Assembly: GCF_024692365.1 (NCBI RefSeq)
Contig: NZ_JAILMR010000124.1
Location: forward strand, 1-64,000
Source: Ruminococcus sp.
GTDB taxonomy: Bacteria > Bacillota > Clostridia > Oscillospirales > Ruminococcaceae
DNA length: 64,000 bases
Direction of reading: 5' to 3'
Below the pieces are notes generated by a model that saw only the letters and a list, made by a program, of their open reading frames with translations, did not search any database and was not told where the DNA came from. Position 1 is the first letter of the stretch. Every line of letters begins with the position of its first letter. The translations under genes and the position numbers were made by a program. Of the stretch, positions 1-64,000 are shown one piece after another.

Positions 1-204
1 CAGCAGCGAACCGAGTGCCATGCGCAGGGGCTTTGCAGGCATACCGGTATGGCTCGGGAACAGCTTCGCATACTCTGCCTCGATCGTTTCCCACGGAATC
101 ATTGCTGCTTTCTTCACCCAGCGGTTATCCGGGTTCATTTGCAGTCCCAGCGGCTGATTGAAATCGGTAAATGAAATCTGCTTTTCTCTCTTGAACTTAT
201 ACAT
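1..204 (-). CDS. Transposase N-terminus (IS5/IS1182-like), truncated by window edge
   Basis: Manual translation of the complement: MYKFKREKQISFTDFNQPLGLQMNPDNRWVKKAAMIPWETIEAEYAKLFPSHTGMPAKPLRMALGSLL, typical of DUF772-type transposase N-termini; not in ORF track because it runs off the edge. Confidence 0.8.
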   Translation of the reverse strand, partial: MYKFKREKQISFTDFNQPLGLQMNPDNRWVKKAAMIPWETIEAEYAKLFPSHTGMPAKPLRMALGSLL

Positions 205-215
205 GGCATCCTCCA

Positions 216-259
216 AAGTGCAAGCTTTTTTCTCGTTTTCCGGCTTTTTACTTGCACTT
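216..259. repeat. Inverted repeat AAGTGCAAG...CTTGCACTT just upstream of the transposase start
   Basis: 9-bp perfect arms 216-224 / 251-259. Confidence 0.5.
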
Positions 260-538
260 CTATTATACCATGTTTTATCGCTTTTGTCGATACTATGAGG
301 GTTTTATTTGAATTGAGGAGAGACTAAGTAGGGTTGAAACTATGTTTTTCATAAGCATATATCTCCTTATAATTCTGTTACCTTTCCGCATACACGGATA
401 AGATACATCAACAGGAAAAAGCCGGAGTTTAATATTATAACACATGGAACTTTCGATTTCAAGTGGATATTTATGCCGAAAAAACATATACCATACACCT
501 GAAACCTTTAGAGCATCATTTTATTTATAAAAATTCAA

Positions 539-567
539 TTGACTTGATGCAAAAAATATGTTACTAT
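539..567 (+). promoter_or_regulatory. Sigma-A-like promoter TTGACT-N17-TACTAT
   Basis: -35/-10 hexamers with 17-nt spacing upstream of the 606 ORF. Confidence 0.5.
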
Positions 568-605
568 ATTTTGTATGTAGTATATATTTTTACGGAGTGT
601 AACTT

Positions 606-2285
606 ATGAAAAATAAATCGAAAAGCAATAATAAAAACACAGCAGGTATTCTGAAAAGCAAACTATATCTGTACCTTACAGAATTTTTTGCGGGTATGTC
701 AGTGATGGCTGTAGAACTTGGTGCAAGCAGGTTGTTAGCACCTTATTTCAGTTCATCTCAGATAGTCTGGACTATCATCATCGGTACTATTATGATAGCT
801 ATGGCGCTGGGTAACTATTTCGGCGGAGAAAGTGCTGATAAAGACCCCGATCCCGATAAGCTTTATAAACGTATACTATTTTCAGCAGTATGGATAGCGG
901 CGATACCATTCGTCGGTAAGCTAGTGATAATTGGTATCTCAGCTTTGCTGGTTGTCACGGTAAACACGAATTTCCTGATATGGGCGGCGTTTCTGGCTTG
1001 TATGGTGATATTTGTTTACCCGCTGTTTCTTTTGGGAACTGTCACTCCGTCACTGGTAAAATATACCACTGATAGTCTTGATGATAACGGCAAAACAGTC
1101 GGTACACTTGGCGCATTTAATACAGTCGGCAGTATAATCGGTACATTTGCACCGACTTTTATCACGATACCCACGGTCGGCACAGCTGTGACGTTCCTGA
1201 TTTTTTCGGGAATTCTTCTGATGCTTGGGTTAGTTTATTTCTTTTCCTGCAAGCGCGGTTATATACGCATAGCGATATGCACAGTGCTTTTCATTGTATT
1301 TTGTGTTACAGGAACTGTTCTCGGTTTTGCTTTCTGGGAGAAATCTCTGACATACGAGGGCGAATCAGTTTACAACTATCTCCAAGTAAAAGAAGATGAT
1401 AAGCAGGCGGCTTTATCGACCAACGTGCTTTTCGGTATACAGTCAATATACATGAAAGACGGCGGTCTTACTGGTCTTTACTATGATACGGCTATGGCGG
1501 CACCTCTTATGAGCGATGGTGATGATATCAGCGAAAAGAATATGCTCGTACTCGGCATGGGTACGGGCACTTATGCTAAGCAGTGCAGATCTTATTTACC
1601 CGGTATCAAAGTTGAGGGCGTTGAGATAGATGATAAGATCACCGATCTCGCTCATAAATATTTCGAGCTTGACGATGATATCAAAGTTACCACCTACGAT
1701 GGCAGAGCTTTTCTTCAGGCACTGAATTCGCAGAGAGACAGGCGAAACAGCGCAGTCGGCTCACACGACAACGGCATAAATGATCTTCAGTATGACGTTA
1801 TAATGGTTGACGCTTATCAGGATATCACTATCCCCTTTCAGATGTCAACCGTAGAATTTTTCACGCTGGTAAAGAAAAGTCTGAAACCGGGCGGCGTTAT
1901 TGTGGTAAACATGAATATGCATTCGGACAAAAAAGGCAGTATAAATGAGTACCTTTGCGATACCATATCTTCCGTTTTCGGGAATGTTTACACTGTAAAA
2001 GTCGATGGTACTACAAACCGCGAGCTTTTCGCATCAGATCTGACAGGTATGCCTGACAGACTTTTTTCTGCGGCACAGCAGCTTGAAGATAAAGATCTGA
2101 AAAAACTGATGGAAGATATTTATTATAATATGGAAAGATATGAGGGCGGTGAACTTATCCTGACAGATGACAAAGCGCCTGTTGAACTGCTGGGTATGCA
2201 GGTGATAGACGATCTCATTTCGGAAGAACTGACTTACTATAAAAAGCAGTTCAAGGAAAAGGGCATCGAGGGTCTGATCGAATAA
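606..2285 (+). CDS. Membrane-anchored spermidine synthase-like (fused MFS/spermidine synthase) protein
   Basis: N-terminal multi-TM segment; C-terminal methyltransferase-like fold with MLVLGMGTGTYAKQ...VEGVEIDDKITDLA and DVIMVDAYQ. Confidence 0.8.
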   Translation: MKNKSKSNNKNTAGILKSKLYLYLTEFFAGMSVMAVELGASRLLAPYFSSSQIVWTIIIGTIMIAMALGNYFGGESADKDPDPDKLYKRILFSAVWIAAIPFVGKLVIIGISALLVVTVNTNFLIWAAFLACMVIFVYPLFLLGTVTPSLVKYTTDSLDDNGKTVGTLGAFNTVGSIIGTFAPTFITIPTVGTAVTFLIFSGILLMLGLVYFFSCKRGYIRIAICTVLFIVFCVTGTVLGFAFWEKSLTYEGESVYNYLQVKEDDKQAALSTNVLFGIQSIYMKDGGLTGLYYDTAMAAPLMSDGDDISEKNMLVLGMGTGTYAKQCRSYLPGIKVEGVEIDDKITDLAHKYFELDDDIKVTTYDGRAFLQALNSQRDRRNSAVGSHDNGINDLQYDVIMVDAYQDITIPFQMSTVEFFTLVKKSLKPGGVIVVNMNMHSDKKGSINEYLCDTISSVFGNVYTVKVDGTTNRELFASDLTGMPDRLFSAAQQLEDKDLKKLMEDIYYNMERYEGGELILTDDKAPVELLGMQVIDDLISEELTYYKKQFKEKGIEGLIE

Positions 2286-2355
2286 AACAGATATTTAGGT
2301 AAATTTTAGTTTTGCACTTTATAATTATCATCAGGTGATAAAAAGGATGATAAGA

Positions 2356-3408
2356 ATGGATATTAACAACATTTACATAGTGATACCCGCCTACGAACCC
2401 GATGAAAAGCTGACAGGGCTTATCGATGAACTATCAGAGAAAAATATCTTTAAGCTGATAGTAGTTGACGACGGCAGCAGTTCCGATAAGAAAGAGATTT
2501 TCGAGAGTGTAAAGAATAAAGCTCACCTGCTTATACACGAAGTCAACCGCGGAAAAGGTGCGGCAATGAGAACGGCTTTCACGTATATAAAAGAGAACTG
2601 CAAAGATAATTACTATGTTATAACAGCAGATGCTGACGGTCAACATAAGCCTGAGGATATCATTAGGGTCGCTGAGGCGCTCAATGAACATCCCGATAAG
2701 CTGGTTATGGGCTGCAGGCGTTTCAAGGGTGATATACCTCTGCGCAGCCGTATCGGTAATAATATGACTAAAGCTGTGTTCAAATTTGCGGCTGGTGTGG
2801 GTGTCAGCGATACTCAGACAGGTCTGCGTGGTTTTTCAAACAGGCTGACTGAATTTATGCTGGGACTTTCGGGCGACAGATACGAATTCGAGATGAATAT
2901 GCTGCTGGAAGCAGCAAGGGACGGCATAAGCTTTTTTGAGGTGCCCATAGAGACTGTTTATCTTAATGAAAACAAGAGCTCGCATTTTGATCCCATCAAG
3001 GATTCATTCAGGATATATAAGGATATTCTCAAGTTCTCATGCTCTTCCCTGTTGAGTTTCTGTGTGGATTATATTTTGTACTCCGTGATATTCACATTCA
3101 ACGGAAGCATAAAACTTTCAAATATAATCGCAAGGATGTTCAGTTCGATATTCAATTTTATGCTGAACAAAAAAGTCGTTTTCAAAAACAAAGAAAATCT
3201 CTATAAAACAGCGCTGAAATATTTCCTGCTTGCGGCTGTGATACTTGCCGTTAACACTTTCCTGCTGGGAATTATCGTAAAGTACGTTATCAAAAACGAA
3301 TACATCGCAAAGATGATCGTTGAAGTCCTGCTGTTTCTTTTCAGCTGGACAGCACAGCGCAGTTTTGTTTTTAAAAAGAAAGGTCTGACTACTGATGAGA
3401 AAAAATAA
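2356..3408 (+). CDS. Family 2 glycosyltransferase with C-terminal GtrA-like membrane domain
   Basis: IVIPAYEPDEKL, VVDDGSSD, ADADGQHKPED, then 4-TM GtrA-like tail; SD AAGGA favours the ATG at 2356. Confidence 0.85.
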   Translation: MDINNIYIVIPAYEPDEKLTGLIDELSEKNIFKLIVVDDGSSSDKKEIFESVKNKAHLLIHEVNRGKGAAMRTAFTYIKENCKDNYYVITADADGQHKPEDIIRVAEALNEHPDKLVMGCRRFKGDIPLRSRIGNNMTKAVFKFAAGVGVSDTQTGLRGFSNRLTEFMLGLSGDRYEFEMNMLLEAARDGISFFEVPIETVYLNENKSSHFDPIKDSFRIYKDILKFSCSSLLSFCVDYILYSVIFTFNGSIKLSNIIARMFSSIFNFMLNKKVVFKNKENLYKTALKYFLLAAVILAVNTFLLGIIVKYVIKNEYIAKMIVEVLLFLFSWTAQRSFVFKKKGLTTDEKK

Positions 3409-4531
3409 AAGGATGCCTGTCTGGGCGATGATCGTTACGGATACGCTGCTTGTTTGTGCTGCAGCGGGAACGTTCATGCTTTTTGACTACGTTATGCCAC
3501 AAAGCGGCAACACAAAAGGTACAGTAGTTGCAGAAGTTGACAGTACCACCAAAACGAGCTTTCAACTGCCGAAATCCGGTAATAAAGGCAGCGAAGATGA
3601 AGTATCTTCAGTTGCCGATGACAATGGCGATGATAACAGTGACTCCCCTGCCGAAAGCACTACGGATGACAGCAGCAAATCAAAGCCCAAAAAGAAAAAG
3701 GAACATCACGAACATTCCAAAGATAAATGGTACGATAACACCGATACCGATGAATATTCCGTGGACAACACTCTGGTTGAATCGGTGCTGAATGCGGATG
3801 TTCAGGCAGAAAGAGTTGTTACCTATGAGGGTGACGATGCTGTTATTTACATCGACAAAAAATGGTTCGGCGAGGGCGATGATAAGATAACCTACTATTC
3901 GGCTGATATCTACGTTTCAAGTGTGGATGTGCTGAAAACAGGTCTTGCAAAGGATACCTACGGCAAGAATATCAAAGATTCGATATTCAATATGGCATCG
4001 GAAAACAATGCTGTGTTCGCAGTTAACGGCGATTTCTACGGAAATTCCGAGGAAGGAATAGTTGTCCGTAACGGCATAAAATACCGCGATAATCTCAATG
4101 ATGTTGACATCTGCGTGCTGTTCACAAACGGCGAGATGAAGACCTATACCTATGAAGAGTTTGATACTGACGAAGTTCTTGCGCAGGGCGTATGGCAGGC
4201 GTGGTGCTTCGGACCAATGCTTCTCGATGGCAAAGGCGGAGTGCTTGAAAGCTTCAATACCACCACATATCTGAACAGTGCAAACCCACGTACCGCTATC
4301 GGGTACATTGAGCCGGGACACTATAAGATAGTCACAGTTGACGGCAGAGACCCCGGATATTCCAAGGGCGTTACTCTCAGTGAACTTGCAGCTATAATGG
4401 CTGACGAAGGCTGTACAACAGCGTATAATCTTGACGGCGGCTGTTCGGCGATGATGGTGTATGAGTGTGAACTTGTGAATGTTCCCGACAGGGGCAGAGA
4501 GATAAGCGATATAATTTACATCGGAGGTTAA
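3395..4531 (+). CDS. Phosphodiester glycosidase (NAGPA-like) domain exoprotein
   Basis: N-terminal TM, low-complexity linker, then AVNGDFYG, NPRTAIGY, YNLDGGCSAMM motifs. Confidence 0.8.
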   Translation: MRKNKRMPVWAMIVTDTLLVCAAAGTFMLFDYVMPQSGNTKGTVVAEVDSTTKTSFQLPKSGNKGSEDEVSSVADDNGDDNSDSPAESTTDDSSKSKPKKKKEHHEHSKDKWYDNTDTDEYSVDNTLVESVLNADVQAERVVTYEGDDAVIYIDKKWFGEGDDKITYYSADIYVSSVDVLKTGLAKDTYGKNIKDSIFNMASENNAVFAVNGDFYGNSEEGIVVRNGIKYRDNLNDVDICVLFTNGEMKTYTYEEFDTDEVLAQGVWQAWCFGPMLLDGKGGVLESFNTTTYLNSANPRTAIGYIEPGHYKIVTVDGRDPGYSKGVTLSELAAIMADEGCTTAYNLDGGCSAMMVYECELVNVPDRGREISDIIYIGG

Positions 4532-4534
4532 GCA

Positions 4535-4759
4535 ATGAAAAGAATTGTCAGGATACTCCCCCACGCAACGATCGTCATGGTGGGAATGTTCATGTTTTTC
4601 TGGGTGCTGGATATCCTCAACCCGACGATGAACCTCATCAATCGCAAGGCTTCAAACAAGCTTATGATAATAATGCTTGTGCTGTCGCTTATCACGGCGA
4701 TAATGAATATCTACTTTGAGCGGAAATACGATGCCCTTAAAAACAAGGATGATAAATGA
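4535..4759 (+). CDS. Small membrane protein
   Basis: Two hydrophobic segments, follows previous CDS closely. Confidence 0.6.
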   Translation: MKRIVRILPHATIVMVGMFMFFWVLDILNPTMNLINRKASNKLMIIMLVLSLITAIMNIYFERKYDALKNKDDK

Positions 4760-4762
4760 TTA

Positions 4763-4797
4763 AAACTCGGTACAGCCCCTTTGTACCGAGTTTTTTG
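4763..4797. terminator. Intrinsic terminator
   Basis: AAAACTCGGTAC...GTACCGAGTTTTTT. Confidence 0.85.
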
Positions 4798-4798
4798 G

Positions 4799-6574
4799 TT
4801 ACTTTTGTTTAATTATAGCACAGCTGAGTGGTGCCAGACGAAGATTCAGCAAATAGTTACTGGCTCTCATATCGCCGTTCAAGCAGTTTGAGCCGGCGTA
4901 GATATCCTTGTCAGAATTCAGAATCTCGGAATAGTCACCGTTCTGTTCGACTCTCAGCATGTAGTTCTGCATAAGTCCCGAGAAGTTAAAAACGAAGTAT
5001 ATTCCCTTTCCGCAGTTGTCCCGCCTGATAAATGCGTATATCGACTGATTATTGTTATTGGCATCACACCAGCGGAAATGACCTGAATTATAGTCATTCT
5101 CAAAAAGTGCAGGCTCGTTCAGATAAATGTGATGAAGTTCCTTTACATAATGATGTACGGAATCGTGGGTGGGATAAGTCAGCAGATTCCAGCCGAGTTC
5201 CTTGCCTGGGCGCCATTCCATATACTCAGCAATTTCGTTGCCCATGAAATTGAGCTTCTTGCCCGGGTGACCGAACTGGAAAGTATACAGACACTTTATC
5301 GTCGCTATCTTTTCCTCGTGAGTGCCGAAGCATTTATCGAGCATGGTTTGCTTACCGTGAACGACCTCATCGTGAGAATAAGGCAGAATAAACAGGTCGT
5401 TATAGAAATAACTCATAGAGAATGTCATCTTCGTATGGTGAGCGCGGCGCTCATAGGGCGGAGTTTTGATATAATTGATCGTATCATGCATGAATCCGAG
5501 ATCCCACTTGTAGTCAAAACCCAGCCCGCCGAATTCGACCGGGGCGGTAACTTTAGTGTAATCGGTGGAATCCTCAGCGAAAAGCATAACATCAGGATGA
5601 CGTTTCTGAATAGCGTAATTTGTGTTTTTAAGGAACCATATGCCTGTATCGTTGAGAGGTTCATCACGCCTGCCGTGCTTAAAGATAAGATTTGCAACAG
5701 CATCATAGCGAAGACCGTCAACATGGTATTTTTCTATCCAGAAATTTATGGACGACTTGACAAAGCTTAGGACATGGGGCTTGCTGTAATCAAAAAGTGC
5801 TGTTCCCCATTCGGAGAATCTCTCCTCTTCCCTATCGGATTCAAAAAGAAATCCGCCGTCGTAGATATGCAGTGCAAAGAAATCTGTAACGAAATGTACA
5901 GGAACAAAGTCAAGGATAACACCGATATCCGCCTGATGGCAGGCATCAATAAAGCGCATGAGCCCAGCAGGATCGCCGTAGCGCGAAGTTGCAGAATAAT
6001 ATCCCGTTACCTGATAACCCCACGAACCATCATAGGGGTGCTCCGTCAGGGGCATTATCTCGATGTGTGTATAGCCCATATCCTTTACATAGGGTATGAG
6101 AAGTTCAGCCATTTCATCGTAGGTGTAAAAGCGGTCGTCATTCTCGCTGTCGAATTTCGTCCGCCAAGAACCGAAATGCATCTCGTAGATATTCATGGGC
6201 TTGTCATAGCATTTATCGCGTTTCGACATCCACTCGCTATCATGCCAATCATGACAGTCCAGATCATAAATTATTGATGCGTTCTTTGGTCTTACTTCGC
6301 TGTAAAATGCAAATGGGTCGGAACGGTAGTGCTTCTGGAGCGCCTGTGTGGTTATGATGAACTGGTAGATATCTCCTTTATTTGCAGGACGAACAGTCTC
6401 CCAAACGCCGCATTCAAGGCGTGTCATCTCATATTCACCGCCGTTGAGCATAAGGGTGACATTCCTCGCATTGGGAGCATAAGTTGCAAAACGCACTCCT
6501 CCATCGACAAAATGCGCACCAAAATATTCATAAGCTGTAAGGCTATGACCTTCAAAAAAATCATTTATTATCAT
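4799..6574 (-). CDS. glgB: 1,4-alpha-glucan branching enzyme
   Basis: CBM48 plus GH13: MPLTEHPYDGSWGYQVTGYYSATSRYG, DGLRYDAVANL, LPYSHDEVVHGK. Confidence 0.93.
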   Translation of the reverse strand: MIINDFFEGHSLTAYEYFGAHFVDGGVRFATYAPNARNVTLMLNGGEYEMTRLECGVWETVRPANKGDIYQFIITTQALQKHYRSDPFAFYSEVRPKNASIIYDLDCHDWHDSEWMSKRDKCYDKPMNIYEMHFGSWRTKFDSENDDRFYTYDEMAELLIPYVKDMGYTHIEIMPLTEHPYDGSWGYQVTGYYSATSRYGDPAGLMRFIDACHQADIGVILDFVPVHFVTDFFALHIYDGGFLFESDREEERFSEWGTALFDYSKPHVLSFVKSSINFWIEKYHVDGLRYDAVANLIFKHGRRDEPLNDTGIWFLKNTNYAIQKRHPDVMLFAEDSTDYTKVTAPVEFGGLGFDYKWDLGFMHDTINYIKTPPYERRAHHTKMTFSMSYFYNDLFILPYSHDEVVHGKQTMLDKCFGTHEEKIATIKCLYTFQFGHPGKKLNFMGNEIAEYMEWRPGKELGWNLLTYPTHDSVHHYVKELHHIYLNEPALFENDYNSGHFRWCDANNNNQSIYAFIRRDNCGKGIYFVFNFSGLMQNYMLRVEQNGDYSEILNSDKDIYAGSNCLNGDMRASNYLLNLRLAPLSCAIIKQK

Positions 6575-6686
6575 TAATAATGCACGACCTTAAAAATAAT
6601 TTACTAAAATTACTTGAATTTTTTTGGATTTGTGATATAATTATATTGTTGAATTATAGTAAACGACCTAAAATTTTTACTCATAT

Positions 6687-6720
6687 CGACCGAGATAACA
6701 AGATAAACGATCTTCGGTCG
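6687..6720. promoter_or_regulatory. Palindrome CGACCGA...TCGGTCG in the glgB/TetR divergent intergenic region
   Basis: 7-bp perfect arms plus an additional GAT/ATC pairing. Confidence 0.45.
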
Positions 6721-6773
6721 GGATAAATGTGGATATTTATGTTGTTTATATATGCCACGAAAGGATACAGCAG

Positions 6774-7334
6774 ATGTCAACATCAAATATAACCAAATCA
6801 GCGCTGTGCAAAGCCCTTAAAGAGCTTTGCACGCAAAAGGATTACGAAAAGATCTCCATATCGGAGATAACAGGTTTTTGCGGAATGAACAGACAGTCCT
6901 TCTATTATCATTTTCAGGATAAGGAAGAGCTTTTGTCATTTATTTACTACAATGAGCTTTTCAAGAACATCACCAGAGGAGTAAACTACGATAACTGGTA
7001 TGAACGTCTGGAGGGATTTCTTGAAAATATGCAGAAGGATAAGAAATTCTACTCAAACACACTGCGCAGCAATGAAAAGACATTTGAAAAATATCTTTAT
7101 CAGAGTATGCACCGCCTGTTCCTGAGATTCTTCTATCACGCAGTAGCGAACACCCGCAAGAGAAGCGACAAGGCTAAGTTCTTTGCGGATTTCTACTCCC
7201 ACGGATTCTGCGGAATGATAATCGACTGGGCGGCTCAGGGAATGAAGATTTCCCCCCACACAGTCATGCTACAGATGAAAGAACTGGCATTCGAGAACGT
7301 CAGCATCGGTAAGGGCTTTATCGAAAATCTTTGA
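6774..7334 (+). CDS. TetR/AcrR family regulator (DhaS-like)
   Basis: SALCKALKELCTQKDYEKISISEITGFCGMNRQSFYYHFQDKEELL HTH; ATG at 6774 gives the canonical N-terminus. Confidence 0.85.
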   Translation: MSTSNITKSALCKALKELCTQKDYEKISISEITGFCGMNRQSFYYHFQDKEELLSFIYYNELFKNITRGVNYDNWYERLEGFLENMQKDKKFYSNTLRSNEKTFEKYLYQSMHRLFLRFFYHAVANTRKRSDKAKFFADFYSHGFCGMIIDWAAQGMKISPHTVMLQMKELAFENVSIGKGFIENL

Positions 7335-7344
7335 TATCATTATT

Positions 7345-7378
7345 GCACGGCAGAAATATCCTGCCGTGCTTTTTGTTT
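7345..7378. terminator. Intrinsic terminator between convergent genes
   Basis: GCACGGCAG...CTGCCGTGC + T-rich. Confidence 0.8.
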
Positions 7379-8875
7379 TTATCTTTCGTTGACGTATGCC
7401 ACGAACCTGTCAAACGCCGCAGCACCTTTCTCATCACGCTTATAGACTCCTGCCTGTTCAAGAACTTTAGCAAAGACCTTGCCTATCTCGTCTTTGAGTA
7501 TACTATCTACATTTTGTATACTAAAAGTGTACTTTTTGCACAATTCATCAGCCCAATCGGCGTGTTTGGCAAGAATTTCATCGTCACGGATATCAGCACC
7601 ATTTACCAGTGCTTCCGAAAGCTTCTCCATTTCACCTTTTAGACGTGATGGCAGTACAGCAAGACCCATAACTTCGATAAGACCTATGTTTTCTTTCTTG
7701 ATATGGTGAAGCTCAGCATGAGGGTGATAAACTCCAAGCGGGTGTTCCTCGGTTGTTATATTGTTCCTAAGAACTAAGTCCATCTCATATCTGCCATCAC
7801 GCATACGCGCGATAGGTGTGATGGTGTTGTGAGGTTCACCCTTTGTTTCAGCGTAGATGAAAGCTTCTTCATCAGTGTAGCCGCGCCAGAGGGTGAGTAT
7901 ATTGTCAGCCAGTTCAACAAGGGCTTCCCTATCGGTGCTGTTAAGTCTTATAACTGACATCGCCCACTTTACTATGCCTGCATCAACGTTCTCGAAGCCT
8001 TTGAATTCAAGTTTGCGTTCGATCTCCGCTCTTGCCATGGGGAACTCGTAATGTCCGCCCTGAAAATGCTCATGTGAAAGTATAGAACCGCCCACTATGG
8101 GAAGATCGGCATTTGAACCGACAAAATAGTGCGGATACTGCTCAACAAAGTCAAGCAGCTTATTAAAAGCCGACTTGTTTATCACCATGGGAGTGTGGGT
8201 CTTGTTGAACAGGATACAATGCTCGTTGTAATAAACATAAGGCGAATACTGCAATCCCCAGTCAGCACCGTCAATGGTCACGCCGATTATACGATGGTTC
8301 TGCCTTGCGGGCGAATTAAGCCTACCCGCATAGCCAACATTCTCATAGCAAAGCAGACACTTAGGATAGCCCGACTGCTTCGCCAGCTTTGCCGCCGCGA
8401 TAGCTTTTGGATCCTTTTCGGGCTTGGAAAGATTGATAGTGATGTCCAGCTCACCGTATTCAGTCAGGGTCTTCCATTTAACGTCCCTGTTTATGCGGTA
8501 TCTTCTGATATAATCGGTATCCTGCGAGAATTTATAAAACCAGTCGGTAGCTGTCTCGGGGGATATTGCTTTCTTCTCGGCAAAAATCCTCTCGACCTCA
8601 GATGGACTGGGTGTGATAAGACCCATAAGCTTGGTATCAAAAAGGTCACGGTGAACGACAGTATCTTCACACAGACCATTTTCACAGGCATAATCAAGCA
8701 GTTCAGCCAAAGTGCTTTCAAGGTCGATGTCCTTAAAATCCTCTTGTGGTTCATCATATTCTTCAAGGGATAAAGCTTCAAGCAGGCGATTAGTCGCCCA
8801 GACCTTGTCAGCAGGCTCGATAAGCCCCTTTTCAAGACCGTAAGTTACCAGTTTTTTAATGCTTTCATTTATCAT
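7379..8875 (-). CDS. galT: UDP-glucose--hexose-1-phosphate uridylyltransferase, class II
   Basis: GGSILSHEHFQGGHYEFPM, LVLRNNITTEEHPLGVYHPHAELHHIKKENIGLIEVMG. Confidence 0.93.
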   Translation of the reverse strand: MINESIKKLVTYGLEKGLIEPADKVWATNRLLEALSLEEYDEPQEDFKDIDLESTLAELLDYACENGLCEDTVVHRDLFDTKLMGLITPSPSEVERIFAEKKAISPETATDWFYKFSQDTDYIRRYRINRDVKWKTLTEYGELDITINLSKPEKDPKAIAAAKLAKQSGYPKCLLCYENVGYAGRLNSPARQNHRIIGVTIDGADWGLQYSPYVYYNEHCILFNKTHTPMVINKSAFNKLLDFVEQYPHYFVGSNADLPIVGGSILSHEHFQGGHYEFPMARAEIERKLEFKGFENVDAGIVKWAMSVIRLNSTDREALVELADNILTLWRGYTDEEAFIYAETKGEPHNTITPIARMRDGRYEMDLVLRNNITTEEHPLGVYHPHAELHHIKKENIGLIEVMGLAVLPSRLKGEMEKLSEALVNGADIRDDEILAKHADWADELCKKYTFSIQNVDSILKDEIGKVFAKVLEQAGVYKRDEKGAAAFDRFVAYVNER

Positions 8876-9087
8876 AATATCACTCCTGTCCTGTATCCTT
8901 CTGAGTTTGCCCTTATACTACTTACATTCATTAAAATTATTATATTATAAAACTTGCCTAAAGTCAATAAAAAAATGTAAAATTACAAAAATTAAGCTAA
9001 GTTCTTGGTCAGATATTAAAAAAGTGTTAAATGAGTCCGTTAAGCCTTGACAACGCTGAATAAATATTATATAATTATTTCAAGATA

Positions 9088-9350
9088 TGAAGAATGGCGT
9101 TGAGAGGAAAAAAGACGCTTTGCGGAACTTTCAGAGAGCTGCCGTTTGGTGAAAGGCAGCAGTTCGATAGCGCGATAACTCGTCCTTGAGCCGGTATGGT
9201 GAACATTCAGTAGCTGTGCCCGGGATTCTCCCGTTACAGAGAGGCGCATTTGTTGATGCGGCAGAGGTGTACAGTGTGAGTTGTGCATGAATCGGAGTGG
9301 TAACACGGGTAATTATGCTCGTCTCTTGTTTTTACAGAGACGGGCTTATT
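9088..9350 (+). ncRNA. T-box leader, candidate Leu specifier CUC (9179-9181), with terminator
   Basis: Stem I-like AGAGAGCUGCCGUUUGGUGAAAGGCAGC; specifier loop AACUCG closed by GAGGA/UCCUU; T-box GGAGTGGTAACACGGG at ~9293-9309; terminator CGTCTCT...AGAGACG; directly upstream of leuA. Confidence 0.88.
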
Positions 9351-9427
9351 TTATTTTGTAGTAAATCAGATTTCCCGTTAGCCTCAAACTTAGATACTTT
9401 CAATATTATTATATAGGAGGAATTTTG

Positions 9428-11092
9428 ATGAAAAACGCAGAAAAGTATGCAAGAGGATATTATATGCCTCCCGTAAAATGTATGAAATGGGCTGAAAAAG
9501 ATTATATCGATCATGCCCCCGCATGGTGCTCGGTTGACCTGAGAGACGGCAATCAGGCGCTTATAATCCCCATGAGCCTTGAAGAAAAGCTGGAATTCTT
9601 CAAGAAGCTGGTAGATATCGGCTTCAAGGAGATAGAGATAGGCTTCCCTGCCGCTTCCGAGACAGAATATGAATTCTGCCGCACACTTATCGAGAAAAAT
9701 ATGATACCTGACGATGTTACCATACAGGTACTCACTCAGTCGAGAGAACACATAATCAAGAAGACATTTGAAGCTATCGACGGCGCTAAGCACGCAGTCG
9801 TTCACCTTTACAACTCCACCTCTGTTGCACAGAGAGAGCAGGTTTTCCGCAAGTCCAAGGAAGAGATCATCAAGATCGCTACCACAGGCGCAGAGCTCTG
9901 CAAGGAGTACAAGAAGCACGCCAAGGGTCACATCACCTTTGAGTACTCCCCCGAGAGCTTCACAGGTACCGAGCCTGAGTTTGCTGCTGAGATATGCAAT
10001 GCTGTAATTGATATCTGGGAGCCAAACGCTGATAACAAGGTCATAATCAACCTCCCTGTTACCGTTGAGATGTCACTGCCCCACGTATACGCTCAGCAGG
10101 TTGAGTATATGTGTGAAACACTCCACAACAGAGAGAACCTGATAATCTCTCTCCATCCCCACAACGACAGAGGTACAGGTATCGCTGATACCGAGCTCGG
10201 TCTGCTTGCAGGCGGCGACAGAGTTGAGGGTACCTGCTTCGGCAACGGTGAAAGAACAGGTAACGTTGATATCGTTACTCTCGCGCTGAATATGTACACC
10301 CACGGTGTTGAGCCCAATCTCGATTTCACCGATCTCCCCTCACTCATCGAGCTTTATGAGAGAGTAACAAGAATGAAAGTTTATGACAGACAGCCTTACT
10401 CCGGTTCTCTGGTATACGCTGCATTCTCCGGTTCACATCAGGACGCTATCGCAAAGGGCATGAAGTGGCGTGATGAAAAGGACGACAAGCACTGGACTTG
10501 TCCTTATCTCCCAATCGACCCCCACGATGTCGGCAGAGAGTACGAGGGCGACGTTATCCGTATCAACTCACAGTCGGGTAAGGGCGGCATAGGCTATATC
10601 CTTGAACAGCAGTACGGCTACGATCTCCCCAAGGCTATGAGAGAAGACTTCGGCTACAAGGTAAAGGATATCTCCGACAAGGCTCACAAGGAGCTCAGCA
10701 GAAGCGAGGTTCACCAGATATTCAAGGAGACCTACCTCAATATCAATGCCCCGATAGATATTATTGAAGCTCATTACACTCAGAAGGCTGATGAACTCAT
10801 CGGCGCGAAGGTAAAGGCTGTTATCAACGGTAAGACAGTTGAGTGCAGTGCTGACGGCAACGGCAGACTTGACGCTGTTGCTAATGCACTGACTTCCGAG
10901 ATAGGCATGGAGATAAATGTTGATACCTATACCGAGCACGCACTTGAAAGAAAGACAACTTCCGAAGCTTGCTCATATGTTGGCATCAATGTAAACGGAA
11001 AGATCTTCTGGGGTGTTGGCAGACATTCCGATATCATTGTTTCTTCTGTAAGAGCACTGGTATCTGCTATCAATAATGCAATGAAGAAGTAA
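9428..11092 (+). CDS. leuA: 2-isopropylmalate synthase
   Basis: WCSVDLRDGNQALIIPMSLEEKLEFFKKLVDIGFKEIEIGFPAAS, LHPHNDRGTGIADTELGLLAGGDRVEGTCFGNGERTGNVD; LeuA type-2 length. Confidence 0.95.
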   Translation: MKNAEKYARGYYMPPVKCMKWAEKDYIDHAPAWCSVDLRDGNQALIIPMSLEEKLEFFKKLVDIGFKEIEIGFPAASETEYEFCRTLIEKNMIPDDVTIQVLTQSREHIIKKTFEAIDGAKHAVVHLYNSTSVAQREQVFRKSKEEIIKIATTGAELCKEYKKHAKGHITFEYSPESFTGTEPEFAAEICNAVIDIWEPNADNKVIINLPVTVEMSLPHVYAQQVEYMCETLHNRENLIISLHPHNDRGTGIADTELGLLAGGDRVEGTCFGNGERTGNVDIVTLALNMYTHGVEPNLDFTDLPSLIELYERVTRMKVYDRQPYSGSLVYAAFSGSHQDAIAKGMKWRDEKDDKHWTCPYLPIDPHDVGREYEGDVIRINSQSGKGGIGYILEQQYGYDLPKAMREDFGYKVKDISDKAHKELSRSEVHQIFKETYLNINAPIDIIEAHYTQKADELIGAKVKAVINGKTVECSADGNGRLDAVANALTSEIGMEINVDTYTEHALERKTTSEACSYVGINVNGKIFWGVGRHSDIIVSSVRALVSAINNAMKK

Positions 11093-11110
11093 TCAAATAA
11101 TAAGTGTAAA

Positions 11111-11144
11111 AGCTCCTGCGTATATAAAGCGCAGGAGCTTTTTA
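11111..11144. terminator. Intrinsic terminator
   Basis: AGCTCCTGCG...CGCAGGAGCTTTTTA. Confidence 0.85.
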
Positions 11145-11214
11145 TATACAATATCAGAATCAATCAGAAACAAAAAGAGCAGTCTTCTGACCGCTCTTGA
11201 TATAGGCTATATTA

Positions 11215-11712
11215 TTAGTCCATCTTAGCGCCGCAGCTGGTGCAGAATGCATTACCAGCAGGAACCTTAGCGCCGCACTGTGTGCAGAACTTTTCAGCAG
11301 CTGCATTTGCAGCAGGAGCAGCAGGCTGAGGAACGCTCTGAGCGGGCTGACCAAACTGAGGCTGTGTCTGAGCAGGAGTACCGGCGGGCTTCAGGGATTT
11401 TAGAGCACCGGGATTCTCGTTTAAAGCATTCAGCAGTTCAAGAACCTTGCAGCCGATGTAAATAACAGCTATTATCCAAAACAGAATCTGTAAGAATGTG
11501 ATGAAACCTGTACTTTCTTCCTTAGGAGCAACACCCTTATCAAAGTATGCTGCAATACTAAGGATATTAGTTGCAGTAATGGCGTTCTTACTTGCCTTCA
11601 AAGCCTGAAAACCACAGTTGCCAGCAATTGTAAGGAAAAGTGCAAACAGTACGTTTACAGCAGGTCCAACTACCTTATAAAGTCCGTTCATAAATCCTTT
11701 AATTGAGTTCAT
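11215..11712 (-). CDS. Membrane protein with C-terminal zinc-ribbon
   Basis: Two TM segments; FCTQCGAKVPAGNAFCTSCGAKMD; SD GGAGGTAAAGACA before ATG. Confidence 0.7.
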   Translation of the reverse strand: MNSIKGFMNGLYKVVGPAVNVLFALFLTIAGNCGFQALKASKNAITATNILSIAAYFDKGVAPKEESTGFITFLQILFWIIAVIYIGCKVLELLNALNENPGALKSLKPAGTPAQTQPQFGQPAQSVPQPAAPAANAAAEKFCTQCGAKVPAGNAFCTSCGAKMD

Positions 11713-12015
11713 TGTCTTTACCTCCAAAGATAAATATTTAATAATGTTATTATACTAATTTTTACAATGTTTGTCAATACTAAAAAGAGGTAATTTTAAA
11801 AAATCTCACTTTATTCGTCATATGTTATAAGTTAATCGACAATTAACTCCCCTGCACTGCCTTCTTCAACAATTATTAAACTAAAAATATGTGTATCTTT
11901 TCCAGCATATACATTCAGAGAAGGATCATATGAAACATCAACTATAACGTAGTAAAAGAAAACAGCTGCACAGAACGTACCTGCACAGCTGTTTGCAAAC
12001 ATAAAGTAGAAGATT

Positions 12016-12102
12016 TTATATACTGTCTTCTTTGCTGATACCAAAGATCATTTTCAGCAGTCCCGAAATCAGGCGGGGACTTTTAACAATTACGACTTTC
12101 AT
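12016..12102 (-). CDS. spoVM: Stage V sporulation protein M-like 28-aa peptide
   Basis: Manual translation MKVVIVKSPRLISGLLKMIFGISKEDSI after SD GGGAGG; aligns without gaps to B. subtilis SpoVM MKFYTIKLPKFLGGIVRAMLGSFRKD, keeping MK, K7, P9, G14, G21 and D26; adjacent to thiN-rsgA-prkC-prpC. Confidence 0.87.
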   Translation of the reverse strand: MKVVIVKSPRLISGLLKMIFGISKEDSI

Positions 12103-12158
12103 AAGTATTACCTCCCTTTTGCTTGGTAATACATACTATTCCGCAAGATGAATTTTGG

Positions 12159-12785
12159 TTACAGTCTTGACTGGATAACAAGAAGTCTGCCCTCGGTAAA
12201 TGAGATCTTCGCTTCTCGTGAAGTTATCTCGTTTGATACACCAAGAGTGACCGAATCTGTAAGAGTGCAGTCCTGAACACAGTATTTCGCACCGCTTATG
12301 GAAAGCCCTTTGACTTCACGAGAGTAAGCAAACAGAGAAAGAGAAAAGCCCTCTTTATACGGAACAGAAAATTCACTCGGCATATGAAATGATATTATAT
12401 CATTATCGCCTACAATGGTACCGCAGGCGCCGTTTTCGGCTATCAAAGCAAGACAAGCGATATTGCCTATCATGTGGTCTATCCTGCCGCCACAGGCACC
12501 GTAGATAACTATTTTCTTGGCACCCATCTCTAAAGCCTTATTAACTGCCAGCATCAGATCTGTATCGTCTTTTTCAGGTGGAAAGCACATTACCTTGTCG
12601 CCTGATGGTGTATAGTTCAGAGAGTCAAAATCACCAAGAACAATATCAGCTTCAATTCCGAGAGATTCTGCCAAGGCAAATCCCTTGTCAGCACAGATTA
12701 CAAATGCACTTTCAAGCAGAGTTTTATCCACAGTTTCAGGCTTGACAGGATCACCGCCCGCAAAAATAACACAGGTGTCAGTCAT
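12159..12785 (-). CDS. thiN: Thiamine pyrophosphokinase
   Basis: CADKGFALAESLGIEADIVLGDFDSL, PPEKDDTDLMLAV, GGRIDHMIGNI. Confidence 0.93.
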   Translation of the reverse strand: MTDTCVIFAGGDPVKPETVDKTLLESAFVICADKGFALAESLGIEADIVLGDFDSLNYTPSGDKVMCFPPEKDDTDLMLAVNKALEMGAKKIVIYGACGGRIDHMIGNIACLALIAENGACGTIVGDNDIISFHMPSEFSVPYKEGFSLSLFAYSREVKGLSISGAKYCVQDCTLTDSVTLGVSNEITSREAKISFTEGRLLVIQSRL

Positions 12786-13659
12786 TTTTATACTCCCATT
12801 CCTTTAGCTGCTTGGCGTCCTCATACATTTGCAGATAGCTGTCGAACCTTGACTGTGGTATCTTCCCTGACTTAACAGCTTCGATAACGGCACAGCCCTT
12901 TTCCTTGGTGTGACTGCAATCAGGGAAACGGCATTTATCAGTGTATTCTGCAAACTCAATAAAACAATCAGCCAGCTTGTCCTTAAAAATGATGTCGTAC
13001 CTATTTGTATCAAATGAGGAGAAACCGGGAGTATCCGCGATGTATCCGCCGCCATCAAGCTTGTACAGTTGAACATGACGGGTCGTATGTCTGCCCCTGC
13101 CCAGCTTTTTGCTTATCTCGCCAGTTGCAAGACCAAGTTCGGGATACATATTATTTAACAGCGAAGATTTTCCCACGCCTGTGTTGCCTGTAAAGGCAGA
13201 AAGCTTGCCTTGCAGTGCAGCCCTGACTTCAGCGCTTCCCTCACCTGTTACATTGTCACATTCAAAAACATCTATACCCACGCTGCGGTATACAGCTGCG
13301 AGTTCCTCGCCAGAACGCTTATCTACTTTGGTAAAGACCACAACGGGCTTTATCTTCTTGAATTCTGCGATCGCTATGAATTTATCCAGCAAAAGCGTAT
13401 TCGGTCTGGGCTCGACAGTTGATGATACAAACACCAGCAGATCAAGATTAGCAAGGGGTGGTCTTATAAGCTCGGAACGTCTTGGCAGTATCTCCTCAAT
13501 GACACAGCCGTCCTTGTCCTCTGAAATTATCACATTGTCACCGCACATCGGGGATATTTTCTTTTTTCTGAAAATACCGCGGGCTTTACATTCAAATATG
13601 CCGTCGGAGGCATCTACAGTGTAGAGACCTCCGATTGCTTTCGTTATTATACCTGTCAT
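12778..13659 (-). CDS. rsgA: Ribosome small subunit-dependent GTPase A
   Basis: Circularly permuted GTPase: VFTKVD, GNTGVGKSSLLN, GRGRHTTRHV, DTPGFSSF, CRFPDCSHTKEKGCAV. Confidence 0.95.
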   Translation of the reverse strand: MTGIITKAIGGLYTVDASDGIFECKARGIFRKKKISPMCGDNVIISEDKDGCVIEEILPRRSELIRPPLANLDLLVFVSSTVEPRPNTLLLDKFIAIAEFKKIKPVVVFTKVDKRSGEELAAVYRSVGIDVFECDNVTGEGSAEVRAALQGKLSAFTGNTGVGKSSLLNNMYPELGLATGEISKKLGRGRHTTRHVQLYKLDGGGYIADTPGFSSFDTNRYDIIFKDKLADCFIEFAEYTDKCRFPDCSHTKEKGCAVIEAVKSGKIPQSRFDSYLQMYEDAKQLKEWEYKND

Positions 13660-13665
13660 ATAAAC

Positions 13666-15879
13666 TTAGTAAGTTGTTTCGCCGTTGTCAACGGGAGCCA
13701 CATCAGTCTGTGAGCTGTCATCAGTAGGCTGAGGCTCGGGATCAGGCTGAGGCTCAGTTACATCAGGCTGAGATGAACTTTCCTCTGGCTTGGAGCTTTC
13801 CTCCTTGACAGTAGGAGTGATATCCAGCAGACCCTGCTTATTCAGCGAACCGTTGAGTTCAGCAGTCTTCTTGTCGTAGTTTACGTTGAATACTGCGTAG
13901 TTTACAGACTTGCCTGTTTCATCGTTTCTAATGGATACTGTGATAGTCTCGGTCTTCTTACCTGAGATATCCATGGTTATCGCACCACCCGAAACTGATT
14001 CACCGTTGGAGATGGACTGTGTATACTTAACGTTACCGTTTACGAAGCCCTGCAGTGAATAAGAACCGTGCAGACCATCAGGCATAGGAATGCTGATCGT
14101 CAGATCAACGGGATCGGTCTCACCAGTAGAAACGTAGATCGTAACCTCGGTATCTCTCTCAACTCTCTTTTCTGCATCAACAGACTGGTCAATTACCTTA
14201 CCCTTATCGCCGTCATGAGGCAGATCCTGTACAACAGCCTTCAGCTTGTTTTCCTTGAGAATTGTGATAGCCTTCTCCTTGGTCAGACCAACAACATTAG
14301 GAACCTTGACCTGAGTATCCAAAGGACCATTGCTGACGTAAAGTGTAACTGCGCCATCGAGAGCAAATTCAGTACCTGCTGCAGGCTCTGTGCCTATTGC
14401 AATGCCCTTAGCGACATTATCATCATACTTGCTTCTCAGAACAACTGTAAATCCAGCAGCTGTCAGCTCACTCTCTGCAACAGCGGATTCAGAACCCGAA
14501 ACATCGGGGATAACTGTCATCTGCTTGCCCTTACTAACCTTCAGGGTGATAGTATAGCCTTCCTTAACGGATTTACCTGCGGACTGGCTCTGCCAGAAGA
14601 TAACGCCCTCTTCGTACTCGATATTGTACTCGTAAGTAGGATCGATCTTGAGCTTGTCGCCCCAGTCCTGCCGAACCTGAATAATGTTCTTGCCAACAAA
14701 GTTAGGCAGTGTAACGGTACTTGTGTGCATACCTGTTCCTGTGCCGTCCTTGGTAAATGTTTTGATAACTGTCCAGCCGATTATGCAAGCTGCAACGATA
14801 ACTACCGCAACGGTAACTGCCAGAAGTATCGGCACTACATATGAGCGCTTCTTTTCAGGCTCGTAGTAATCTTCATCGTCGTCATCATCATAATCTTCGT
14901 CTTCGTAATCATCATCATAATCATCGTCATAATCGTTGTAATTATCATCGATTACAGGCTTTCTGCTCTGATTATTTACAGGATAGAAGCCTACATTGTC
15001 AGCAACAGGTGCAGCACCTGACTTGTATCCGAATACAACAGACTGATTGAGCTTGAATGTATCCAGATCCCTTATCATCTCGGCTGCCGACTGATAACGC
15101 TGAGCAGGCTGCTTTTCCATAGCGTGATAAACGATCTCTTCCAGCGCCTCGGGGATAGAAGGCATGATCTCTCTGGGAGGTACAGCCATTTCCTGCATAT
15201 GTTTAAGAGCAACATTCACAGCAGTATCACCGTCAAAAGGCTTTCTTCCTGTAAGCATCTCATAAAGCATAACGCCTACAGAATAGATATCCGATCTTTC
15301 ATCGGTCATATCGCCCTGAGCCTGCTCGGGAGATATATAGTGAACAGAGCCTATTGCCTTATCCGAAAGGGTCTTGCCGTCGATCCTGGAAAATCTTGCA
15401 ATGCCGAAGTCCATGACCTTTATCGTGCCGTCTGTAAACAGCATGATATTCTGCGGCTTGATATCCCTGTGAACGATGCCCTTGTCATGAGCGTGCTGCA
15501 AAGCTCTAAGTATCTGCGTGATGAAGTGCAGCGCATCTTTCCATTTCAGTACACCCTGCTGTTCGATAAACTCTTTCAGCGTGATACCGTCGATATATTC
15601 CATTACGATGAACTGTATCTCATCAGTGAAGCCCACATCGTATATCTTAACGATATTAGGGTGAGACAGCACTGCGATAGCCTTGCTCTCATTCCTGAAC
15701 CTTCTCAGAAACTCCTCGTCACCCGAAAACTCGGGTTTAAGGATCTTTACAGCCACAGGACGGTCTTCCATTACGTCCTGTGCCTTATAGACATCAGCCA
15801 TTCCGCCTACGCCTATAAGCTCGGTAATTTCATATCTGCCATCCAGCTTCTTACCGATATTAGAATCCATTTTATTCAA
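13666..15879 (-). CDS. prkC: Ser/Thr protein kinase with PASTA repeats
   Basis: GVGGMADVYKAQD, VAVKIL, HRDIKPQNI, DFGIAR; Asp-rich juxtamembrane; TM; three PASTA-like repeats. Confidence 0.95.
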   Translation of the reverse strand: MNKMDSNIGKKLDGRYEITELIGVGGMADVYKAQDVMEDRPVAVKILKPEFSGDEEFLRRFRNESKAIAVLSHPNIVKIYDVGFTDEIQFIVMEYIDGITLKEFIEQQGVLKWKDALHFITQILRALQHAHDKGIVHRDIKPQNIMLFTDGTIKVMDFGIARFSRIDGKTLSDKAIGSVHYISPEQAQGDMTDERSDIYSVGVMLYEMLTGRKPFDGDTAVNVALKHMQEMAVPPREIMPSIPEALEEIVYHAMEKQPAQRYQSAAEMIRDLDTFKLNQSVVFGYKSGAAPVADNVGFYPVNNQSRKPVIDDNYNDYDDDYDDDYEDEDYDDDDDEDYYEPEKKRSYVVPILLAVTVAVVIVAACIIGWTVIKTFTKDGTGTGMHTSTVTLPNFVGKNIIQVRQDWGDKLKIDPTYEYNIEYEEGVIFWQSQSAGKSVKEGYTITLKVSKGKQMTVIPDVSGSESAVAESELTAAGFTVVLRSKYDDNVAKGIAIGTEPAAGTEFALDGAVTLYVSNGPLDTQVKVPNVVGLTKEKAITILKENKLKAVVQDLPHDGDKGKVIDQSVDAEKRVERDTEVTIYVSTGETDPVDLTISIPMPDGLHGSYSLQGFVNGNVKYTQSISNGESVSGGAITMDISGKKTETITVSIRNDETGKSVNYAVFNVNYDKKTAELNGSLNKQGLLDITPTVKEESSKPEESSSQPDVTEPQPDPEPQPTDDSSQTDVAPVDNGETTY

Positions 15880-15905
15880 CTCCTAAATATTATTTTATTG
15901 TCTCA

Positions 15906-16643
15906 TCAATTGGCTACTATAGCAGCGGTTATATTATCTTTGCCGCCGCATTCGTTTGAATGGTCGATGAGCTTTTTTACTGCTTCATCGAGATTATTCC
16001 CGAAAACGGTGCAGTATATAAGTTCATCGCTGCAGTATCCAGACAAACCGTCAGAACAAAGCACAACAGCAAAATTTCCCTCTTCATAGTGCTCAAAATA
16101 ATCGACCTCGACATCGGGTTCAACACCCACTGCCCTGGTGATCACATTTCTCATCGGGTGGGTCTTTGCATCCTCATCTGTTATCTGACCGCTTCGTCTA
16201 AGCACTTCGACATAAGTATGATCTGTGGTGATCTGTTTGATGCCGTCCTTAGTCAGCAGATAACCGCGGCTGTCACCTACATTGACGATATAAATGCTTT
16301 TGCCAATGACCAGCGCAGCGACACAGGTAGTGCCCATCCCGTTTTTATCTATATCCTCAATGCTTTTTTCATACACGCAGGTGTTCGCGTAATGAACCGC
16401 ATTGAGCAAAAGATTTCTGATAGAATTACTGTTCATATCGGGTCTGAAATTCTCCTTGACCCTTTCGATAAAACTGTCAACAGCAAGCTGACTTGCAACT
16501 GCACCAGAAGCTGCACCGCCCATACCGTCACAAACAGCAGCGATGCACATATTATCGCCAAGAACCTCGACCCTGACTCTATCCTGATTCTCTTCTCTCT
16601 TTTGACCTATATCTGTACCAAATGCCAGAAACATACAGCTCAC
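15906..16643 (-). CDS. prpC: PP2C-family Ser/Thr phosphatase
   Basis: AAVCDGMGGAASGAVAS, VGDSRGYLL, VLCSDGLSGY, CGGKDNITAAIV. Confidence 0.94.
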   Translation of the reverse strand: MSCMFLAFGTDIGQKREENQDRVRVEVLGDNMCIAAVCDGMGGAASGAVASQLAVDSFIERVKENFRPDMNSNSIRNLLLNAVHYANTCVYEKSIEDIDKNGMGTTCVAALVIGKSIYIVNVGDSRGYLLTKDGIKQITTDHTYVEVLRRSGQITDEDAKTHPMRNVITRAVGVEPDVEVDYFEHYEEGNFAVVLCSDGLSGYCSDELIYCTVFGNNLDEAVKKLIDHSNECGGKDNITAAIVAN

Positions 16644-16652
16644 CGCCTTTCA

Positions 16653-17699
16653 TCATATTTCATATTCCCGCCTCAGCTGACCGCAGGCAGCATCTATATC
16701 AGAACCCAGCGTTCTGCGGACTGTCGCGTTAAGACCAAGAGCTTCCAGTCGCTTACGGAATCGTTCAGCAGCTTTTCTGTCCGACCTGTAATCGCGTTCC
16801 TTGATCTTATTTACGGGAATGATATTCACATGGCACACAAAGTTTTTTAGCAGTGCGGCAAGTTCTTCCGCATCAGACTGTTTATCATTGTGACCATCAA
16901 TAAGCGCATATTCAAAAGAAATCCTTCTGCCCGTGACCTTGAAGTAATACCTGCACGCGGTCAGAAGTTCGTTTATATCATACTTATTGTTAACGGGCAT
17001 GATCTCACTTCTGCTCTTATTATTTGAAGCATGGAGAGATATGGACAGCGTTATGCCGAGTTTCATTTCTGCAAGTTCGTAGATTCTCGGAACTATCCCG
17101 CAGGTTGAAACAGAAACGTGTCTCAGCGACATATTAGTTCCCTGTTCGCAGGAAAGCACTTTAAGGAAATTTACAACATTATCGAAATTATCCATCGGCT
17201 CGCCGATACCCATGAGCACAGCGCCCGTTATCTTCCTGCCGCTGTCCCTTGCCGCTTCATAGATCTGAAGAAGAATCTCGGATGAAGCAAGATCTCTCTT
17301 GTACCCCGCGATAGTCGAAGCGCAGAATCTACACCCCATCTTACAGCCTACCTGCGTAGAAACGCAGACAGTGTTGCCGTAGTTGTACTCCATGATAACA
17401 GTCTCAACATGGTTGCCGTCAGGAAGCCTATACAGATATTTTACAGTATTATCGGTGTTACTTTCAAGTCTTTTTACGACAAATAGTGATTTTAAACAAA
17501 ATATTTTTTCTAGCTTTTCCCGCAATTGTACAGATAGATTAGTCATTTTACTAAAACTATCGACTCTTTTGACATGAAGCCATTCAAATATCTGTTTTGC
17601 GCGGAATTTCTTCTCTCCCGCAAGAAGTATCTGCTCCTCAAGTTCCTCGGGAAGCAGACCTAAAATATCGATCCTTCCGTTCTCGTCGTAAGCGACCAT
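16653..17699 (-). CDS. rlmN: 23S rRNA (adenine2503-C2)-methyltransferase
   Basis: CVSTQVGCKMGCRFCAST radical SAM motif, GIGEPMDNFDNV. Confidence 0.95.
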   Translation of the reverse strand: MVAYDENGRIDILGLLPEELEEQILLAGEKKFRAKQIFEWLHVKRVDSFSKMTNLSVQLREKLEKIFCLKSLFVVKRLESNTDNTVKYLYRLPDGNHVETVIMEYNYGNTVCVSTQVGCKMGCRFCASTIAGYKRDLASSEILLQIYEAARDSGRKITGAVLMGIGEPMDNFDNVVNFLKVLSCEQGTNMSLRHVSVSTCGIVPRIYELAEMKLGITLSISLHASNNKSRSEIMPVNNKYDINELLTACRYYFKVTGRRISFEYALIDGHNDKQSDAEELAALLKNFVCHVNIIPVNKIKERDYRSDRKAAERFRKRLEALGLNATVRRTLGSDIDAACGQLRREYEI

Positions 17700-17703
17700 A
17701 CAT

Positions 17704-18999
17704 TCACCCCCGACGTCTTAGTTTAGCAATGAAGAAACCATCAGAACCATACATCTCGGGAGTGATAGTCTGCATGAATAAATCATTGTCCATTGCAGAC
17801 TCAAAATCCTTGTGTGATGCAAGGAACTGCTTAACTACTTCTTCATTTTCATCTTTTGAAACTGTGCAAGTCGAATAGACCAGGAACCCGTTTTCCTTTA
17901 CATATCTTGATGCAGTATCAAGTATCTCTGCTTGAACAACAGGCAATCTTTCAAATTCTGAAGGATCTTTGTACTTGATCTCGGGTTTACGTCTTATAAC
18001 GCCAAGTCCCGAACACGGCGCATCAACAAGCACTCTGTCAGCCATCGGAAGTTCAGGATTGAAATTCTTTGCATTGTTCACAGCTGCAGAAACACAGGTC
18101 AGTCCAAGTCTTTCAGCGCCTGAACGAATCAGCTTAACTCTGTTAGGATGAAGATCAAATGCCAGAACTCGACCCTCGTTGTTCATCATCTCGGCAATGG
18201 TAAAAGTCTTACCGCCGGGAGCGGAGCAAAGATCAAGGATGGTGTCCCCTGGCTGAGGATCAAGGGTCTTGCAGCAAAGCTGACTTGCCAGATCCTGCAC
18301 ATGGAATCTTCCCTGTTTGTAGGCTTCCGTCTTTTCAATAGCACCTGCATTAGCCACATTTACAGCATATTCAAGAAGTTTGGAGCGCTCAAAAGTGATA
18401 CCATCAGCAAGAAGCATATCAAGAGTTTCATCAACGCTACACATCAAGTTATTTATCTTGATAGTTGTAGGAGCCTGTCCCAGTGAAGTTTCAAGAAGTG
18501 ACAAGCATTTATCCTTGCCACATTCATTCATCCATTTAGCAACCAACCATTTCGGACATGAATACTCCAGCGACAAGCGATCGATCTCGTTATCGGTCTT
18601 TGGCAGAGCCTTTTCACGCCTGATGAATTCTCTCAGCAGACCGTTTGTAAATCCCGCAGATGCAGGATTTCTGCACTTTTTCGCAAGTTCAACAGATTCA
18701 TCAACAGCTGCATTATCAGGCACGGAATCCATATATTTCAGCTGATAGATACCACAGCGCAGAATATTCCTGAGTGTGTAGTTCAGCTTATTCTTAGGAT
18801 TCTTTGAAAGGTCAGCAATTATCGCATCAAGTGTCAGACGTCTTTCAAGAACGCCGTAAAACAATGCCGATATAAATTTCTTATCCCGCTTGTCAAAATC
18901 ACTTCTGCTAAGCGATTCATCCAGCAGGATATTGGAGTATGAATTGTTTTCATCAAGCTTTGTCAGCAGCCTGACTGTATACCACCTAGTATTTCCCAA
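17704..18999 (-). CDS. rsmB: 16S rRNA (cytosine967-C5)-methyltransferase
   Basis: NusB-like N-term; DLCSAPGGKTFTIAEMM, VDAPCSGLGVIRRKPEIK, YSTCTVSKDENEEVV. Confidence 0.94.
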   Translation of the reverse strand: MGNTRWYTVRLLTKLDENNSYSNILLDESLSRSDFDKRDKKFISALFYGVLERRLTLDAIIADLSKNPKNKLNYTLRNILRCGIYQLKYMDSVPDNAAVDESVELAKKCRNPASAGFTNGLLREFIRREKALPKTDNEIDRLSLEYSCPKWLVAKWMNECGKDKCLSLLETSLGQAPTTIKINNLMCSVDETLDMLLADGITFERSKLLEYAVNVANAGAIEKTEAYKQGRFHVQDLASQLCCKTLDPQPGDTILDLCSAPGGKTFTIAEMMNNEGRVLAFDLHPNRVKLIRSGAERLGLTCVSAAVNNAKNFNPELPMADRVLVDAPCSGLGVIRRKPEIKYKDPSEFERLPVVQAEILDTASRYVKENGFLVYSTCTVSKDENEEVVKQFLASHKDFESAMDNDLFMQTITPEMYGSDGFFIAKLRRRG

Positions 19000-19035
19000 A
19001 TTATATATCCTCCAGAAGACAAGTTATATTACTTG

Positions 19036-19968
19036 TCACTTTCCCAGTACAGTTCCTTCAGCTATCGGCTTACCTCTTAGGTAATCGGCTGTAGGCATTC
19101 TTTTTGAGCCTTCTGCTTGTATCTCTGTAAATCTTACAAGACCTTCTCCACAAGCAACAGTCAAGTCTTTTGCCTTTACTACAGTTCCTGCGGGTTTATC
19201 TGAATTACCCTCTACTATCTCGGAATGATAAACTTTCAGTCTCTTTCCGCCAATAAGCGTAGTCGCACAAGGCCAGTCGGAAAGTCCGCAGATCTGCTTG
19301 TGAACTTCTCTTGCAGTCTTAGTGAAATCGATAGGTGAAAGTTCCTTTGTCAGCATAGGCGCATAGGAAGCTTCATCCTCATTCTGAGGAACAGGAGTGA
19401 CCTCGCCCTTTTCCAGCTTTTCAAGAGTCTCAACTATCAGCTCGGCACCCATATCTGCCAGCCTGTCAAAAAGCTCGGCAGCTGTTTCGTTCTCACCGAT
19501 CTCAGTCTCACATTTCAGCAGCATATCGCCTGTATCAAGACCTTCACCCATAAGCATCGTGGTGATTCCGGTGGTCTTTTCATCGTTAAGTACTGCCCAC
19601 TGGATAGGACCAGCACCGCGATATTTCGGCAGAAGCGAACCATGCACGTTAACACAGCCGAACTTTGGAATATCAAGCACCGACTTCGGAAGTATCTTAC
19701 CATAAGCCGCAACAACGATACACTCGGGAGCAAGGTCTTCCAATACCTTGATAAATTCTTCGCCGCCTTTTTTCAGGCTGTTCGGCTGATAAACAGGTAT
19801 ATTCTTTTCGACTGCAAACGCCTTAACAGGCGGAGCCACAAGCTTCATGCCCCTTCCCTTGGGCTTATCGGGCTGGCAGAAAACTGCCTGGACTTCATGA
19901 CCCGCTTCATAAAGAGCTTTCAGTGAAGGTACTGCGAAATCGGGAGTGCCCATAAATACTATCTTCAT
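19036..19968 (-). CDS. fmt: Methionyl-tRNA formyltransferase
   Basis: MKIVFMGTPDFAVPSLKALYEAGH, NVHGSLLPKYRGAGPIQWAVLN. Confidence 0.96.
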   Translation of the reverse strand: MKIVFMGTPDFAVPSLKALYEAGHEVQAVFCQPDKPKGRGMKLVAPPVKAFAVEKNIPVYQPNSLKKGGEEFIKVLEDLAPECIVVAAYGKILPKSVLDIPKFGCVNVHGSLLPKYRGAGPIQWAVLNDEKTTGITTMLMGEGLDTGDMLLKCETEIGENETAAELFDRLADMGAELIVETLEKLEKGEVTPVPQNEDEASYAPMLTKELSPIDFTKTAREVHKQICGLSDWPCATTLIGGKRLKVYHSEIVEGNSDKPAGTVVKAKDLTVACGEGLVRFTEIQAEGSKRMPTADYLRGKPIAEGTVLGK

Positions 19969-20435
19969 TGCTGTTCATCTACCTCAACAAATTCTTCAAC
20001 TATCTCGGTGAAGAGATGACCGTCAAGGTGCGCAGTCTCATGGCATACTGCCTGCGCAAAAAGCTCGCTGACTTCCATCTCATACCATTCGCCATTTCTG
20101 TTCTGTGCCTTGAATTTTACGGTCATGGGTCTGGTAACGTAGCCCCACTCACCGGGACAGGACAGACAGCCCTCGAGTACCCTCTGTGTTTCCTCGGATT
20201 TTTCGATGATTTCGGGATTGATCAGCTCATAAACATTGCCGTCGCCAACGTCGATTATGCAGAAACGTCTAAGTATAGCGACCTGCGGTGCAGCCAGACC
20301 AACGCCGTTCGCCTTGGCAAGTGTCTCTTTCATATCGTCAAGCCATGTCCACAGCTTTTCATCGAACTTCTCCACAGGTCGGCAGACCTTATGCAGAGTT
20401 TCATCGCTTTTGTTCAGTATATTCCTGACAGCCAT
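19965..20435 (-). CDS. def: Peptide deformylase
   Basis: GVGLAAPQVAI, EGCLSCPGE; third motif reads QAVCHETAHLDGHLF (HETAH in place of HExxHLDG-type HEIDH). Confidence 0.92.
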   Translation of the reverse strand: MAVRNILNKSDETLHKVCRPVEKFDEKLWTWLDDMKETLAKANGVGLAAPQVAILRRFCIIDVGDGNVYELINPEIIEKSEETQRVLEGCLSCPGEWGYVTRPMTVKFKAQNRNGEWYEMEVSELFAQAVCHETAHLDGHLFTEIVEEFVEVDEQQ

Positions 20436-20450
20436 TTCACACTTTCCTTT

Positions 20451-22904
20451 CTAAAGACCGATATCACCGTTGATATCGGCGTAAATGCGGACTTCTCGGA
20501 AGTCCTTGTTATCATTGAAGTCTTTCAGCACAGATGCTATCATCTGCCTGAAACACCGTGTATTCTTTGATTTAAGTATCAGCCTGTACCTGAACCTGCC
20601 GTTTATGACTTCAAGAGTACACGGCGCAGGTCCAATCGCCCTAAGCGGAAAATCGACCATGTTCTTCCTCAGGTATTCTGCTATGAACGCCGTAACATGG
20701 TCTGCCGCGGCTATCGCTCTGCTTTCCATTACAGCCGAAAATCCTATAACACAGATATCACAGCAAGGCGGATATATCAGTGATTGCCTCAGCGCGATCT
20801 CCTCAGCATAGAACTCATCATAATTCTGTTCGGCCGCAAGATTCAGCACATAATGATCTGGCACAAAAGTCTGTATATAGGCAGATCCCGGTTTACTTCC
20901 GCGTCCGCTTCTTCCAGCCACTTGTGTCAGCAGAGAAAAAGTCCGCTCATAACTCCTGAAATCACCTGTAAACAGAGCTTTATCAAGAGAAATAACACCC
21001 ACAAGTGTGACATTCGGGAAGTTCAGGCCCTTTGCGATCATCTGCGTACCAAGCATGATATCATACTCGTGATTTTCAAACGCCTTGAATTTTTCTTCAT
21101 AAGCATATCTCGAAGAAGTTGTGTCAGCGTCCATGCGAAGTATCCTTGCATCGGGATAAATCCTTGCAAGTTCATCTTCAACACGCTGAGTGCCTACACC
21201 GCTTGATCTCAGTTTATCTGAACCGCAGGCAGGACATACCGCGAAATTATCCATAGTATAACCGCAGTAATGGCACATGAACCTGTCGTTCTTTTTGTGG
21301 TAAGTCAGCGGGATATTGCATTTCGGGCATACAACAGGCTGTCGACAGCTTGCACAGCTGACATAGGTCGTGAAACCACGCCTATTCAACAAAAGTATCG
21401 CCTGTTCGTCCCTTTTCAGGGTTTCGGTCAGCTTATCAGCAAGTTTTCGGCTTATTAGGCTGTCATTGCCCTCGGCTGATTCTGTTTGCATATCTATTAT
21501 CTCGACCTTAGGTAAAGCGGCATCACTGTACCTATGTGCAAGAGTAAAGAGATGGAATCTTCCTTTCTGCGCATGGTAAAAAGTTTCCAGCGAAGGTGTT
21601 GCAGAAGCCATCAACAGCAGTGCGCCGTTATGTCCGCAACGCTGTATAGCCACATCTCTTGCGTGATAACGAGGATTAGAGTCCGATTTATAGGACTGTT
21701 CGCCTTCCTCGTCCATTATTATAACACCGATATTCTCAGCAGGCGCAAAAACTGCACTTCTTGTGCCGATGATTATCCTTGCTTCGCCGCGCTTTATCCG
21801 CTTGAATTCGTCCATACGTTGTCCCAACGACAGCGACGAATGCAACAGCGCAATATTCTCACCGAAAAGCACCTTGAACCTTGCCAGCATCTGAGGAGTG
21901 AGGGAAATCTCGGGAACAAGCATTATCGCCGTTTTTCCCATTTTCACAACACTATCGATGACCTTGATGAATACAGAAGTCTTGCCGCTGCCAGTAACGC
22001 CGTAAAGCAGCGCTCCTGCGGGCTTCCCTTCGCGTATAAGCGACATTATGCCATTATAAGCACACTTCTGTTCATCGTTAAGCACGATATCTTCGGGACT
22101 TTCCCTGTCACCAAGTTCACCCACCGCATTGCGCAGAACTTCCTGCTCATACACCCGCATAACTTCCTTTTCGCAAAGCCTTTTGATGATGGTAGAAGTA
22201 CAGCCCGTCATATAACAAAGTTCTTTTACAGATGCCGAACCGCTTTCTTCAAGCAGCTCCACAACCTTTTTCTGCTTAGGTGTAAGGTCAGCGTCCTCAT
22301 ATCCATCGTTTAGCACAGCCATTTTAACGCTGTCATCACCGACTTTTCTCTTGAAGCTGGGAACTTCTTCAACAAAGCCCTTGTCTATCAGTGTATCCAA
22401 TGGCTTTTTTCGCTGAGGATTAGCTTTCAAGTCGAAATACTTGTCGATCTCTGCGGCATCATCACAGCTTTCAAGAAAACCAACTATCTCGGCTTCTTCC
22501 GCACTCAGGATCTCCTTGTCGATATAGGTATTCACAAGTGCGAAATGCATATCGACCTTATACGAGAACCCCGTAGGCACGGCACTCTTAAAAGCATCAT
22601 AATAGGTGCAGAATGTATTCTCTTTCAGCCAGAAAATGATCTTCATCATTTCGTCGGTAACAAGGCTCTCGGTGTCGATAACCGAGATAACAGGCTTTAG
22701 CTTATGTCTGTTATCATCGTCATGACCCAGTCTAGTAACAAGACCGATCACCCTGTTATTTCCGCGACCAAAGGATACTAACACCCTCATTCCCGCTTTG
22801 AGTACCTGTCTGTATCTTTCGGGAACCAGGTAGCTGTATTCGCTGTCAAAGCTGTAAGCCGCATGGCTCAGCGCCACATACGCAACAGTCTCCCTTTCTC
22901 CCAT
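20451..22904 (-). CDS. priA: Primosomal protein N' (replication restart helicase)
   Basis: LLYGVTGSGKTSVF, MDEEGEQSYKSD, Zn-binding CASCRQPVVCPKCNIPLTYHKKNDRFMCHYCGY, GTQMIAKGLNFPNVTLVG. Confidence 0.95.
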   Translation of the reverse strand: MGERETVAYVALSHAAYSFDSEYSYLVPERYRQVLKAGMRVLVSFGRGNNRVIGLVTRLGHDDDNRHKLKPVISVIDTESLVTDEMMKIIFWLKENTFCTYYDAFKSAVPTGFSYKVDMHFALVNTYIDKEILSAEEAEIVGFLESCDDAAEIDKYFDLKANPQRKKPLDTLIDKGFVEEVPSFKRKVGDDSVKMAVLNDGYEDADLTPKQKKVVELLEESGSASVKELCYMTGCTSTIIKRLCEKEVMRVYEQEVLRNAVGELGDRESPEDIVLNDEQKCAYNGIMSLIREGKPAGALLYGVTGSGKTSVFIKVIDSVVKMGKTAIMLVPEISLTPQMLARFKVLFGENIALLHSSLSLGQRMDEFKRIKRGEARIIIGTRSAVFAPAENIGVIIMDEEGEQSYKSDSNPRYHARDVAIQRCGHNGALLLMASATPSLETFYHAQKGRFHLFTLAHRYSDAALPKVEIIDMQTESAEGNDSLISRKLADKLTETLKRDEQAILLLNRRGFTTYVSCASCRQPVVCPKCNIPLTYHKKNDRFMCHYCGYTMDNFAVCPACGSDKLRSSGVGTQRVEDELARIYPDARILRMDADTTSSRYAYEEKFKAFENHEYDIMLGTQMIAKGLNFPNVTLVGVISLDKALFTGDFRSYERTFSLLTQVAGRSGRGSKPGSAYIQTFVPDHYVLNLAAEQNYDEFYAEEIALRQSLIYPPCCDICVIGFSAVMESRAIAAADHVTAFIAEYLRKNMVDFPLRAIGPAPCTLEVINGRFRYRLILKSKNTRCFRQMIASVLKDFNDNKDFREVRIYADINGDIGL

Positions 22905-22922
22905 TTCAACAGACCTCCGCTA

Positions 22923-23129
22923 TCAGTTTTTGAGTGATGGATCCTCGATTATCTTGTATTCAGCAGCTGCGAGTTCATCAACTGCGGTCTTAACGGGCTT
23001 TTCTTCAAGAACCTTCTCGTTCTTGCTTGCCTCATCTGTGATCTCTCTTGCGCGTTTTGCAACTGCGATCACCAGTGAATAATAGCTCTCATTGTTTTTA
23101 AGTATCTGACATACTGCCGGTCTAAGCAT
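22923..23129 (-). CDS. rpoZ: DNA-directed RNA polymerase subunit omega
   Basis: [31 protein letters not shown]...PVKTAVDELAA; next to gmk. Confidence 0.9.
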   Translation of the reverse strand: MLRPAVCQILKNNESYYSLVIAVAKRAREITDEASKNEKVLEEKPVKTAVDELAAAEYKIIEDPSLKN

Positions 23130-23772
23130 TTTCAAGCACCTCTCGTATCATATTTTTTATCTCTTCATTTTCAGGGCTGAACCTTACAGCAGGTTCGCTC
23201 TCGCCCCTTATACCATCAATGACAGCCTTGAAGTCTTCAATAGCCTTATCAAGGTCATCATTCATTATCACATAATCATATTTGTCGGACTTCGCTATCT
23301 CACCCGCTGCCTGTGCAACGCGCTTTTCGATAGTCTCTTCGTCCTCGGTCGCCCTCTTGTGAAGTCTTCTTCTGAGTTCACCGATAGAAGGCGGAAGAAT
23401 GAACAGCGAGGAAACCTCGGGTCTTAGTTCTTTCACCTTAAAAGCACCCTGAGTTTCTATCTCAAGGATAACGTCCTTGCCTGCTGCAAGGTTTTCATCA
23501 ACAGGTTTTCTCGGTGTTCCGTAATAGGTCTGATTATATTTTGCATATTCAAGAAAATTATCCTCAGCTATCATTTTCTCAAACTCTTCGGTTGTTATGT
23601 AATGATAACTCTTGCCGGGTATCTCACCGGGTCTCGGATCTCTCGTTGTGCACGATACTGAATAAAACACCTCATTCTCATCGAATGTCTCTGCCATTAT
23701 CGTGCCCTTGCCGCAGCCCGAGGGAGCTGAAACTATTATCAGCTTTGGTTCTCTATTTTCTGTCTTATCCAT
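23122..23772 (-). CDS. gmk: Guanylate kinase
   Basis: [39 protein letters not shown]; internal ATG at 23772 preferred. Confidence 0.95.
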
Positions 23773-24019
23773 CTTCTTCAACCTCCTCTTCGGCAGCTCT
23801 GCCGCATACTGTTTCGGGGGATACAGCCGACAGTACAACATGGTCGCTGTCCATAATAACGACAGCCCTAGTCTTTCTGCCGTATGTCGCATCTATCAGC
23901 GTGCCCTTATCGCGTGATTCCTGAATCAGCCTTTTTATCGGTGCTGAATCAGGCGCAACTATGGCTATCACCCTCGATGCTGACACCATATTCCCATAAC
24001 CTATGTTTATCAGCTGCAT
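23765..24019 (-). CDS. remA: RemA-like (DUF370) regulator
   Basis: [65 protein letters not shown]. Confidence 0.9.
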
Positions 24020-24031
24020 GAGATCACCAAC

Positions 24032-24919
24032 TTATTCGATATTCTGGATCTGCTCTCTGATCTTCTCGATCTCGGCTTTAAGGTCAACGACTTTCTTTGT
24101 GATAGTAAGATCGTTAGCCTTGGAACCGATAGTGTTGACTTCCCTGTTTACTTCCTGTACAAGGAAATCCAGCTTTCTGCCAACAGGTTCATCAGATGCT
24201 ATGAGATCTCTGAACTGAGAGATATGGCTCCTCAGTCTAACAGTCTCCTCATCGATAGCTACCTTATCAGCAAATATCGCAACTTCGGTAAGTATGCGCT
24301 GCTTGTCGATATTATCAAGACCAACGCTGTTGAGCGTCTCGGTGATCTTGTCATAAAGCCTGTCGCTGTAACTTTTGGCAACACTGGGCTGATGTTCTTC
24401 GATCTCGCCAACTGTCTTTTCAATAAAATCAAGACGTGAACTTACATCGTCATACATCTTCTTGCCCTCGGTCTCGCGCATCTCAACGAATCTATCAAGA
24501 GCCACCTGCGCAACACCTTTGACCTGTGCCCATATAACTTCCTCGTCCTCGGTCTTTTTGACCACAGTGAAGATATCGGGCAGCTTCATGATATTTGAAA
24601 GAGTAAGATCGTCGCTGAGATTGAGTTCATCAGCAGCACCTCTCAGTGCGTCGAGATAACCCTTAGCAACTGATTTGTTCAGCTCTATCTCCGCATCTGT
24701 ACCCTCCTGATTGTAGATGGTAACAGAAACTTCTACCTTACCTCTGGATATGCCGCTTTTCAGAAAAGCCTTAAGCTTTTCGTCAAGATATCCATAAGCA
24801 CGGGGCGTTCTGGAGGTAAACTCATAGTACCTGTGATTTACCGAACGTATCTCAACAATGATCTCTCTGCCCTCGGCAACGATATGTTCTCTGCCGAAGC
24901 CTGTCATACTTTTTACCAT
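24032..24919 (-). CDS. yicC: YicC family endoribonuclease-like protein
   Basis: MVKSMTGFGRE...EIRSVNHRYYEFTSRTPRAY...GRKLDFLVQEVNREVNTIGSKAND. Confidence 0.94.
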   Translation of the reverse strand: MVKSMTGFGREHIVAEGREIIVEIRSVNHRYYEFTSRTPRAYGYLDEKLKAFLKSGISRGKVEVSVTIYNQEGTDAEIELNKSVAKGYLDALRGAADELNLSDDLTLSNIMKLPDIFTVVKKTEDEEVIWAQVKGVAQVALDRFVEMRETEGKKMYDDVSSRLDFIEKTVGEIEEHQPSVAKSYSDRLYDKITETLNSVGLDNIDKQRILTEVAIFADKVAIDEETVRLRSHISQFRDLIASDEPVGRKLDFLVQEVNREVNTIGSKANDLTITKKVVDLKAEIEKIREQIQNIE

Positions 24920-25043
24920 TATCAGCTTTCCTTTCCCTTAACGTGAATTATTTCAAAGCTTAATATCAAATTATATTATAGCATTTTCCGCCCAAATAAG
25001 CAAGGTTTTTTAACAATATTTTATGATTATTTTTACATTAGAT

Positions 25044-25691
25044 TCACATTTCAGGAAGTGCCTCGGAAAGAGAACCGCCTATGGCAATATTCGGGTAGCG
25101 CATAAAGGTCTCCTTATCGGTGGGACCTGTGGTCACAGCCGCAAAATCAACGCCTGCATTTACAGCTGTTTCTGCATCGATGTAGCTGTCCCCCACATAG
25201 AGAACTTCATCTTTCTTCACGCCCAGAAGTTCCATCGCTTTTATTATACCCTGTGGGTCGGGCTTGGGTGCAGATACATCTTCAAGACCGACAATAACAT
25301 CATAAGGGTGAACACCAAGCTGAACTTCAAAGGACTCAACTATCCTGTACCGCATCTTTGTGGATACAATAGCGGTCTTGATATTTTTAGCCCGAAGCTT
25401 TTCCAGTATCGGCAGTGTATCCTCGTAGAAATATGTATGCGCCGACATCACCTCATTTGCCTTTTCAACGTAGACCTTTCTCATCTCATCGCGTTTCGGG
25501 TTCATGGGAGTATCGGTAAGGATATCAAACGCATCCTGCAAAGTCAGACCGATTGTGTTGTATATCGCTTTGTCATCAGGAACTTCATAGCCGAAATATT
25601 TCAGGGTATGTCTGAAACATTCAAGTATTCCCTTTGATGAATCTGCCAGTGTAAGGTCAAAGTCGAAAATATAAGCCTTGTAATCTTTCAT
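25044..25691 (-). CDS. HAD-superfamily phosphatase (PpaX/Gph-like)
   Basis: YIFDFDLTLADSSKGI, AIVSTKMR, KPDPQGI, LYVGDSYIDAETAVNAG. Confidence 0.88.
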   Translation of the reverse strand: MKDYKAYIFDFDLTLADSSKGILECFRHTLKYFGYEVPDDKAIYNTIGLTLQDAFDILTDTPMNPKRDEMRKVYVEKANEVMSAHTYFYEDTLPILEKLRAKNIKTAIVSTKMRYRIVESFEVQLGVHPYDVIVGLEDVSAPKPDPQGIIKAMELLGVKKDEVLYVGDSYIDAETAVNAGVDFAAVTTGPTDKETFMRYPNIAIGGSLSEALPEM

Positions 25692-25892
25692 ATCTGCACC
25701 TCTTTCTTGTAAATATACAGTCATATCCGCTTTACGAAAACGGACACATAAATACTAATCATATCATAACATATATGCGTACAAAAAACATCATCACTTG
25801 TGAAAAAATTTGCAAAAAGTCTTTTCAACGCTCTAAAAATGTGGTATAATAGAAACAGTAAATTGTAGATTTTTCACAACGGAGGTTAAACT

Positions 25893-26498
25893 ATGGCAAA
25901 TCCAGAAGAAAACAAGGCGAGATTCGTTGAGATATACAATGCGAACATCACAAGAAAAGGCGCTGATAAGCTGCTTAACTATCTTTTGAGCGAAAACAGC
26001 GACTTCTTCACAGCCCCCGCTTCGACCAAATATCACAGCGCTTATGAGGGCGGTCTGTGTGAACACAGCCTGAACGTTTATGACTGCCTGAAAGATTATC
26101 TCGAAAGGGCAAGGGTCAAGGACGTTTACGGCATGGACTATCCAGATGAAAGCATAGCGATAGTCGCACTGCTGCATGATATCTGCAAAGTCAATCTTTA
26201 CAGGGTAAGCACCCGCAACAAGAAGAATGACGTAACAGGTCAGTGGGAGAAAGTCCCCTACTATGAGTATCACGATACTCTCCCCTACGGACACGGCGAA
26301 AAATCTGTGTACATTGTCAGCAGCTACATGAGACTCACCCGTGAGGAAGCAATGGCGATACGCTGGCACATGGGCTTTTCGGGAGAAGAGAACGTAACCA
26401 CCATCGGTCAGGCACTGGGAATGTTCCCGCTGGCTGTAGCTACACATATCGCAGACATGGAAGCGACTTTCTACATAGAGGGCGAGGAAAACAACTGA
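25893..26498 (+). CDS. HD-domain hydrolase
   Basis: GGLCEHSLNVYDCL, ALLHDICKVNLY, THIADM. Confidence 0.8.
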   Translation: MANPEENKARFVEIYNANITRKGADKLLNYLLSENSDFFTAPASTKYHSAYEGGLCEHSLNVYDCLKDYLERARVKDVYGMDYPDESIAIVALLHDICKVNLYRVSTRNKKNDVTGQWEKVPYYEYHDTLPYGHGEKSVYIVSSYMRLTREEAMAIRWHMGFSGEENVTTIGQALGMFPLAVATHIADMEATFYIEGEENN

Positions 26499-26947
26499 TG
26501 CGTATCTTCATTGATGCAGACGGTTGTCCCGTAGTTCGACTTACTCTCGATATCGCTAAAAAGCACGCTATCCCCGTAACGATAGTATGCGATACATCCC
26601 ACGAATTTACACGGTATGAGGTTGAAGTCATTACAGTTGACAAGGGTGCTGACAGTGCCGACTTCGCACTGGTTAACCTTATGAACAAAGGCGATATAGC
26701 CGTAACTCAGGATTACGGACTGGCGGCGATGTGTCTTGCGAAAAAGGCTTATGCCATTAATCAGAATGGACTTGTATACACTTCTGACAATATCGACTCA
26801 CTGCTGATGTCAAGGCATATCTCGAAAAAGCTCAAAAGAAGCGGCAAGCACCTGAAAGGTCCCGCAAAGCGCACAAGCGATAATGATAAAGATTTCGCAG
26901 CATCGCTTGAAAAGCTGATCACAGAAACACTCGGAAAGGACGGATAG
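26498..26947 (+). CDS. YaiI/YqxD family protein (DUF188)
   Basis: MRIFIDADGCPVV...TVDKGADSADFALVNLMNKGDIAVTQDYGLA. Confidence 0.92.
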   Translation: MRIFIDADGCPVVRLTLDIAKKHAIPVTIVCDTSHEFTRYEVEVITVDKGADSADFALVNLMNKGDIAVTQDYGLAAMCLAKKAYAINQNGLVYTSDNIDSLLMSRHISKKLKRSGKHLKGPAKRTSDNDKDFAASLEKLITETLGKDG

Positions 26948-26952
26948 ACAGA

Positions 26953-27456
26953 ATGTTCATCGGCGATGTAAATTATCCCTGCGATTTCGGCTTCTTCATT
27001 GAACGTATACCCGAATGGGAAGACGACACTATCAAAAACGGCTTCATGTTCATGATGATAAACAGTGAACTTTATCCCAAAAGCGTCAGAACAACAACTC
27101 TCAGCTGTGAGTTCGCTGATCTTCTGGCAGAAAATTCAGCGATGAAAAATCCCGTTATCGACAAAGAACTCTATCACAGCGATAGCGAAACACTTTTCAC
27201 CGCAATGGCAGAACGTACCCACGGTAAAGACTACGACGCTTTGTACGACCTTTCTTTCCTTATCCCCTTTCAGGAGATAACCGATGAAGGGTGGAATATT
27301 TTTATAATATCCGACGGCGATAACATAAAGCTTATGGCAGGCAGATGGCATGATGAAAAGCTTTTATATCACGACGAGATAGAGATGCCTGCCAAAAAAT
27401 ATTTTGATACGATAGCTGAACTTGAAAACACTTTGAAACGAAACGGAGGTCATTGA
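26953..27456 (+). CDS. Hypothetical protein
   Basis: Open frame tightly between two co-oriented genes. Confidence 0.6.
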   Translation: MFIGDVNYPCDFGFFIERIPEWEDDTIKNGFMFMMINSELYPKSVRTTTLSCEFADLLAENSAMKNPVIDKELYHSDSETLFTAMAERTHGKDYDALYDLSFLIPFQEITDEGWNIFIISDGDNIKLMAGRWHDEKLLYHDEIEMPAKKYFDTIAELENTLKRNGGH

Positions 27457-27457
27457 A

Positions 27458-29722
27458 TTGAACATCAAGAAAATACTTGAAGAACTTACACTTGAAGAAA
27501 AAGCGAGCCTTTGCTCGGGAGCCGATTTCTGGCACACAAAGGCGATTGAAAGGCTTGCTATACCACAGACAATGGTATCGGACGGTCCTCACGGACTCAG
27601 AAAAAACGCAGAGGATTCAGCCAATCCGCAGGAAGCGATAAAAGCAGTATGCTTCCCCTCAGCCACCGCTCTGGCTTGCTCATTTGACAGAAATCTGCTT
27701 AATTCAATGGGCAAAGCACTCGGCGAGGAGTGTCAGGCTGAAAAGATATCTGTAATACTCGGACCCGGCTGCAACATAAAGCGTTCACCTCTGTGCGGCA
27801 GAAATTTCGAGTATTTTTCGGAAGACCCCTATCTTGCAACCGAGATGGCTGCGGCGCAGATAAAAGGCGTACAGAGCAAAGGCGTTGGAACTTCACTGAA
27901 ACATTTCGCAGCGAACAATCAGGAGACCCGCAGAATGACCATCAACGAAAGGATAGACGAGAGAACTCTCCGCGAGATCTACCTTGCGGCATTTGAGGGT
28001 GCAGTCAAGCAGGCTTCACCCTGGACTATCATGTGTTCCTACAACCGCATAAACGGTTATCATTCAGCACAGAACAAGTGGCTGCTGACAGAAGTGCTGA
28101 GAAATGACTGGGGTTATGATGGTCTGGTAATGAGCGACTGGGGCGCAGTCGATGACAGAGTTGCAGGCATCAAGGCGGGACTTGACCTTGAAATGCCCGC
28201 AAGTTTCGGCAAGAACGACAAGCTGATAGTTGACGCAGTCAACAGTGGAAAGCTCAGCATGAAAGCCCTTGATAAATGCGTAGAACGAGTTCTGAAACTG
28301 GTAGACAAAGCCGAAGAAAGCCGCACACCCACCGAATGGGATATGGAATCACACCACGAACTCGCTGCTAAGATAGCCGAACAGTGCGCGGTTCTTCTGA
28401 AAAATGATGATGCTATACTCCCCCTAAGCAAAGAAGACAAAATATGCTTCATCGGTGAATTTGCAGACAAGCCAAGATATCAGGGCGGCGGTAGTTCCCA
28501 CATAAATTCTTTTAAAGTGACTTCTGCGCTTGATGCAGTAAAGGAATTCTGCAAGGTGGAATACGCACAGGGTTATATCACTTCCGAGGACAAGACCGAC
28601 CCGAAACTTCTTGAACAGGCTGTGGAATGTGCAAAGTACAACGACAAGGTGGTCATCTTCGCGGGATTGCCCGACAGCTTTGAATCCGAGGGCTTTGACA
28701 GGTCACACATGAGAATGCCCGAGTGCCAGCTGGAACTGATTAGAGAAATCAGCAAGGTCAACAAGAATATCGTTGTTGTTCTGCACAACGGCGCACCCGT
28801 TGAACTCCCCTTCTTCGATGACATCAAAGGTCTGCTTGAAGTTTATCTCGGCGGACAGGCAATTGGCAAAGCGACCTGCGACCTGCTTTTCGGCAAAGCT
28901 GTACCCAGCGGCAAACTGGCTGAAAGCTGGTGCATGAAACTTGAAGATAATCCCTCTTACCTGAATTTCCCCGGTGTGGGCGATGAGATAAGTTACAGTG
29001 AGGGAATATTCGTGGGATACAGATACTACGATAAAAAGAAGATGGACGTGCGCTTCCCCTTCGGTTACGGACTTTCCTACACTCAGTTCGAGTACAGCGA
29101 CCTCGTTATCTCCGAAAATGAAATCAAGGACGACCAGACGCTGACCGTCAGCTGTAACATCACAAACACAGGAAAAATTGCAGGTATGGAAGTCGTTCAG
29201 CTTTATGTTGGCGACAAGGAATCCTCAGTAGTAAGACCTGTAAAGGAACTCAAGGGCTTTGAGAAAGTCAGCCTGAAACCGGGCGAGACCAAGAAAGTAT
29301 TTTTCAGCCTTGACAAAAGGGCTTTCGCTTACTACGAAACTGCAATAAACGATTGGTTCGTTGAATACGGCGAGTTCGAGATAATGATAGGTTCATCTTC
29401 AAGAGATATCAGTCTTTCGGGTTCTGTATACGTCAACAGCGAAGCTAAACTTCCTGTACACTTCACATTCAACAGCACTGTCGGAGATGTACTCTCATGC
29501 AGTGAGGGACGTGAAGTATTCGGCGCATTTATCGAAAAGATGTGCCGCGGTATGATCGATATGACAGGAACAGGACTTGGAATGGATCCGATGGAACTTG
29601 CTATGGCGATGATACGCGAAGCACCCCTCAGAGGTCTGGTCAACAATGACCCCAGACCAGAGATAAGCAGAGTATGGCTTCAGGAAATGCTTGATAAGCT
29701 GAATGGGATGTTAGAGGAGTAA
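27458..29722 (+). CDS. Glycoside hydrolase family 3 (beta-glucosidase-like)
   Basis: VSDGPHGLR, KHFAANNQETRRMTINERIDERTLREIYL, VMSDWGAV; C-terminal FnIII-like domain; TTG start. Confidence 0.93.
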   Translation: MNIKKILEELTLEEKASLCSGADFWHTKAIERLAIPQTMVSDGPHGLRKNAEDSANPQEAIKAVCFPSATALACSFDRNLLNSMGKALGEECQAEKISVILGPGCNIKRSPLCGRNFEYFSEDPYLATEMAAAQIKGVQSKGVGTSLKHFAANNQETRRMTINERIDERTLREIYLAAFEGAVKQASPWTIMCSYNRINGYHSAQNKWLLTEVLRNDWGYDGLVMSDWGAVDDRVAGIKAGLDLEMPASFGKNDKLIVDAVNSGKLSMKALDKCVERVLKLVDKAEESRTPTEWDMESHHELAAKIAEQCAVLLKNDDAILPLSKEDKICFIGEFADKPRYQGGGSSHINSFKVTSALDAVKEFCKVEYAQGYITSEDKTDPKLLEQAVECAKYNDKVVIFAGLPDSFESEGFDRSHMRMPECQLELIREISKVNKNIVVVLHNGAPVELPFFDDIKGLLEVYLGGQAIGKATCDLLFGKAVPSGKLAESWCMKLEDNPSYLNFPGVGDEISYSEGIFVGYRYYDKKKMDVRFPFGYGLSYTQFEYSDLVISENEIKDDQTLTVSCNITNTGKIAGMEVVQLYVGDKESSVVRPVKELKGFEKVSLKPGETKKVFFSLDKRAFAYYETAINDWFVEYGEFEIMIGSSSRDISLSGSVYVNSEAKLPVHFTFNSTVGDVLSCSEGREVFGAFIEKMCRGMIDMTGTGLGMDPMELAMAMIREAPLRGLVNNDPRPEISRVWLQEMLDKLNGMLEE

Positions 29723-29725
29723 AAT

Positions 29726-30604
29726 ATGAATAACGATCAGCGGGAAAAGGCAAAGAAATACGGTATCTATGCAGTGCTGGCAGCAGCACTGCTGATATCT
29801 GCTGCCGTTTCCGCAGTGATCGATAAAAATGATAACAAGAGAGTCGTCATTTACTCCACTTCGAGTGCAGAAAATTCAGCCGAACAAAACGACAGCAGTA
29901 AGGCGAAATCGGAGAAGACCAAGAAAGTCACGACCCAAAAGACTTCAAAAGTGACCGAAGCCAAAACGACCAAACAAACTACTTCCAAAACCTCAAAGAC
30001 CACTAAGGTCAAAACTTCAAAAACAGCAAAGACATCCAAAGAAGCATCGGAGGTAAACTTCCCTATCGACATCAACCTTGTTACCTACGATGAACTTCTC
30101 GCCATCAACGGCATAGGCGAGGGCACGGCTAGGGCGATACTTGATCTGAGAGACAGGGTCGGCGTGATAACATACATGGAAATGCTTCTTGAAATTTCAG
30201 GGATAGGCGAAAACAAACTGACTATGCTTTCCGAGTATCTTTATGTTGACGATGCAGACTATTCTCCGCCACCCGATACCGCCACCGAAATACATACCAC
30301 TGTTCCTACCAACACATACCAACCGATACCAAACGATACCAAACCATACGAAGAGATACCAACTGATACGACTTTCACCGAAACAGTACCGCCTGTATAC
30401 GAACGCAAGCCTGTGAACATAAACGAAGCAGATGTATACCAACTGATGGAGTGTCTGCTGATAGATGAAGAACTTGCTCAAAGTATTCTTGAAATACGCG
30501 AACAGCTTGGCGGAAAATACGAAAACGCTCTTCAGCTATTATATGTCAAAGGCATCAGCAAAGATATGCTTTCGGAATTAAAAGAATACGTACTGCTTGA
30601 ATAA
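29726..30604 (+). CDS. Membrane-anchored protein with two helix-hairpin-helix (ComEA-like) domains
   Basis: INLVTYDELLAINGIGEGTARAILDLRD and VNINEADVYQLMECLLIDEELAQSILEIREQLG; Lys/Thr-rich linker. Confidence 0.75.
   Translation: MNNDQREKAKKYGIYAVLAAALLISAAVSAVIDKNDNKRVVIYSTSSAENSAEQNDSSKAKSEKTKKVTTQKTSKVTEAKTTKQTTSKTSKTTKVKTSKTAKTSKEASEVNFPIDINLVTYDELLAINGIGEGTARAILDLRDRVGVITYMEMLLEISGIGENKLTMLSEYLYVDDADYSPPPDTATEIHTTVPTNTYQPIPNDTKPYEEIPTDTTFTETVPPVYERKPVNINEADVYQLMECLLIDEELAQSILEIREQLGGKYENALQLLYVKGISKDMLSELKEYVLLE
30306..30390 (+). repeat. In-gene decamer array (ATAC[C/G]AANNN)
   Basis: ATACC/ATACG cores at 30316, 30326, 30336, 30346, 30356, 30366 exactly 10 bp apart, with weaker units either side. 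Confidence 0.85.
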
Positions 30605-30608
30605 AACG

Positions 30609-30646
30609 AATGACCCGCGGATACAGCTTATCCGCGGGTCATTTTT
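30609..30646. terminator. Intrinsic terminator
   Basis: ATGACCCGCGGATA...TATCCGCGGGTCATTTTT. Confidence 0.85.
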
Positions 30647-30654
30647 GATATAAA

Positions 30655-30682
30655 AAACGTTCCCGTTTTTTGCGGGAACGTC
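30655..30682. terminator. Second adjacent hairpin (terminator for the minus-strand gene)
   Basis: AACGTTCCCG...CGGGAACGT. Confidence 0.65.
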
Positions 30683-30692
30683 AGTATTCATA

Positions 30693-31577
30693 TTAACCCC
30701 AGTAGGTTCTCCAGATGGAGAAATAACCCCACGGTATCTTGAAAGAGTAAGCTATCTTGTTGCTGCTGGAGTAGTAGCTTGTGTTGCACCAGTAGTAAAC
30801 GCTGTTATCGTTCTTTATGCCCTTGTAGGAAGCAGTTCCGTAAACAGCGCCCCATACAGCTACTTTGCACTTGTCAGCTACGTTGCGGTATGCACAGCCA
30901 TCTCTTGTAAGACCGTAATCCGACATAAATCCGCCACTCTGATAAATGATGGACTGGATATTACTGTAATTCTTGTAGAAAGGAGTCCACAGAGGGTCGT
31001 TGCAGTACTTAGCCGAAACATAACGGTTAACTACACAGTCAGAAACATAGACGATAGGCTTATCCCACATACTGTCGTTTATTCTGCCGACCTCGTGATA
31101 AACTATACGGCACATAGCTTCCCAGCCTGCCTTGTCATAATTCATACGTGCAGTGCGGATAGTCTGCACAGGAGAGAAAGAGGAGTAAACATTTCCCGAA
31201 TATACCGCTCTTACCTTGAACTTGTACTCGGTACCGCGGGAAAGCTTTTTAACAGACACAACGTTGTTAGTGGTCGTGCAGTATCTTGTCCAGCTCTTGT
31301 AATTTCCGCCCTTGACATAAACCTGATATCTGTTGACACCCTTGGTCTTGCCCCAGTGGAGAGTTATGGTATCTATCTGCTTGTTGTACGGATGAGTGTA
31401 GGTGGACTCATAAGTCTTTTCAGCTGCAAACTTTGGTACAGCAACCTTTGCCGAGGACGAAGCCGAAGCTTTGATGCCCGACATATCCGTCATAACGAAG
31501 ACGATAGCAAGCGTCATCACGATAACTGCGATTTTCTTCAAATTCACCATGAACCTGTTTCTGTTAATATTACTCAT
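30693..31577 (-). CDS. Secreted cell-wall hydrolase (SleB/Hydrolase_2-like) with FnIII domain
   Basis: N-terminal signal anchor; FnIII KGVNRYQVYVKGGNYKSWTRYC; MCRIVYHEVGRI...VVNRYVSAKYCN...TRDGCAYRNVADKCKVAVWGAVYG. Confidence 0.75.
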   Translation of the reverse strand: MSNINRNRFMVNLKKIAVIVMTLAIVFVMTDMSGIKASASSSAKVAVPKFAAEKTYESTYTHPYNKQIDTITLHWGKTKGVNRYQVYVKGGNYKSWTRYCTTTNNVVSVKKLSRGTEYKFKVRAVYSGNVYSSFSPVQTIRTARMNYDKAGWEAMCRIVYHEVGRINDSMWDKPIVYVSDCVVNRYVSAKYCNDPLWTPFYKNYSNIQSIIYQSGGFMSDYGLTRDGCAYRNVADKCKVAVWGAVYGTASYKGIKNDNSVYYWCNTSYYSSSNKIAYSFKIPWGYFSIWRTYWG

Positions 31578-31996
31578 TTCCAAATCTGACACGGCTTACC
31601 GTCGGTTTATCTTTGTACCGTCGGAAAACCTGCCGTTTCACACCCTTTCGTTATTTTAGATCAGTCTGCGTTGTCTCCGAAGAAAAAACCAAAAATTGGG
31701 ACTATCTGAAATATCTGATTTTCTGTAACGATTTGTAACCGTAAATACCGCGTTTTTACACCAAAAATTACGATTCGATTACAAACAACGCACCTAGTGT
31801 AACACATCGACTTTGATTTGTCAAGCAAATGACAAAAAATACGGTTATTTTACACAATAATATTCTAATTAACAGTGATTAATTTAGTTGGGTTTGCATA
31901 GTATAATACAGCGCATCAAGATTTAGTATCGCAGACCACAAAAAACATCAACAGATAGTGACCCAAAATGGTCACAAGAGAAAGAGGTGCAAAGAA

Positions 31997-32914
31997 ATGA
32001 CAAAATACCTACCCGAGGGAAAGACGTATGGTTCCCCCGAAAACAGGTTTTATCTTCAGAGTGCTGAAAACATGGCTGAGGCAATGGCTAAAGGCATCAT
32101 ACTGGAGGGACACGCAGTTATGTGTACCGCAGAACACGACCTGATAGTCGAACTGCCTTTCGGAAAAGGCGTTATCCCCCGCGCAGAGGGCGCAATCGGA
32201 ATAGCCGAGGGAACCACAAGAGACATCGCCCTGCTTTCGCGGGTGAACAAGACCGTCTGCTTTAAAGTCACCGATATCGTGACAGATGAAAATGGCGTTA
32301 CAGCGATACTCTCCAGGAGGGCGGCACAGGAAGAATGTCAGGAAAGATACATATCGAAACTTCAATGCGGTGACGTTATCCCCGCAAAAGTCACACATCT
32401 CGAACCCTTCGGGGCTTTTGTGGACATCGGCTGCGGGTTGCCTTCACTGATACCGATAGACGCTATCTCCGTGTCGCGGATATCCCATCCCAACGACAGA
32501 TTTTTCAACGGGCAGGATATTTACGCCGCTGTAAAGAACATCTCGGGTGACAGGATATGCCTGACTCACAAAGAACTCCTCGGCACATGGCAGCAGAATG
32601 CCTCGCTGTTTTCGGCAGGAGAAACCGTAGGCGGAGTTATCCGTTCGGTAGAAAGCTACGGCATTTTCATCGAACTTGCGCCGAACCTTGCGGGACTTGC
32701 CGAACCCAAAGAGGGAGTGACAGCAGGTCAGGCGGCAAGCGTGTATATCAAAGCCCTGATACCCGAAAAAATGAAAGTAAAATTAATCATCGTAGACATG
32801 TTTGAAAGCCTGTGTTTTCCAAATAAAATTAATTACTTCATTAACTCGGGCAGGTTGGAAAGATGGGAATATTCAACTAAGGAAAGCAGCAAAACAATGA
32901 TTTCGATTTTCTGA
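31997..32914 (+). CDS. S1 RNA-binding domain protein
   Basis: GDVIPAKVTHLEPFGAFVDIGCGLPSLIPIDAISVSRISHPNDRFFNGQDIYAAVKNI, plus second S1-like repeat. Confidence 0.82.
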   Translation: MTKYLPEGKTYGSPENRFYLQSAENMAEAMAKGIILEGHAVMCTAEHDLIVELPFGKGVIPRAEGAIGIAEGTTRDIALLSRVNKTVCFKVTDIVTDENGVTAILSRRAAQEECQERYISKLQCGDVIPAKVTHLEPFGAFVDIGCGLPSLIPIDAISVSRISHPNDRFFNGQDIYAAVKNISGDRICLTHKELLGTWQQNASLFSAGETVGGVIRSVESYGIFIELAPNLAGLAEPKEGVTAGQAASVYIKALIPEKMKVKLIIVDMFESLCFPNKINYFINSGRLERWEYSTKESSKTMISIF

Positions 32915-32922
32915 ACAATAAA

Positions 32923-32959
32923 AACAATGCGGAGAAAACTCAGCTTTCTCCGCATTGTT
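32923..32959. terminator. Bidirectional intrinsic terminator
   Basis: AACAATGCGGAGAAA...TTTCTCCGCATTGTT. Confidence 0.8.
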
Positions 32960-32963
32960 TATG

Positions 32964-34085
32964 TCAGTTATTTTGCTTGATACGCTCTATGATGCCCATT
33001 TCACCCTTGGCGTCCCCGAGATTGTGGGCAGTTCTCGCCATCTCAACTGCCAAGTTATATTCCTTGTCAGCATTCATTTTATCCTGCTTATATATATAAT
33101 AGTATGCGTACATCAATCTGTGTCGGCACAGCACAAACTTACCCGACTGCTGTATGTATTTTTGCAGTTCATCATCATAAAGTTCGTCGATGACCTCCGC
33201 AGGTTCACCTGTCATTATATCGCAGAAAAGAAGATCGCATTTGCACTCCTTTACGAATATATCAACAAGGTCATCTCTTTCAAGAAACGCCTTGTACTTG
33301 GCTTTTGCGGCTTCGTAGTTTCCTTTTTCGATATCTACCGCAGCCCTAAGCAGCAGAATATTCAATGCACTTAATGAGTGCTGATCTTCGCTTACTGTAA
33401 ACAGTTCTTCTGGCATACTGTCAAGGGTTTTACCTTGCGCTTGTTCACCATTGACAATGAGAACATTCAGCATAGCACGCCTTGCGTTGATGTCACGGAA
33501 ACAATCTAAAATATTTGAGCCGTCATTAGCCAGCCCGAATTTTTTCAGCGGCAGAAAATTCATTACGCCCAGGAACAAATAAATGAACACACCTACTCCG
33601 CAGTATAAAGCAAGGTATTTACTTGACGTATTCAGATAGACTAAACCAAGCAAAGCGGCGGATACGAAATTGAATAATACTCCGCCGAAGTTATACCAAA
33701 AGTAGGGTATGTCCTCATCTTTTTCTACCAGTTCATGTGTCATTAAACACTGACCCGCTGTTCCTGCTACGGCAAATCTCTTAACTGAAAATTTACCTTC
33801 CTGTTTTACCAAAATATACGAACCGATACGAAACGATACGAACTTATAACCGGTTAATAAACCCATTACCAAATGACCCGATTCGTGAATAATGATGCCG
33901 AGAAAATACGAAACGCCGAGAGAAACAAGCATGATGACTATCTCCAGAAGCTTTTTCACGTTGAACGAACCACGTCCCGATAAGCCTATACTTTTAGTCA
34001 GCATAAACCCTGCAAATGCACCGACTATACCACCCACGACCATCATAATCATCTTACCGTCGTTGCTTTTCTTCTTATTTGCCAT
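32964..34085 (-). CDS. Site-2 protease-like (M50) membrane metalloprotease
   Basis: FLGIIIHESGHLVMGLLTGYKF and multiple TMs. Confidence 0.75.
   Translation of the reverse strand: MANKKKSNDGKMIMMVVGGIVGAFAGFMLTKSIGLSGRGSFNVKKLLEIVIMLVSLGVSYFLGIIIHESGHLVMGLLTGYKFVSFRIGSYILVKQEGKFSVKRFAVAGTAGQCLMTHELVEKDEDIPYFWYNFGGVLFNFVSAALLGLVYLNTSSKYLALYCGVGVFIYLFLGVMNFLPLKKFGLANDGSNILDCFRDINARRAMLNVLIVNGEQAQGKTLDSMPEELFTVSEDQHSLSALNILLLRAAVDIEKGNYEAAKAKYKAFLERDDLVDIFVKECKCDLLFCDIMTGEPAEVIDELYDDELQKYIQQSGKFVLCRHRLMYAYYYIYKQDKMNADKEYNLAVEMARTAHNLGDAKGEMGIIERIKQNN
33806..33855. repeat. In-gene decamer array (ATACGAANNN)
   Basis: ATACG at 33816, 33826, 33836 with flanking TTACC and ATAAC units in the same 10-bp register. 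Confidence 0.75.
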
Positions 34086-35358
34086 TCCTGTCTCCTTTTA
34101 TCTTAGACCAGTAAGCCTTAGCCGCCTGCTCCGTTTTATTTTCACCGTACTCATAGTAAACACGGTCTTTCAGCGCATCGGGAAGATACTGCTGCTTCAC
34201 CCAATGTTCGGGATAATCATGGGGATAGAGATAGTGCTGACCCTTGACCTTTGCTTCTGCGCCGTCAAAATGCTTGTTCTGCAAATGACGTGGAAAGCCC
34301 AGAGGACCGCTGTTCTTGACATCTTCAAGAGCGGTATTGATAGCCATATAAGCACTGTTGGATTTTGGCGAAGTCGCAAGCATTATGACAGCCTCAGCAA
34401 GAGGAATACGCGCCTCGGGCAGACCAAGCTGCAAAGCTGAATCAACGCAGGATTTCGTGATAACAGCCGCCATCGGATAAGCAAGACCAACGTCCTCGCT
34501 GGCTATGACAAGCAGTCTGCGGCAGAGGGATATGATGTCACCCGCTTCGATAAGTCGGGCGGCGTAATGTATCGCGGCATTCTCATCAGAACCCCGTATA
34601 GATTTTTGCAACGCCGAAAGAATATCATAATGCTCGTCGCCTTCCCTGTCGTAACGCATATTGCTGCGCTGAGTGAGTTCACGGACAGTATCCATTTTAA
34701 CCAGAAGTTCGCCCTTTGAACCGTTCTCCGCCGAAAGCACACAAAGCTCCACCGTATTGATGGACTTTCTAACATCGCCGCCGCACCCACGGGCGATATG
34801 CTCAATAACGCCGTCTTCAAGAATGACCTCGGTGCCAATATCCTGCGCCATAAGGTCAAAAGCTCGCTTTATGGCAGGGCTTATCTGTTCGGGCGTAACA
34901 GGCTTGAACTCAAAAACGGTGGAACGGCTGATGATAGCATTGTAAACATAGAAATATGGATTTTCGGTAGTTGAAGATATCAGCGTGATCTTGCCGTTCT
35001 CAATGTATTCAAGCAGAGACTGCTGCTGCTTTTTGTTCAGGTACTGTATCTCATCGAGGTACAGCAGTATCCCGTTCATGCCGCCGATCATCTCGGTCTC
35101 AGCGATTATCTGCTTGATATCCGCCACAGATGCAGAAGTTCCGTTGAGCTTGTACATGGTCATATTGGCGTTTTCTGCGATAAACCTAGCTATCGTGGTC
35201 TTGCCGACGCCCGAAGGTCCGTAGAATATCAGATTGGGTATAGTGCCGTTCTCGATTATGCGCCTTAAAGGCTTGCCCTCACCCATAAGATGGGACTGAC
35301 CAACTATCTCATCGAGGGACTTGGGTCTTATCCGTTCCGCGAGTGGTATGCTCATCAT
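34075..35358 (-). CDS. rarA: Replication-associated recombination protein A (MgsA/RarA AAA+ ATPase)
   Basis: PLAERIRPKSLDEIVGQSHLMGEGKPLRRIIENG, FYGPSGVGKTTIARFIA, LYLDEIQYLNKKQQQSLL. Confidence 0.93.
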   Translation of the reverse strand: MMSIPLAERIRPKSLDEIVGQSHLMGEGKPLRRIIENGTIPNLIFYGPSGVGKTTIARFIAENANMTMYKLNGTSASVADIKQIIAETEMIGGMNGILLYLDEIQYLNKKQQQSLLEYIENGKITLISSTTENPYFYVYNAIISRSTVFEFKPVTPEQISPAIKRAFDLMAQDIGTEVILEDGVIEHIARGCGGDVRKSINTVELCVLSAENGSKGELLVKMDTVRELTQRSNMRYDREGDEHYDILSALQKSIRGSDENAAIHYAARLIEAGDIISLCRRLLVIASEDVGLAYPMAAVITKSCVDSALQLGLPEARIPLAEAVIMLATSPKSNSAYMAINTALEDVKNSGPLGFPRHLQNKHFDGAEAKVKGQHYLYPHDYPEHWVKQQYLPDALKDRVYYEYGENKTEQAAKAYWSKIKGDRNGK

Positions 35359-35366
35359 TCATTCTC

Positions 35367-35657
35367 CTAATCAAAAACGTTCTGTATATCGGGCAGTTTC
35401 AGTTCATAGGCGCGGCTGTTTATCTTTTTCAGCAGATAATTCCTCGCCACCATGACAGCAGGCTGATACTTTGTATTCTCCATGCCTATATTAATATGGT
35501 ATATTATGAACTGACCCGAAGAAATTTTCATGACGATATGGTTCTGACCTTCAAAGGTACCTTGAAGAATAGAATTTGATTTTACGAAATGCCAAAGCTC
35601 GTTATAGGTCAGTTCAGTGACCTCATCTTCAAGGAACTGCCTTATCAGCTCTTCCAT
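35367..35657 (-). CDS. Hypothetical protein
   Basis: MEELIRQFLEDEVTELTYNELWHFVKSNS; SD-like AGGAGG region upstream. Confidence 0.55.
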   Translation of the reverse strand: MEELIRQFLEDEVTELTYNELWHFVKSNSILQGTFEGQNHIVMKISSGQFIIYHINIGMENTKYQPAVMVARNYLLKKINSRAYELKLPDIQNVFD

Positions 35658-35825
35658 TTTAAGACCTCCCCGCATTATTTAGAAATAGGCGGACGATATT
35701 GGTTTGAGAAGTCCGCTGAGAATTATTATAACACATTAGGGAATGAAATGCAATATTCTGAAATATGATTATCGGGGTGGGTATACTATTATAATAAGGG
35801 GGTGAATAGCAGACTTTTGATAGTA

Positions 35826-36083
35826 TGCCAAGGAGGAGAGCTTTGGGTCAAGCCTTTCGCGAAAGGCTTGCGGAGAGCTCGAGAGGCAGAGCCTCTCGGT
35901 CAAGGTGCAATGGCGACGTGGCAACTGTGCTGTCAATAGAACTGCAAACTTCCGATACCAAAATTGCGCGGGTAATACCAAAAAGTACGAGCGTGTACCA
36001 AAGTATACCACCGTATCTTTTGGTATGCGTAAATAATGCCCGCGCATGAAATCGGACAGCGATAGCGAATCCGATTTCTCGAC
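35826..36083 (-). repeat. Composite repetitive element, copy 1
   Basis: Read on the minus strand: GTCGAG-hairpin-ATGCGCGGGCATTA-decamers-ATTACCCGCGCAATTTT-CACGTCGCCATTGCACCTTGACCGAGAGGCTCTGCCTCTC-GAGCTCTCCGCAAGCCTTTCGCGAAAGGCTTGACCCAAAGCTC-CTCCTTGGCA. Confidence 0.85.
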
Positions 36084-36210
36084 ACGAACGAAGAGAGGGG
36101 CGACATTACCGCAGTACGTAAAAAACTACAAACATCTGAATAACGAACTGCTTGATTAACGTGTTCTTATCAAAGGAACTGCGGTGGACAGGTCGCCCCT
36201 CGTTCCTCGG

Positions 36211-36471
36211 GTCGAGCCGTCAAAAACGCTTCGCTGTTTGACGGCGTGCGCGGGTAATACTCACGCATACCAAATTGTACGGTCGTATGCGTTGGTACAC
36301 GCTCGTATCGTTTGGTATTACCCGCGCATTTTTTGACAAGGACATCGCTTTGCTGTTAGATTTTTTCTTTGTTTCCACTTCACCTTTGAGCCTTGACCGA
36401 GAGGCTCTGCCTCTCGTGCTCTCCGCAAGCTTTTCGCGAAAAGCTTGACCAAAAGCTCATCTCCTTGGCAT
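36211..36471 (+). repeat. Composite repetitive element, copy 2
   Basis: Same module order on the plus strand, head-to-head with copy 1. Confidence 0.85.
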
Positions 36472-36501
36472 AACTTTCGACTTCTTGCTGTTTTCTCGCT
36501 G

Positions 36502-36530
36502 TTGACACAATAACCAAAATGTGCTATAAT
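36502..36530 (+). promoter_or_regulatory. Promoter TTGACA-N17-TATAAT for gltX
   Basis: Consensus hexamers with 17-nt spacing. Confidence 0.75.
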
Positions 36531-36598
36531 ATTATAGTATATTTTATCCCGCTGTCCCTGTGCGGATATCGGGTATTTCTTAAAAAGGATCTGATAAC

Positions 36599-38257
36599 AT
36601 GGATAATTTCGCATTGGCTAATCTGCTGTTTCCCGACGTAACTGCTTCCCCCGAGGATATGGAGGCTAAGTACCCCCAGAGAAATCTCCCTGAGGGCGCT
36701 TTCGTCACAAGAATAGGACCCTCACCCACAGGTTTCGTTCACCTGGGCAATCTCTATAACGCTATTATTGCTGAGAGAATAGCTCACCAGTCGGGCGGCG
36801 TTTTCTATCTCAGAATTGAGGACACCGACAACAAGCGTGAGGTCGAGGGTGCAGTTGAAACTCTTATCAACGCTATGGAATACTTCGGCGTTCACTTTGA
36901 CGAGGGTGCTACCGCTGAGGGTGACAACGGCGCTTACGGTCCTTACCGACAGCGTCAGCGTGCGGGCATTTACCATGTTTTTGCTAAAAAGCTGGTGGAG
37001 CAGGGCAAGGCTTATCCCTGTTTCCTGACCGAAGAAGAGATACAGGCTATCCGCGATGAGCAGATGGCTAACAAGGCAGACCCCGGCATCTACGGCAAGT
37101 ACGCCGAAAAGAGCAGAAGTCTGACGCTTGATGATATCAAGGCTAACATCGATGAAGGCAAGCCCTGGGTGCTCAGATACAAGGGCGAGATGAACAACGA
37201 GAGAATAGTAGTTAAGGACGCTATCCGCGGCGAGATAGAGATGCCCCGCAATTTCGCAGATTTCGTACTGCTGAAGAGTGACGGCATACCCACTTACCAC
37301 TTCGCACACGTGGTTGACGACCATCTTATGCGTTCGACCCACGTTATCCGCGGCGAGGAATGGATAAGTTCTCTGCCCATGCACGTTGAGCTGTTCGGTC
37401 AGCTTGGCTGGGAACAGCCCATCTACTGCCACACAGCAACTCTGATGAAGATAGATGTTTCCGAGGAAGACCCCGAGAAGCAGATAAAGAGAAAGCTCTC
37501 CAAGAGAAAAGACCCCGAGCTGGCTCTGGCTTACTATCAGCAGGAGGGTATCTCAAACGACGTTGTCTGGGAGTTCCTGCTGACTCTGCTGAACTCAAAC
37601 TACGAGGAATGGCGTGCGGCTAATCCCGATGCTTCGTATATGGACTTCCCTTACAGCATCGAGAAGATGTCAATTTCAGGTGCACTTGTTGATATGGACA
37701 AGCTTCGCGATATCGCAAAGGACACCATCGCACGTATGGACGCCGAAACAGTTTACAGCAACTGGCTGGCATGGTGCGAGGAATACAACAAGGATTTCGC
37801 CGAACTGCTGAAAAAGTACCGCGACAGAACTATCGCTGCGCTGAACGTTGGCAAGAACGGAAAGAAGCCCCGTAAGGATATCGAGACATGGAAACAGGCT
37901 TGTGATTTCATGAGCTTCTACTATGATGAAACTTTCAAGGGCGAGGACGATATGGCTGAACAGGCTGACGAAGAATCCCGCAAGGCATTCTTTGAGAAGT
38001 ATCTTGCAAGCTACGACCACGCTGATGACAGTTCCGCATGGTTCGATAAGGTTAAGGCTATCACCGAGGAACTTGGTTTTGCCGTTAAGCCCAAGGATTA
38101 CAAGAAAGAGCCCGAAAAGTTCAAGGGCAGCATCGTGCATATCACAAATATGCTGCGTATCGCGCTGACAGGCAGGGCTAATGCTCCCGATATACACGAG
38201 GTAAGCCATGTTCTGGGCGAGGAAATTGTAAGGGCTAGACTTTCTAAGTGGGCATAA
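36599..38257 (+). CDS. gltX: Glutamate--tRNA ligase
   Basis: TRIGPSPTGFVHLGNLYNA, FYLRIEDTDNKREVEG, KRKLSKRKDPE. Confidence 0.92.
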   Translation: MDNFALANLLFPDVTASPEDMEAKYPQRNLPEGAFVTRIGPSPTGFVHLGNLYNAIIAERIAHQSGGVFYLRIEDTDNKREVEGAVETLINAMEYFGVHFDEGATAEGDNGAYGPYRQRQRAGIYHVFAKKLVEQGKAYPCFLTEEEIQAIRDEQMANKADPGIYGKYAEKSRSLTLDDIKANIDEGKPWVLRYKGEMNNERIVVKDAIRGEIEMPRNFADFVLLKSDGIPTYHFAHVVDDHLMRSTHVIRGEEWISSLPMHVELFGQLGWEQPIYCHTATLMKIDVSEEDPEKQIKRKLSKRKDPELALAYYQQEGISNDVVWEFLLTLLNSNYEEWRAANPDASYMDFPYSIEKMSISGALVDMDKLRDIAKDTIARMDAETVYSNWLAWCEEYNKDFAELLKKYRDRTIAALNVGKNGKKPRKDIETWKQACDFMSFYYDETFKGEDDMAEQADEESRKAFFEKYLASYDHADDSSAWFDKVKAITEELGFAVKPKDYKKEPEKFKGSIVHITNMLRIALTGRANAPDIHEVSHVLGEEIVRARLSKWA

Positions 38258-38258
38258 A

Positions 38259-38696
38259 ATGCTGACTTTCTTATTTGACAGTCCTGTGTTTCGTTCGCCG
38301 TCAACAGAGGAAAACATATTTCTTGCTGTGGCGGCTAAAACGGAATTTTCAAGCAAGGAAGACTTCTGCAAAGCGGCTATCGACAATAATCTTCAAAAAG
38401 AAATAGATCAATTGATGAGAGTGACAAAGTCCGACCCTAACCCCGATCAGATCCATTCTTACGAAAACTGGACTGAGGAATTCAAGGCTGAACTGTATTT
38501 CAAGCCGATCTCACCCGATGATGAAGCGGCAAAAGCTCTCGAAAATTTCTATTACATGAACCCCACAAACATCGTTATCGAACACGGTGCTATTAAAGAA
38601 CTGTATGAGATATATCCCTCCGACTGGGACTGTGTTTATCTGTTCTTTGAAGCAGATGGTATGTATTTCTTCTACCACTGGTCAACCACAGCATAA
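38259..38696 (+). CDS. Hypothetical protein (paralogue of 39931 ORF)
   Basis: C-terminus VYLFFEADGMYFFYHWSTTA resembles FYIFECGEMYVFYNWNTTC of the 39931 ORF. Confidence 0.65.
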   Translation: MLTFLFDSPVFRSPSTEENIFLAVAAKTEFSSKEDFCKAAIDNNLQKEIDQLMRVTKSDPNPDQIHSYENWTEEFKAELYFKPISPDDEAAKALENFYYMNPTNIVIEHGAIKELYEIYPSDWDCVYLFFEADGMYFFYHWSTTA

Positions 38697-38697
38697 G

Positions 38698-38766
38698 TGG
38701 TATAATTTCGTATAGGTTCATATAAGTTCGTATATGTTGGTATAAGGTGGTATACTATGGCATACG
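38698..38766 (+). repeat. Intergenic decamer array (T[G/C]GTATNNN)
   Basis: TGG/TCG/TCA at 38698, 38708, 38718, 38728, 38738, 38748, 38758; the last units overlap the next start codon. Confidence 0.85.
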
Positions 38767-39092
38767 AAGCGCACATAACAAGGGCTGAATTCTGGGTGCA
38801 TGACGATTCTCCCATAACATTTGAGGAGATAAAGGCGCTTGACCTGCCCGATGGATTTTCCGCAGAAGAAAACTGCGTTGTCAATACCAAGAATCCCTTT
38901 GGCGAGATGTCTGCCGACCTTGGAAAATGCATTGTTTTCACAAAGGCTGACGGTGTAAAGCAGTACCTTGTGTTTACGGGCGGTGTACCGAGTTTCGTTA
39001 TGCGAAGCGAAGAAGATGCACGTCCCTTTATCGCGCTGGCTGAAATGCTTGGTGCGAAAGTTCAGGGTGACGACGGCGAAGTCTACGAGTGA
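38757..39092 (+). CDS. Hypothetical protein
   Basis: Open frame in a co-oriented small-ORF cluster. Confidence 0.55.
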   Translation: MAYEAHITRAEFWVHDDSPITFEEIKALDLPDGFSAEENCVVNTKNPFGEMSADLGKCIVFTKADGVKQYLVFTGGVPSFVMRSEEDARPFIALAEMLGAKVQGDDGEVYE

Positions 39093-39424
39093 CAACCGCG
39101 GAGGTATTTATGCAGACGATAATAGTTTTGCTCGATTCCCGAAAAATGGAAAACCCCGACCTTGATGTGATATCTCTACTGCCTGTAAGGGTGGAGGAAG
39201 TCACCGACAACAAGGTGTATGACAACGGTTTTGATTACATAAACGATGATGTCATAGGCGTATGGCTGGAAACAGAGAACGCTGATGAGGGCGTTAAGAG
39301 CGTCATCGAACTTATAAAAACAGAAAAATTCGCGGACAACGACCTTTCAAAAACTGCGGAGATACTTGTCTCCGTGGAAGACTGCGCTGAGATAGAAAAA
39401 TGCAGAAAGGTCTTTCCCGAATAA
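39089..39424 (+). CDS. Hypothetical acidic protein
   Basis: 4-bp ATGA overlap with the upstream ORF, internal to the cluster. Confidence 0.6.
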   Translation: MTTAEVFMQTIIVLLDSRKMENPDLDVISLLPVRVEEVTDNKVYDNGFDYINDDVIGVWLETENADEGVKSVIELIKTEKFADNDLSKTAEILVSVEDCAEIEKCRKVFPE

Positions 39425-39466
39425 GAAATATTCAGAACAAGGGACAAAATAACACGGGAGAATATC

Positions 39467-39934
39467 ATGACATTTATTTGTGTATCTGTCGCAATTTATG
39501 TCATTGCGGCTATATTGTCAAGATACGATAAAACAGATATTACTTCTATTGTGCTATTGCTGTTTCTGCCGCTGGCAATTTCCGCGGTCATGATGACATC
39601 TTCAAAAGCCCCCACGACATACGGTCTTAACCACGCTTCAGGCTGGCTGATCTCGATAATCTTTTTATGTGCATTTATGCCGACGCTGAAAAGCATAACG
39701 ACCATCAGTGATCTTATCACAAAGGGCAGAAATGGAGACTTCGAGACCAAAGTTGGGCTGATAATCTGGATACTGGGATGTGTCCCTGTTTCGATATTCA
39801 TAAACAGCAAGATAGCAAAGCTGTTTTGCTACTATTTTCAGTACAGAACTGTCATGACTTACATAGTGCTGGCATTAGTTGCGGCGGGAACTTTGTATCT
39901 TATATTCCGAAAACCCGGGAGGAAAGCAAAATGA
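39467..39934 (+). CDS. Small membrane protein
   Basis: Four hydrophobic segments. Confidence 0.6.
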   Translation: MTFICVSVAIYVIAAILSRYDKTDITSIVLLLFLPLAISAVMMTSSKAPTTYGLNHASGWLISIIFLCAFMPTLKSITTISDLITKGRNGDFETKVGLIIWILGCVPVSIFINSKIAKLFCYYFQYRTVMTYIVLALVAAGTLYLIFRKPGRKAK

Positions 39935-40311
39935 TCGCAATAGAATTTGGTAACAAAGCTTTCAATGATCCTCAGAGCGAACAGACTGTATCCATTGTTT
40001 TTGATACAAAATCCCGATACGCTGACAGAAAAGAGTTTGCAAAAGCGGCGATAGAAAAGATGACCTGCAAATGTCCTCCGTGGCGTGATGAACTTCTGGC
40101 TAAAATGGATTTTCAGCCTGCCAAAGATGAGGATATCCAATTCTGTATATTTGATGCTGCCAAGCGCATGGATCACAATGTAGCGCTTGATCTTGACCTT
40201 GAAAATGCACATGATTTTGAAGCTGTGATGCCTGTTGAATGGAACGACGCTTTCTATATATTTGAATGTGGAGAGATGTACGTTTTCTACAACTGGAACA
40301 CAACTTGCTGA
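39931..40311 (+). CDS. Hypothetical protein (paralogue of 38259 ORF)
   Basis: Starts MIAIEFGNKAFNDPQSEQT after GGAGGAAAGCAAA; 4-bp overlap with the upstream ORF. Confidence 0.65.
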   Translation: MIAIEFGNKAFNDPQSEQTVSIVFDTKSRYADRKEFAKAAIEKMTCKCPPWRDELLAKMDFQPAKDEDIQFCIFDAAKRMDHNVALDLDLENAHDFEAVMPVEWNDAFYIFECGEMYVFYNWNTTC

Positions 40312-40350
40312 AAATAAAGATCAAATTATTAAATGAAAGAGATGAATAAT

Positions 40351-42360
40351 ATGGCAAAAAACAAAGAGGGCGGAAAGCCTTTTGAGATCCCTCGCCCCGA
40401 ATTTCCCAAAAGAGCGGTAATTACGGGCGGTATGCCTTACGGCAATAAGGAACTGCACTTCGGACACGTTGGCGGAATGTTCGTGTTCGCTGATGCTTAT
40501 GCAAGATTCCTGCGCGACAGGATAGGCAAGGAGAATGTACTTTTCGTGGGCGGTACCGACTGCTACGGCTCCCCTATCGCTGAGGGCTGGAGAAAGAAAG
40601 TCGCTGACGGCGAATTTGAGGGCAGTCTGACGGATTTCGTTCAGAGAAATCATGACAAGCAGCAGAAGACCCTCGATGATTACGGTATCTCACCTGATAT
40701 CTTTGCGGCATCGGGTCTTGGCAGAAGCAAGGAGATACACGCTGAAGTCACCGACTGGTTCATAAATTCCCTGTACAAAAAGGGTCAGCTGAACAAAATA
40801 AGCACAATGCAGTTCTATGATGAAAAGGCAGGCTGTTTCCTCAACGGCAGACAGGTCATCGGCAAGTGCCCGATAGAGGGCTGTACCTCTGAAAAGGGCT
40901 ATGCAGATGAGTGCGACCTTGGTCATCAGTATATGCCCGAGAACCTCATCGACCCTGTCAGCACACTGACAGGTGAAAAGCCCTCGATGCGCCCTGTTAC
41001 AAACTGGTATTTCAAGCTGAGAGACTACGAGGAACTTCTGAAAAACTGGATAGAGATGCTGAAAAAGCGCAAGGACGTTCGTCCTGTTGTATGCAAGACC
41101 ATCGAGGAATTCCTCAAGCCCCCCGTTATCTACATCAAGCGAGAATTTGAGGAAAAGTATCTTTCACTGAAAAATCAGATGCCCGAGCACGAGTACTTTG
41201 AAGAGCCTAAAAAGCCCTCATTCACAGTACAGTTCAAAACACTTTCCGACTGCGACGAGGCTGTTAAAGTGCTTGTAAACAACGGCATACGCTACCGTAC
41301 AGGTAAGACTCTTGTTCCTTTCAGACTTACAGGCAATATCGAGTGGGGCGTTCCCGCACCTGTCATGGATAACGTTGAGGGTCTGACCGTATGGGTATGG
41401 CCTGAATCACTTTGGGCACCTATCTCATTCACCCAGACGCTTCTGGAACAGCGCGGCAGAAGCAGGGACGAGTGGAAGGACTACTGGTGCAGCAAGGACA
41501 GCGGCGTTTACCAGTTCATCGGACAGGATAACATCTATTTCTACGGAATTGCCGAGCCCGCAATGTGGATGGCACAGCAGGAGTCCGATGTAAAGACTGC
41601 CGACCCCGCTGAGGGCGAGATGCAGATGCCTACCATCATCGCAAACCACCACATTCTTTTCCTTGATAAAAAGGCTTCAAGCTCAGGCGCTGTAAAGCCT
41701 CCTATGGCTGACGACCTGCTGAACTTCTACACCCCCGAACAGCTGCGTATGCACTGGTTGGGTCTTGGTCTGGGTCAGAGGTCGGTAAGCTTTATGCCAA
41801 AGCCCTACAATCCCGATGCAAAGCCCGACGATGCCGACCCCGTTGTTAAGGACGGTCTTCTGCTCTCAAACGTATACAACAGAATGGTTCGTACAGCTTT
41901 CTACACCACGCAGAAGCACTTTGACGGCATAATGCCTTCCAACTCTCCCAGCGAGAATATTTTGGCAGAGGGCAAAAAGGCAGTTCTCGACTATGAGAGA
42001 CATATGTCGAAGTTCGCGTTCCATCAGTGCACCTATGTACTTGACAGCTACATCAGAAACGGCAGCAAGTACATGGCTAAGACCATCAAGGAAGATACTC
42101 CCAAGGAGGAGCTTTCACAGGCGCTGGCAGACCTTTTCTACATGATAAAGATCGCCGCAGTTCTTCTGCACCCGATGGCACCTTTCGGTACCGAAAAGGT
42201 ACGCGAGTACCTGCAGGTCGGCGAGGAGATCTGGAGCTGGGATAACATCTTTGAACCTCTGACATTCTTTGTCGGCGAAGGTCACGAGCTGAAATTCCTG
42301 CCCCCGAGGACCGACTTCTTCACACGTCACGAAAGCCAGTTCGAGACCGCAGAAAAGTAA
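40351..42360 (+). CDS. metG: Methionine--tRNA ligase-like class I aminoacyl-tRNA synthetase (divergent)
   Basis: PKRAVITGGMPYGNKELHFGHVGGMFVFADAYARFLR, ENVLFVGGTDCYGSPI, GNIEWGVPAP, IGQDNIYFYGI. Confidence 0.85.
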   Translation: MAKNKEGGKPFEIPRPEFPKRAVITGGMPYGNKELHFGHVGGMFVFADAYARFLRDRIGKENVLFVGGTDCYGSPIAEGWRKKVADGEFEGSLTDFVQRNHDKQQKTLDDYGISPDIFAASGLGRSKEIHAEVTDWFINSLYKKGQLNKISTMQFYDEKAGCFLNGRQVIGKCPIEGCTSEKGYADECDLGHQYMPENLIDPVSTLTGEKPSMRPVTNWYFKLRDYEELLKNWIEMLKKRKDVRPVVCKTIEEFLKPPVIYIKREFEEKYLSLKNQMPEHEYFEEPKKPSFTVQFKTLSDCDEAVKVLVNNGIRYRTGKTLVPFRLTGNIEWGVPAPVMDNVEGLTVWVWPESLWAPISFTQTLLEQRGRSRDEWKDYWCSKDSGVYQFIGQDNIYFYGIAEPAMWMAQQESDVKTADPAEGEMQMPTIIANHHILFLDKKASSSGAVKPPMADDLLNFYTPEQLRMHWLGLGLGQRSVSFMPKPYNPDAKPDDADPVVKDGLLLSNVYNRMVRTAFYTTQKHFDGIMPSNSPSENILAEGKKAVLDYERHMSKFAFHQCTYVLDSYIRNGSKYMAKTIKEDTPKEELSQALADLFYMIKIAAVLLHPMAPFGTEKVREYLQVGEEIWSWDNIFEPLTFFVGEGHELKFLPPRTDFFTRHESQFETAEK

Positions 42361-42369
42361 TAAAACATT

Positions 42370-42409
42370 CACCCGAGCTATCCGCTGTCAGGAAAGCTCG
42401 GGTGTTTTT
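42370..42409 (+). terminator. Intrinsic terminator
   Basis: CACCCGAGCT...AGCTCGGGTGTTTTT. Confidence 0.88.
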
Positions 42410-42475
42410 GTGCACGAAAGTACCGCGGTCAGCAAGGAAACTCCCCCACTGCCGCGGTATTATTATTTCTATCAC

Positions 42476-43165
42476 TTATTTTTCTTCCTTAGCTTTTTCG
42501 CTCTCGTAGACGCGCTTTGCATAAACCAGCATCACAACAACCGCCGCCGTAAGATATGCAACCATCAGCAGCATAGTCGCAATCCCGCTGACAAAAGCCG
42601 TGGATATCATCGTAAATACGCCCACCAGCATCAGGCATACTCCGCCGAAGAAGTTGGATTTCTGCCATGTGGTATCGTTGTAAAGCGTCCAGCTTACGCG
42701 GAAACCGATCAAGCCGTTGCGGCGGGTCTTTGATACCATGTTGCCGATAGGAATAAATATCAGCCCGAAGATAAATGCGTATATCCTCATGCCGTCAATT
42801 GGCATATTTGAAATATCAGCATGACTGTCAGCGCACATCTTTATCAGCATGACAATCTGTACCGCACCCATAGCGCCGATTATCCAAGGCATGAGCTTGC
42901 GCAGTACTTTAGCGTTCTGCTTTGCACGCTGTTCGGCGGTTTCATCTTGGTATGCGTTGGTATCCATCCGTATAGCAACAAACTCAAAAATCGCCGTAAA
43001 AATCAGAATAATCAACGGGAAAATGAAAGCAAAATTTCTGCTGCCCCAGTTGTCGATTTCCCCCGCGGCGTTGTAATGTACAGGCACTTTTTCGGGAAGA
43101 AAATTAACCGCCGCTGCCGTCGCCATCAGCGGGAACAGTGCTATCCCCCATGTCAATTTTTTCAT
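42476..43165 (-). CDS. SdpI/DUF1648 family membrane protein
   Basis: VPVHYNAAGEIDNWGSR and GLIGFRVSWTLYNDTTWQKSN. Confidence 0.85.
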   Translation of the reverse strand: MKKLTWGIALFPLMATAAAVNFLPEKVPVHYNAAGEIDNWGSRNFAFIFPLIILIFTAIFEFVAIRMDTNAYQDETAEQRAKQNAKVLRKLMPWIIGAMGAVQIVMLIKMCADSHADISNMPIDGMRIYAFIFGLIFIPIGNMVSKTRRNGLIGFRVSWTLYNDTTWQKSNFFGGVCLMLVGVFTMISTAFVSGIATMLLMVAYLTAAVVVMLVYAKRVYESEKAKEEK

Positions 43166-43430
43166 TTTTTTTACCTCTCATCATCTCAAACCACATCACA
43201 AGCTCATCGAACACCGAGGTGTTGAGCTCGTAATAAACGAAGTTTTTTTCTTTTGTTTCCGTGATAAGGTCGGCATTTTTCAGCTGTTTGAAGTGGTAAG
43301 ACATAGTCGCACCTGTCATGTCGAAGTGCGCACCAATGTCCCCTGCCGACATTCTGCCGTCCCGAAGCAGTACCAGAATTTCCCGACGTACCGGGTCGGA
43401 CAGTGCCTTAAATGTTTCCTGAAATCCCAT
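43104..43430 (-). CDS. ArsR/SdpR family repressor
   Basis: FKALSDPVRREILVLLRDGRMSAGDIGAHFDMTGATMSYHFKQLKNADLI. Confidence 0.9.
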   Translation of the reverse strand: MGFQETFKALSDPVRREILVLLRDGRMSAGDIGAHFDMTGATMSYHFKQLKNADLITETKEKNFVYYELNTSVFDELVMWFEMMRGKKNEKIDMGDSTVPADGDGSGG

Positions 43431-44277
43431 CAGCCATCTTCCTTTCATAAGAAATATTGTAAAGCTTCTTGTACAGAAGTTTGTTAGTCAGCACCGCGAT
43501 CAGTATCGCTTCCAAGGTGAAAATGATCTCCGTTACACCAAGGCTGACTATCTTCGCGTAGTAGAGAACCAGTGAAAAGTCAACTGCAAAATGCAGGAAC
43601 ACCGCCAGAAAATACAGCCCAGTCTTCCGCTGACGAACAGCCGCGAAAACGATAACGGAGAACACGATATGCACCAGAACCGCGGGGATACGTTCATATC
43701 CCACAAGCAGAGCATGACCGATATCTCCACTCATGAGTTTGTCCATCTGCGCGAGCAAGGAATCAATCACAGAATCGTCTGCGCCCTTTGCAACACTTTC
43801 GATTCCGCCCTTGTTTACCATGGCAGCCATTATTCCGAGAAAAGCCACCTGAATACCGATGTAAACAGACTCAAATCCGCCGTGACCAAGACCATATGAA
43901 AGCGCATCGCTCTTGTCATCGCATCTTTTCAGAACCGTCCTGAATGCGATGAATCTGCCTGTTTCCTCGAAAATTCCAGCCGCGGAAGCTGCTACAAAAT
44001 AGTACAGCCAAACATTACCTTTGACCGCCTTTGAAACGGAGTTATCCATGCCGATCACAGGCGTAAGTAACAGGACTTTCAGTAAAATCGCAAAAATGAA
44101 CCATACCACCGCACCTGTTATCATGGGCTTAACCTTGAATTTCGTGAACTTCCTCATTACAATAAAGAATACCACTGGAATCACAGCCATAAGCGCTCCG
44201 CTTAGTATCGTAAACGTTATAGAATCCTTGCTGAAACTGATGTCACGAGTGTCAGCCAATAACAAAATATCACCCAT
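43408..44277 (-). CDS. YhfC family intramembrane metalloprotease-like protein
   Basis: GIFEETGRFIAFRTVLK...ALSYGLGHGGFESVYIG; multiple TMs. Confidence 0.8.
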   Translation of the reverse strand: MGDILLLADTRDISFSKDSITFTILSGALMAVIPVVFFIVMRKFTKFKVKPMITGAVVWFIFAILLKVLLLTPVIGMDNSVSKAVKGNVWLYYFVAASAAGIFEETGRFIAFRTVLKRCDDKSDALSYGLGHGGFESVYIGIQVAFLGIMAAMVNKGGIESVAKGADDSVIDSLLAQMDKLMSGDIGHALLVGYERIPAVLVHIVFSVIVFAAVRQRKTGLYFLAVFLHFAVDFSLVLYYAKIVSLGVTEIIFTLEAILIAVLTNKLLYKKLYNISYERKMADGISGNI

Positions 44278-44338
44278 AGTTCTTGCCTCCTTCTTAGCAT
44301 AAATTGTTGTCTTTTGTTCTCTATTAGTTTGAAAATTA

Positions 44339-44417
44339 TCTAATTAGAATTTTCTCTAAATACAATATAGCACACTTTTGTCAGCTTGTCAAGAGGCATT
44401 TAGAAAGTTTTCTAAAT
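44339..44417 (-). promoter_or_regulatory. Promoter TTGACA-N17-TATATT flanked by two operator-like palindromes
   Basis: -35 44387-44392, -10 44364-44369; ATTTAGAAA-GT-TTTCTAAAT at 44398-44417 and a related ATTAGAATTTTCTCTAAAT at ~44342-44360. Confidence 0.65.
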
Positions 44418-44533
44418 TAACAAAATGATAGTCTGCCAAAGCTGAAACATCGAACTATCGGGCAATATTAAAAGTGTCAACAAACAAAAATCCCGCATAG
44501 TATAGCATAACACCAAAAGAAAGGATGCACACT

Positions 44534-45313
44534 ATGACGGGTTTGATTTCGGCAGCCTGCGCGACAGGCTTTACATTTTTGATGACGGCGTTTGGGGCAG
44601 CGATGGTGCTTTTCATGTACAGCGATGACTTTTCCGACAAGGTAAGACGGGGGTTTCTAGGGTTTGCGGCGGGGGTGATGATCGCGGCTTCGGTCTGGAG
44701 TTTGCTTATCCCCGCGATTGATGAATCGGAAAAACTCGGTAAACTGGGCTGGGTTCCCGCAGCAGGAGGTTTCGCTTGTGGGGTGGCGTTCCTGATGCTG
44801 CTTGACAAGGTACTCCCCTGTTTTATGAAAGACAAAGATACCGCAACAGAGCGTCGAAAAGGTCGGACGGCGATGATGGTTTTCGCCATAACCCTCCACA
44901 ATATTCCCGAGGGCATGGCGGTGGGTCTGGCGTTTGCAGTTGCAGCAAGAAGTGCCGATCCTGCGCTTTTCGGGGCGGCGGTAGCACTTGCCGTGGGCAT
45001 GGGCATACAGAATTTTCCAGAGGGCGCGGCAATATCCATACCCCTGCGTCAGCACGGCATGGGCAGACTTAAAGCCTTTCTATGCGGTGCGGCTTCGGGC
45101 GTAGTTGAGCCAATTTTTGGAGTTTTGACCGTGCTGGTAGCAGGTGCCGCACAGGCTGTCCTGCCCTGGTTTTTGTCTTTTGCCGCAGGAGCGATGCTCT
45201 ACGTTGTAGCAGATGAACTTATCCCCGAAGCCCATCTTGAGGGTTCACGAACAGGGACTATCTGCGTGATGATCGGCTTCATTCTGATGATGATCCTTGA
45301 TGTGGCGTTATAG
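44534..45313 (+). CDS. ZIP family metal transporter
   Basis: HNIPEGMAVGLAFA, NFPEGAAISIPL. Confidence 0.92.
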   Translation: MTGLISAACATGFTFLMTAFGAAMVLFMYSDDFSDKVRRGFLGFAAGVMIAASVWSLLIPAIDESEKLGKLGWVPAAGGFACGVAFLMLLDKVLPCFMKDKDTATERRKGRTAMMVFAITLHNIPEGMAVGLAFAVAARSADPALFGAAVALAVGMGIQNFPEGAAISIPLRQHGMGRLKAFLCGAASGVVEPIFGVLTVLVAGAAQAVLPWFLSFAAGAMLYVVADELIPEAHLEGSRTGTICVMIGFILMMILDVAL

Positions 45314-45351
45314 TCATCGTTTTTTTGCGGACACTCATTCTAAAACAGATA

Positions 45352-45382
45352 CAAAAAAGCGGGGAAAAACTCCCCGCTTATA
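45352..45382. terminator. Bidirectional intrinsic terminator
   Basis: AAAAAAGCGGGGA...TCCCCGCTTATAT. Confidence 0.7.
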
Positions 45383-45399
45383 TTATATACGAAAACGTT

Positions 45400-46764
45400 T
45401 TATTTAAGGATACCCCTATCCTTTTTCAAGCGAAGAACTCTTTCAAGACTCTCTTCGATGCGCTTCTCGGTCAGATCGCCCTTTTTAACGGCTTTTTCGA
45501 CACCTTTCACGGCAGATTCTAAGTCTTCGGGCATAAGCAGAAGGTCACCGCCCGCTTTGAGAACCGCCACAGAGATCTCATCGGAGCTGTAATAATTTGC
45601 CAGAGCGCCCATGGCAAGGGCATCGGTGACAACGACACCATCGAAACCAAGCTTGCCGCGAAGCTCGTCGGTAATAATCGTTTTCGAGAGTGACGCGGGC
45701 TGATTATCGATGTTGACCATCGTGATGTGACCGATCATGACCATATCCGCACCTGCCGCGATACCGCTCTCAAATGCCAGATATTCGGCGTTTTCAAGCT
45801 CATCGACAGTCTTGTAGCTGCTCGCCATGCCAACGTGTGAATCCTCAGCGGTGTCGCCGTGACCGGGGAAATGTTTCAGCGAGCAGACCACACCGCCGTC
45901 CTTGAAGCCCTTGACTGCACTCGCAACGAGCTCGGCAGTCTGTTCGAAATCGTCGCTGTAAGCGCGGGTGCCGATGACGGTATTATCGGGGTTCGACCAG
46001 GTGTCCGCAACAGGAGCAAAGTCCAAATTAAATCCCAGTTCCGCAATATCCGAAGCGATGGTGTAAGCGTTCTTATACGCCGTATCTACGCCTTTTTTGC
46101 GGTATTGGTACATGGGCTTGAACTCGGTGGTACCAAGCTTTTCGGCACACCTTGCAACGATACCGCCCTCCTCGTCAACCGCGAAAAACAGTGGTATATC
46201 GGAAACCTTGCTGTTGCTCTCGGCAGTCGCTGCCAGCATCGTTTTCGTCTGCTCTACATCCTCCAGATTCTGCGCAAAATAGATCAGACCGCCCACAGGA
46301 TACTCTTTCAGCGCATCAAGGGTCGCCGCCCCCGATTCAGTAACCAGATCGTAGCCCGTAAGGCTTTCTGGAGTGACCACAAACAGCTGACATATCTTCT
46401 CATGTAGACTCATTTCAGCCATCATTTTGGTTATCTCGTCTTCCTTGACATCGTTTTCGACGGGTTCAGTATCCTTTGCAGTATTTTCGGCTGAGGAACT
46501 GTTCTCATCGGACTGCTTCTCGGTTTCTGTCTCAGGATCTTTGTCGTCCGTCGGTTCTTCTTCCTCGCCTTTATCGGACTTTTCAACTTTCTTTTCGCGT
46601 TTTACTGCATTACCGGACGTTTTACCGTCAGCAGGTTCAACAGGACGATTCTTCAAATAACCATTCACAACATAGGCGCTAAGTGCTCCGGTTATCAGCA
46701 GAAGTATCACCAGAGTGCGTATACGCGCCATTTTAGCACTCGCTTTTTTCTTCGGCTTCGACAT
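45400..46764 (-). CDS. Membrane-anchored GH3 beta-N-acetylhexosaminidase (NagZ-like)
   Basis: FAVDEEGGIVARC, LKHFPGHGDTAEDSHVGM, VVTDALAMGAL. Confidence 0.88.
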   Translation of the reverse strand: MSKPKKKASAKMARIRTLVILLLITGALSAYVVNGYLKNRPVEPADGKTSGNAVKREKKVEKSDKGEEEEPTDDKDPETETEKQSDENSSSAENTAKDTEPVENDVKEDEITKMMAEMSLHEKICQLFVVTPESLTGYDLVTESGAATLDALKEYPVGGLIYFAQNLEDVEQTKTMLAATAESNSKVSDIPLFFAVDEEGGIVARCAEKLGTTEFKPMYQYRKKGVDTAYKNAYTIASDIAELGFNLDFAPVADTWSNPDNTVIGTRAYSDDFEQTAELVASAVKGFKDGGVVCSLKHFPGHGDTAEDSHVGMASSYKTVDELENAEYLAFESGIAAGADMVMIGHITMVNIDNQPASLSKTIITDELRGKLGFDGVVVTDALAMGALANYYSSDEISVAVLKAGGDLLLMPEDLESAVKGVEKAVKKGDLTEKRIEESLERVLRLKKDRGILK

Positions 46765-46890
46765 AATATCACTCCTATAAACGATTTCGTAAAATAAAAT
46801 ACCAAAATAAAGTATACCACTATTTCCCGATATTGTCAACATACGGAGAAATCAGCAGAATTTTCCATAAAAATGTATATTACAATATTA

Positions 46891-46919
46891 TTGACAGCGC
46901 TGAAGCTTCGTGTTATAAT
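46891..46919 (+). promoter_or_regulatory. Promoter TTGACA-N17-TATAAT
   Basis: Consensus hexamers upstream of the 46959 ORF. Confidence 0.7.
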
Positions 46920-46958
46920 ATCGTAAAACAAACCAAATAAAGTAAGGAGAATGACATC

Positions 46959-47150
46959 ATGGAGAAAAAATACAGAAAGATATGGGCAGTCAGCCTGCTT
47001 TTTATTTCGATATCATCTTTGATATTAAACATAGGAAATCTTGCATCTTTTGAATTCCCAAATGTACTGAAATACGTATTTACACTGATTATCTCTATCA
47101 CTGTGCTTGTTCTGATCTACACATCGCTGAAACTCAAAATCTGGAAATAA
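46959..47150 (+). CDS. Small membrane protein
   Basis: Two hydrophobic stretches, SD AAGGAGA, strong promoter. Confidence 0.6.
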   Translation: MEKKYRKIWAVSLLFISISSLILNIGNLASFEFPNVLKYVFTLIISITVLVLIYTSLKLKIWK

Positions 47151-47180
47151 CCTGATAAAAAATAATTTCATCATAAAAAT

Positions 47181-47213
47181 AATGTCCCGAAGTGCTGTAC
47201 GCATCGGGACATT
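47181..47213. terminator. Hairpin terminator
   Basis: AATGTCCCGA...TCGGGACATT. Confidence 0.65.
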
Positions 47214-47258
47214 ATCATTATTGTAGATTTGTATCGTCTGCAAAAACGATATCGCAAG

Positions 47259-47837
47259 CTATATGCGAACCCTCTTTTTAACAGCCGCTGACATCGCAAC
47301 TGCCAAAGCCAGTTTCGCCAAATCCCAGATAACAAAAGGGAAAACGCAGAATTTCAGGGCATTAGCGATAGTCATGTCGCCTTTTGTATCGGTGTAAACC
47401 TTGATGAACCAAGCCGTTCCGAAAGCGTAGCAAAGTGCCAATCCGACTATCATCGTGATAATTTGAACGATAACGTTTTCTGAAATAAGCTTCTCCGTCA
47501 GCAGACAAAGAAGAGGAATTATCAGAAATCCGACAAGATATCCGCCTGTTGTGCCCAGAAGAACTCCCAGACCGCTCTTAAAGCCTGAAAATACAGGGAT
47601 TCCCACTGCTCCGAGAAGCATATAAACCAGTATCGCGAAGAATCCTCGTTTTCCACCCAGCATGGATACAGCGCAAAAAACGGCAAATGTCTGGAGCGTA
47701 AACGGCACCGCTGTGGGTATGGAGATCCATGAGCAGACCGCCATCAAAACCGCAAACATCGCGGTCAGAGACATATCCTTTACTGTGAGAAACTGCTTGC
47801 TGCTATTGTGTGAATGTGTTGCTGTTTGTGTTGACAT
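47259..47837 (-). CDS. bioY: Biotin transporter BioY
   Basis: FTLQTFAVFCAVSMLGGKRGFFAILVYMLLGAVGIPVFSGFKSGLGVLLGTTGGYLVGF. Confidence 0.95.
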   Translation of the reverse strand: MSTQTATHSHNSSKQFLTVKDMSLTAMFAVLMAVCSWISIPTAVPFTLQTFAVFCAVSMLGGKRGFFAILVYMLLGAVGIPVFSGFKSGLGVLLGTTGGYLVGFLIIPLLCLLTEKLISENVIVQIITMIVGLALCYAFGTAWFIKVYTDTKGDMTIANALKFCVFPFVIWDLAKLALAVAMSAAVKKRVRI

Positions 47838-47923
47838 AATTGTATACCTCTTTTCTTACAACAGTATACATTATAGCACAACTAATTCTATTTGTCAACC
47901 TTATTTTAGAAAAAGGTATACTA
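47838..47923 (-). promoter_or_regulatory. bioY promoter with two BirA-like operators
   Basis: On the minus strand: TTGACA-N17-TATAAT (-35 47893-47898, -10 47870-47875); TTGTATACC-N14-AGTATACAT (47840-47871) and TTGTCAACC-N14-GGTATACTA (47892-47923). Confidence 0.7.
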
Positions 47924-47927
47924 TTTT

Positions 47928-49013
47928 TCATTTCAAGAAAAATATCGAGTATATCAGGAAAAGACCCACCGCTCCCAGCAGCATATACAGCAGAACCAGC
48001 ACATACAGGCGCATTCCGCGGCTTTCATTTTCGTCGGAAATCTGCGTGTTCTCTGCCTGAGACTCTGGCGGCTGAAACGGCTCTGTTTCGGGATTTTTCT
48101 CAATTTCGGGACGTTTATTTTCGGCGACATCGCGCTTCTCCTGCGGAACATAGCACGCCTCATACTGGGGCGGAACACTGTCCATCGGAAGCTGGCTCAG
48201 CACCCTGTAAACCTCGTCCATATCAGCAAATCTGCTCTCGGGATGTGCCATACAGCACTGCATTATGAAACGTCCAAGGTCGGGGGGCGCACCCGCAGGC
48301 GGGTCAAATGGCTGACCTTCTAACCTCGATTTTACGGCATTATCGGGACTTTCGCCCTCGTTCTGCAAAGGCAGAAGACCACCATTAAAAAGCTGATACA
48401 GCATCACGCCGAAAGAGTAAATATCCGCCTTATAATGATCGTAGTTTTCCGAAAACGTTTCAGGCGCAGCGTAAGTACGGTCACCAAGGTCGGGAAGATA
48501 GGTGCACGGAGCGTCCATACAGAAATGCCCCTCGCTGTCCACGCGGATATTTTTCGGGCAGATATCCCCGAAAGTAAAGCCTTTGCGGTGTGCAGCACGT
48601 ATGCCGCGGCAGATGTTGTCCGCCAGCTTGCGGGCAGTAACATAGGGTATCTGACTGTCAATCTCAAGGGGACGATAATCGTCTGTCTGCACAAGGATAT
48701 CCGCGGCAACAGGCGGTGCGCCGATGTTTTCGATGTTCTTGACCGTAAAGTTCCTCGCACTGACAAGGAAAGCTTCACCAGCCAAAGGAAGTCGGGCGTT
48801 TATCCTTTTTATGGCAGCCTCAGTCAGTTCAGAGAGAGGTCTGCCGCAGGCGGTACTGTCAACCGTCAGCACTCTGACTGCGCTTTTACGCCCGTTTTTG
48901 TCTTTCAGCGAGAACATCTCACCAAGTTCGTCCTCCCACATGAAGCTGTCAACGTACCACTCGTCCCAAAGCGGCTCGTATTGCGAAAGCCTGCGCTCCA
49001 AACTGTTTTCCAA
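47928..49013 (-). CDS. Protein kinase-like (probable pseudokinase) with C-terminal TM
   Basis: HRKGFTFGDICPKNIRVDSEGHFCMDAPCT, YAAPETFSENYDHYKADIYSFGVMLYQLFNG; C-terminal hydrophobic helix. Confidence 0.78.
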   Translation of the reverse strand: MENSLERRLSQYEPLWDEWYVDSFMWEDELGEMFSLKDKNGRKSAVRVLTVDSTACGRPLSELTEAAIKRINARLPLAGEAFLVSARNFTVKNIENIGAPPVAADILVQTDDYRPLEIDSQIPYVTARKLADNICRGIRAAHRKGFTFGDICPKNIRVDSEGHFCMDAPCTYLPDLGDRTYAAPETFSENYDHYKADIYSFGVMLYQLFNGGLLPLQNEGESPDNAVKSRLEGQPFDPPAGAPPDLGRFIMQCCMAHPESRFADMDEVYRVLSQLPMDSVPPQYEACYVPQEKRDVAENKRPEIEKNPETEPFQPPESQAENTQISDENESRGMRLYVLVLLYMLLGAVGLFLIYSIFFLK

Positions 49014-49047
49014 AAATAACGCCCTCCTTTCTGCCTTTGATTATTAC

Positions 49048-49542
49048 TTAAACGTTTGCGAAGTTCCAATCATCATCGGGATCATATTTGCCCCAAGGGG
49101 AATTGCCCTCAAAACCTCCGAGATACACCAACTTTTCTCCGAGAATACATATCTGGATACCATGTTCGGGCTCCCATTCACAGCCTCCGCTGAGGTTTAA
49201 CGCAGGAATATCCGCGTTCTCGGGAACCACAAACTCCACCGTAGAAATATTGAAATACCTGAACATCTCTCCCGCGGGAGTATACTTGTCAACAGGCGGA
49301 AAATCCGCAGGGTCGAACCTCTCCCCTGCCGCGTCCCTGCAAAGCTCGATGAAGAACAAACAGTACCTTTTCGCCGCTTCACATATAGCCGAAAGCGTAT
49401 CTTCGGGCAGATCAATCAAATGCCGAACGCACTTATTTATGTACTCACCGCTGACATTTTCATGAGGAACATAGATCTCGATCTCATCACCGAGAACACA
49501 GTCGGTCACAATATCCCCCTCGCGGAAAACCTTATTCTCCAT
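49048..49542 (-). CDS. Hypothetical protein
   Basis: MENKVFREGDIVTDCVLGDEIEIYVPHEN...; SD AAAGGAGGC upstream. Confidence 0.6.
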   Translation of the reverse strand: MENKVFREGDIVTDCVLGDEIEIYVPHENVSGEYINKCVRHLIDLPEDTLSAICEAAKRYCLFFIELCRDAAGERFDPADFPPVDKYTPAGEMFRYFNISTVEFVVPENADIPALNLSGGCEWEPEHGIQICILGEKLVYLGGFEGNSPWGKYDPDDDWNFANV

Positions 49543-49555
49543 AATATGCCTCCTT

Positions 49556-51031
49556 TTATCCTCCCAGATGCATAACATTCAGCAGCAGTATCCAGCTGAG
49601 TCCGTAGTAAGTCACCACAGCCACAAGGTCGTTGACGGTGGTTATCAGCGGTCCCGAAGCAACTGCGGGGTCAACTTTTATCTTCTTGAAAAACAGCGGG
49701 ATAATAGTGCCCACCGCACTGGATATCAGCATCGCCAGCATCAGCGAAACGCCTATGCAGCCCGATACAGCAAACGAAAATCCAGGCGTGCGATGTTTGA
49801 AGAACATGATGTAAAGTCCCACCAGTCCGAAAGACATCACGCCCAGAATTATTCCGTTTGAAATACCAACGCGGGTCTCCTTCGCTACAAGATGAAGCTT
49901 CTGCCCTAAGGTAAGGTTCTCGTCCGTAAGAACTCGAATCGTCACCGCAAGGGACTGCGTACCAACGTTACCCGCCATATCCAGAATAAGAGACTGGAAA
50001 GCCTGAATGAGTGTCAGCTCTGCGATTATTTGCTCGAAAGCACCCACAACGCCCGATACCAGCATTCCAAGACAAAGCAGAACCAACAGCCACGGCAGAC
50101 GCTTTTTCATGCTCTGCAAAAGCGGTTCCTGCAAGTCTTCCTCTGCGGTCAGACCTGCGAACATGACGTAGTCCTCGCCCATCTCGTCATCAACGACTTC
50201 GATAAGGCTCTTCGCCGTGATAACGCCGAGAAGTCTGCTGCTGTTATCCAGCACGGGTATCAGGTCTTCGGAATAGTCCTTCAGCTTTTCGATACACTCA
50301 TCTATCTCCTCATTCGCATAAACATAAGGGAATGAGGTCATTATAAGGCTTTCGAGAGTTCTTGTGCTTCGTGCCGTGATAAGCTCTTTCAGATCGATGG
50401 CACCGTAGAATTCCTCATTATCATCAACCACGAAAATAGTGGTGATATTGTCATTATCTTCCGCCTGACGCACCAGCTCGCTCATCGCCTGCTTTATGGT
50501 CAGGTCTTCCTTGATGATGATGCAGTTAGTGGTCATCTTACTGCCTATCTCGTCCTCGTCGAAACTTGCTATCAGCCGAATCTCTTTCCTGACCTCAGCG
50601 GAAAGTGCATCGATTATCAGTCCTCGCTTTTCACGCTCTATCTCACGAAGAACGTTCACCGCAGTATCCGTCTCCAGCAGACTGACAACTGCAGCCGCCT
50701 TGTTGAGATCCATCTCGTTGAGGTATGTGCCCGCATCGTCCTCATCGAGATACTCAAAAGCTTCCGCCAGCATATCGCCGCTGCACACGCGGTAAAGCTT
50801 CTGCCTTTCCTGCTTAGTGAGATCAGCGATAACGCCCGCGATATCGTTGCCGTGGTAGTCTTCAAGTTTTTTCAGTATAACACGCGGCGAATCGTTGCTG
50901 CGTATAACACTTATAATCTCGCCCTCATAGTCGGGCTTTACCGCCATTTCAGCGGTATCGTCATCTGTATTTACATTAGTGATATCCTCTGTGTTCTGGG
51001 TATCCTTCTTGATATCCTCTGCCATATCCAT
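49556..51031 (-). CDS. mgtE: Magnesium transporter MgtE
   Basis: MgtE_N repeats, CBS pair, MFAGLTAEEDLQEPLLQSMKKRLPWL, DMAGNVGTQSLAVTIR. Confidence 0.94.
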   Translation of the reverse strand: MDMAEDIKKDTQNTEDITNVNTDDDTAEMAVKPDYEGEIISVIRSNDSPRVILKKLEDYHGNDIAGVIADLTKQERQKLYRVCSGDMLAEAFEYLDEDDAGTYLNEMDLNKAAAVVSLLETDTAVNVLREIEREKRGLIIDALSAEVRKEIRLIASFDEDEIGSKMTTNCIIIKEDLTIKQAMSELVRQAEDNDNITTIFVVDDNEEFYGAIDLKELITARSTRTLESLIMTSFPYVYANEEIDECIEKLKDYSEDLIPVLDNSSRLLGVITAKSLIEVVDDEMGEDYVMFAGLTAEEDLQEPLLQSMKKRLPWLLVLLCLGMLVSGVVGAFEQIIAELTLIQAFQSLILDMAGNVGTQSLAVTIRVLTDENLTLGQKLHLVAKETRVGISNGIILGVMSFGLVGLYIMFFKHRTPGFSFAVSGCIGVSLMLAMLISSAVGTIIPLFFKKIKVDPAVASGPLITTVNDLVAVVTYYGLSWILLLNVMHLGG

Positions 51032-51079
51032 AGCCCTCCGTTCATTTTTTATAATGACGCAAGGGGTTAAAAATGGGCA

Positions 51080-51283
51080 TAAAAAGTCCTCTGCCGACCG
51101 CAGTGTAAAAACACCTTTAACGAGTCAATCAGAGGCAGCGCACATATATCCTTAGGTCTGTCCGCAAAGCAGACACGATTACAGAAGACGACGAACCGTT
51201 ACAGTTTGCCGCCCGCAGGATATTTTGCCGCATAGCTGCCCTTTTGACCCGCAACTGTCACCGTTAGTCACTTCTGTCCTCAC
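51080..51283 (-). ncRNA. Candidate structured 5' leader / riboswitch with terminator, upstream of mgtE
   Basis: Outer stem ACAGAAG/CTTCTGT (51271-51277 with 51181-51187), inner ACAGTT/AACTGT, conserved-looking GCGGC/GCGGG blocks, terminator-like CCTCTG...CAGAGG + UUUUU next to mgtE. Confidence 0.6.
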
Positions 51284-51319
51284 CGTCCTTTCAAGGTTTA
51301 AAAAGTAATATAAGATTCA

Positions 51320-51607
51320 TCACTTATTTTTACGACTCTGCAAAGATTTTTTCAGCTTTCCCGTTTCCTTTTGCAGACTGCGTATCTGTCGATTTTGAGC
51401 AGAAATAGTATTTTGATGATTTATCAATTCTTCTCTCAGTCTGAGAATATCCTTATTCTTATCATCAAGCATCAAGCGGTACCTACGGCAAATGCCTGCA
51501 TATTCAAGGCACAATTTGCCGTAATTTTCGCTCATTATTTCATGTTGTTCTTTGGGTGTATTAACTTTTCCGAAAGAACCCGAATAAACATCTTTCAAAT
51601 CGCTCAT
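51320..51607 (-). CDS. Small coiled-coil hypothetical protein
   Basis: LRLREELINHQNTISAQNRQIRSLQKETGKLKKSLQSRK heptad-like C-terminus. Confidence 0.5.
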   Translation of the reverse strand: MSDLKDVYSGSFGKVNTPKEQHEIMSENYGKLCLEYAGICRRYRLMLDDKNKDILRLREELINHQNTISAQNRQIRSLQKETGKLKKSLQSRKNK

Positions 51608-51810
51608 GATACATATATTTCCTTATATAAAATGAAAATATTCTCAGAATCTGCGCTTACGAATTAATAGTGATTCCATGCTGAACATTGCGTTTCACAC
51701 GTTTTTAAAGATACGCAACATTCGCATTTTTTACTATAATATTATATCACATTCTGAACTACAAGTCAATGCTTTCGGGGAGGGTTTTTACACAGCTACC
51801 CAATAAGATA

Positions 51811-51878
51811 TGCCAAGGAAGAGAGCTTTGGGTCAACCCTTTCGCGAAAGGCTTGACCCAAAGCTCATCTCCTTGGCA
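51811..51878. repeat. REP-like terminal palindrome of the composite element (solo copy)
   Basis: TGCCAAGGAAGAGAGCTTTGGGTCAACCCTTTCGCGAAAGGCTTGACCCAAAGCTCATCTCCTTGGCA, near-perfect 68-bp hairpin. Confidence 0.85.
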
Positions 51879-51971
51879 GGTTTCTCACAAAGTGCTGACC
51901 CGCCGTTTTGCAATTGTACCGTCCTCGCAAAACCAGAAATAGGCGGAATCGGCCCGCCCGGCCGAGGGCAA

Positions 51972-53615
51972 TTATGAATTGACAACGTGTTTCGCCGCAA
52001 TGATTCCAAACGTATAACACTTACCCAGCGAAAGCCCCGTCTGATGGAACGGATAATCCGCACCGCCGTAGAACTGTCCGCCCAGATTTCCAACACAATA
52101 AAGCCCCGGGATAGGTGTGCCGTTCTTGTCCGTCGCTCTGCCGAACTCGTCTGTCATAACGCCCGACACCTCAGCCGATACACGAATATGCTTTCTAGCC
52201 CCCCAGAAAGGCGCTTTCTCGATCTTGTGCATATACTTCGCAGGCTTGCCGAAGTCGCTGTCAACACCCTTGTCGCAGAGTTCGTTATAGCGGTCAACAG
52301 AAGCTTTCAGCTTGTCGAAAGGTATGTCAAGCTCCTTGGCAAGTTCTTCCAGCGTGTCGCACCTGTGCAGGTCGATGAGGTTCCTGAAAACGCCCTGCGG
52401 ATTCTCCACCGCCCCGGGAATGAACTTCTCCATCACAGCAGGCGGAACTTTTCCGCTTACGAACTCATCGTCAGGCCACTCCATATAGGTGCTGTCGTAG
52501 ATGGTGCAGTACCAGCCCTTTGAGCCTGTTTCCCTGTGGTCGGGGTCGAGCATCGAGCCCTTGTATGCAGGCTGTTCGCGGAGGATATTTCCCATGTAGA
52601 CGAAGCCCGTATACTCGTTGGTGAAGCGTTCGCCGTTCATGTTGAGGTACAGGAAAGGTTCTTCAAACATCAGCGCGGAATCAAAATCGTGCATCATCTT
52701 GGTATGACCGAGGGGCTCCATTTCAGCCCCCGCAGACATAGCGAGGATATGACCGTCTCCTGTTTTGCCGAACTGCTTTTTATCGAAGTCGGCGATATCG
52801 GGGCACCATCTCTTGACCATTGCGGGGTTGTTGGTGTAGTCGCCTGTCGCGAGGATAACGCCTTTTTTCGCGTTATAGCGGATGTACTTGCCCTCAGCGT
52901 TCTTAGCGATGACTGCGCATACTCTGCCGTTCTCTGTCACAAGCTGAACCGCGGGGGTCTTGTAGAAAACGTCCAGAGCTACACCTGTTTTCTGGACATT
53001 ATCGATGATGTTTCTCAGGGCGTGACCGACGTTCTTGGGCTTGGGACCGACCCAGGGCGCCCAGAAGTAGCAGTGGTCGTCGCCGTACTCATAGCTGTTT
53101 TCCCTGTCCTGCCAATGACCTGTAAAATCCCCGCTGGTGCTGATGAAAGCGCACAGACCGTTGCCGTCGTTCAGCAGTTCGGCAGAACGTTTATTATCAT
53201 CGACTTTACTGCCGTCGCCGTACTCGGTCTCCTTGGTCATACCCGCACGGTTCCAGAACCACATCATAGCTTCCTCGGAATTATCCGCATAAGCACGGAG
53301 GAGTTTGGTATCGGCTCTCCAGCTGCAAAGGCTGTTGGTATGGTGTATCCATTTAGCAATACCCGCCTCGGTGGACTTTGACTTAATTATCGCCGAACCG
53401 CAGTTACCCTGTGAAACAGCGCCCGATTCTTTTTGCAGAAGTGCGACCTTAGCGCCAAGCTCCGCAGCTTTACAAGCGGCAGGCACGCCCGAAGCACCAG
53501 CGCCGACAACAACGACATCGTAGTCGGCTGTTTCATCGGGGGTAATGGCTTGCAGTTCGCACACCGAGTCAGCTGCTTCCTGTTCGGTGATGTTGAAATT
53601 AGTTTCCTGTGACAT
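51972..53615 (-). CDS. FAD-dependent fumarate reductase/succinate dehydrogenase-flavoprotein-like oxidoreductase
   Basis: DVVVVGAGASGVPAACKAAELGAKVALLQKE, GVILATGDYTNN, GLYCVGNLGGQFYGGADYPFHQTGLSLGKCYTFG. Confidence 0.88.
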   Translation of the reverse strand: MSQETNFNITEQEAADSVCELQAITPDETADYDVVVVGAGASGVPAACKAAELGAKVALLQKESGAVSQGNCGSAIIKSKSTEAGIAKWIHHTNSLCSWRADTKLLRAYADNSEEAMMWFWNRAGMTKETEYGDGSKVDDNKRSAELLNDGNGLCAFISTSGDFTGHWQDRENSYEYGDDHCYFWAPWVGPKPKNVGHALRNIIDNVQKTGVALDVFYKTPAVQLVTENGRVCAVIAKNAEGKYIRYNAKKGVILATGDYTNNPAMVKRWCPDIADFDKKQFGKTGDGHILAMSAGAEMEPLGHTKMMHDFDSALMFEEPFLYLNMNGERFTNEYTGFVYMGNILREQPAYKGSMLDPDHRETGSKGWYCTIYDSTYMEWPDDEFVSGKVPPAVMEKFIPGAVENPQGVFRNLIDLHRCDTLEELAKELDIPFDKLKASVDRYNELCDKGVDSDFGKPAKYMHKIEKAPFWGARKHIRVSAEVSGVMTDEFGRATDKNGTPIPGLYCVGNLGGQFYGGADYPFHQTGLSLGKCYTFGIIAAKHVVNS

Positions 53616-53775
53616 GATTCTTCCTCCTTTTTAAATACAAACTGCCGTCCCATAATTCGGGACGGCAGCATTGATAATTCCGGTTAGTTTGTCCGTAAGG
53701 ACTGGGTTTTATTTGCTGGGGTCTTTTGGGGACATTGGGGATTTGCTTTGTTTGGGTTGACCCTTTGTTTTTATT

Positions 53776-53925
53776 TTGGTATTGGTTGGTATGATTTGGT
53801 ATCGTTTGGTATACTCTCGTACCATTTGGTATTCGTTGGTAGACTTGCGAACTGCATCGAACCATTTGGTAGACTTGCGAACTGCATCGAACCATTTGGC
53901 AGACGTTCGTACTTCGGTTGACATG
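53776..53925 (+). repeat. Long decamer array (about 14 units) with a 30-bp exact duplication
   Basis: TTGGTAT... units every 10 bp from 53776 to about 53916; TTGGTAGACTTGCGAACTGCATCGAACCAT repeated at 53836-53865 and 53866-53895. Confidence 0.9.
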
Positions 53926-53938
53926 TCGCCGCTTACGG

Positions 53939-54251
53939 GTCGAGACAGCGACTGCGTCGGCTGTGGCTGTCGCTGTCCGATTTCGTGCGCGGGTAATATT
54001 CACGCTCGCCATAAGTGCAGTGGTATACGTTTGCATACGCTCGTAACGTTTGGTAGCTGCGACTGCGTCGGCAGCGTACCCGCACATTTTTTTGTCACGC
54101 ATTTGAGTTTTGCTTGCTATTGCTTTGTTGGTGGTCACGTCGCTTTAGCGCCTTGACCGAGAGGCTCTGCCTCTAACAATCAGCTTTGCTGATTGTGTGC
54201 TCTCCGCAAGCCTTTCGCGAAAGGCTTGACCCAAAGCTCTTCTCCTTGGCA
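53939..54251 (+). repeat. Composite repetitive element, copy 3
   Basis: GTCGAG-hairpin-TGCGCGGGTAAT-decamers-TACCCGCACATTTTTTT-CACGTCGCTTTAGCGCCTTGACCGAGAGGCTCTGCCTCT-nested hairpin-GTGCTCTCCGCAAGCCTTTCGCGAAAGGCTTGACCCAAAGCTCTTCTCCTTGGCA. Confidence 0.87.
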
Positions 54252-54322
54252 TTCTATCCTAAGTACAGCTACCTTATCGCCCTGCCAACAATTATGAATT
54301 GTGAATTATGAATTAGAAAAAG

Positions 54323-55642
54323 TTATTCGTAGCGCAAAGCATCTATCGGATTCATATTGCCCGCTCTCTTAGCAGGATAATAACCAAAGATAAGTCCCGT
54401 CAGCATCGAGAATCCAAGGCTGATGATTATCGCGGGTATCGATGGCTGTACACTCAGTGTAATGTACTCAGCATACTCAGCTGCCATTGTGTTCAGCAGT
54501 ATAGATGCTACCTTACTAAGCAGTACACCGTTCAGCACACCTATCAGCACGCCGATAGTTCCGCCTGTCAGGCATATGATGACAGCTTCGATAACGAACT
54601 GACTTCTAATATCGCCGTTCAGCGCACCCAGTGCTTTTCTTACACCTATCTCGCGTGTACGTTCAAGTATGCTTACCAGCATGATGTTCATAACGCCTAC
54701 ACCGCCGACTATCAGAGATATCGCCGCGATTATGGATATCGCAACAGTGATAACATTCAGGACGGTGGTTATCATGCCCATCTCCTCCTGAGAATCGTAT
54801 ATCTCCATCTCAAATACCTCGTTGTTGCGGTATATGGGCTCGAAGTAATCTTTGATATACTGCTTTGCAGTTTCCGCATCACAGTTGCTTGTCCAGCCTA
54901 TCTGTGCGTTTTGCAGCTTGGTTTCTCTCGGTGAAAGACCCTTTGCTTCAAGCATGGTGTTATATGGGAAGAACACGTAGGTCTTAACATCAAGCTTGTT
55001 TTTTGAGGTGTTGATCTTCATCTGGGTCTTTTCAAGTTCGGTGTACTCCATTATGCCGACTATCGTCAGGTTGATATTGGCGTTATTGATCACCTCAAAT
55101 TTGATAGTCTTACCCAGAGCGTTATCAACAGAACCGAAATACTGTTCACAGAAGAAATCCGATACCAGACAGGTATGCTTCGCACCCTCGTTATCGGCAT
55201 TATTCGGGGCACGTCCTGCAACTATCTGCTTCTTGTACTGGGGCGGTTCGAAGTAGTCACCCGAAACACCCAGCATGACCGCCTTGAAGGTTTCACCTTT
55301 AAGGTTTACTACATCCGCACCGCCGTATAATTCGTTACAGCTGTAAGTAAGCTCGCCCGGGTGCTCTGCTATCAGACCCTGCACCATTTCAAGTGTTAGG
55401 GTGTCGTCTTCCTCCGTTATCCTGCCGTCGTAATCATCCCTTACATCGGGGTAGATAGTCAGCTTCACGTCGCCTAGCTGGTCGAAGGTATTATTCAGTG
55501 TTTTCGAGATGGAGTTACCTATCGTAGTGATGGTTATAACTGCGCTGATACCAATGATGATACCAAGCATCGTCAGGAATGAACGCAGTTTGTTTATCGC
55601 CAGCGATGAGAACGCCATTTTTATGCTTTCAAGGAGGTTCAC
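54323..55642 (-). CDS. MacB-like ABC transporter permease
   Basis: MNLLESIKMAFSSLAINKLRSFLTMLGIIIGISAVI; MNIMLVSILERTREIGVRKALGA. Confidence 0.93.
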   Translation of the reverse strand: MNLLESIKMAFSSLAINKLRSFLTMLGIIIGISAVITITTIGNSISKTLNNTFDQLGDVKLTIYPDVRDDYDGRITEEDDTLTLEMVQGLIAEHPGELTYSCNELYGGADVVNLKGETFKAVMLGVSGDYFEPPQYKKQIVAGRAPNNADNEGAKHTCLVSDFFCEQYFGSVDNALGKTIKFEVINNANINLTIVGIMEYTELEKTQMKINTSKNKLDVKTYVFFPYNTMLEAKGLSPRETKLQNAQIGWTSNCDAETAKQYIKDYFEPIYRNNEVFEMEIYDSQEEMGMITTVLNVITVAISIIAAISLIVGGVGVMNIMLVSILERTREIGVRKALGALNGDIRSQFVIEAVIICLTGGTIGVLIGVLNGVLLSKVASILLNTMAAEYAEYITLSVQPSIPAIIISLGFSMLTGLIFGYYPAKRAGNMNPIDALRYE

Positions 55643-56355
55643 TCAAACACCTCCTTTTTATAGTCGTCGGCAATTATCCTGCCGTCGCTTATGGTTATCA
55701 TACGTTCTGTTTCGGAAGCAAGTTCGGGGCTGTGGGTGATGAGGACTATTGTCTTGCCCTCTTCCTCGTGTAGTTTATGGAACAAGTCCATTACCATTCT
55801 GCCCGTCTTGGTATCGAGAGCGCCTGTTGGTTCATCGGCGAGGATTATTGAGGGGTCATTCGCCATTGCCCTTGCGATTGCTACACGCTGTTTCTGTCCG
55901 CCAGAAAGTCTTGCGGGGTCATGGGTGTATCTGTCGCCCATACCTACCAGCTCGATAAGCTCCATAGCCCTTTCGGTACGTTTCTTCTGGGATATGCCCG
56001 CATACATCATGGGCATCTCCACATTTTTCAGCGCGGTAATTTTTGGTATAAGGTTGAAATTCTGGAACACGAAGCCTATCTCCTTGTTCCTTATGCGGGA
56101 AAGCTGTTTGTCGTCCAGCACCTTGGTACTGTTGCCGTTGAGTTCGTACTCGCCGTCGGTCTGTCTGTCGAGAAGACCGATAATATTCATCAGCGTACTT
56201 TTACCCGAACCCGAAGCGCCTACTATGGATACGAACTCGCCCTCATAGATATCAAGTCCGATATCGAAGAGTATCTGGAGTTCATTCGGTTCACCCACGT
56301 AGTACTTCTTGGTCACGGATTCCATGTGGATAACAGGGTCACTTCTTCTTTTCAT
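55639..56355 (-). CDS. ABC transporter ATP-binding protein (MacB/LolD type)
   Basis: GASGSGKSTLMNIIGLLD, LSGGQKQRVAIARAMANDPSIILADEPTGALD. Confidence 0.95.
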   Translation of the reverse strand: MKRRSDPVIHMESVTKKYYVGEPNELQILFDIGLDIYEGEFVSIVGASGSGKSTLMNIIGLLDRQTDGEYELNGNSTKVLDDKQLSRIRNKEIGFVFQNFNLIPKITALKNVEMPMMYAGISQKKRTERAMELIELVGMGDRYTHDPARLSGGQKQRVAIARAMANDPSIILADEPTGALDTKTGRMVMDLFHKLHEEEGKTIVLITHSPELASETERMITISDGRIIADDYKKEVFE

Positions 56356-57727
56356 TTACCTGCACCCTCGCTCCGTCGCTGACATCGGGCAGATCACCGC
56401 CCTCGGGCTCCATTATAACAAGGTCGCCGCTCTTGACTTCACCGCTCTTGACCTCAACATAGAAGTCACTTTCCGCGCCCTTCACCACCTTTTTCTTCTT
56501 GGCAATGTAGCCGCCCTGTTCATCATCGGCAGGTTCGGCAACGTATACGTATTCAGCACCGTCCTCTTCGATAATGCCCGAATAAGGCACGCTGAGCTTC
56601 TCACCAACTTCTTCGATGGTTACATCTACGGAAGCGGACATACCTATCAGCAGTTTGTCGTTGGTCTCATCGAGAGTAACTTCAACCTTATAACCCGATT
56701 CAGAACCCTCGGCAGTAACATCGGTGGAGACTACATTTACTATACGTGTGATGGACGCGGTGAACTCCTCACCGGGGAGTACCTTTGAAGTCACCTTAGC
56801 TTTCATACCCTCAGCTATCTTGGTGATATCGGTCTCCTTGACTGTCAGCTCGATAACGGTCTTATCGGTGTTGACGATAGTCATGATAGAGGGTGCAGAG
56901 GGAACGCTTCCTTCGTTTACATTCAGCGCGGTGATTATGCCCGACTGAGGTGCATAGACCTTGCACTGTTCTATCTGTTCAGCCAGCTTGTCAAGCTTCT
57001 TCTGATTGTCGCTGCCTGTGTCGAAAGCTTCGTCGTCTATAACGTCCTGTAACTTCTGGATAGCATCGTTACAGGTGGATTCGGTATCCTTATAGGAATC
57101 GTTTGCCAGTGTTACAGCGTCATCGTAGGTGGAAAGTCCTGATTTAAGCTGTTCAAGAGTTGCCCAAACGGTACCGTAATCGTAGTTCTGGTCGCCGCGT
57201 TCAAGGGCAGCATTGTACTCGTTGCAAAGGTTGTTGTACTTTTCATAAGCGTTATCGCGGGCGGTAACAGCCTTGTCGATCTCACGCTGTGCCCTTGCAA
57301 GAGCGGAGTCTTTCTTTGCCTTTGCAGCTTCAAGGTCACGCTCGTTTTTGGAGCTGTCGGACTTTTCCTTTTTATCGGAATTGTCCATCTGCGCTTTCAG
57401 TGAATCGTATTCCTCCTGAAGTTCGGTGGTATCAAATTCGCACAGCAGGTCGCCCTCCTTGACCATGTCGCCAAGGCTGACATTTACCTTGCTCACCGAA
57501 CAGCTGAGCTTTGTGGTAACGTCCACCGTTCCATTTCCGATGACCTTGCCCGTGGTGGATATCACCTTTGAAAGGTCATTCTGTCCCGCAGGAATTACGG
57601 AATACTTTGAGTTTGCTATCATGCTTTCCTTAGCGGCTTTTGACATTGCGTTACAAGCGTAGAGTCCTCCGCCTGCCAGCACTGCCACCACCACAGGGAT
57701 AATGATAGTCTTCTTTTTTACAGCCAT
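56339..57727 (-). CDS. MacA/HlyD-like efflux adaptor subunit
   Basis: N-terminal TM; GNGTVDVTTKLSCSVSKVNVSLGDMVKEGDLLCEFDTTEL; coiled-coil; APQSGIITALNVNEGSVP. Confidence 0.9.
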   Translation of the reverse strand: MAVKKKTIIIPVVVAVLAGGGLYACNAMSKAAKESMIANSKYSVIPAGQNDLSKVISTTGKVIGNGTVDVTTKLSCSVSKVNVSLGDMVKEGDLLCEFDTTELQEEYDSLKAQMDNSDKKEKSDSSKNERDLEAAKAKKDSALARAQREIDKAVTARDNAYEKYNNLCNEYNAALERGDQNYDYGTVWATLEQLKSGLSTYDDAVTLANDSYKDTESTCNDAIQKLQDVIDDEAFDTGSDNQKKLDKLAEQIEQCKVYAPQSGIITALNVNEGSVPSAPSIMTIVNTDKTVIELTVKETDITKIAEGMKAKVTSKVLPGEEFTASITRIVNVVSTDVTAEGSESGYKVEVTLDETNDKLLIGMSASVDVTIEEVGEKLSVPYSGIIEEDGAEYVYVAEPADDEQGGYIAKKKKVVKGAESDFYVEVKSGEVKSGDLVIMEPEGGDLPDVSDGARVQVNEKKK

Positions 57728-57922
57728 TAAAATGCCTCCTTCTTTTTTCTTTCCCGAAAAATATCAGCTCATGTCAGCCGCGATTTTTGAAAAATCCGCT
57801 GTCAAAAAATGGTAAATTCAGGAAAATTTTACATCACAAAATTTATATATCCCCACCAAAGTTTCAGGTGAGGTTTTGTGCAAACAAATGTTTTAATTTT
57901 TAACTCGGACATATTTCTGTAA

Positions 57923-57946
57923 AAGTTGTACAAAAACGTACAACTT
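57923..57946. promoter_or_regulatory. Palindrome AAGTTGTAC-N6-GTACAACTT
   Basis: 9-bp perfect arms in the macA / DUF6291 divergent region. Confidence 0.55.
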
Positions 57947-58019
57947 TTTGCCTGTTTTGCCTGATAGTGAAAGGGTATGCAGAAACATACCTTTATAAAA
58001 AACAGGAGGTAGAAATACT

Positions 58020-58838
58020 ATGAGTAGCATCAACAAAAAAAGCAAGAGCTTCATGCTCTACAAGGAATGGGAAGAGATCTTCCTCGCACTGGAAAGCGAC
58101 GCCGAGAGGGGCGAACTTATCCGAGAGATATTCGCCTTTACAAGAACAGGTGAAACACCCGACCTGAAAGGCGCGATGAAGATCGCATTCATGGTAATGT
58201 CAAATCAGCTTCGCCGTGACGCTGAGCGTTATAATAAGGTATGCGACAAGAACCAGAAGAACATCGCAAAACGCTGGGACAGTGAAGATGGTAAAAATCA
58301 GAACGAAGATGATACCAACGTATACGAAAGTATACCAAAGGATACCAAATCATACGACCGTATACCAGACGATACCAAAAATACCGATAAAGATAAAGAC
58401 AAAGAAAAAGATACAGATAAAGAAAAGGGTGAAGATAAACAGCTTTCTGCAAAGCAGAAGCAGTATCTGCCCGACCTCTCCCCCGCCCCCGAAAAACAGA
58501 AGTACGGAGAATTTAAAAATGTATCTTTATCCCGCGAAGAATACGGACGTCTTGTGACCAAGTTCGGTCAGGATATGACCGATAGATGTATAGAAAGCAT
58601 GGACGCTTACATTGAACAGTCGGGCAAAGAATACCGCAGCTGTTACGCCAAGCTTAAAAACTGGATATCGGAAGAATCCGTAAAAACGAGTGGTATCCCA
58701 TCTTCAAAAGCTTCATCGGCTGAAAACGGCAAGATCACCGAAGAAGAACTTGCGGCATATGAATCCTATGCACGAGCCCATTCGATGGAAGATTTCGCAC
58801 GCGAACTCGAACAAAAGTCGGGTGCAGATCAAGCCTAA
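58020..58838 (+). CDS. DUF6291-like protein with decamer-encoded linker
   Basis: SFMLYKEWEEIFLALESDAERGELIREIFAFTRTGETPDLKGAMKIAFMVMSNQLRRDAERYNKVCDKNQKNIAKRW; SD AGGAGG. Confidence 0.78.
   Translation: MSSINKKSKSFMLYKEWEEIFLALESDAERGELIREIFAFTRTGETPDLKGAMKIAFMVMSNQLRRDAERYNKVCDKNQKNIAKRWDSEDGKNQNEDDTNVYESIPKDTKSYDRIPDDTKNTDKDKDKEKDTDKEKGEDKQLSAKQKQYLPDLSPAPEKQKYGEFKNVSLSREEYGRLVTKFGQDMTDRCIESMDAYIEQSGKEYRSCYAKLKNWISEESVKTSGIPSSKASSAENGKITEEELAAYESYARAHSMEDFARELEQKSGADQA
58312..58390 (+). repeat. In-gene decamer array
   Basis: ATACC/ATACG at 58312, 58322, 58332, 58342, 58352, 58362, 58372, then 58381 (last step 9 bp). Confidence 0.9.
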
Positions 58839-59254
58839 TAAACGCATTTTTTGATTAAAGTCAGATATAATATTTATCTTTGATAATATTATATCATTCA
58901 GAAAAAAATACGTCAAGATAACAAATAAGATATGTACAAATTTCGACATTATGCACAAAACACAAGTTAAGCTAAATTCAGGTTTACTGTAAATAAACCG
59001 TAGTCAAATGAGCGCGTATTTACGCGCCCGCAGTGGCATCGGTAGTGATCGGACTTTGTTGAGTGAAAGTGTCGGGGAAATGCATATTTTTCCGAATAAT
59101 TGCTAAGAACATAAATCGGATGTCTTTCGTTCATTGAAGCGAAAAATAGTTGTAAAAAATCAGATATTTATTAAGGTTCGCGGCAGAAAAAAGTGGGATA
59201 ATTGCAAACTCTGCCGCGAATCAAAGCGCGCGGTTTATGCGATTGTGTCGGCAT

Positions 59255-59309
59255 ATGCCTCCCGCAACCCTTTCGCGAAAGGATTGACCCAAAGCTCTCT
59301 TCCTTGGCA
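59255..59309 (+). repeat. Partial REP-like terminal palindrome of the composite element
   Basis: TGCCTCCCGCAACCCTTTCGCGAAAGGATTGACCCAAAGCTCTCTTCCTTGGCA. Confidence 0.75.
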
Positions 59310-59408
59310 TACTTATCTACAAACAGATATGTTATTCCCCGCTTTACTTTTCCCACCAACTATGCTATAATTGACCCAAGAAATATCCCCATCAAAAGGA
59401 GTGATACC

Positions 59409-59918
59409 ATGACAAGAAAGCCCATCACAGCAATCATAGCCATAACAACCGCACTGACTTTCAGCAGTTGCAAATCAGCCGATAGTTCCCAAAGCACCGC
59501 CGAAGAAAGCAAATCTGCAATAAGTTCTTCTGCGAGCGAAGAAAGTAGTTCGGTAGGTGATTCTTCCGAAGATGTCAGCGAAAGTCTTGCGGACGTTGAA
59601 TCTTCTGCTGAAAATTCGGGTACTGAAAGTTCAACAGAAAGCAAGTCAGCAGATAAAACATCGGACAAAGAATCCGACAAATCAGCCAAGAACAGCAAAT
59701 CTGGTGAAAATCCCGACGATGTCACGATAATTACCGACGATACAAAATCCAACGACGAGATGCCGATAATTCCTGCGGATAACGGTGACGGAACATCGCA
59801 GGACAACAACATAATTCTGGCTGACGAAAGTTCAGCACGGGAAGACACTTCATCTGCTTATGAGATAGATTTCAGCGGGGACGAAGTTGAACTACCGATA
59901 GTGGCTATCGAACCTTAA
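59409..59918 (+). CDS. Ser/Asp/Glu-rich putative lipoprotein
   Basis: MTRKPITAIIAITTALTFSSCKSADSS lipobox-like; low-complexity body. Confidence 0.65.
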   Translation: MTRKPITAIIAITTALTFSSCKSADSSQSTAEESKSAISSSASEESSSVGDSSEDVSESLADVESSAENSGTESSTESKSADKTSDKESDKSAKNSKSGENPDDVTIITDDTKSNDEMPIIPADNGDGTSQDNNIILADESSAREDTSSAYEIDFSGDEVELPIVAIEP

Positions 59919-59926
59919 TTATACGG

Positions 59927-59970
59927 TCGTATACTTTGGTATACGATGGTACTAAGTCGTATACGGTGGA
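59927..59970 (+). repeat. Intergenic decamer array
   Basis: TCGT/TGGT/TGGT/TCGT/TGGA at 59927, 59937, 59947, 59957, 59967. Confidence 0.8.
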
Positions 59971-60098
59971 ACAAAAATGTTGAAAGTCACACACATTTCA
60001 CACAAAAATTATTGACTATTTATGTTAAATGTGTTATTATATACATATGTGATTTTATGAGATGTCCGCAAGTATTACGACTTTACAAGGAGGATAAC

Positions 60099-61349
60099 AT
60101 GAAAGGGATTTTTTCTAAAAAGCTGGTAGCTTCTGCTCTTGCAGTAATGGTGGCTGCTTCTTCATCGTCGGCTGTACTGGGCTTTGCTGATAAGTATATC
60201 GAACTTCCGATAATACCCTACGACGGACCCACGTATAATGCCTACTCATTCGTGAACAACACGGACTTTGTTACCGTTTACCAGAACGGCAAGGAATTGA
60301 AATCGGGCGATACCGTGACCGATGAATATGAGATCGTAATGACCTCCCTTTCGCCTTTTACCTATACCGTAAACGGCACTATGTATTCCTGCGATGATTC
60401 AGACAAGATCATGAACAGCTACAAGGCTGAAGTCACACCATACGGCGATTTCACCGTCGAGAAGTATTACAAGCGCGTTCAGCACGATGACGGCTACTAC
60501 GGTGTAAGCAACAGCTACATCTATCTCCGTCCCGAGGCGTTCAATGAGCAGGATATGTTCTATGTTGACAAGTCCATAACAGGCGGAGTTTTCGATGTTC
60601 AGAGAAACGGCAGAACGCTGTCTTTCAAGACCCATCTCAATTATCCCATAAGCATATACGATGCTGAAAGCCAGAAAAAAGTGACAGTTACACACGACAG
60701 CACCACTTTCAGGAATTCGATAACTCTTCCCAGCTCAGGCTATTCGGGCAAGCTGTTTGTTGTCAGGAATTTCGAGAAAATCGGCGATTTCGATGTGAAT
60801 ATGCTCCCCATGATACCCGATGAAGCTCCTTTCACCGTGACCCACACCAGTGCCATGGGCAAGCAGGAAGAGATAGCTCTTGGAAAAGGCTTTGCGACCA
60901 GCGACTATCTTATGGAAGTTGACGGCGCATTCTCAAAGAGTGCTGTATGGGGATTCATGCGTGATAAGACCTCAGGCAGAGGTATCGTTTCGGTAAATCC
61001 CGGCACAGGATTCTGCGTTTATAATATCTTCGGTGAAAAGGTAGATGTAACAAAGCTTGGTTGTTCCGATGATACTAGGGAGATATACTCATTCAGGGCA
61101 TACTGCGATGTCACCTACTATCTGGTAAAGGACAGCACTGCACAGCCCGCCGGAAAGTACCTCAAAGGCGATGTCAACAGCGACGGCGTTGTTGATGTAA
61201 TGGACGTTATTCTGCTGAAACAGTACCTCGCAAATATGAAGGTGAATATCAACGCAAAAGCCGCTGATATCTACACCGATAACACCATAGATAAAGTAGA
61301 TGCAGTTGAGCTTGCACGTTACGTTTCAGGACAAAGTTCTGAATTATAA
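60099..61349 (+). CDS. Secreted dockerin-containing protein
   Basis: Signal peptide MKGIFSKKLVASALAVMVAASSSSAVLGFA; C-terminal GDVNSDGVVDVMDVILLKQYLANMKVN...ADIYTDNTIDKVDAVELARYVSG; SD AAGGAGG. Confidence 0.87.
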   Translation: MKGIFSKKLVASALAVMVAASSSSAVLGFADKYIELPIIPYDGPTYNAYSFVNNTDFVTVYQNGKELKSGDTVTDEYEIVMTSLSPFTYTVNGTMYSCDDSDKIMNSYKAEVTPYGDFTVEKYYKRVQHDDGYYGVSNSYIYLRPEAFNEQDMFYVDKSITGGVFDVQRNGRTLSFKTHLNYPISIYDAESQKKVTVTHDSTTFRNSITLPSSGYSGKLFVVRNFEKIGDFDVNMLPMIPDEAPFTVTHTSAMGKQEEIALGKGFATSDYLMEVDGAFSKSAVWGFMRDKTSGRGIVSVNPGTGFCVYNIFGEKVDVTKLGCSDDTREIYSFRAYCDVTYYLVKDSTAQPAGKYLKGDVNSDGVVDVMDVILLKQYLANMKVNINAKAADIYTDNTIDKVDAVELARYVSGQSSEL

Positions 61350-61360
61350 TTATAATATTG

Positions 61361-61390
61361 CAGGACAGTCAGGTGGCTGTCCTGTTTTTT
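61361..61390 (+). terminator. Intrinsic terminator
   Basis: CAGGACAG...CTGTCCTGTTTTTT. Confidence 0.85.
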
Positions 61391-61420
61391 GTGAGTTATC
61401 GGGAATGAAACTCAGCAAAG

Positions 61421-61453
61421 GACCGCAGGTCGATTTAAGATCTGCGGTCTTTT
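61421..61453. terminator. Second hairpin terminator
   Basis: GACCGCAG...CTGCGGTCTTTT. Confidence 0.7.
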
Positions 61454-61480
61454 GCTTTTGTGTATTGGTATAGAAGTTCT

Positions 61481-63271
61481 TTAGCCTGCGATAAGCTTTT
61501 TGCCCTTGATGTGAGCCGCAATCAGAATGATGTCGGTGACATTTATCTTGCCGTCGCGGTTGATATCTGCATAGACGATATCATTGGCATCAATTATCTT
61601 TTTGCCCTTGATGTGTGCTGCTACAATTACGATATCATTTACATCTATCTTACCGTCGCCGCTGATATCGCCGAGAGATTTCTTAGGTACAGTGGGCTTT
61701 ACCTCTTCTTCGGGAGTCTCAACAGTCTTCGCATTTGACATTCTTTCAGATGCCAGACCCTTTACTGCGGCAAATACGATATCAGCTATCTCCTGATGAC
61801 CGTTTGCGTTGGGGTGGGGGTCGAAGTCGGTCTCGGGGGAGATGTTGTAAACATCAACATAAACTGCGCCTGTTTCCTGTGCGATGACCTTCAGCTTTTC
61901 GTTGAGGAGCTTTATCTGGGGGTCAACGTTCTTGCCTGCCAACTGCATTGCTGCGGGTTCAGCTATCTGCTTTGCAAATGCCTTAGCTTCTGCAGTTGCT
62001 GCGGAATTGCTGAACTGCTCGATAACCTTGGCAACATCAGTGAGTTCGCTTACATCATCACCGCTCTTGATAACGCTGAATACGCCCTTCAGTTCATCGA
62101 TATCGGTGTACTGCTTCAATATCTCTTCAAGAGCTTCTGAATCCTCAACACCGAGATCAATGACAGCTTTCTTGAACTCACCGAGATTCTCGGCGGAATC
62201 CAGAGTATCGATGACCTTTCCCATATGCTCATAATCGAAAGCCTTATCGAGTGCTTCTTTTAATTCGGTTATGTTATTGACCTTCTCATTAATGGTCGTG
62301 GTGTATTCCTCGGTGGGTTCACCCTTGACATCGGTCATATTCTCGGTCTTTGCTGCTGCATCGGATGCTTCGGCAAAGATGGGTCCCAGAACATTGAAGA
62401 TATCCCGTTCAACATCTGCGGATTCTTCTGCGGTGCGGTAGGGGTTAAACATACCAACAAGTGCGATATCGGTATCGCCGTTGACTTCCTGCACAGCCTT
62501 TACTACGCCCTTTACGTGTTCAGCGGACTGTTGTACAAGTTCCTCGGATTTATCGCCGATGTTCTTCATGTAGTTTGCGGCTTCAAGGAAGGTATCAGCG
62601 GTGATGCTGTCCTTGTTCTGGCTGATTATCTGCAAGCCTGCGCCCATAGCTGTTTCGGTATCGGAACCGAAGAGGGTCAGCATAAGGGACATTGCCGATG
62701 CCCTGATAACAGGATTCTCATGCTCCAGCATCTCGGGGATAATGCTCATGATTATGTCGTTACCGCCCAGCTGGATGCTTACCAAATCAGCTTCGGTAAG
62801 ATATTTCAGGTACATATCGTGATATGGTGTAAGAACATCGCTGGTACCAGGAGCAACGAAGCTATCAAGAATAGTAGTTGCGAATTCGCCCTTGTAGCCC
62901 TGCTGTCTGATAGTCTTTTCGATATCTTCAGCACGGTAAGCGGTAGACGCAAGGTTGGTAGCCTGAACATCAGCACCGTACTGTGTGCCCAGTTCTTTCA
63001 GCTTGCTGCCGACTATTGCAGGATAAGCGCCCTGCATAGGGTTTGCAAGAAGCTTGTCGGTTATGATAAGGGCGGGGTCGCCCATAAGACCATTCTCCTT
63101 GCCGAGGCCGTAACCTGCGGCGATGCTGTCGCCAAGCGCCACGTAGTTGTAGGTCTTCTTTTCGGGCTCGGACTTGGGAGCTTCATTGTTCTCCGCAAAT
63201 GCTGCGATACCTGTTGCACTGCTCATCATTGCTGCGGCGCAAATTGCCGATATAAATTTCTGTCCTCTCAT
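61481..63271 (-). CDS. Secreted SGNH/GDSL hydrolase with C-terminal dockerin
   Basis: Signal peptide; YVALGDSIAAGYGLG, VSIQLGGNDI, DPHPNANGHQEIAD; two calcium-loop repeats GDISGDGKIDVNDIVIVAAHIKGKK / ADINRDGKINVTDIILIAAHIKGKK; SD AAGGAGGACAAC. Confidence 0.9.
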   Translation of the reverse strand: MRGQKFISAICAAAMMSSATGIAAFAENNEAPKSEPEKKTYNYVALGDSIAAGYGLGKENGLMGDPALIITDKLLANPMQGAYPAIVGSKLKELGTQYGADVQATNLASTAYRAEDIEKTIRQQGYKGEFATTILDSFVAPGTSDVLTPYHDMYLKYLTEADLVSIQLGGNDIIMSIIPEMLEHENPVIRASAMSLMLTLFGSDTETAMGAGLQIISQNKDSITADTFLEAANYMKNIGDKSEELVQQSAEHVKGVVKAVQEVNGDTDIALVGMFNPYRTAEESADVERDIFNVLGPIFAEASDAAAKTENMTDVKGEPTEEYTTTINEKVNNITELKEALDKAFDYEHMGKVIDTLDSAENLGEFKKAVIDLGVEDSEALEEILKQYTDIDELKGVFSVIKSGDDVSELTDVAKVIEQFSNSAATAEAKAFAKQIAEPAAMQLAGKNVDPQIKLLNEKLKVIAQETGAVYVDVYNISPETDFDPHPNANGHQEIADIVFAAVKGLASERMSNAKTVETPEEEVKPTVPKKSLGDISGDGKIDVNDIVIVAAHIKGKKIIDANDIVYADINRDGKINVTDIILIAAHIKGKKLIAG

Positions 63272-63272
63272 T

Positions 63273-64000
63273 TTAGTTGTCCTCCTTGGTCTTCTTTTCA
63301 TTTATCTCTATCTTATGGTCTTTTCTGACCCTTATCTTTACGGTGTCACCGTTCTCGGAATAGTTTATCACCATCATATGGTTTTTACTGCATGGTGCAT
63401 AGTAGCCGTTATAATCGTGAGTAAGCAGTATGTAATCTCTCTTTGCTGTTATCTCACCTATCTCGAATTCGTTGTAGAACTTAACGGCGTCCAGCTTGTA
63501 CTTATGGCAGATATACTCCACAAGTTCGGGGGTGGGTTCTGCGCGGTCGGGGTCGAGGATTATCTGTCCTACAATGTCAGAACCGCCGCGGTCGTTCTTA
63601 AATGCGCTTATCTCCCATTCACTGATGGGGTCGTTCTCATCGAGAGAACTCTCGATTTCGAAAAGGTATATCCTATTGCCGTTTTCATCAACACAGGAAT
63701 CGGAACCTCTGCCGAGAATGGTATAGGAACCGTCGGCGTGTCTTACGGCGATATCCCCCGTGATGCCCCATTTTGTGCCCTCTTCATCGAAATACCAGCG
63801 AGCAGCGGTAGCTTCAGGATTATCGAGATAGCGGTCAGCCGATGCGGGACTTGTTACGTGAAGATTGCCCGCAACTTCGTTTTCGGTGATTAGATTGCCC
63901 TCATCATCCAGAAGCTTAACGCGGATATATGGGTCGAGGGGCTTGCCTGTTTCGTTGGTCTTGGTGGCTTCGTCCATGAAGTAGGTCACCAGAGTAGCAC
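63273..64000 (-). CDS. ANL-superfamily adenylating enzyme, C-terminal part, runs off window
   Basis: Frame stays open to the edge (ATLVTYFMDEATKTNETGKPLDPYIRVKLLDDEGN); GNLHVTSPASADRYLDNPEATAARW, GDIAVRHADGSYTILGRGSD. Confidence 0.75.
   Translation of the reverse strand, partial: ATLVTYFMDEATKTNETGKPLDPYIRVKLLDDEGNLITENEVAGNLHVTSPASADRYLDNPEATAARWYFDEEGTKWGITGDIAVRHADGSYTILGRGSDSCVDENGNRIYLFEIESSLDENDPISEWEISAFKNDRGGSDIVGQIILDPDRAEPTPELVEYICHKYKLDAVKFYNEFEIGEITAKRDYILLTHDYNGYYAPCSKNHMMVINYSENGDTVKIRVRKDHKIEINEKKTKEDN

Follow-up and report, generated by a model that had tools for sequence, protein, structure and literature searches.

Interspersed repeats such as BOX, RUP and SPRITE of Streptococcus pneumoniae are intergenic, modular (BOX A-B-C) and strongly folded, and are thought to be old non-autonomous elements that now rarely move (PMC3049150). 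REP, BIME and REPIN repeats with RAYT are intergenic palindromes in inverted pairs, present in more than 100 copies, with compensated stem changes and REP units of about 20-40 bp (PMC2817692). MITEs, among them foldback types whose inverted repeats are long, are non-coding, strongly folding, intergenic elements of high copy number, with inverted-repeat ends and internal-deletion derivatives. Many of these properties recur in a repeat family that we analyzed from a 64-kb window, the whole stretch of Ruminococcus DNA under study (64,000 nucleotides). However, judged by its description, the family differs from BOX, RUP and SPRITE in sequence and size; its unit, ~670 bp long, joins two inverted halves around a polar centre and carries paired hairpins that are heterotypic. 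Unlike REP, its elements are hundreds of bp long, have no GTAG/GGAG-type foot beside the conserved hairpins and no correlated Y1/RAYT gene. Unlike MITEs, it is not AT-rich, has no detected target-site duplication, and has no matching autonomous element among the tail modules listed and one interval inspected. The family works like MITE, BIME and BOX repeats, and agrees in full with none of them. The papers searched contained no description of such repeats in Ruminococcus albus, and the family is a real interspersed repeat of the R. albus group that apparently had not been described.

The first-pass annotation had proposed three copies of a ~260-310 bp element, at 35.8-36.1 kb (minus strand), 36.2-36.5 kb (plus) and 53.9-54.3 kb (plus), and rereading of the sequence located all three. 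Their shared words are far above chance in pattern counts over the 64-kb window: TGCGCGGGTAAT has four matches with at most one mismatch (0.21 expected), CTTGACCGAGAGGCTCTGCCTCT three exact matches (0 expected) and CTTTCGCGAAAGGCTTGA nine matches with at most two mismatches (0 expected). The repeated segment is real, but profile matches identify it as one half of a larger head-to-head unit, and the first two copies, although both exist, are the two halves of one unit rather than separate elements. A complete unit is an imperfect inverted repeat of ~670 bp, in which two halves of ~310-330 bp are arranged head to head with TTGGCA ends; when the half profile was run over all fetched loci, such pairs were the commonest form. 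From the centre outward, a half consists of GTCGCCCC, a variable stretch, CGGGTCGAG, the hairpin H1 (8-bp stem, loop CGCTTCGCTG), a core whose arms GCGCGGGCAAT...ATTGCCCGCGC flank a variable interior, a spacer of ~60 nt, the hairpin H3 (GAGAGGC-TCT-GCCTCTC or GAGGGC-TCT-GCCCTC), the palindrome H4 (the perfect 22-bp sequence CAAGCCTTTCGCGAAAGGCTTG or a form that contains GCTAGCGCG) and finally the end CTCCTTGGCA. Paired units have, as MITEs do, terminal inverted repeats (ATGCCAAGGAG...CTCCTTGGCAT at both ends), and their GC content is 49%, compared with 45.6% for the window. The polar centre between the halves, GGGGCGAC-N66-96-GTCGCCCC, was matched exactly at 16 places in the own genome and at one in R. 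albus KH2T6, with 0 matches for the backwards control. The outer boundary varies, some copies stopping ~20 bp past TTGGCA and others running outward into TGCCAA and AATTATGAATT repeats, and optional hairpins are inserted at several points of the element. Many loci carry a small hairpin module, GCGACTGCGTCGGC, whose place of insertion, in the H1 loop, the core or the tail, differs by copy (in the window at 53947-53965 and 54058-54075). Many solo copies are bordered on the outer side, after a TTGGCA...TGCCAA hairpin, by AATTATG heptamer repeats, as at 54290-54315.

The complete foldback unit of the window lies at 35812-36483, as defined by profile matches and folding, with its inverted halves at 35812-36123 (minus strand, the first of the annotated copies; profile match E 3e-76) and 36154-36483 (plus strand, the second; E 2e-89). 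The centre between them, found by exact pattern at 36097-36199, has unlike left and right sides; neither unit nor centre is assigned a strand. Sequence and covariation place H1 of the left half at 36049-36077 (minus), with the stem allele AAATCGGA/TCCGATTT, and that of the right half at 36217-36244 (plus), with the allele CCGTCAAA/TTTGACGG. On the plus strand, the core of the right half (36247-36328, read from the sequence) has the arms TGCGCGGGTAAT...ATTACCCGCGCA, a decamer-type interior and then a T-run, and its tail (36391-36471) contains H3 (GAGAGGCTCTGCCTCTC), the H4 palindrome (CAAGCTTTTCGCGAAAAGCTTG) and the end CTCCTTGGCAT; the tail-module model R1 matches at 36390-36480. The third annotated copy is a solo half at 53908-54267 (plus; E 4e-57 and sequence), which carries inserted GCGACTGCGTCGGC hairpins and continues to TGCCAA and AATTATGAATT repeats. 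The window also contains two remnants: a minimal form without assigned strand, in which two end modules meet and join at H4 (51810-51879; sequence and overlapping profile matches on both strands), and a fragment comprising the tail only (59256-59319, plus; E 2e-16).

The complete unit sits between a rarA-like gene and gltX (35359-36599). These genes are not neighbours in relatives, where similarity resumes at the gltX promoter and the empty-site comparison lacks synteny; thus, the unit lies where a rearrangement has its breakpoint. In the part of the units whose ORFs were searched, nothing transposase-like was seen, the overlapping ORFs being short; Pfam matches were found in flanking genes of the window and none for one ORF that overlaps the fragment at 59.3 kb. 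The interval 59946-61349 encodes a protein bearing a dockerin type I domain, as in cellulosome-type ruminococci, and a T-box leader RNA (RF00230) at 9091-9329 is the only Rfam match in the window.

In the own genome (3.68 Mb), blastn with the 36.2-36.5 kb copy gave 58 matches, many of full length, at 71-82% identity, and the tail module has at least 105 copies. Among the 29 Ruminococcus genomes searched, where part of the candidates were scored and the counts are lower bounds, the tail module occurs at least 79 times in R. albus AR67 (G005), at least 78 times in R. albus KH2T6 (G027) and at least 5-56 times in seven further genomes; one more gave two weak matches and 18 gave none. The family is confined to about a third of these genomes, which all belong to a single genus, the carriers being R. 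albus and its relatives. An exact-pattern scan identified R. albus AR67, R. albus KH2T6 and two Ruminococcus MAGs as carriers, all 69 matching stretches being Ruminococcus, and a search of viral contigs, plasmids and phages gave no match. These data bear out the earlier description of a repetitive, modular, non-coding and structured family with no match to a named one: further copies are numerous in the own and related genomes, and the copies do not form a single old segmental duplication devoid of empty sites and structure, the two outcomes set beforehand as speaking against it.

The block of 10-bp repeats previously placed in the ordered chain is present in the named copies, but only 18 of 76 halves were scored as having a decamer-type core, which suggests that decamers are optional filler acquired by some cores. 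With a T-run of at least five following the core in only 19 of 44 halves, a terminator looped by decamers is not supported as the defining feature. Period-10 arrays of TAC[CG]ANNNNN, scanned as a four-unit pattern whose matches overlap within one array, gave 147 matches in the own genome, 25 in KH2T6, one each in AR67 and a further relative, G022, and 0 in the other 25 genomes, while the control pattern gave 0. Many arrays lie outside the element, and decamers were rejected as its diagnostic core; in the window, degenerate arrays occur at 30307-30369, 33807-33843, 38700-38754, 53775-53904 and 58311-58379, the first and last inside ORFs. Arrays occur in an HHH-domain gene and a DUF6291 gene, as well as just upstream of genes. 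The units share only TAC[CG]A, and the arrays do not look like simple slippage. We concluded that they are a phenomenon separate from the element.

We addressed mobility by seeking the flanks of six own units in five relatives. The site L007 lacks the element in AR67 and KH2T6, and L011 lacks it in AR67, KH2T6 and G022; L002 is empty in G022 and contains a solo half in AR67 and a pair in the own genome, whereas the unit at L021 is common to the own genome and G022. This pattern agrees with the previously suggested non-autonomous element and, the comparison being unrooted, fits gains as well as losses; the exact insertion points are unreadable because the intergenic DNA has diverged. Direct repeats at 20 units did not exceed those in shuffled flanks, giving no sign of the anticipated target duplications, which old age of the copies could hide. 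Each copy is ~80-86% identical to its nearest counterpart, mosaic stretches of 110-150 bp reaching 92-95%, and at most ~86% identity leaves no recent movement visible; the copies appear to be old, with mosaic exchange and no visible recent burst. A REP/RAYT relation was not supported: the Y1 transposase (Y1_Tnp, PF01797) occurs in carriers and non-carriers alike, is missing from some carriers and is uncorrelated with carriage. No autonomous partner or transposon with matching ends was seen among the tail modules listed or in one kb-scale interval inspected. This ~2.6-kb interval, at L021 in AR67, was rejected as an autonomous copy, its genes resembling by eye an anti-sigma/sigma-factor operon and not a transposase. 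Taken together, we consider it probable that these repeats are non-autonomous, non-coding interspersed foldback elements of the R. albus group.

Folded as a whole, the unit of the window gives a single long hairpin (-395 kcal/mol, versus -199 in shuffles), and a half folds strongly on either strand (z -4.2 and -5.3). Of nine stem pairs in H1, five differ at both positions, and no pair differs at just one. Such compensated changes, the strong folding and the T-run after the core arms in 19 of 44 halves would suit a repeated structured RNA, transcribed with neighbouring genes and serving in their untranslated regions as terminators, attenuators or RNase III sites. An RNA under selection is expected to tolerate G-U pairs on its own strand. 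However, G-U pairs are almost absent: H1 pairs over 60 halves comprise 467 Watson-Crick, one G-T, four A-C and eight other, the mismatches in the core stem are 10 G-T versus 13 A-C, and neither stem shows an RNA-strand preference. Stem changes compensated almost without G-U intermediates favour DNA palindromes over RNA, and the stems look like palindromes that change as blocks or are corrected. Moreover, H4, a perfect palindrome, has no fixed loop, a rough ORF-based survey gave no clear orientation rule relative to neighbouring genes, and Rfam gave nothing relevant at gathering or lax thresholds, its sub-threshold matches being at chance level. We thus regard an RNA function as improbable.

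Heterotypic paired hairpins are the unusual part of the family. H1 stem alleles fall into five classes, and among 29 units from four genomes none has the same class in both halves, against an expectation of 9.3; shuffling within genomes gave so low a count in 0 of 20,000 rounds, a P value affected by the definition of classes after inspection of the sequences and by the non-independence of units at orthologous sites. H3 shows a weaker tendency, with same-class halves in 8 of 30 units versus 14.9 expected (P 0.01). Nine allele combinations were seen, and a fixed A half with a B half was rejected: the two common H1 alleles occur either way round relative to the centre (7 versus 6). With the centre folded as single-stranded DNA, 20 of 27 natural units form both lateral H1 hairpins locally, against 0 of 27 computed same-type controls, in which H1 of one half was copied to the other; folding thus predicts that unlike H1 stems keep two lateral hairpins at the junction. 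The H1 rule may arise because unstable palindromes are lost or because the junction is needed. In a more far-reaching reading, the unit would be a dedicated DNA structure, its halves kept unlike at H1, and its folded four-way junction with two lateral hairpins would be the substrate on which a putative recombinase acts to move the unit and invert its interior; we hold this to be unlikely.

An explanation without mobility, in which template switching, together with recombination among dispersed copies, would let palindromic intergenic DNA grow, swap modules and correct its stems, draws on the mosaic identity between copies, the block-wise stem changes without intermediates and a chimeric H1 in L021. 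Nevertheless, whole ~670-bp units with the same ends lie at many unrelated sites and are present or absent as wholes at orthologous ones, for which local template switching alone is insufficient, and we give this explanation little credence. Less likely still are protein-binding or chromosome-organising repeats like BIMEs, kept for nucleoid or supercoiling functions and only incidentally mobile, since the perfect H4 and H3 palindromes, high copy number and intergenic placement are offset by copy numbers that vary widely among related species (lower bounds of 105, 79, 78 and 15), by sites that are not conserved and by the lack of a known binding protein.

For the non-autonomous foldback elements that we favour, we propose past movement of the unit, driven in trans by a putative enzyme recognising the folded ends or the hairpin junction. 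Deletion between repeated palindromes would have produced the solo halves and minimal forms, and recombination between inverted halves could have exchanged the H1 alleles about the centre. A unit whose halves were of the same type would form a longer palindrome without interruption, at the cost of both lateral H1 hairpins, and would for that reason be lost or selected against. A high-copy repeat family shapes the spaces between genes in the fibre-degrading R. albus and supplies end sequences for seeking the mobilising enzyme. Its never-matching paired hairpins are a natural test, and one that can be counted, of how long inverted repeats survive in the genomes of bacteria; the H1 rule also tests whether the folded form is what an enzyme recognises.
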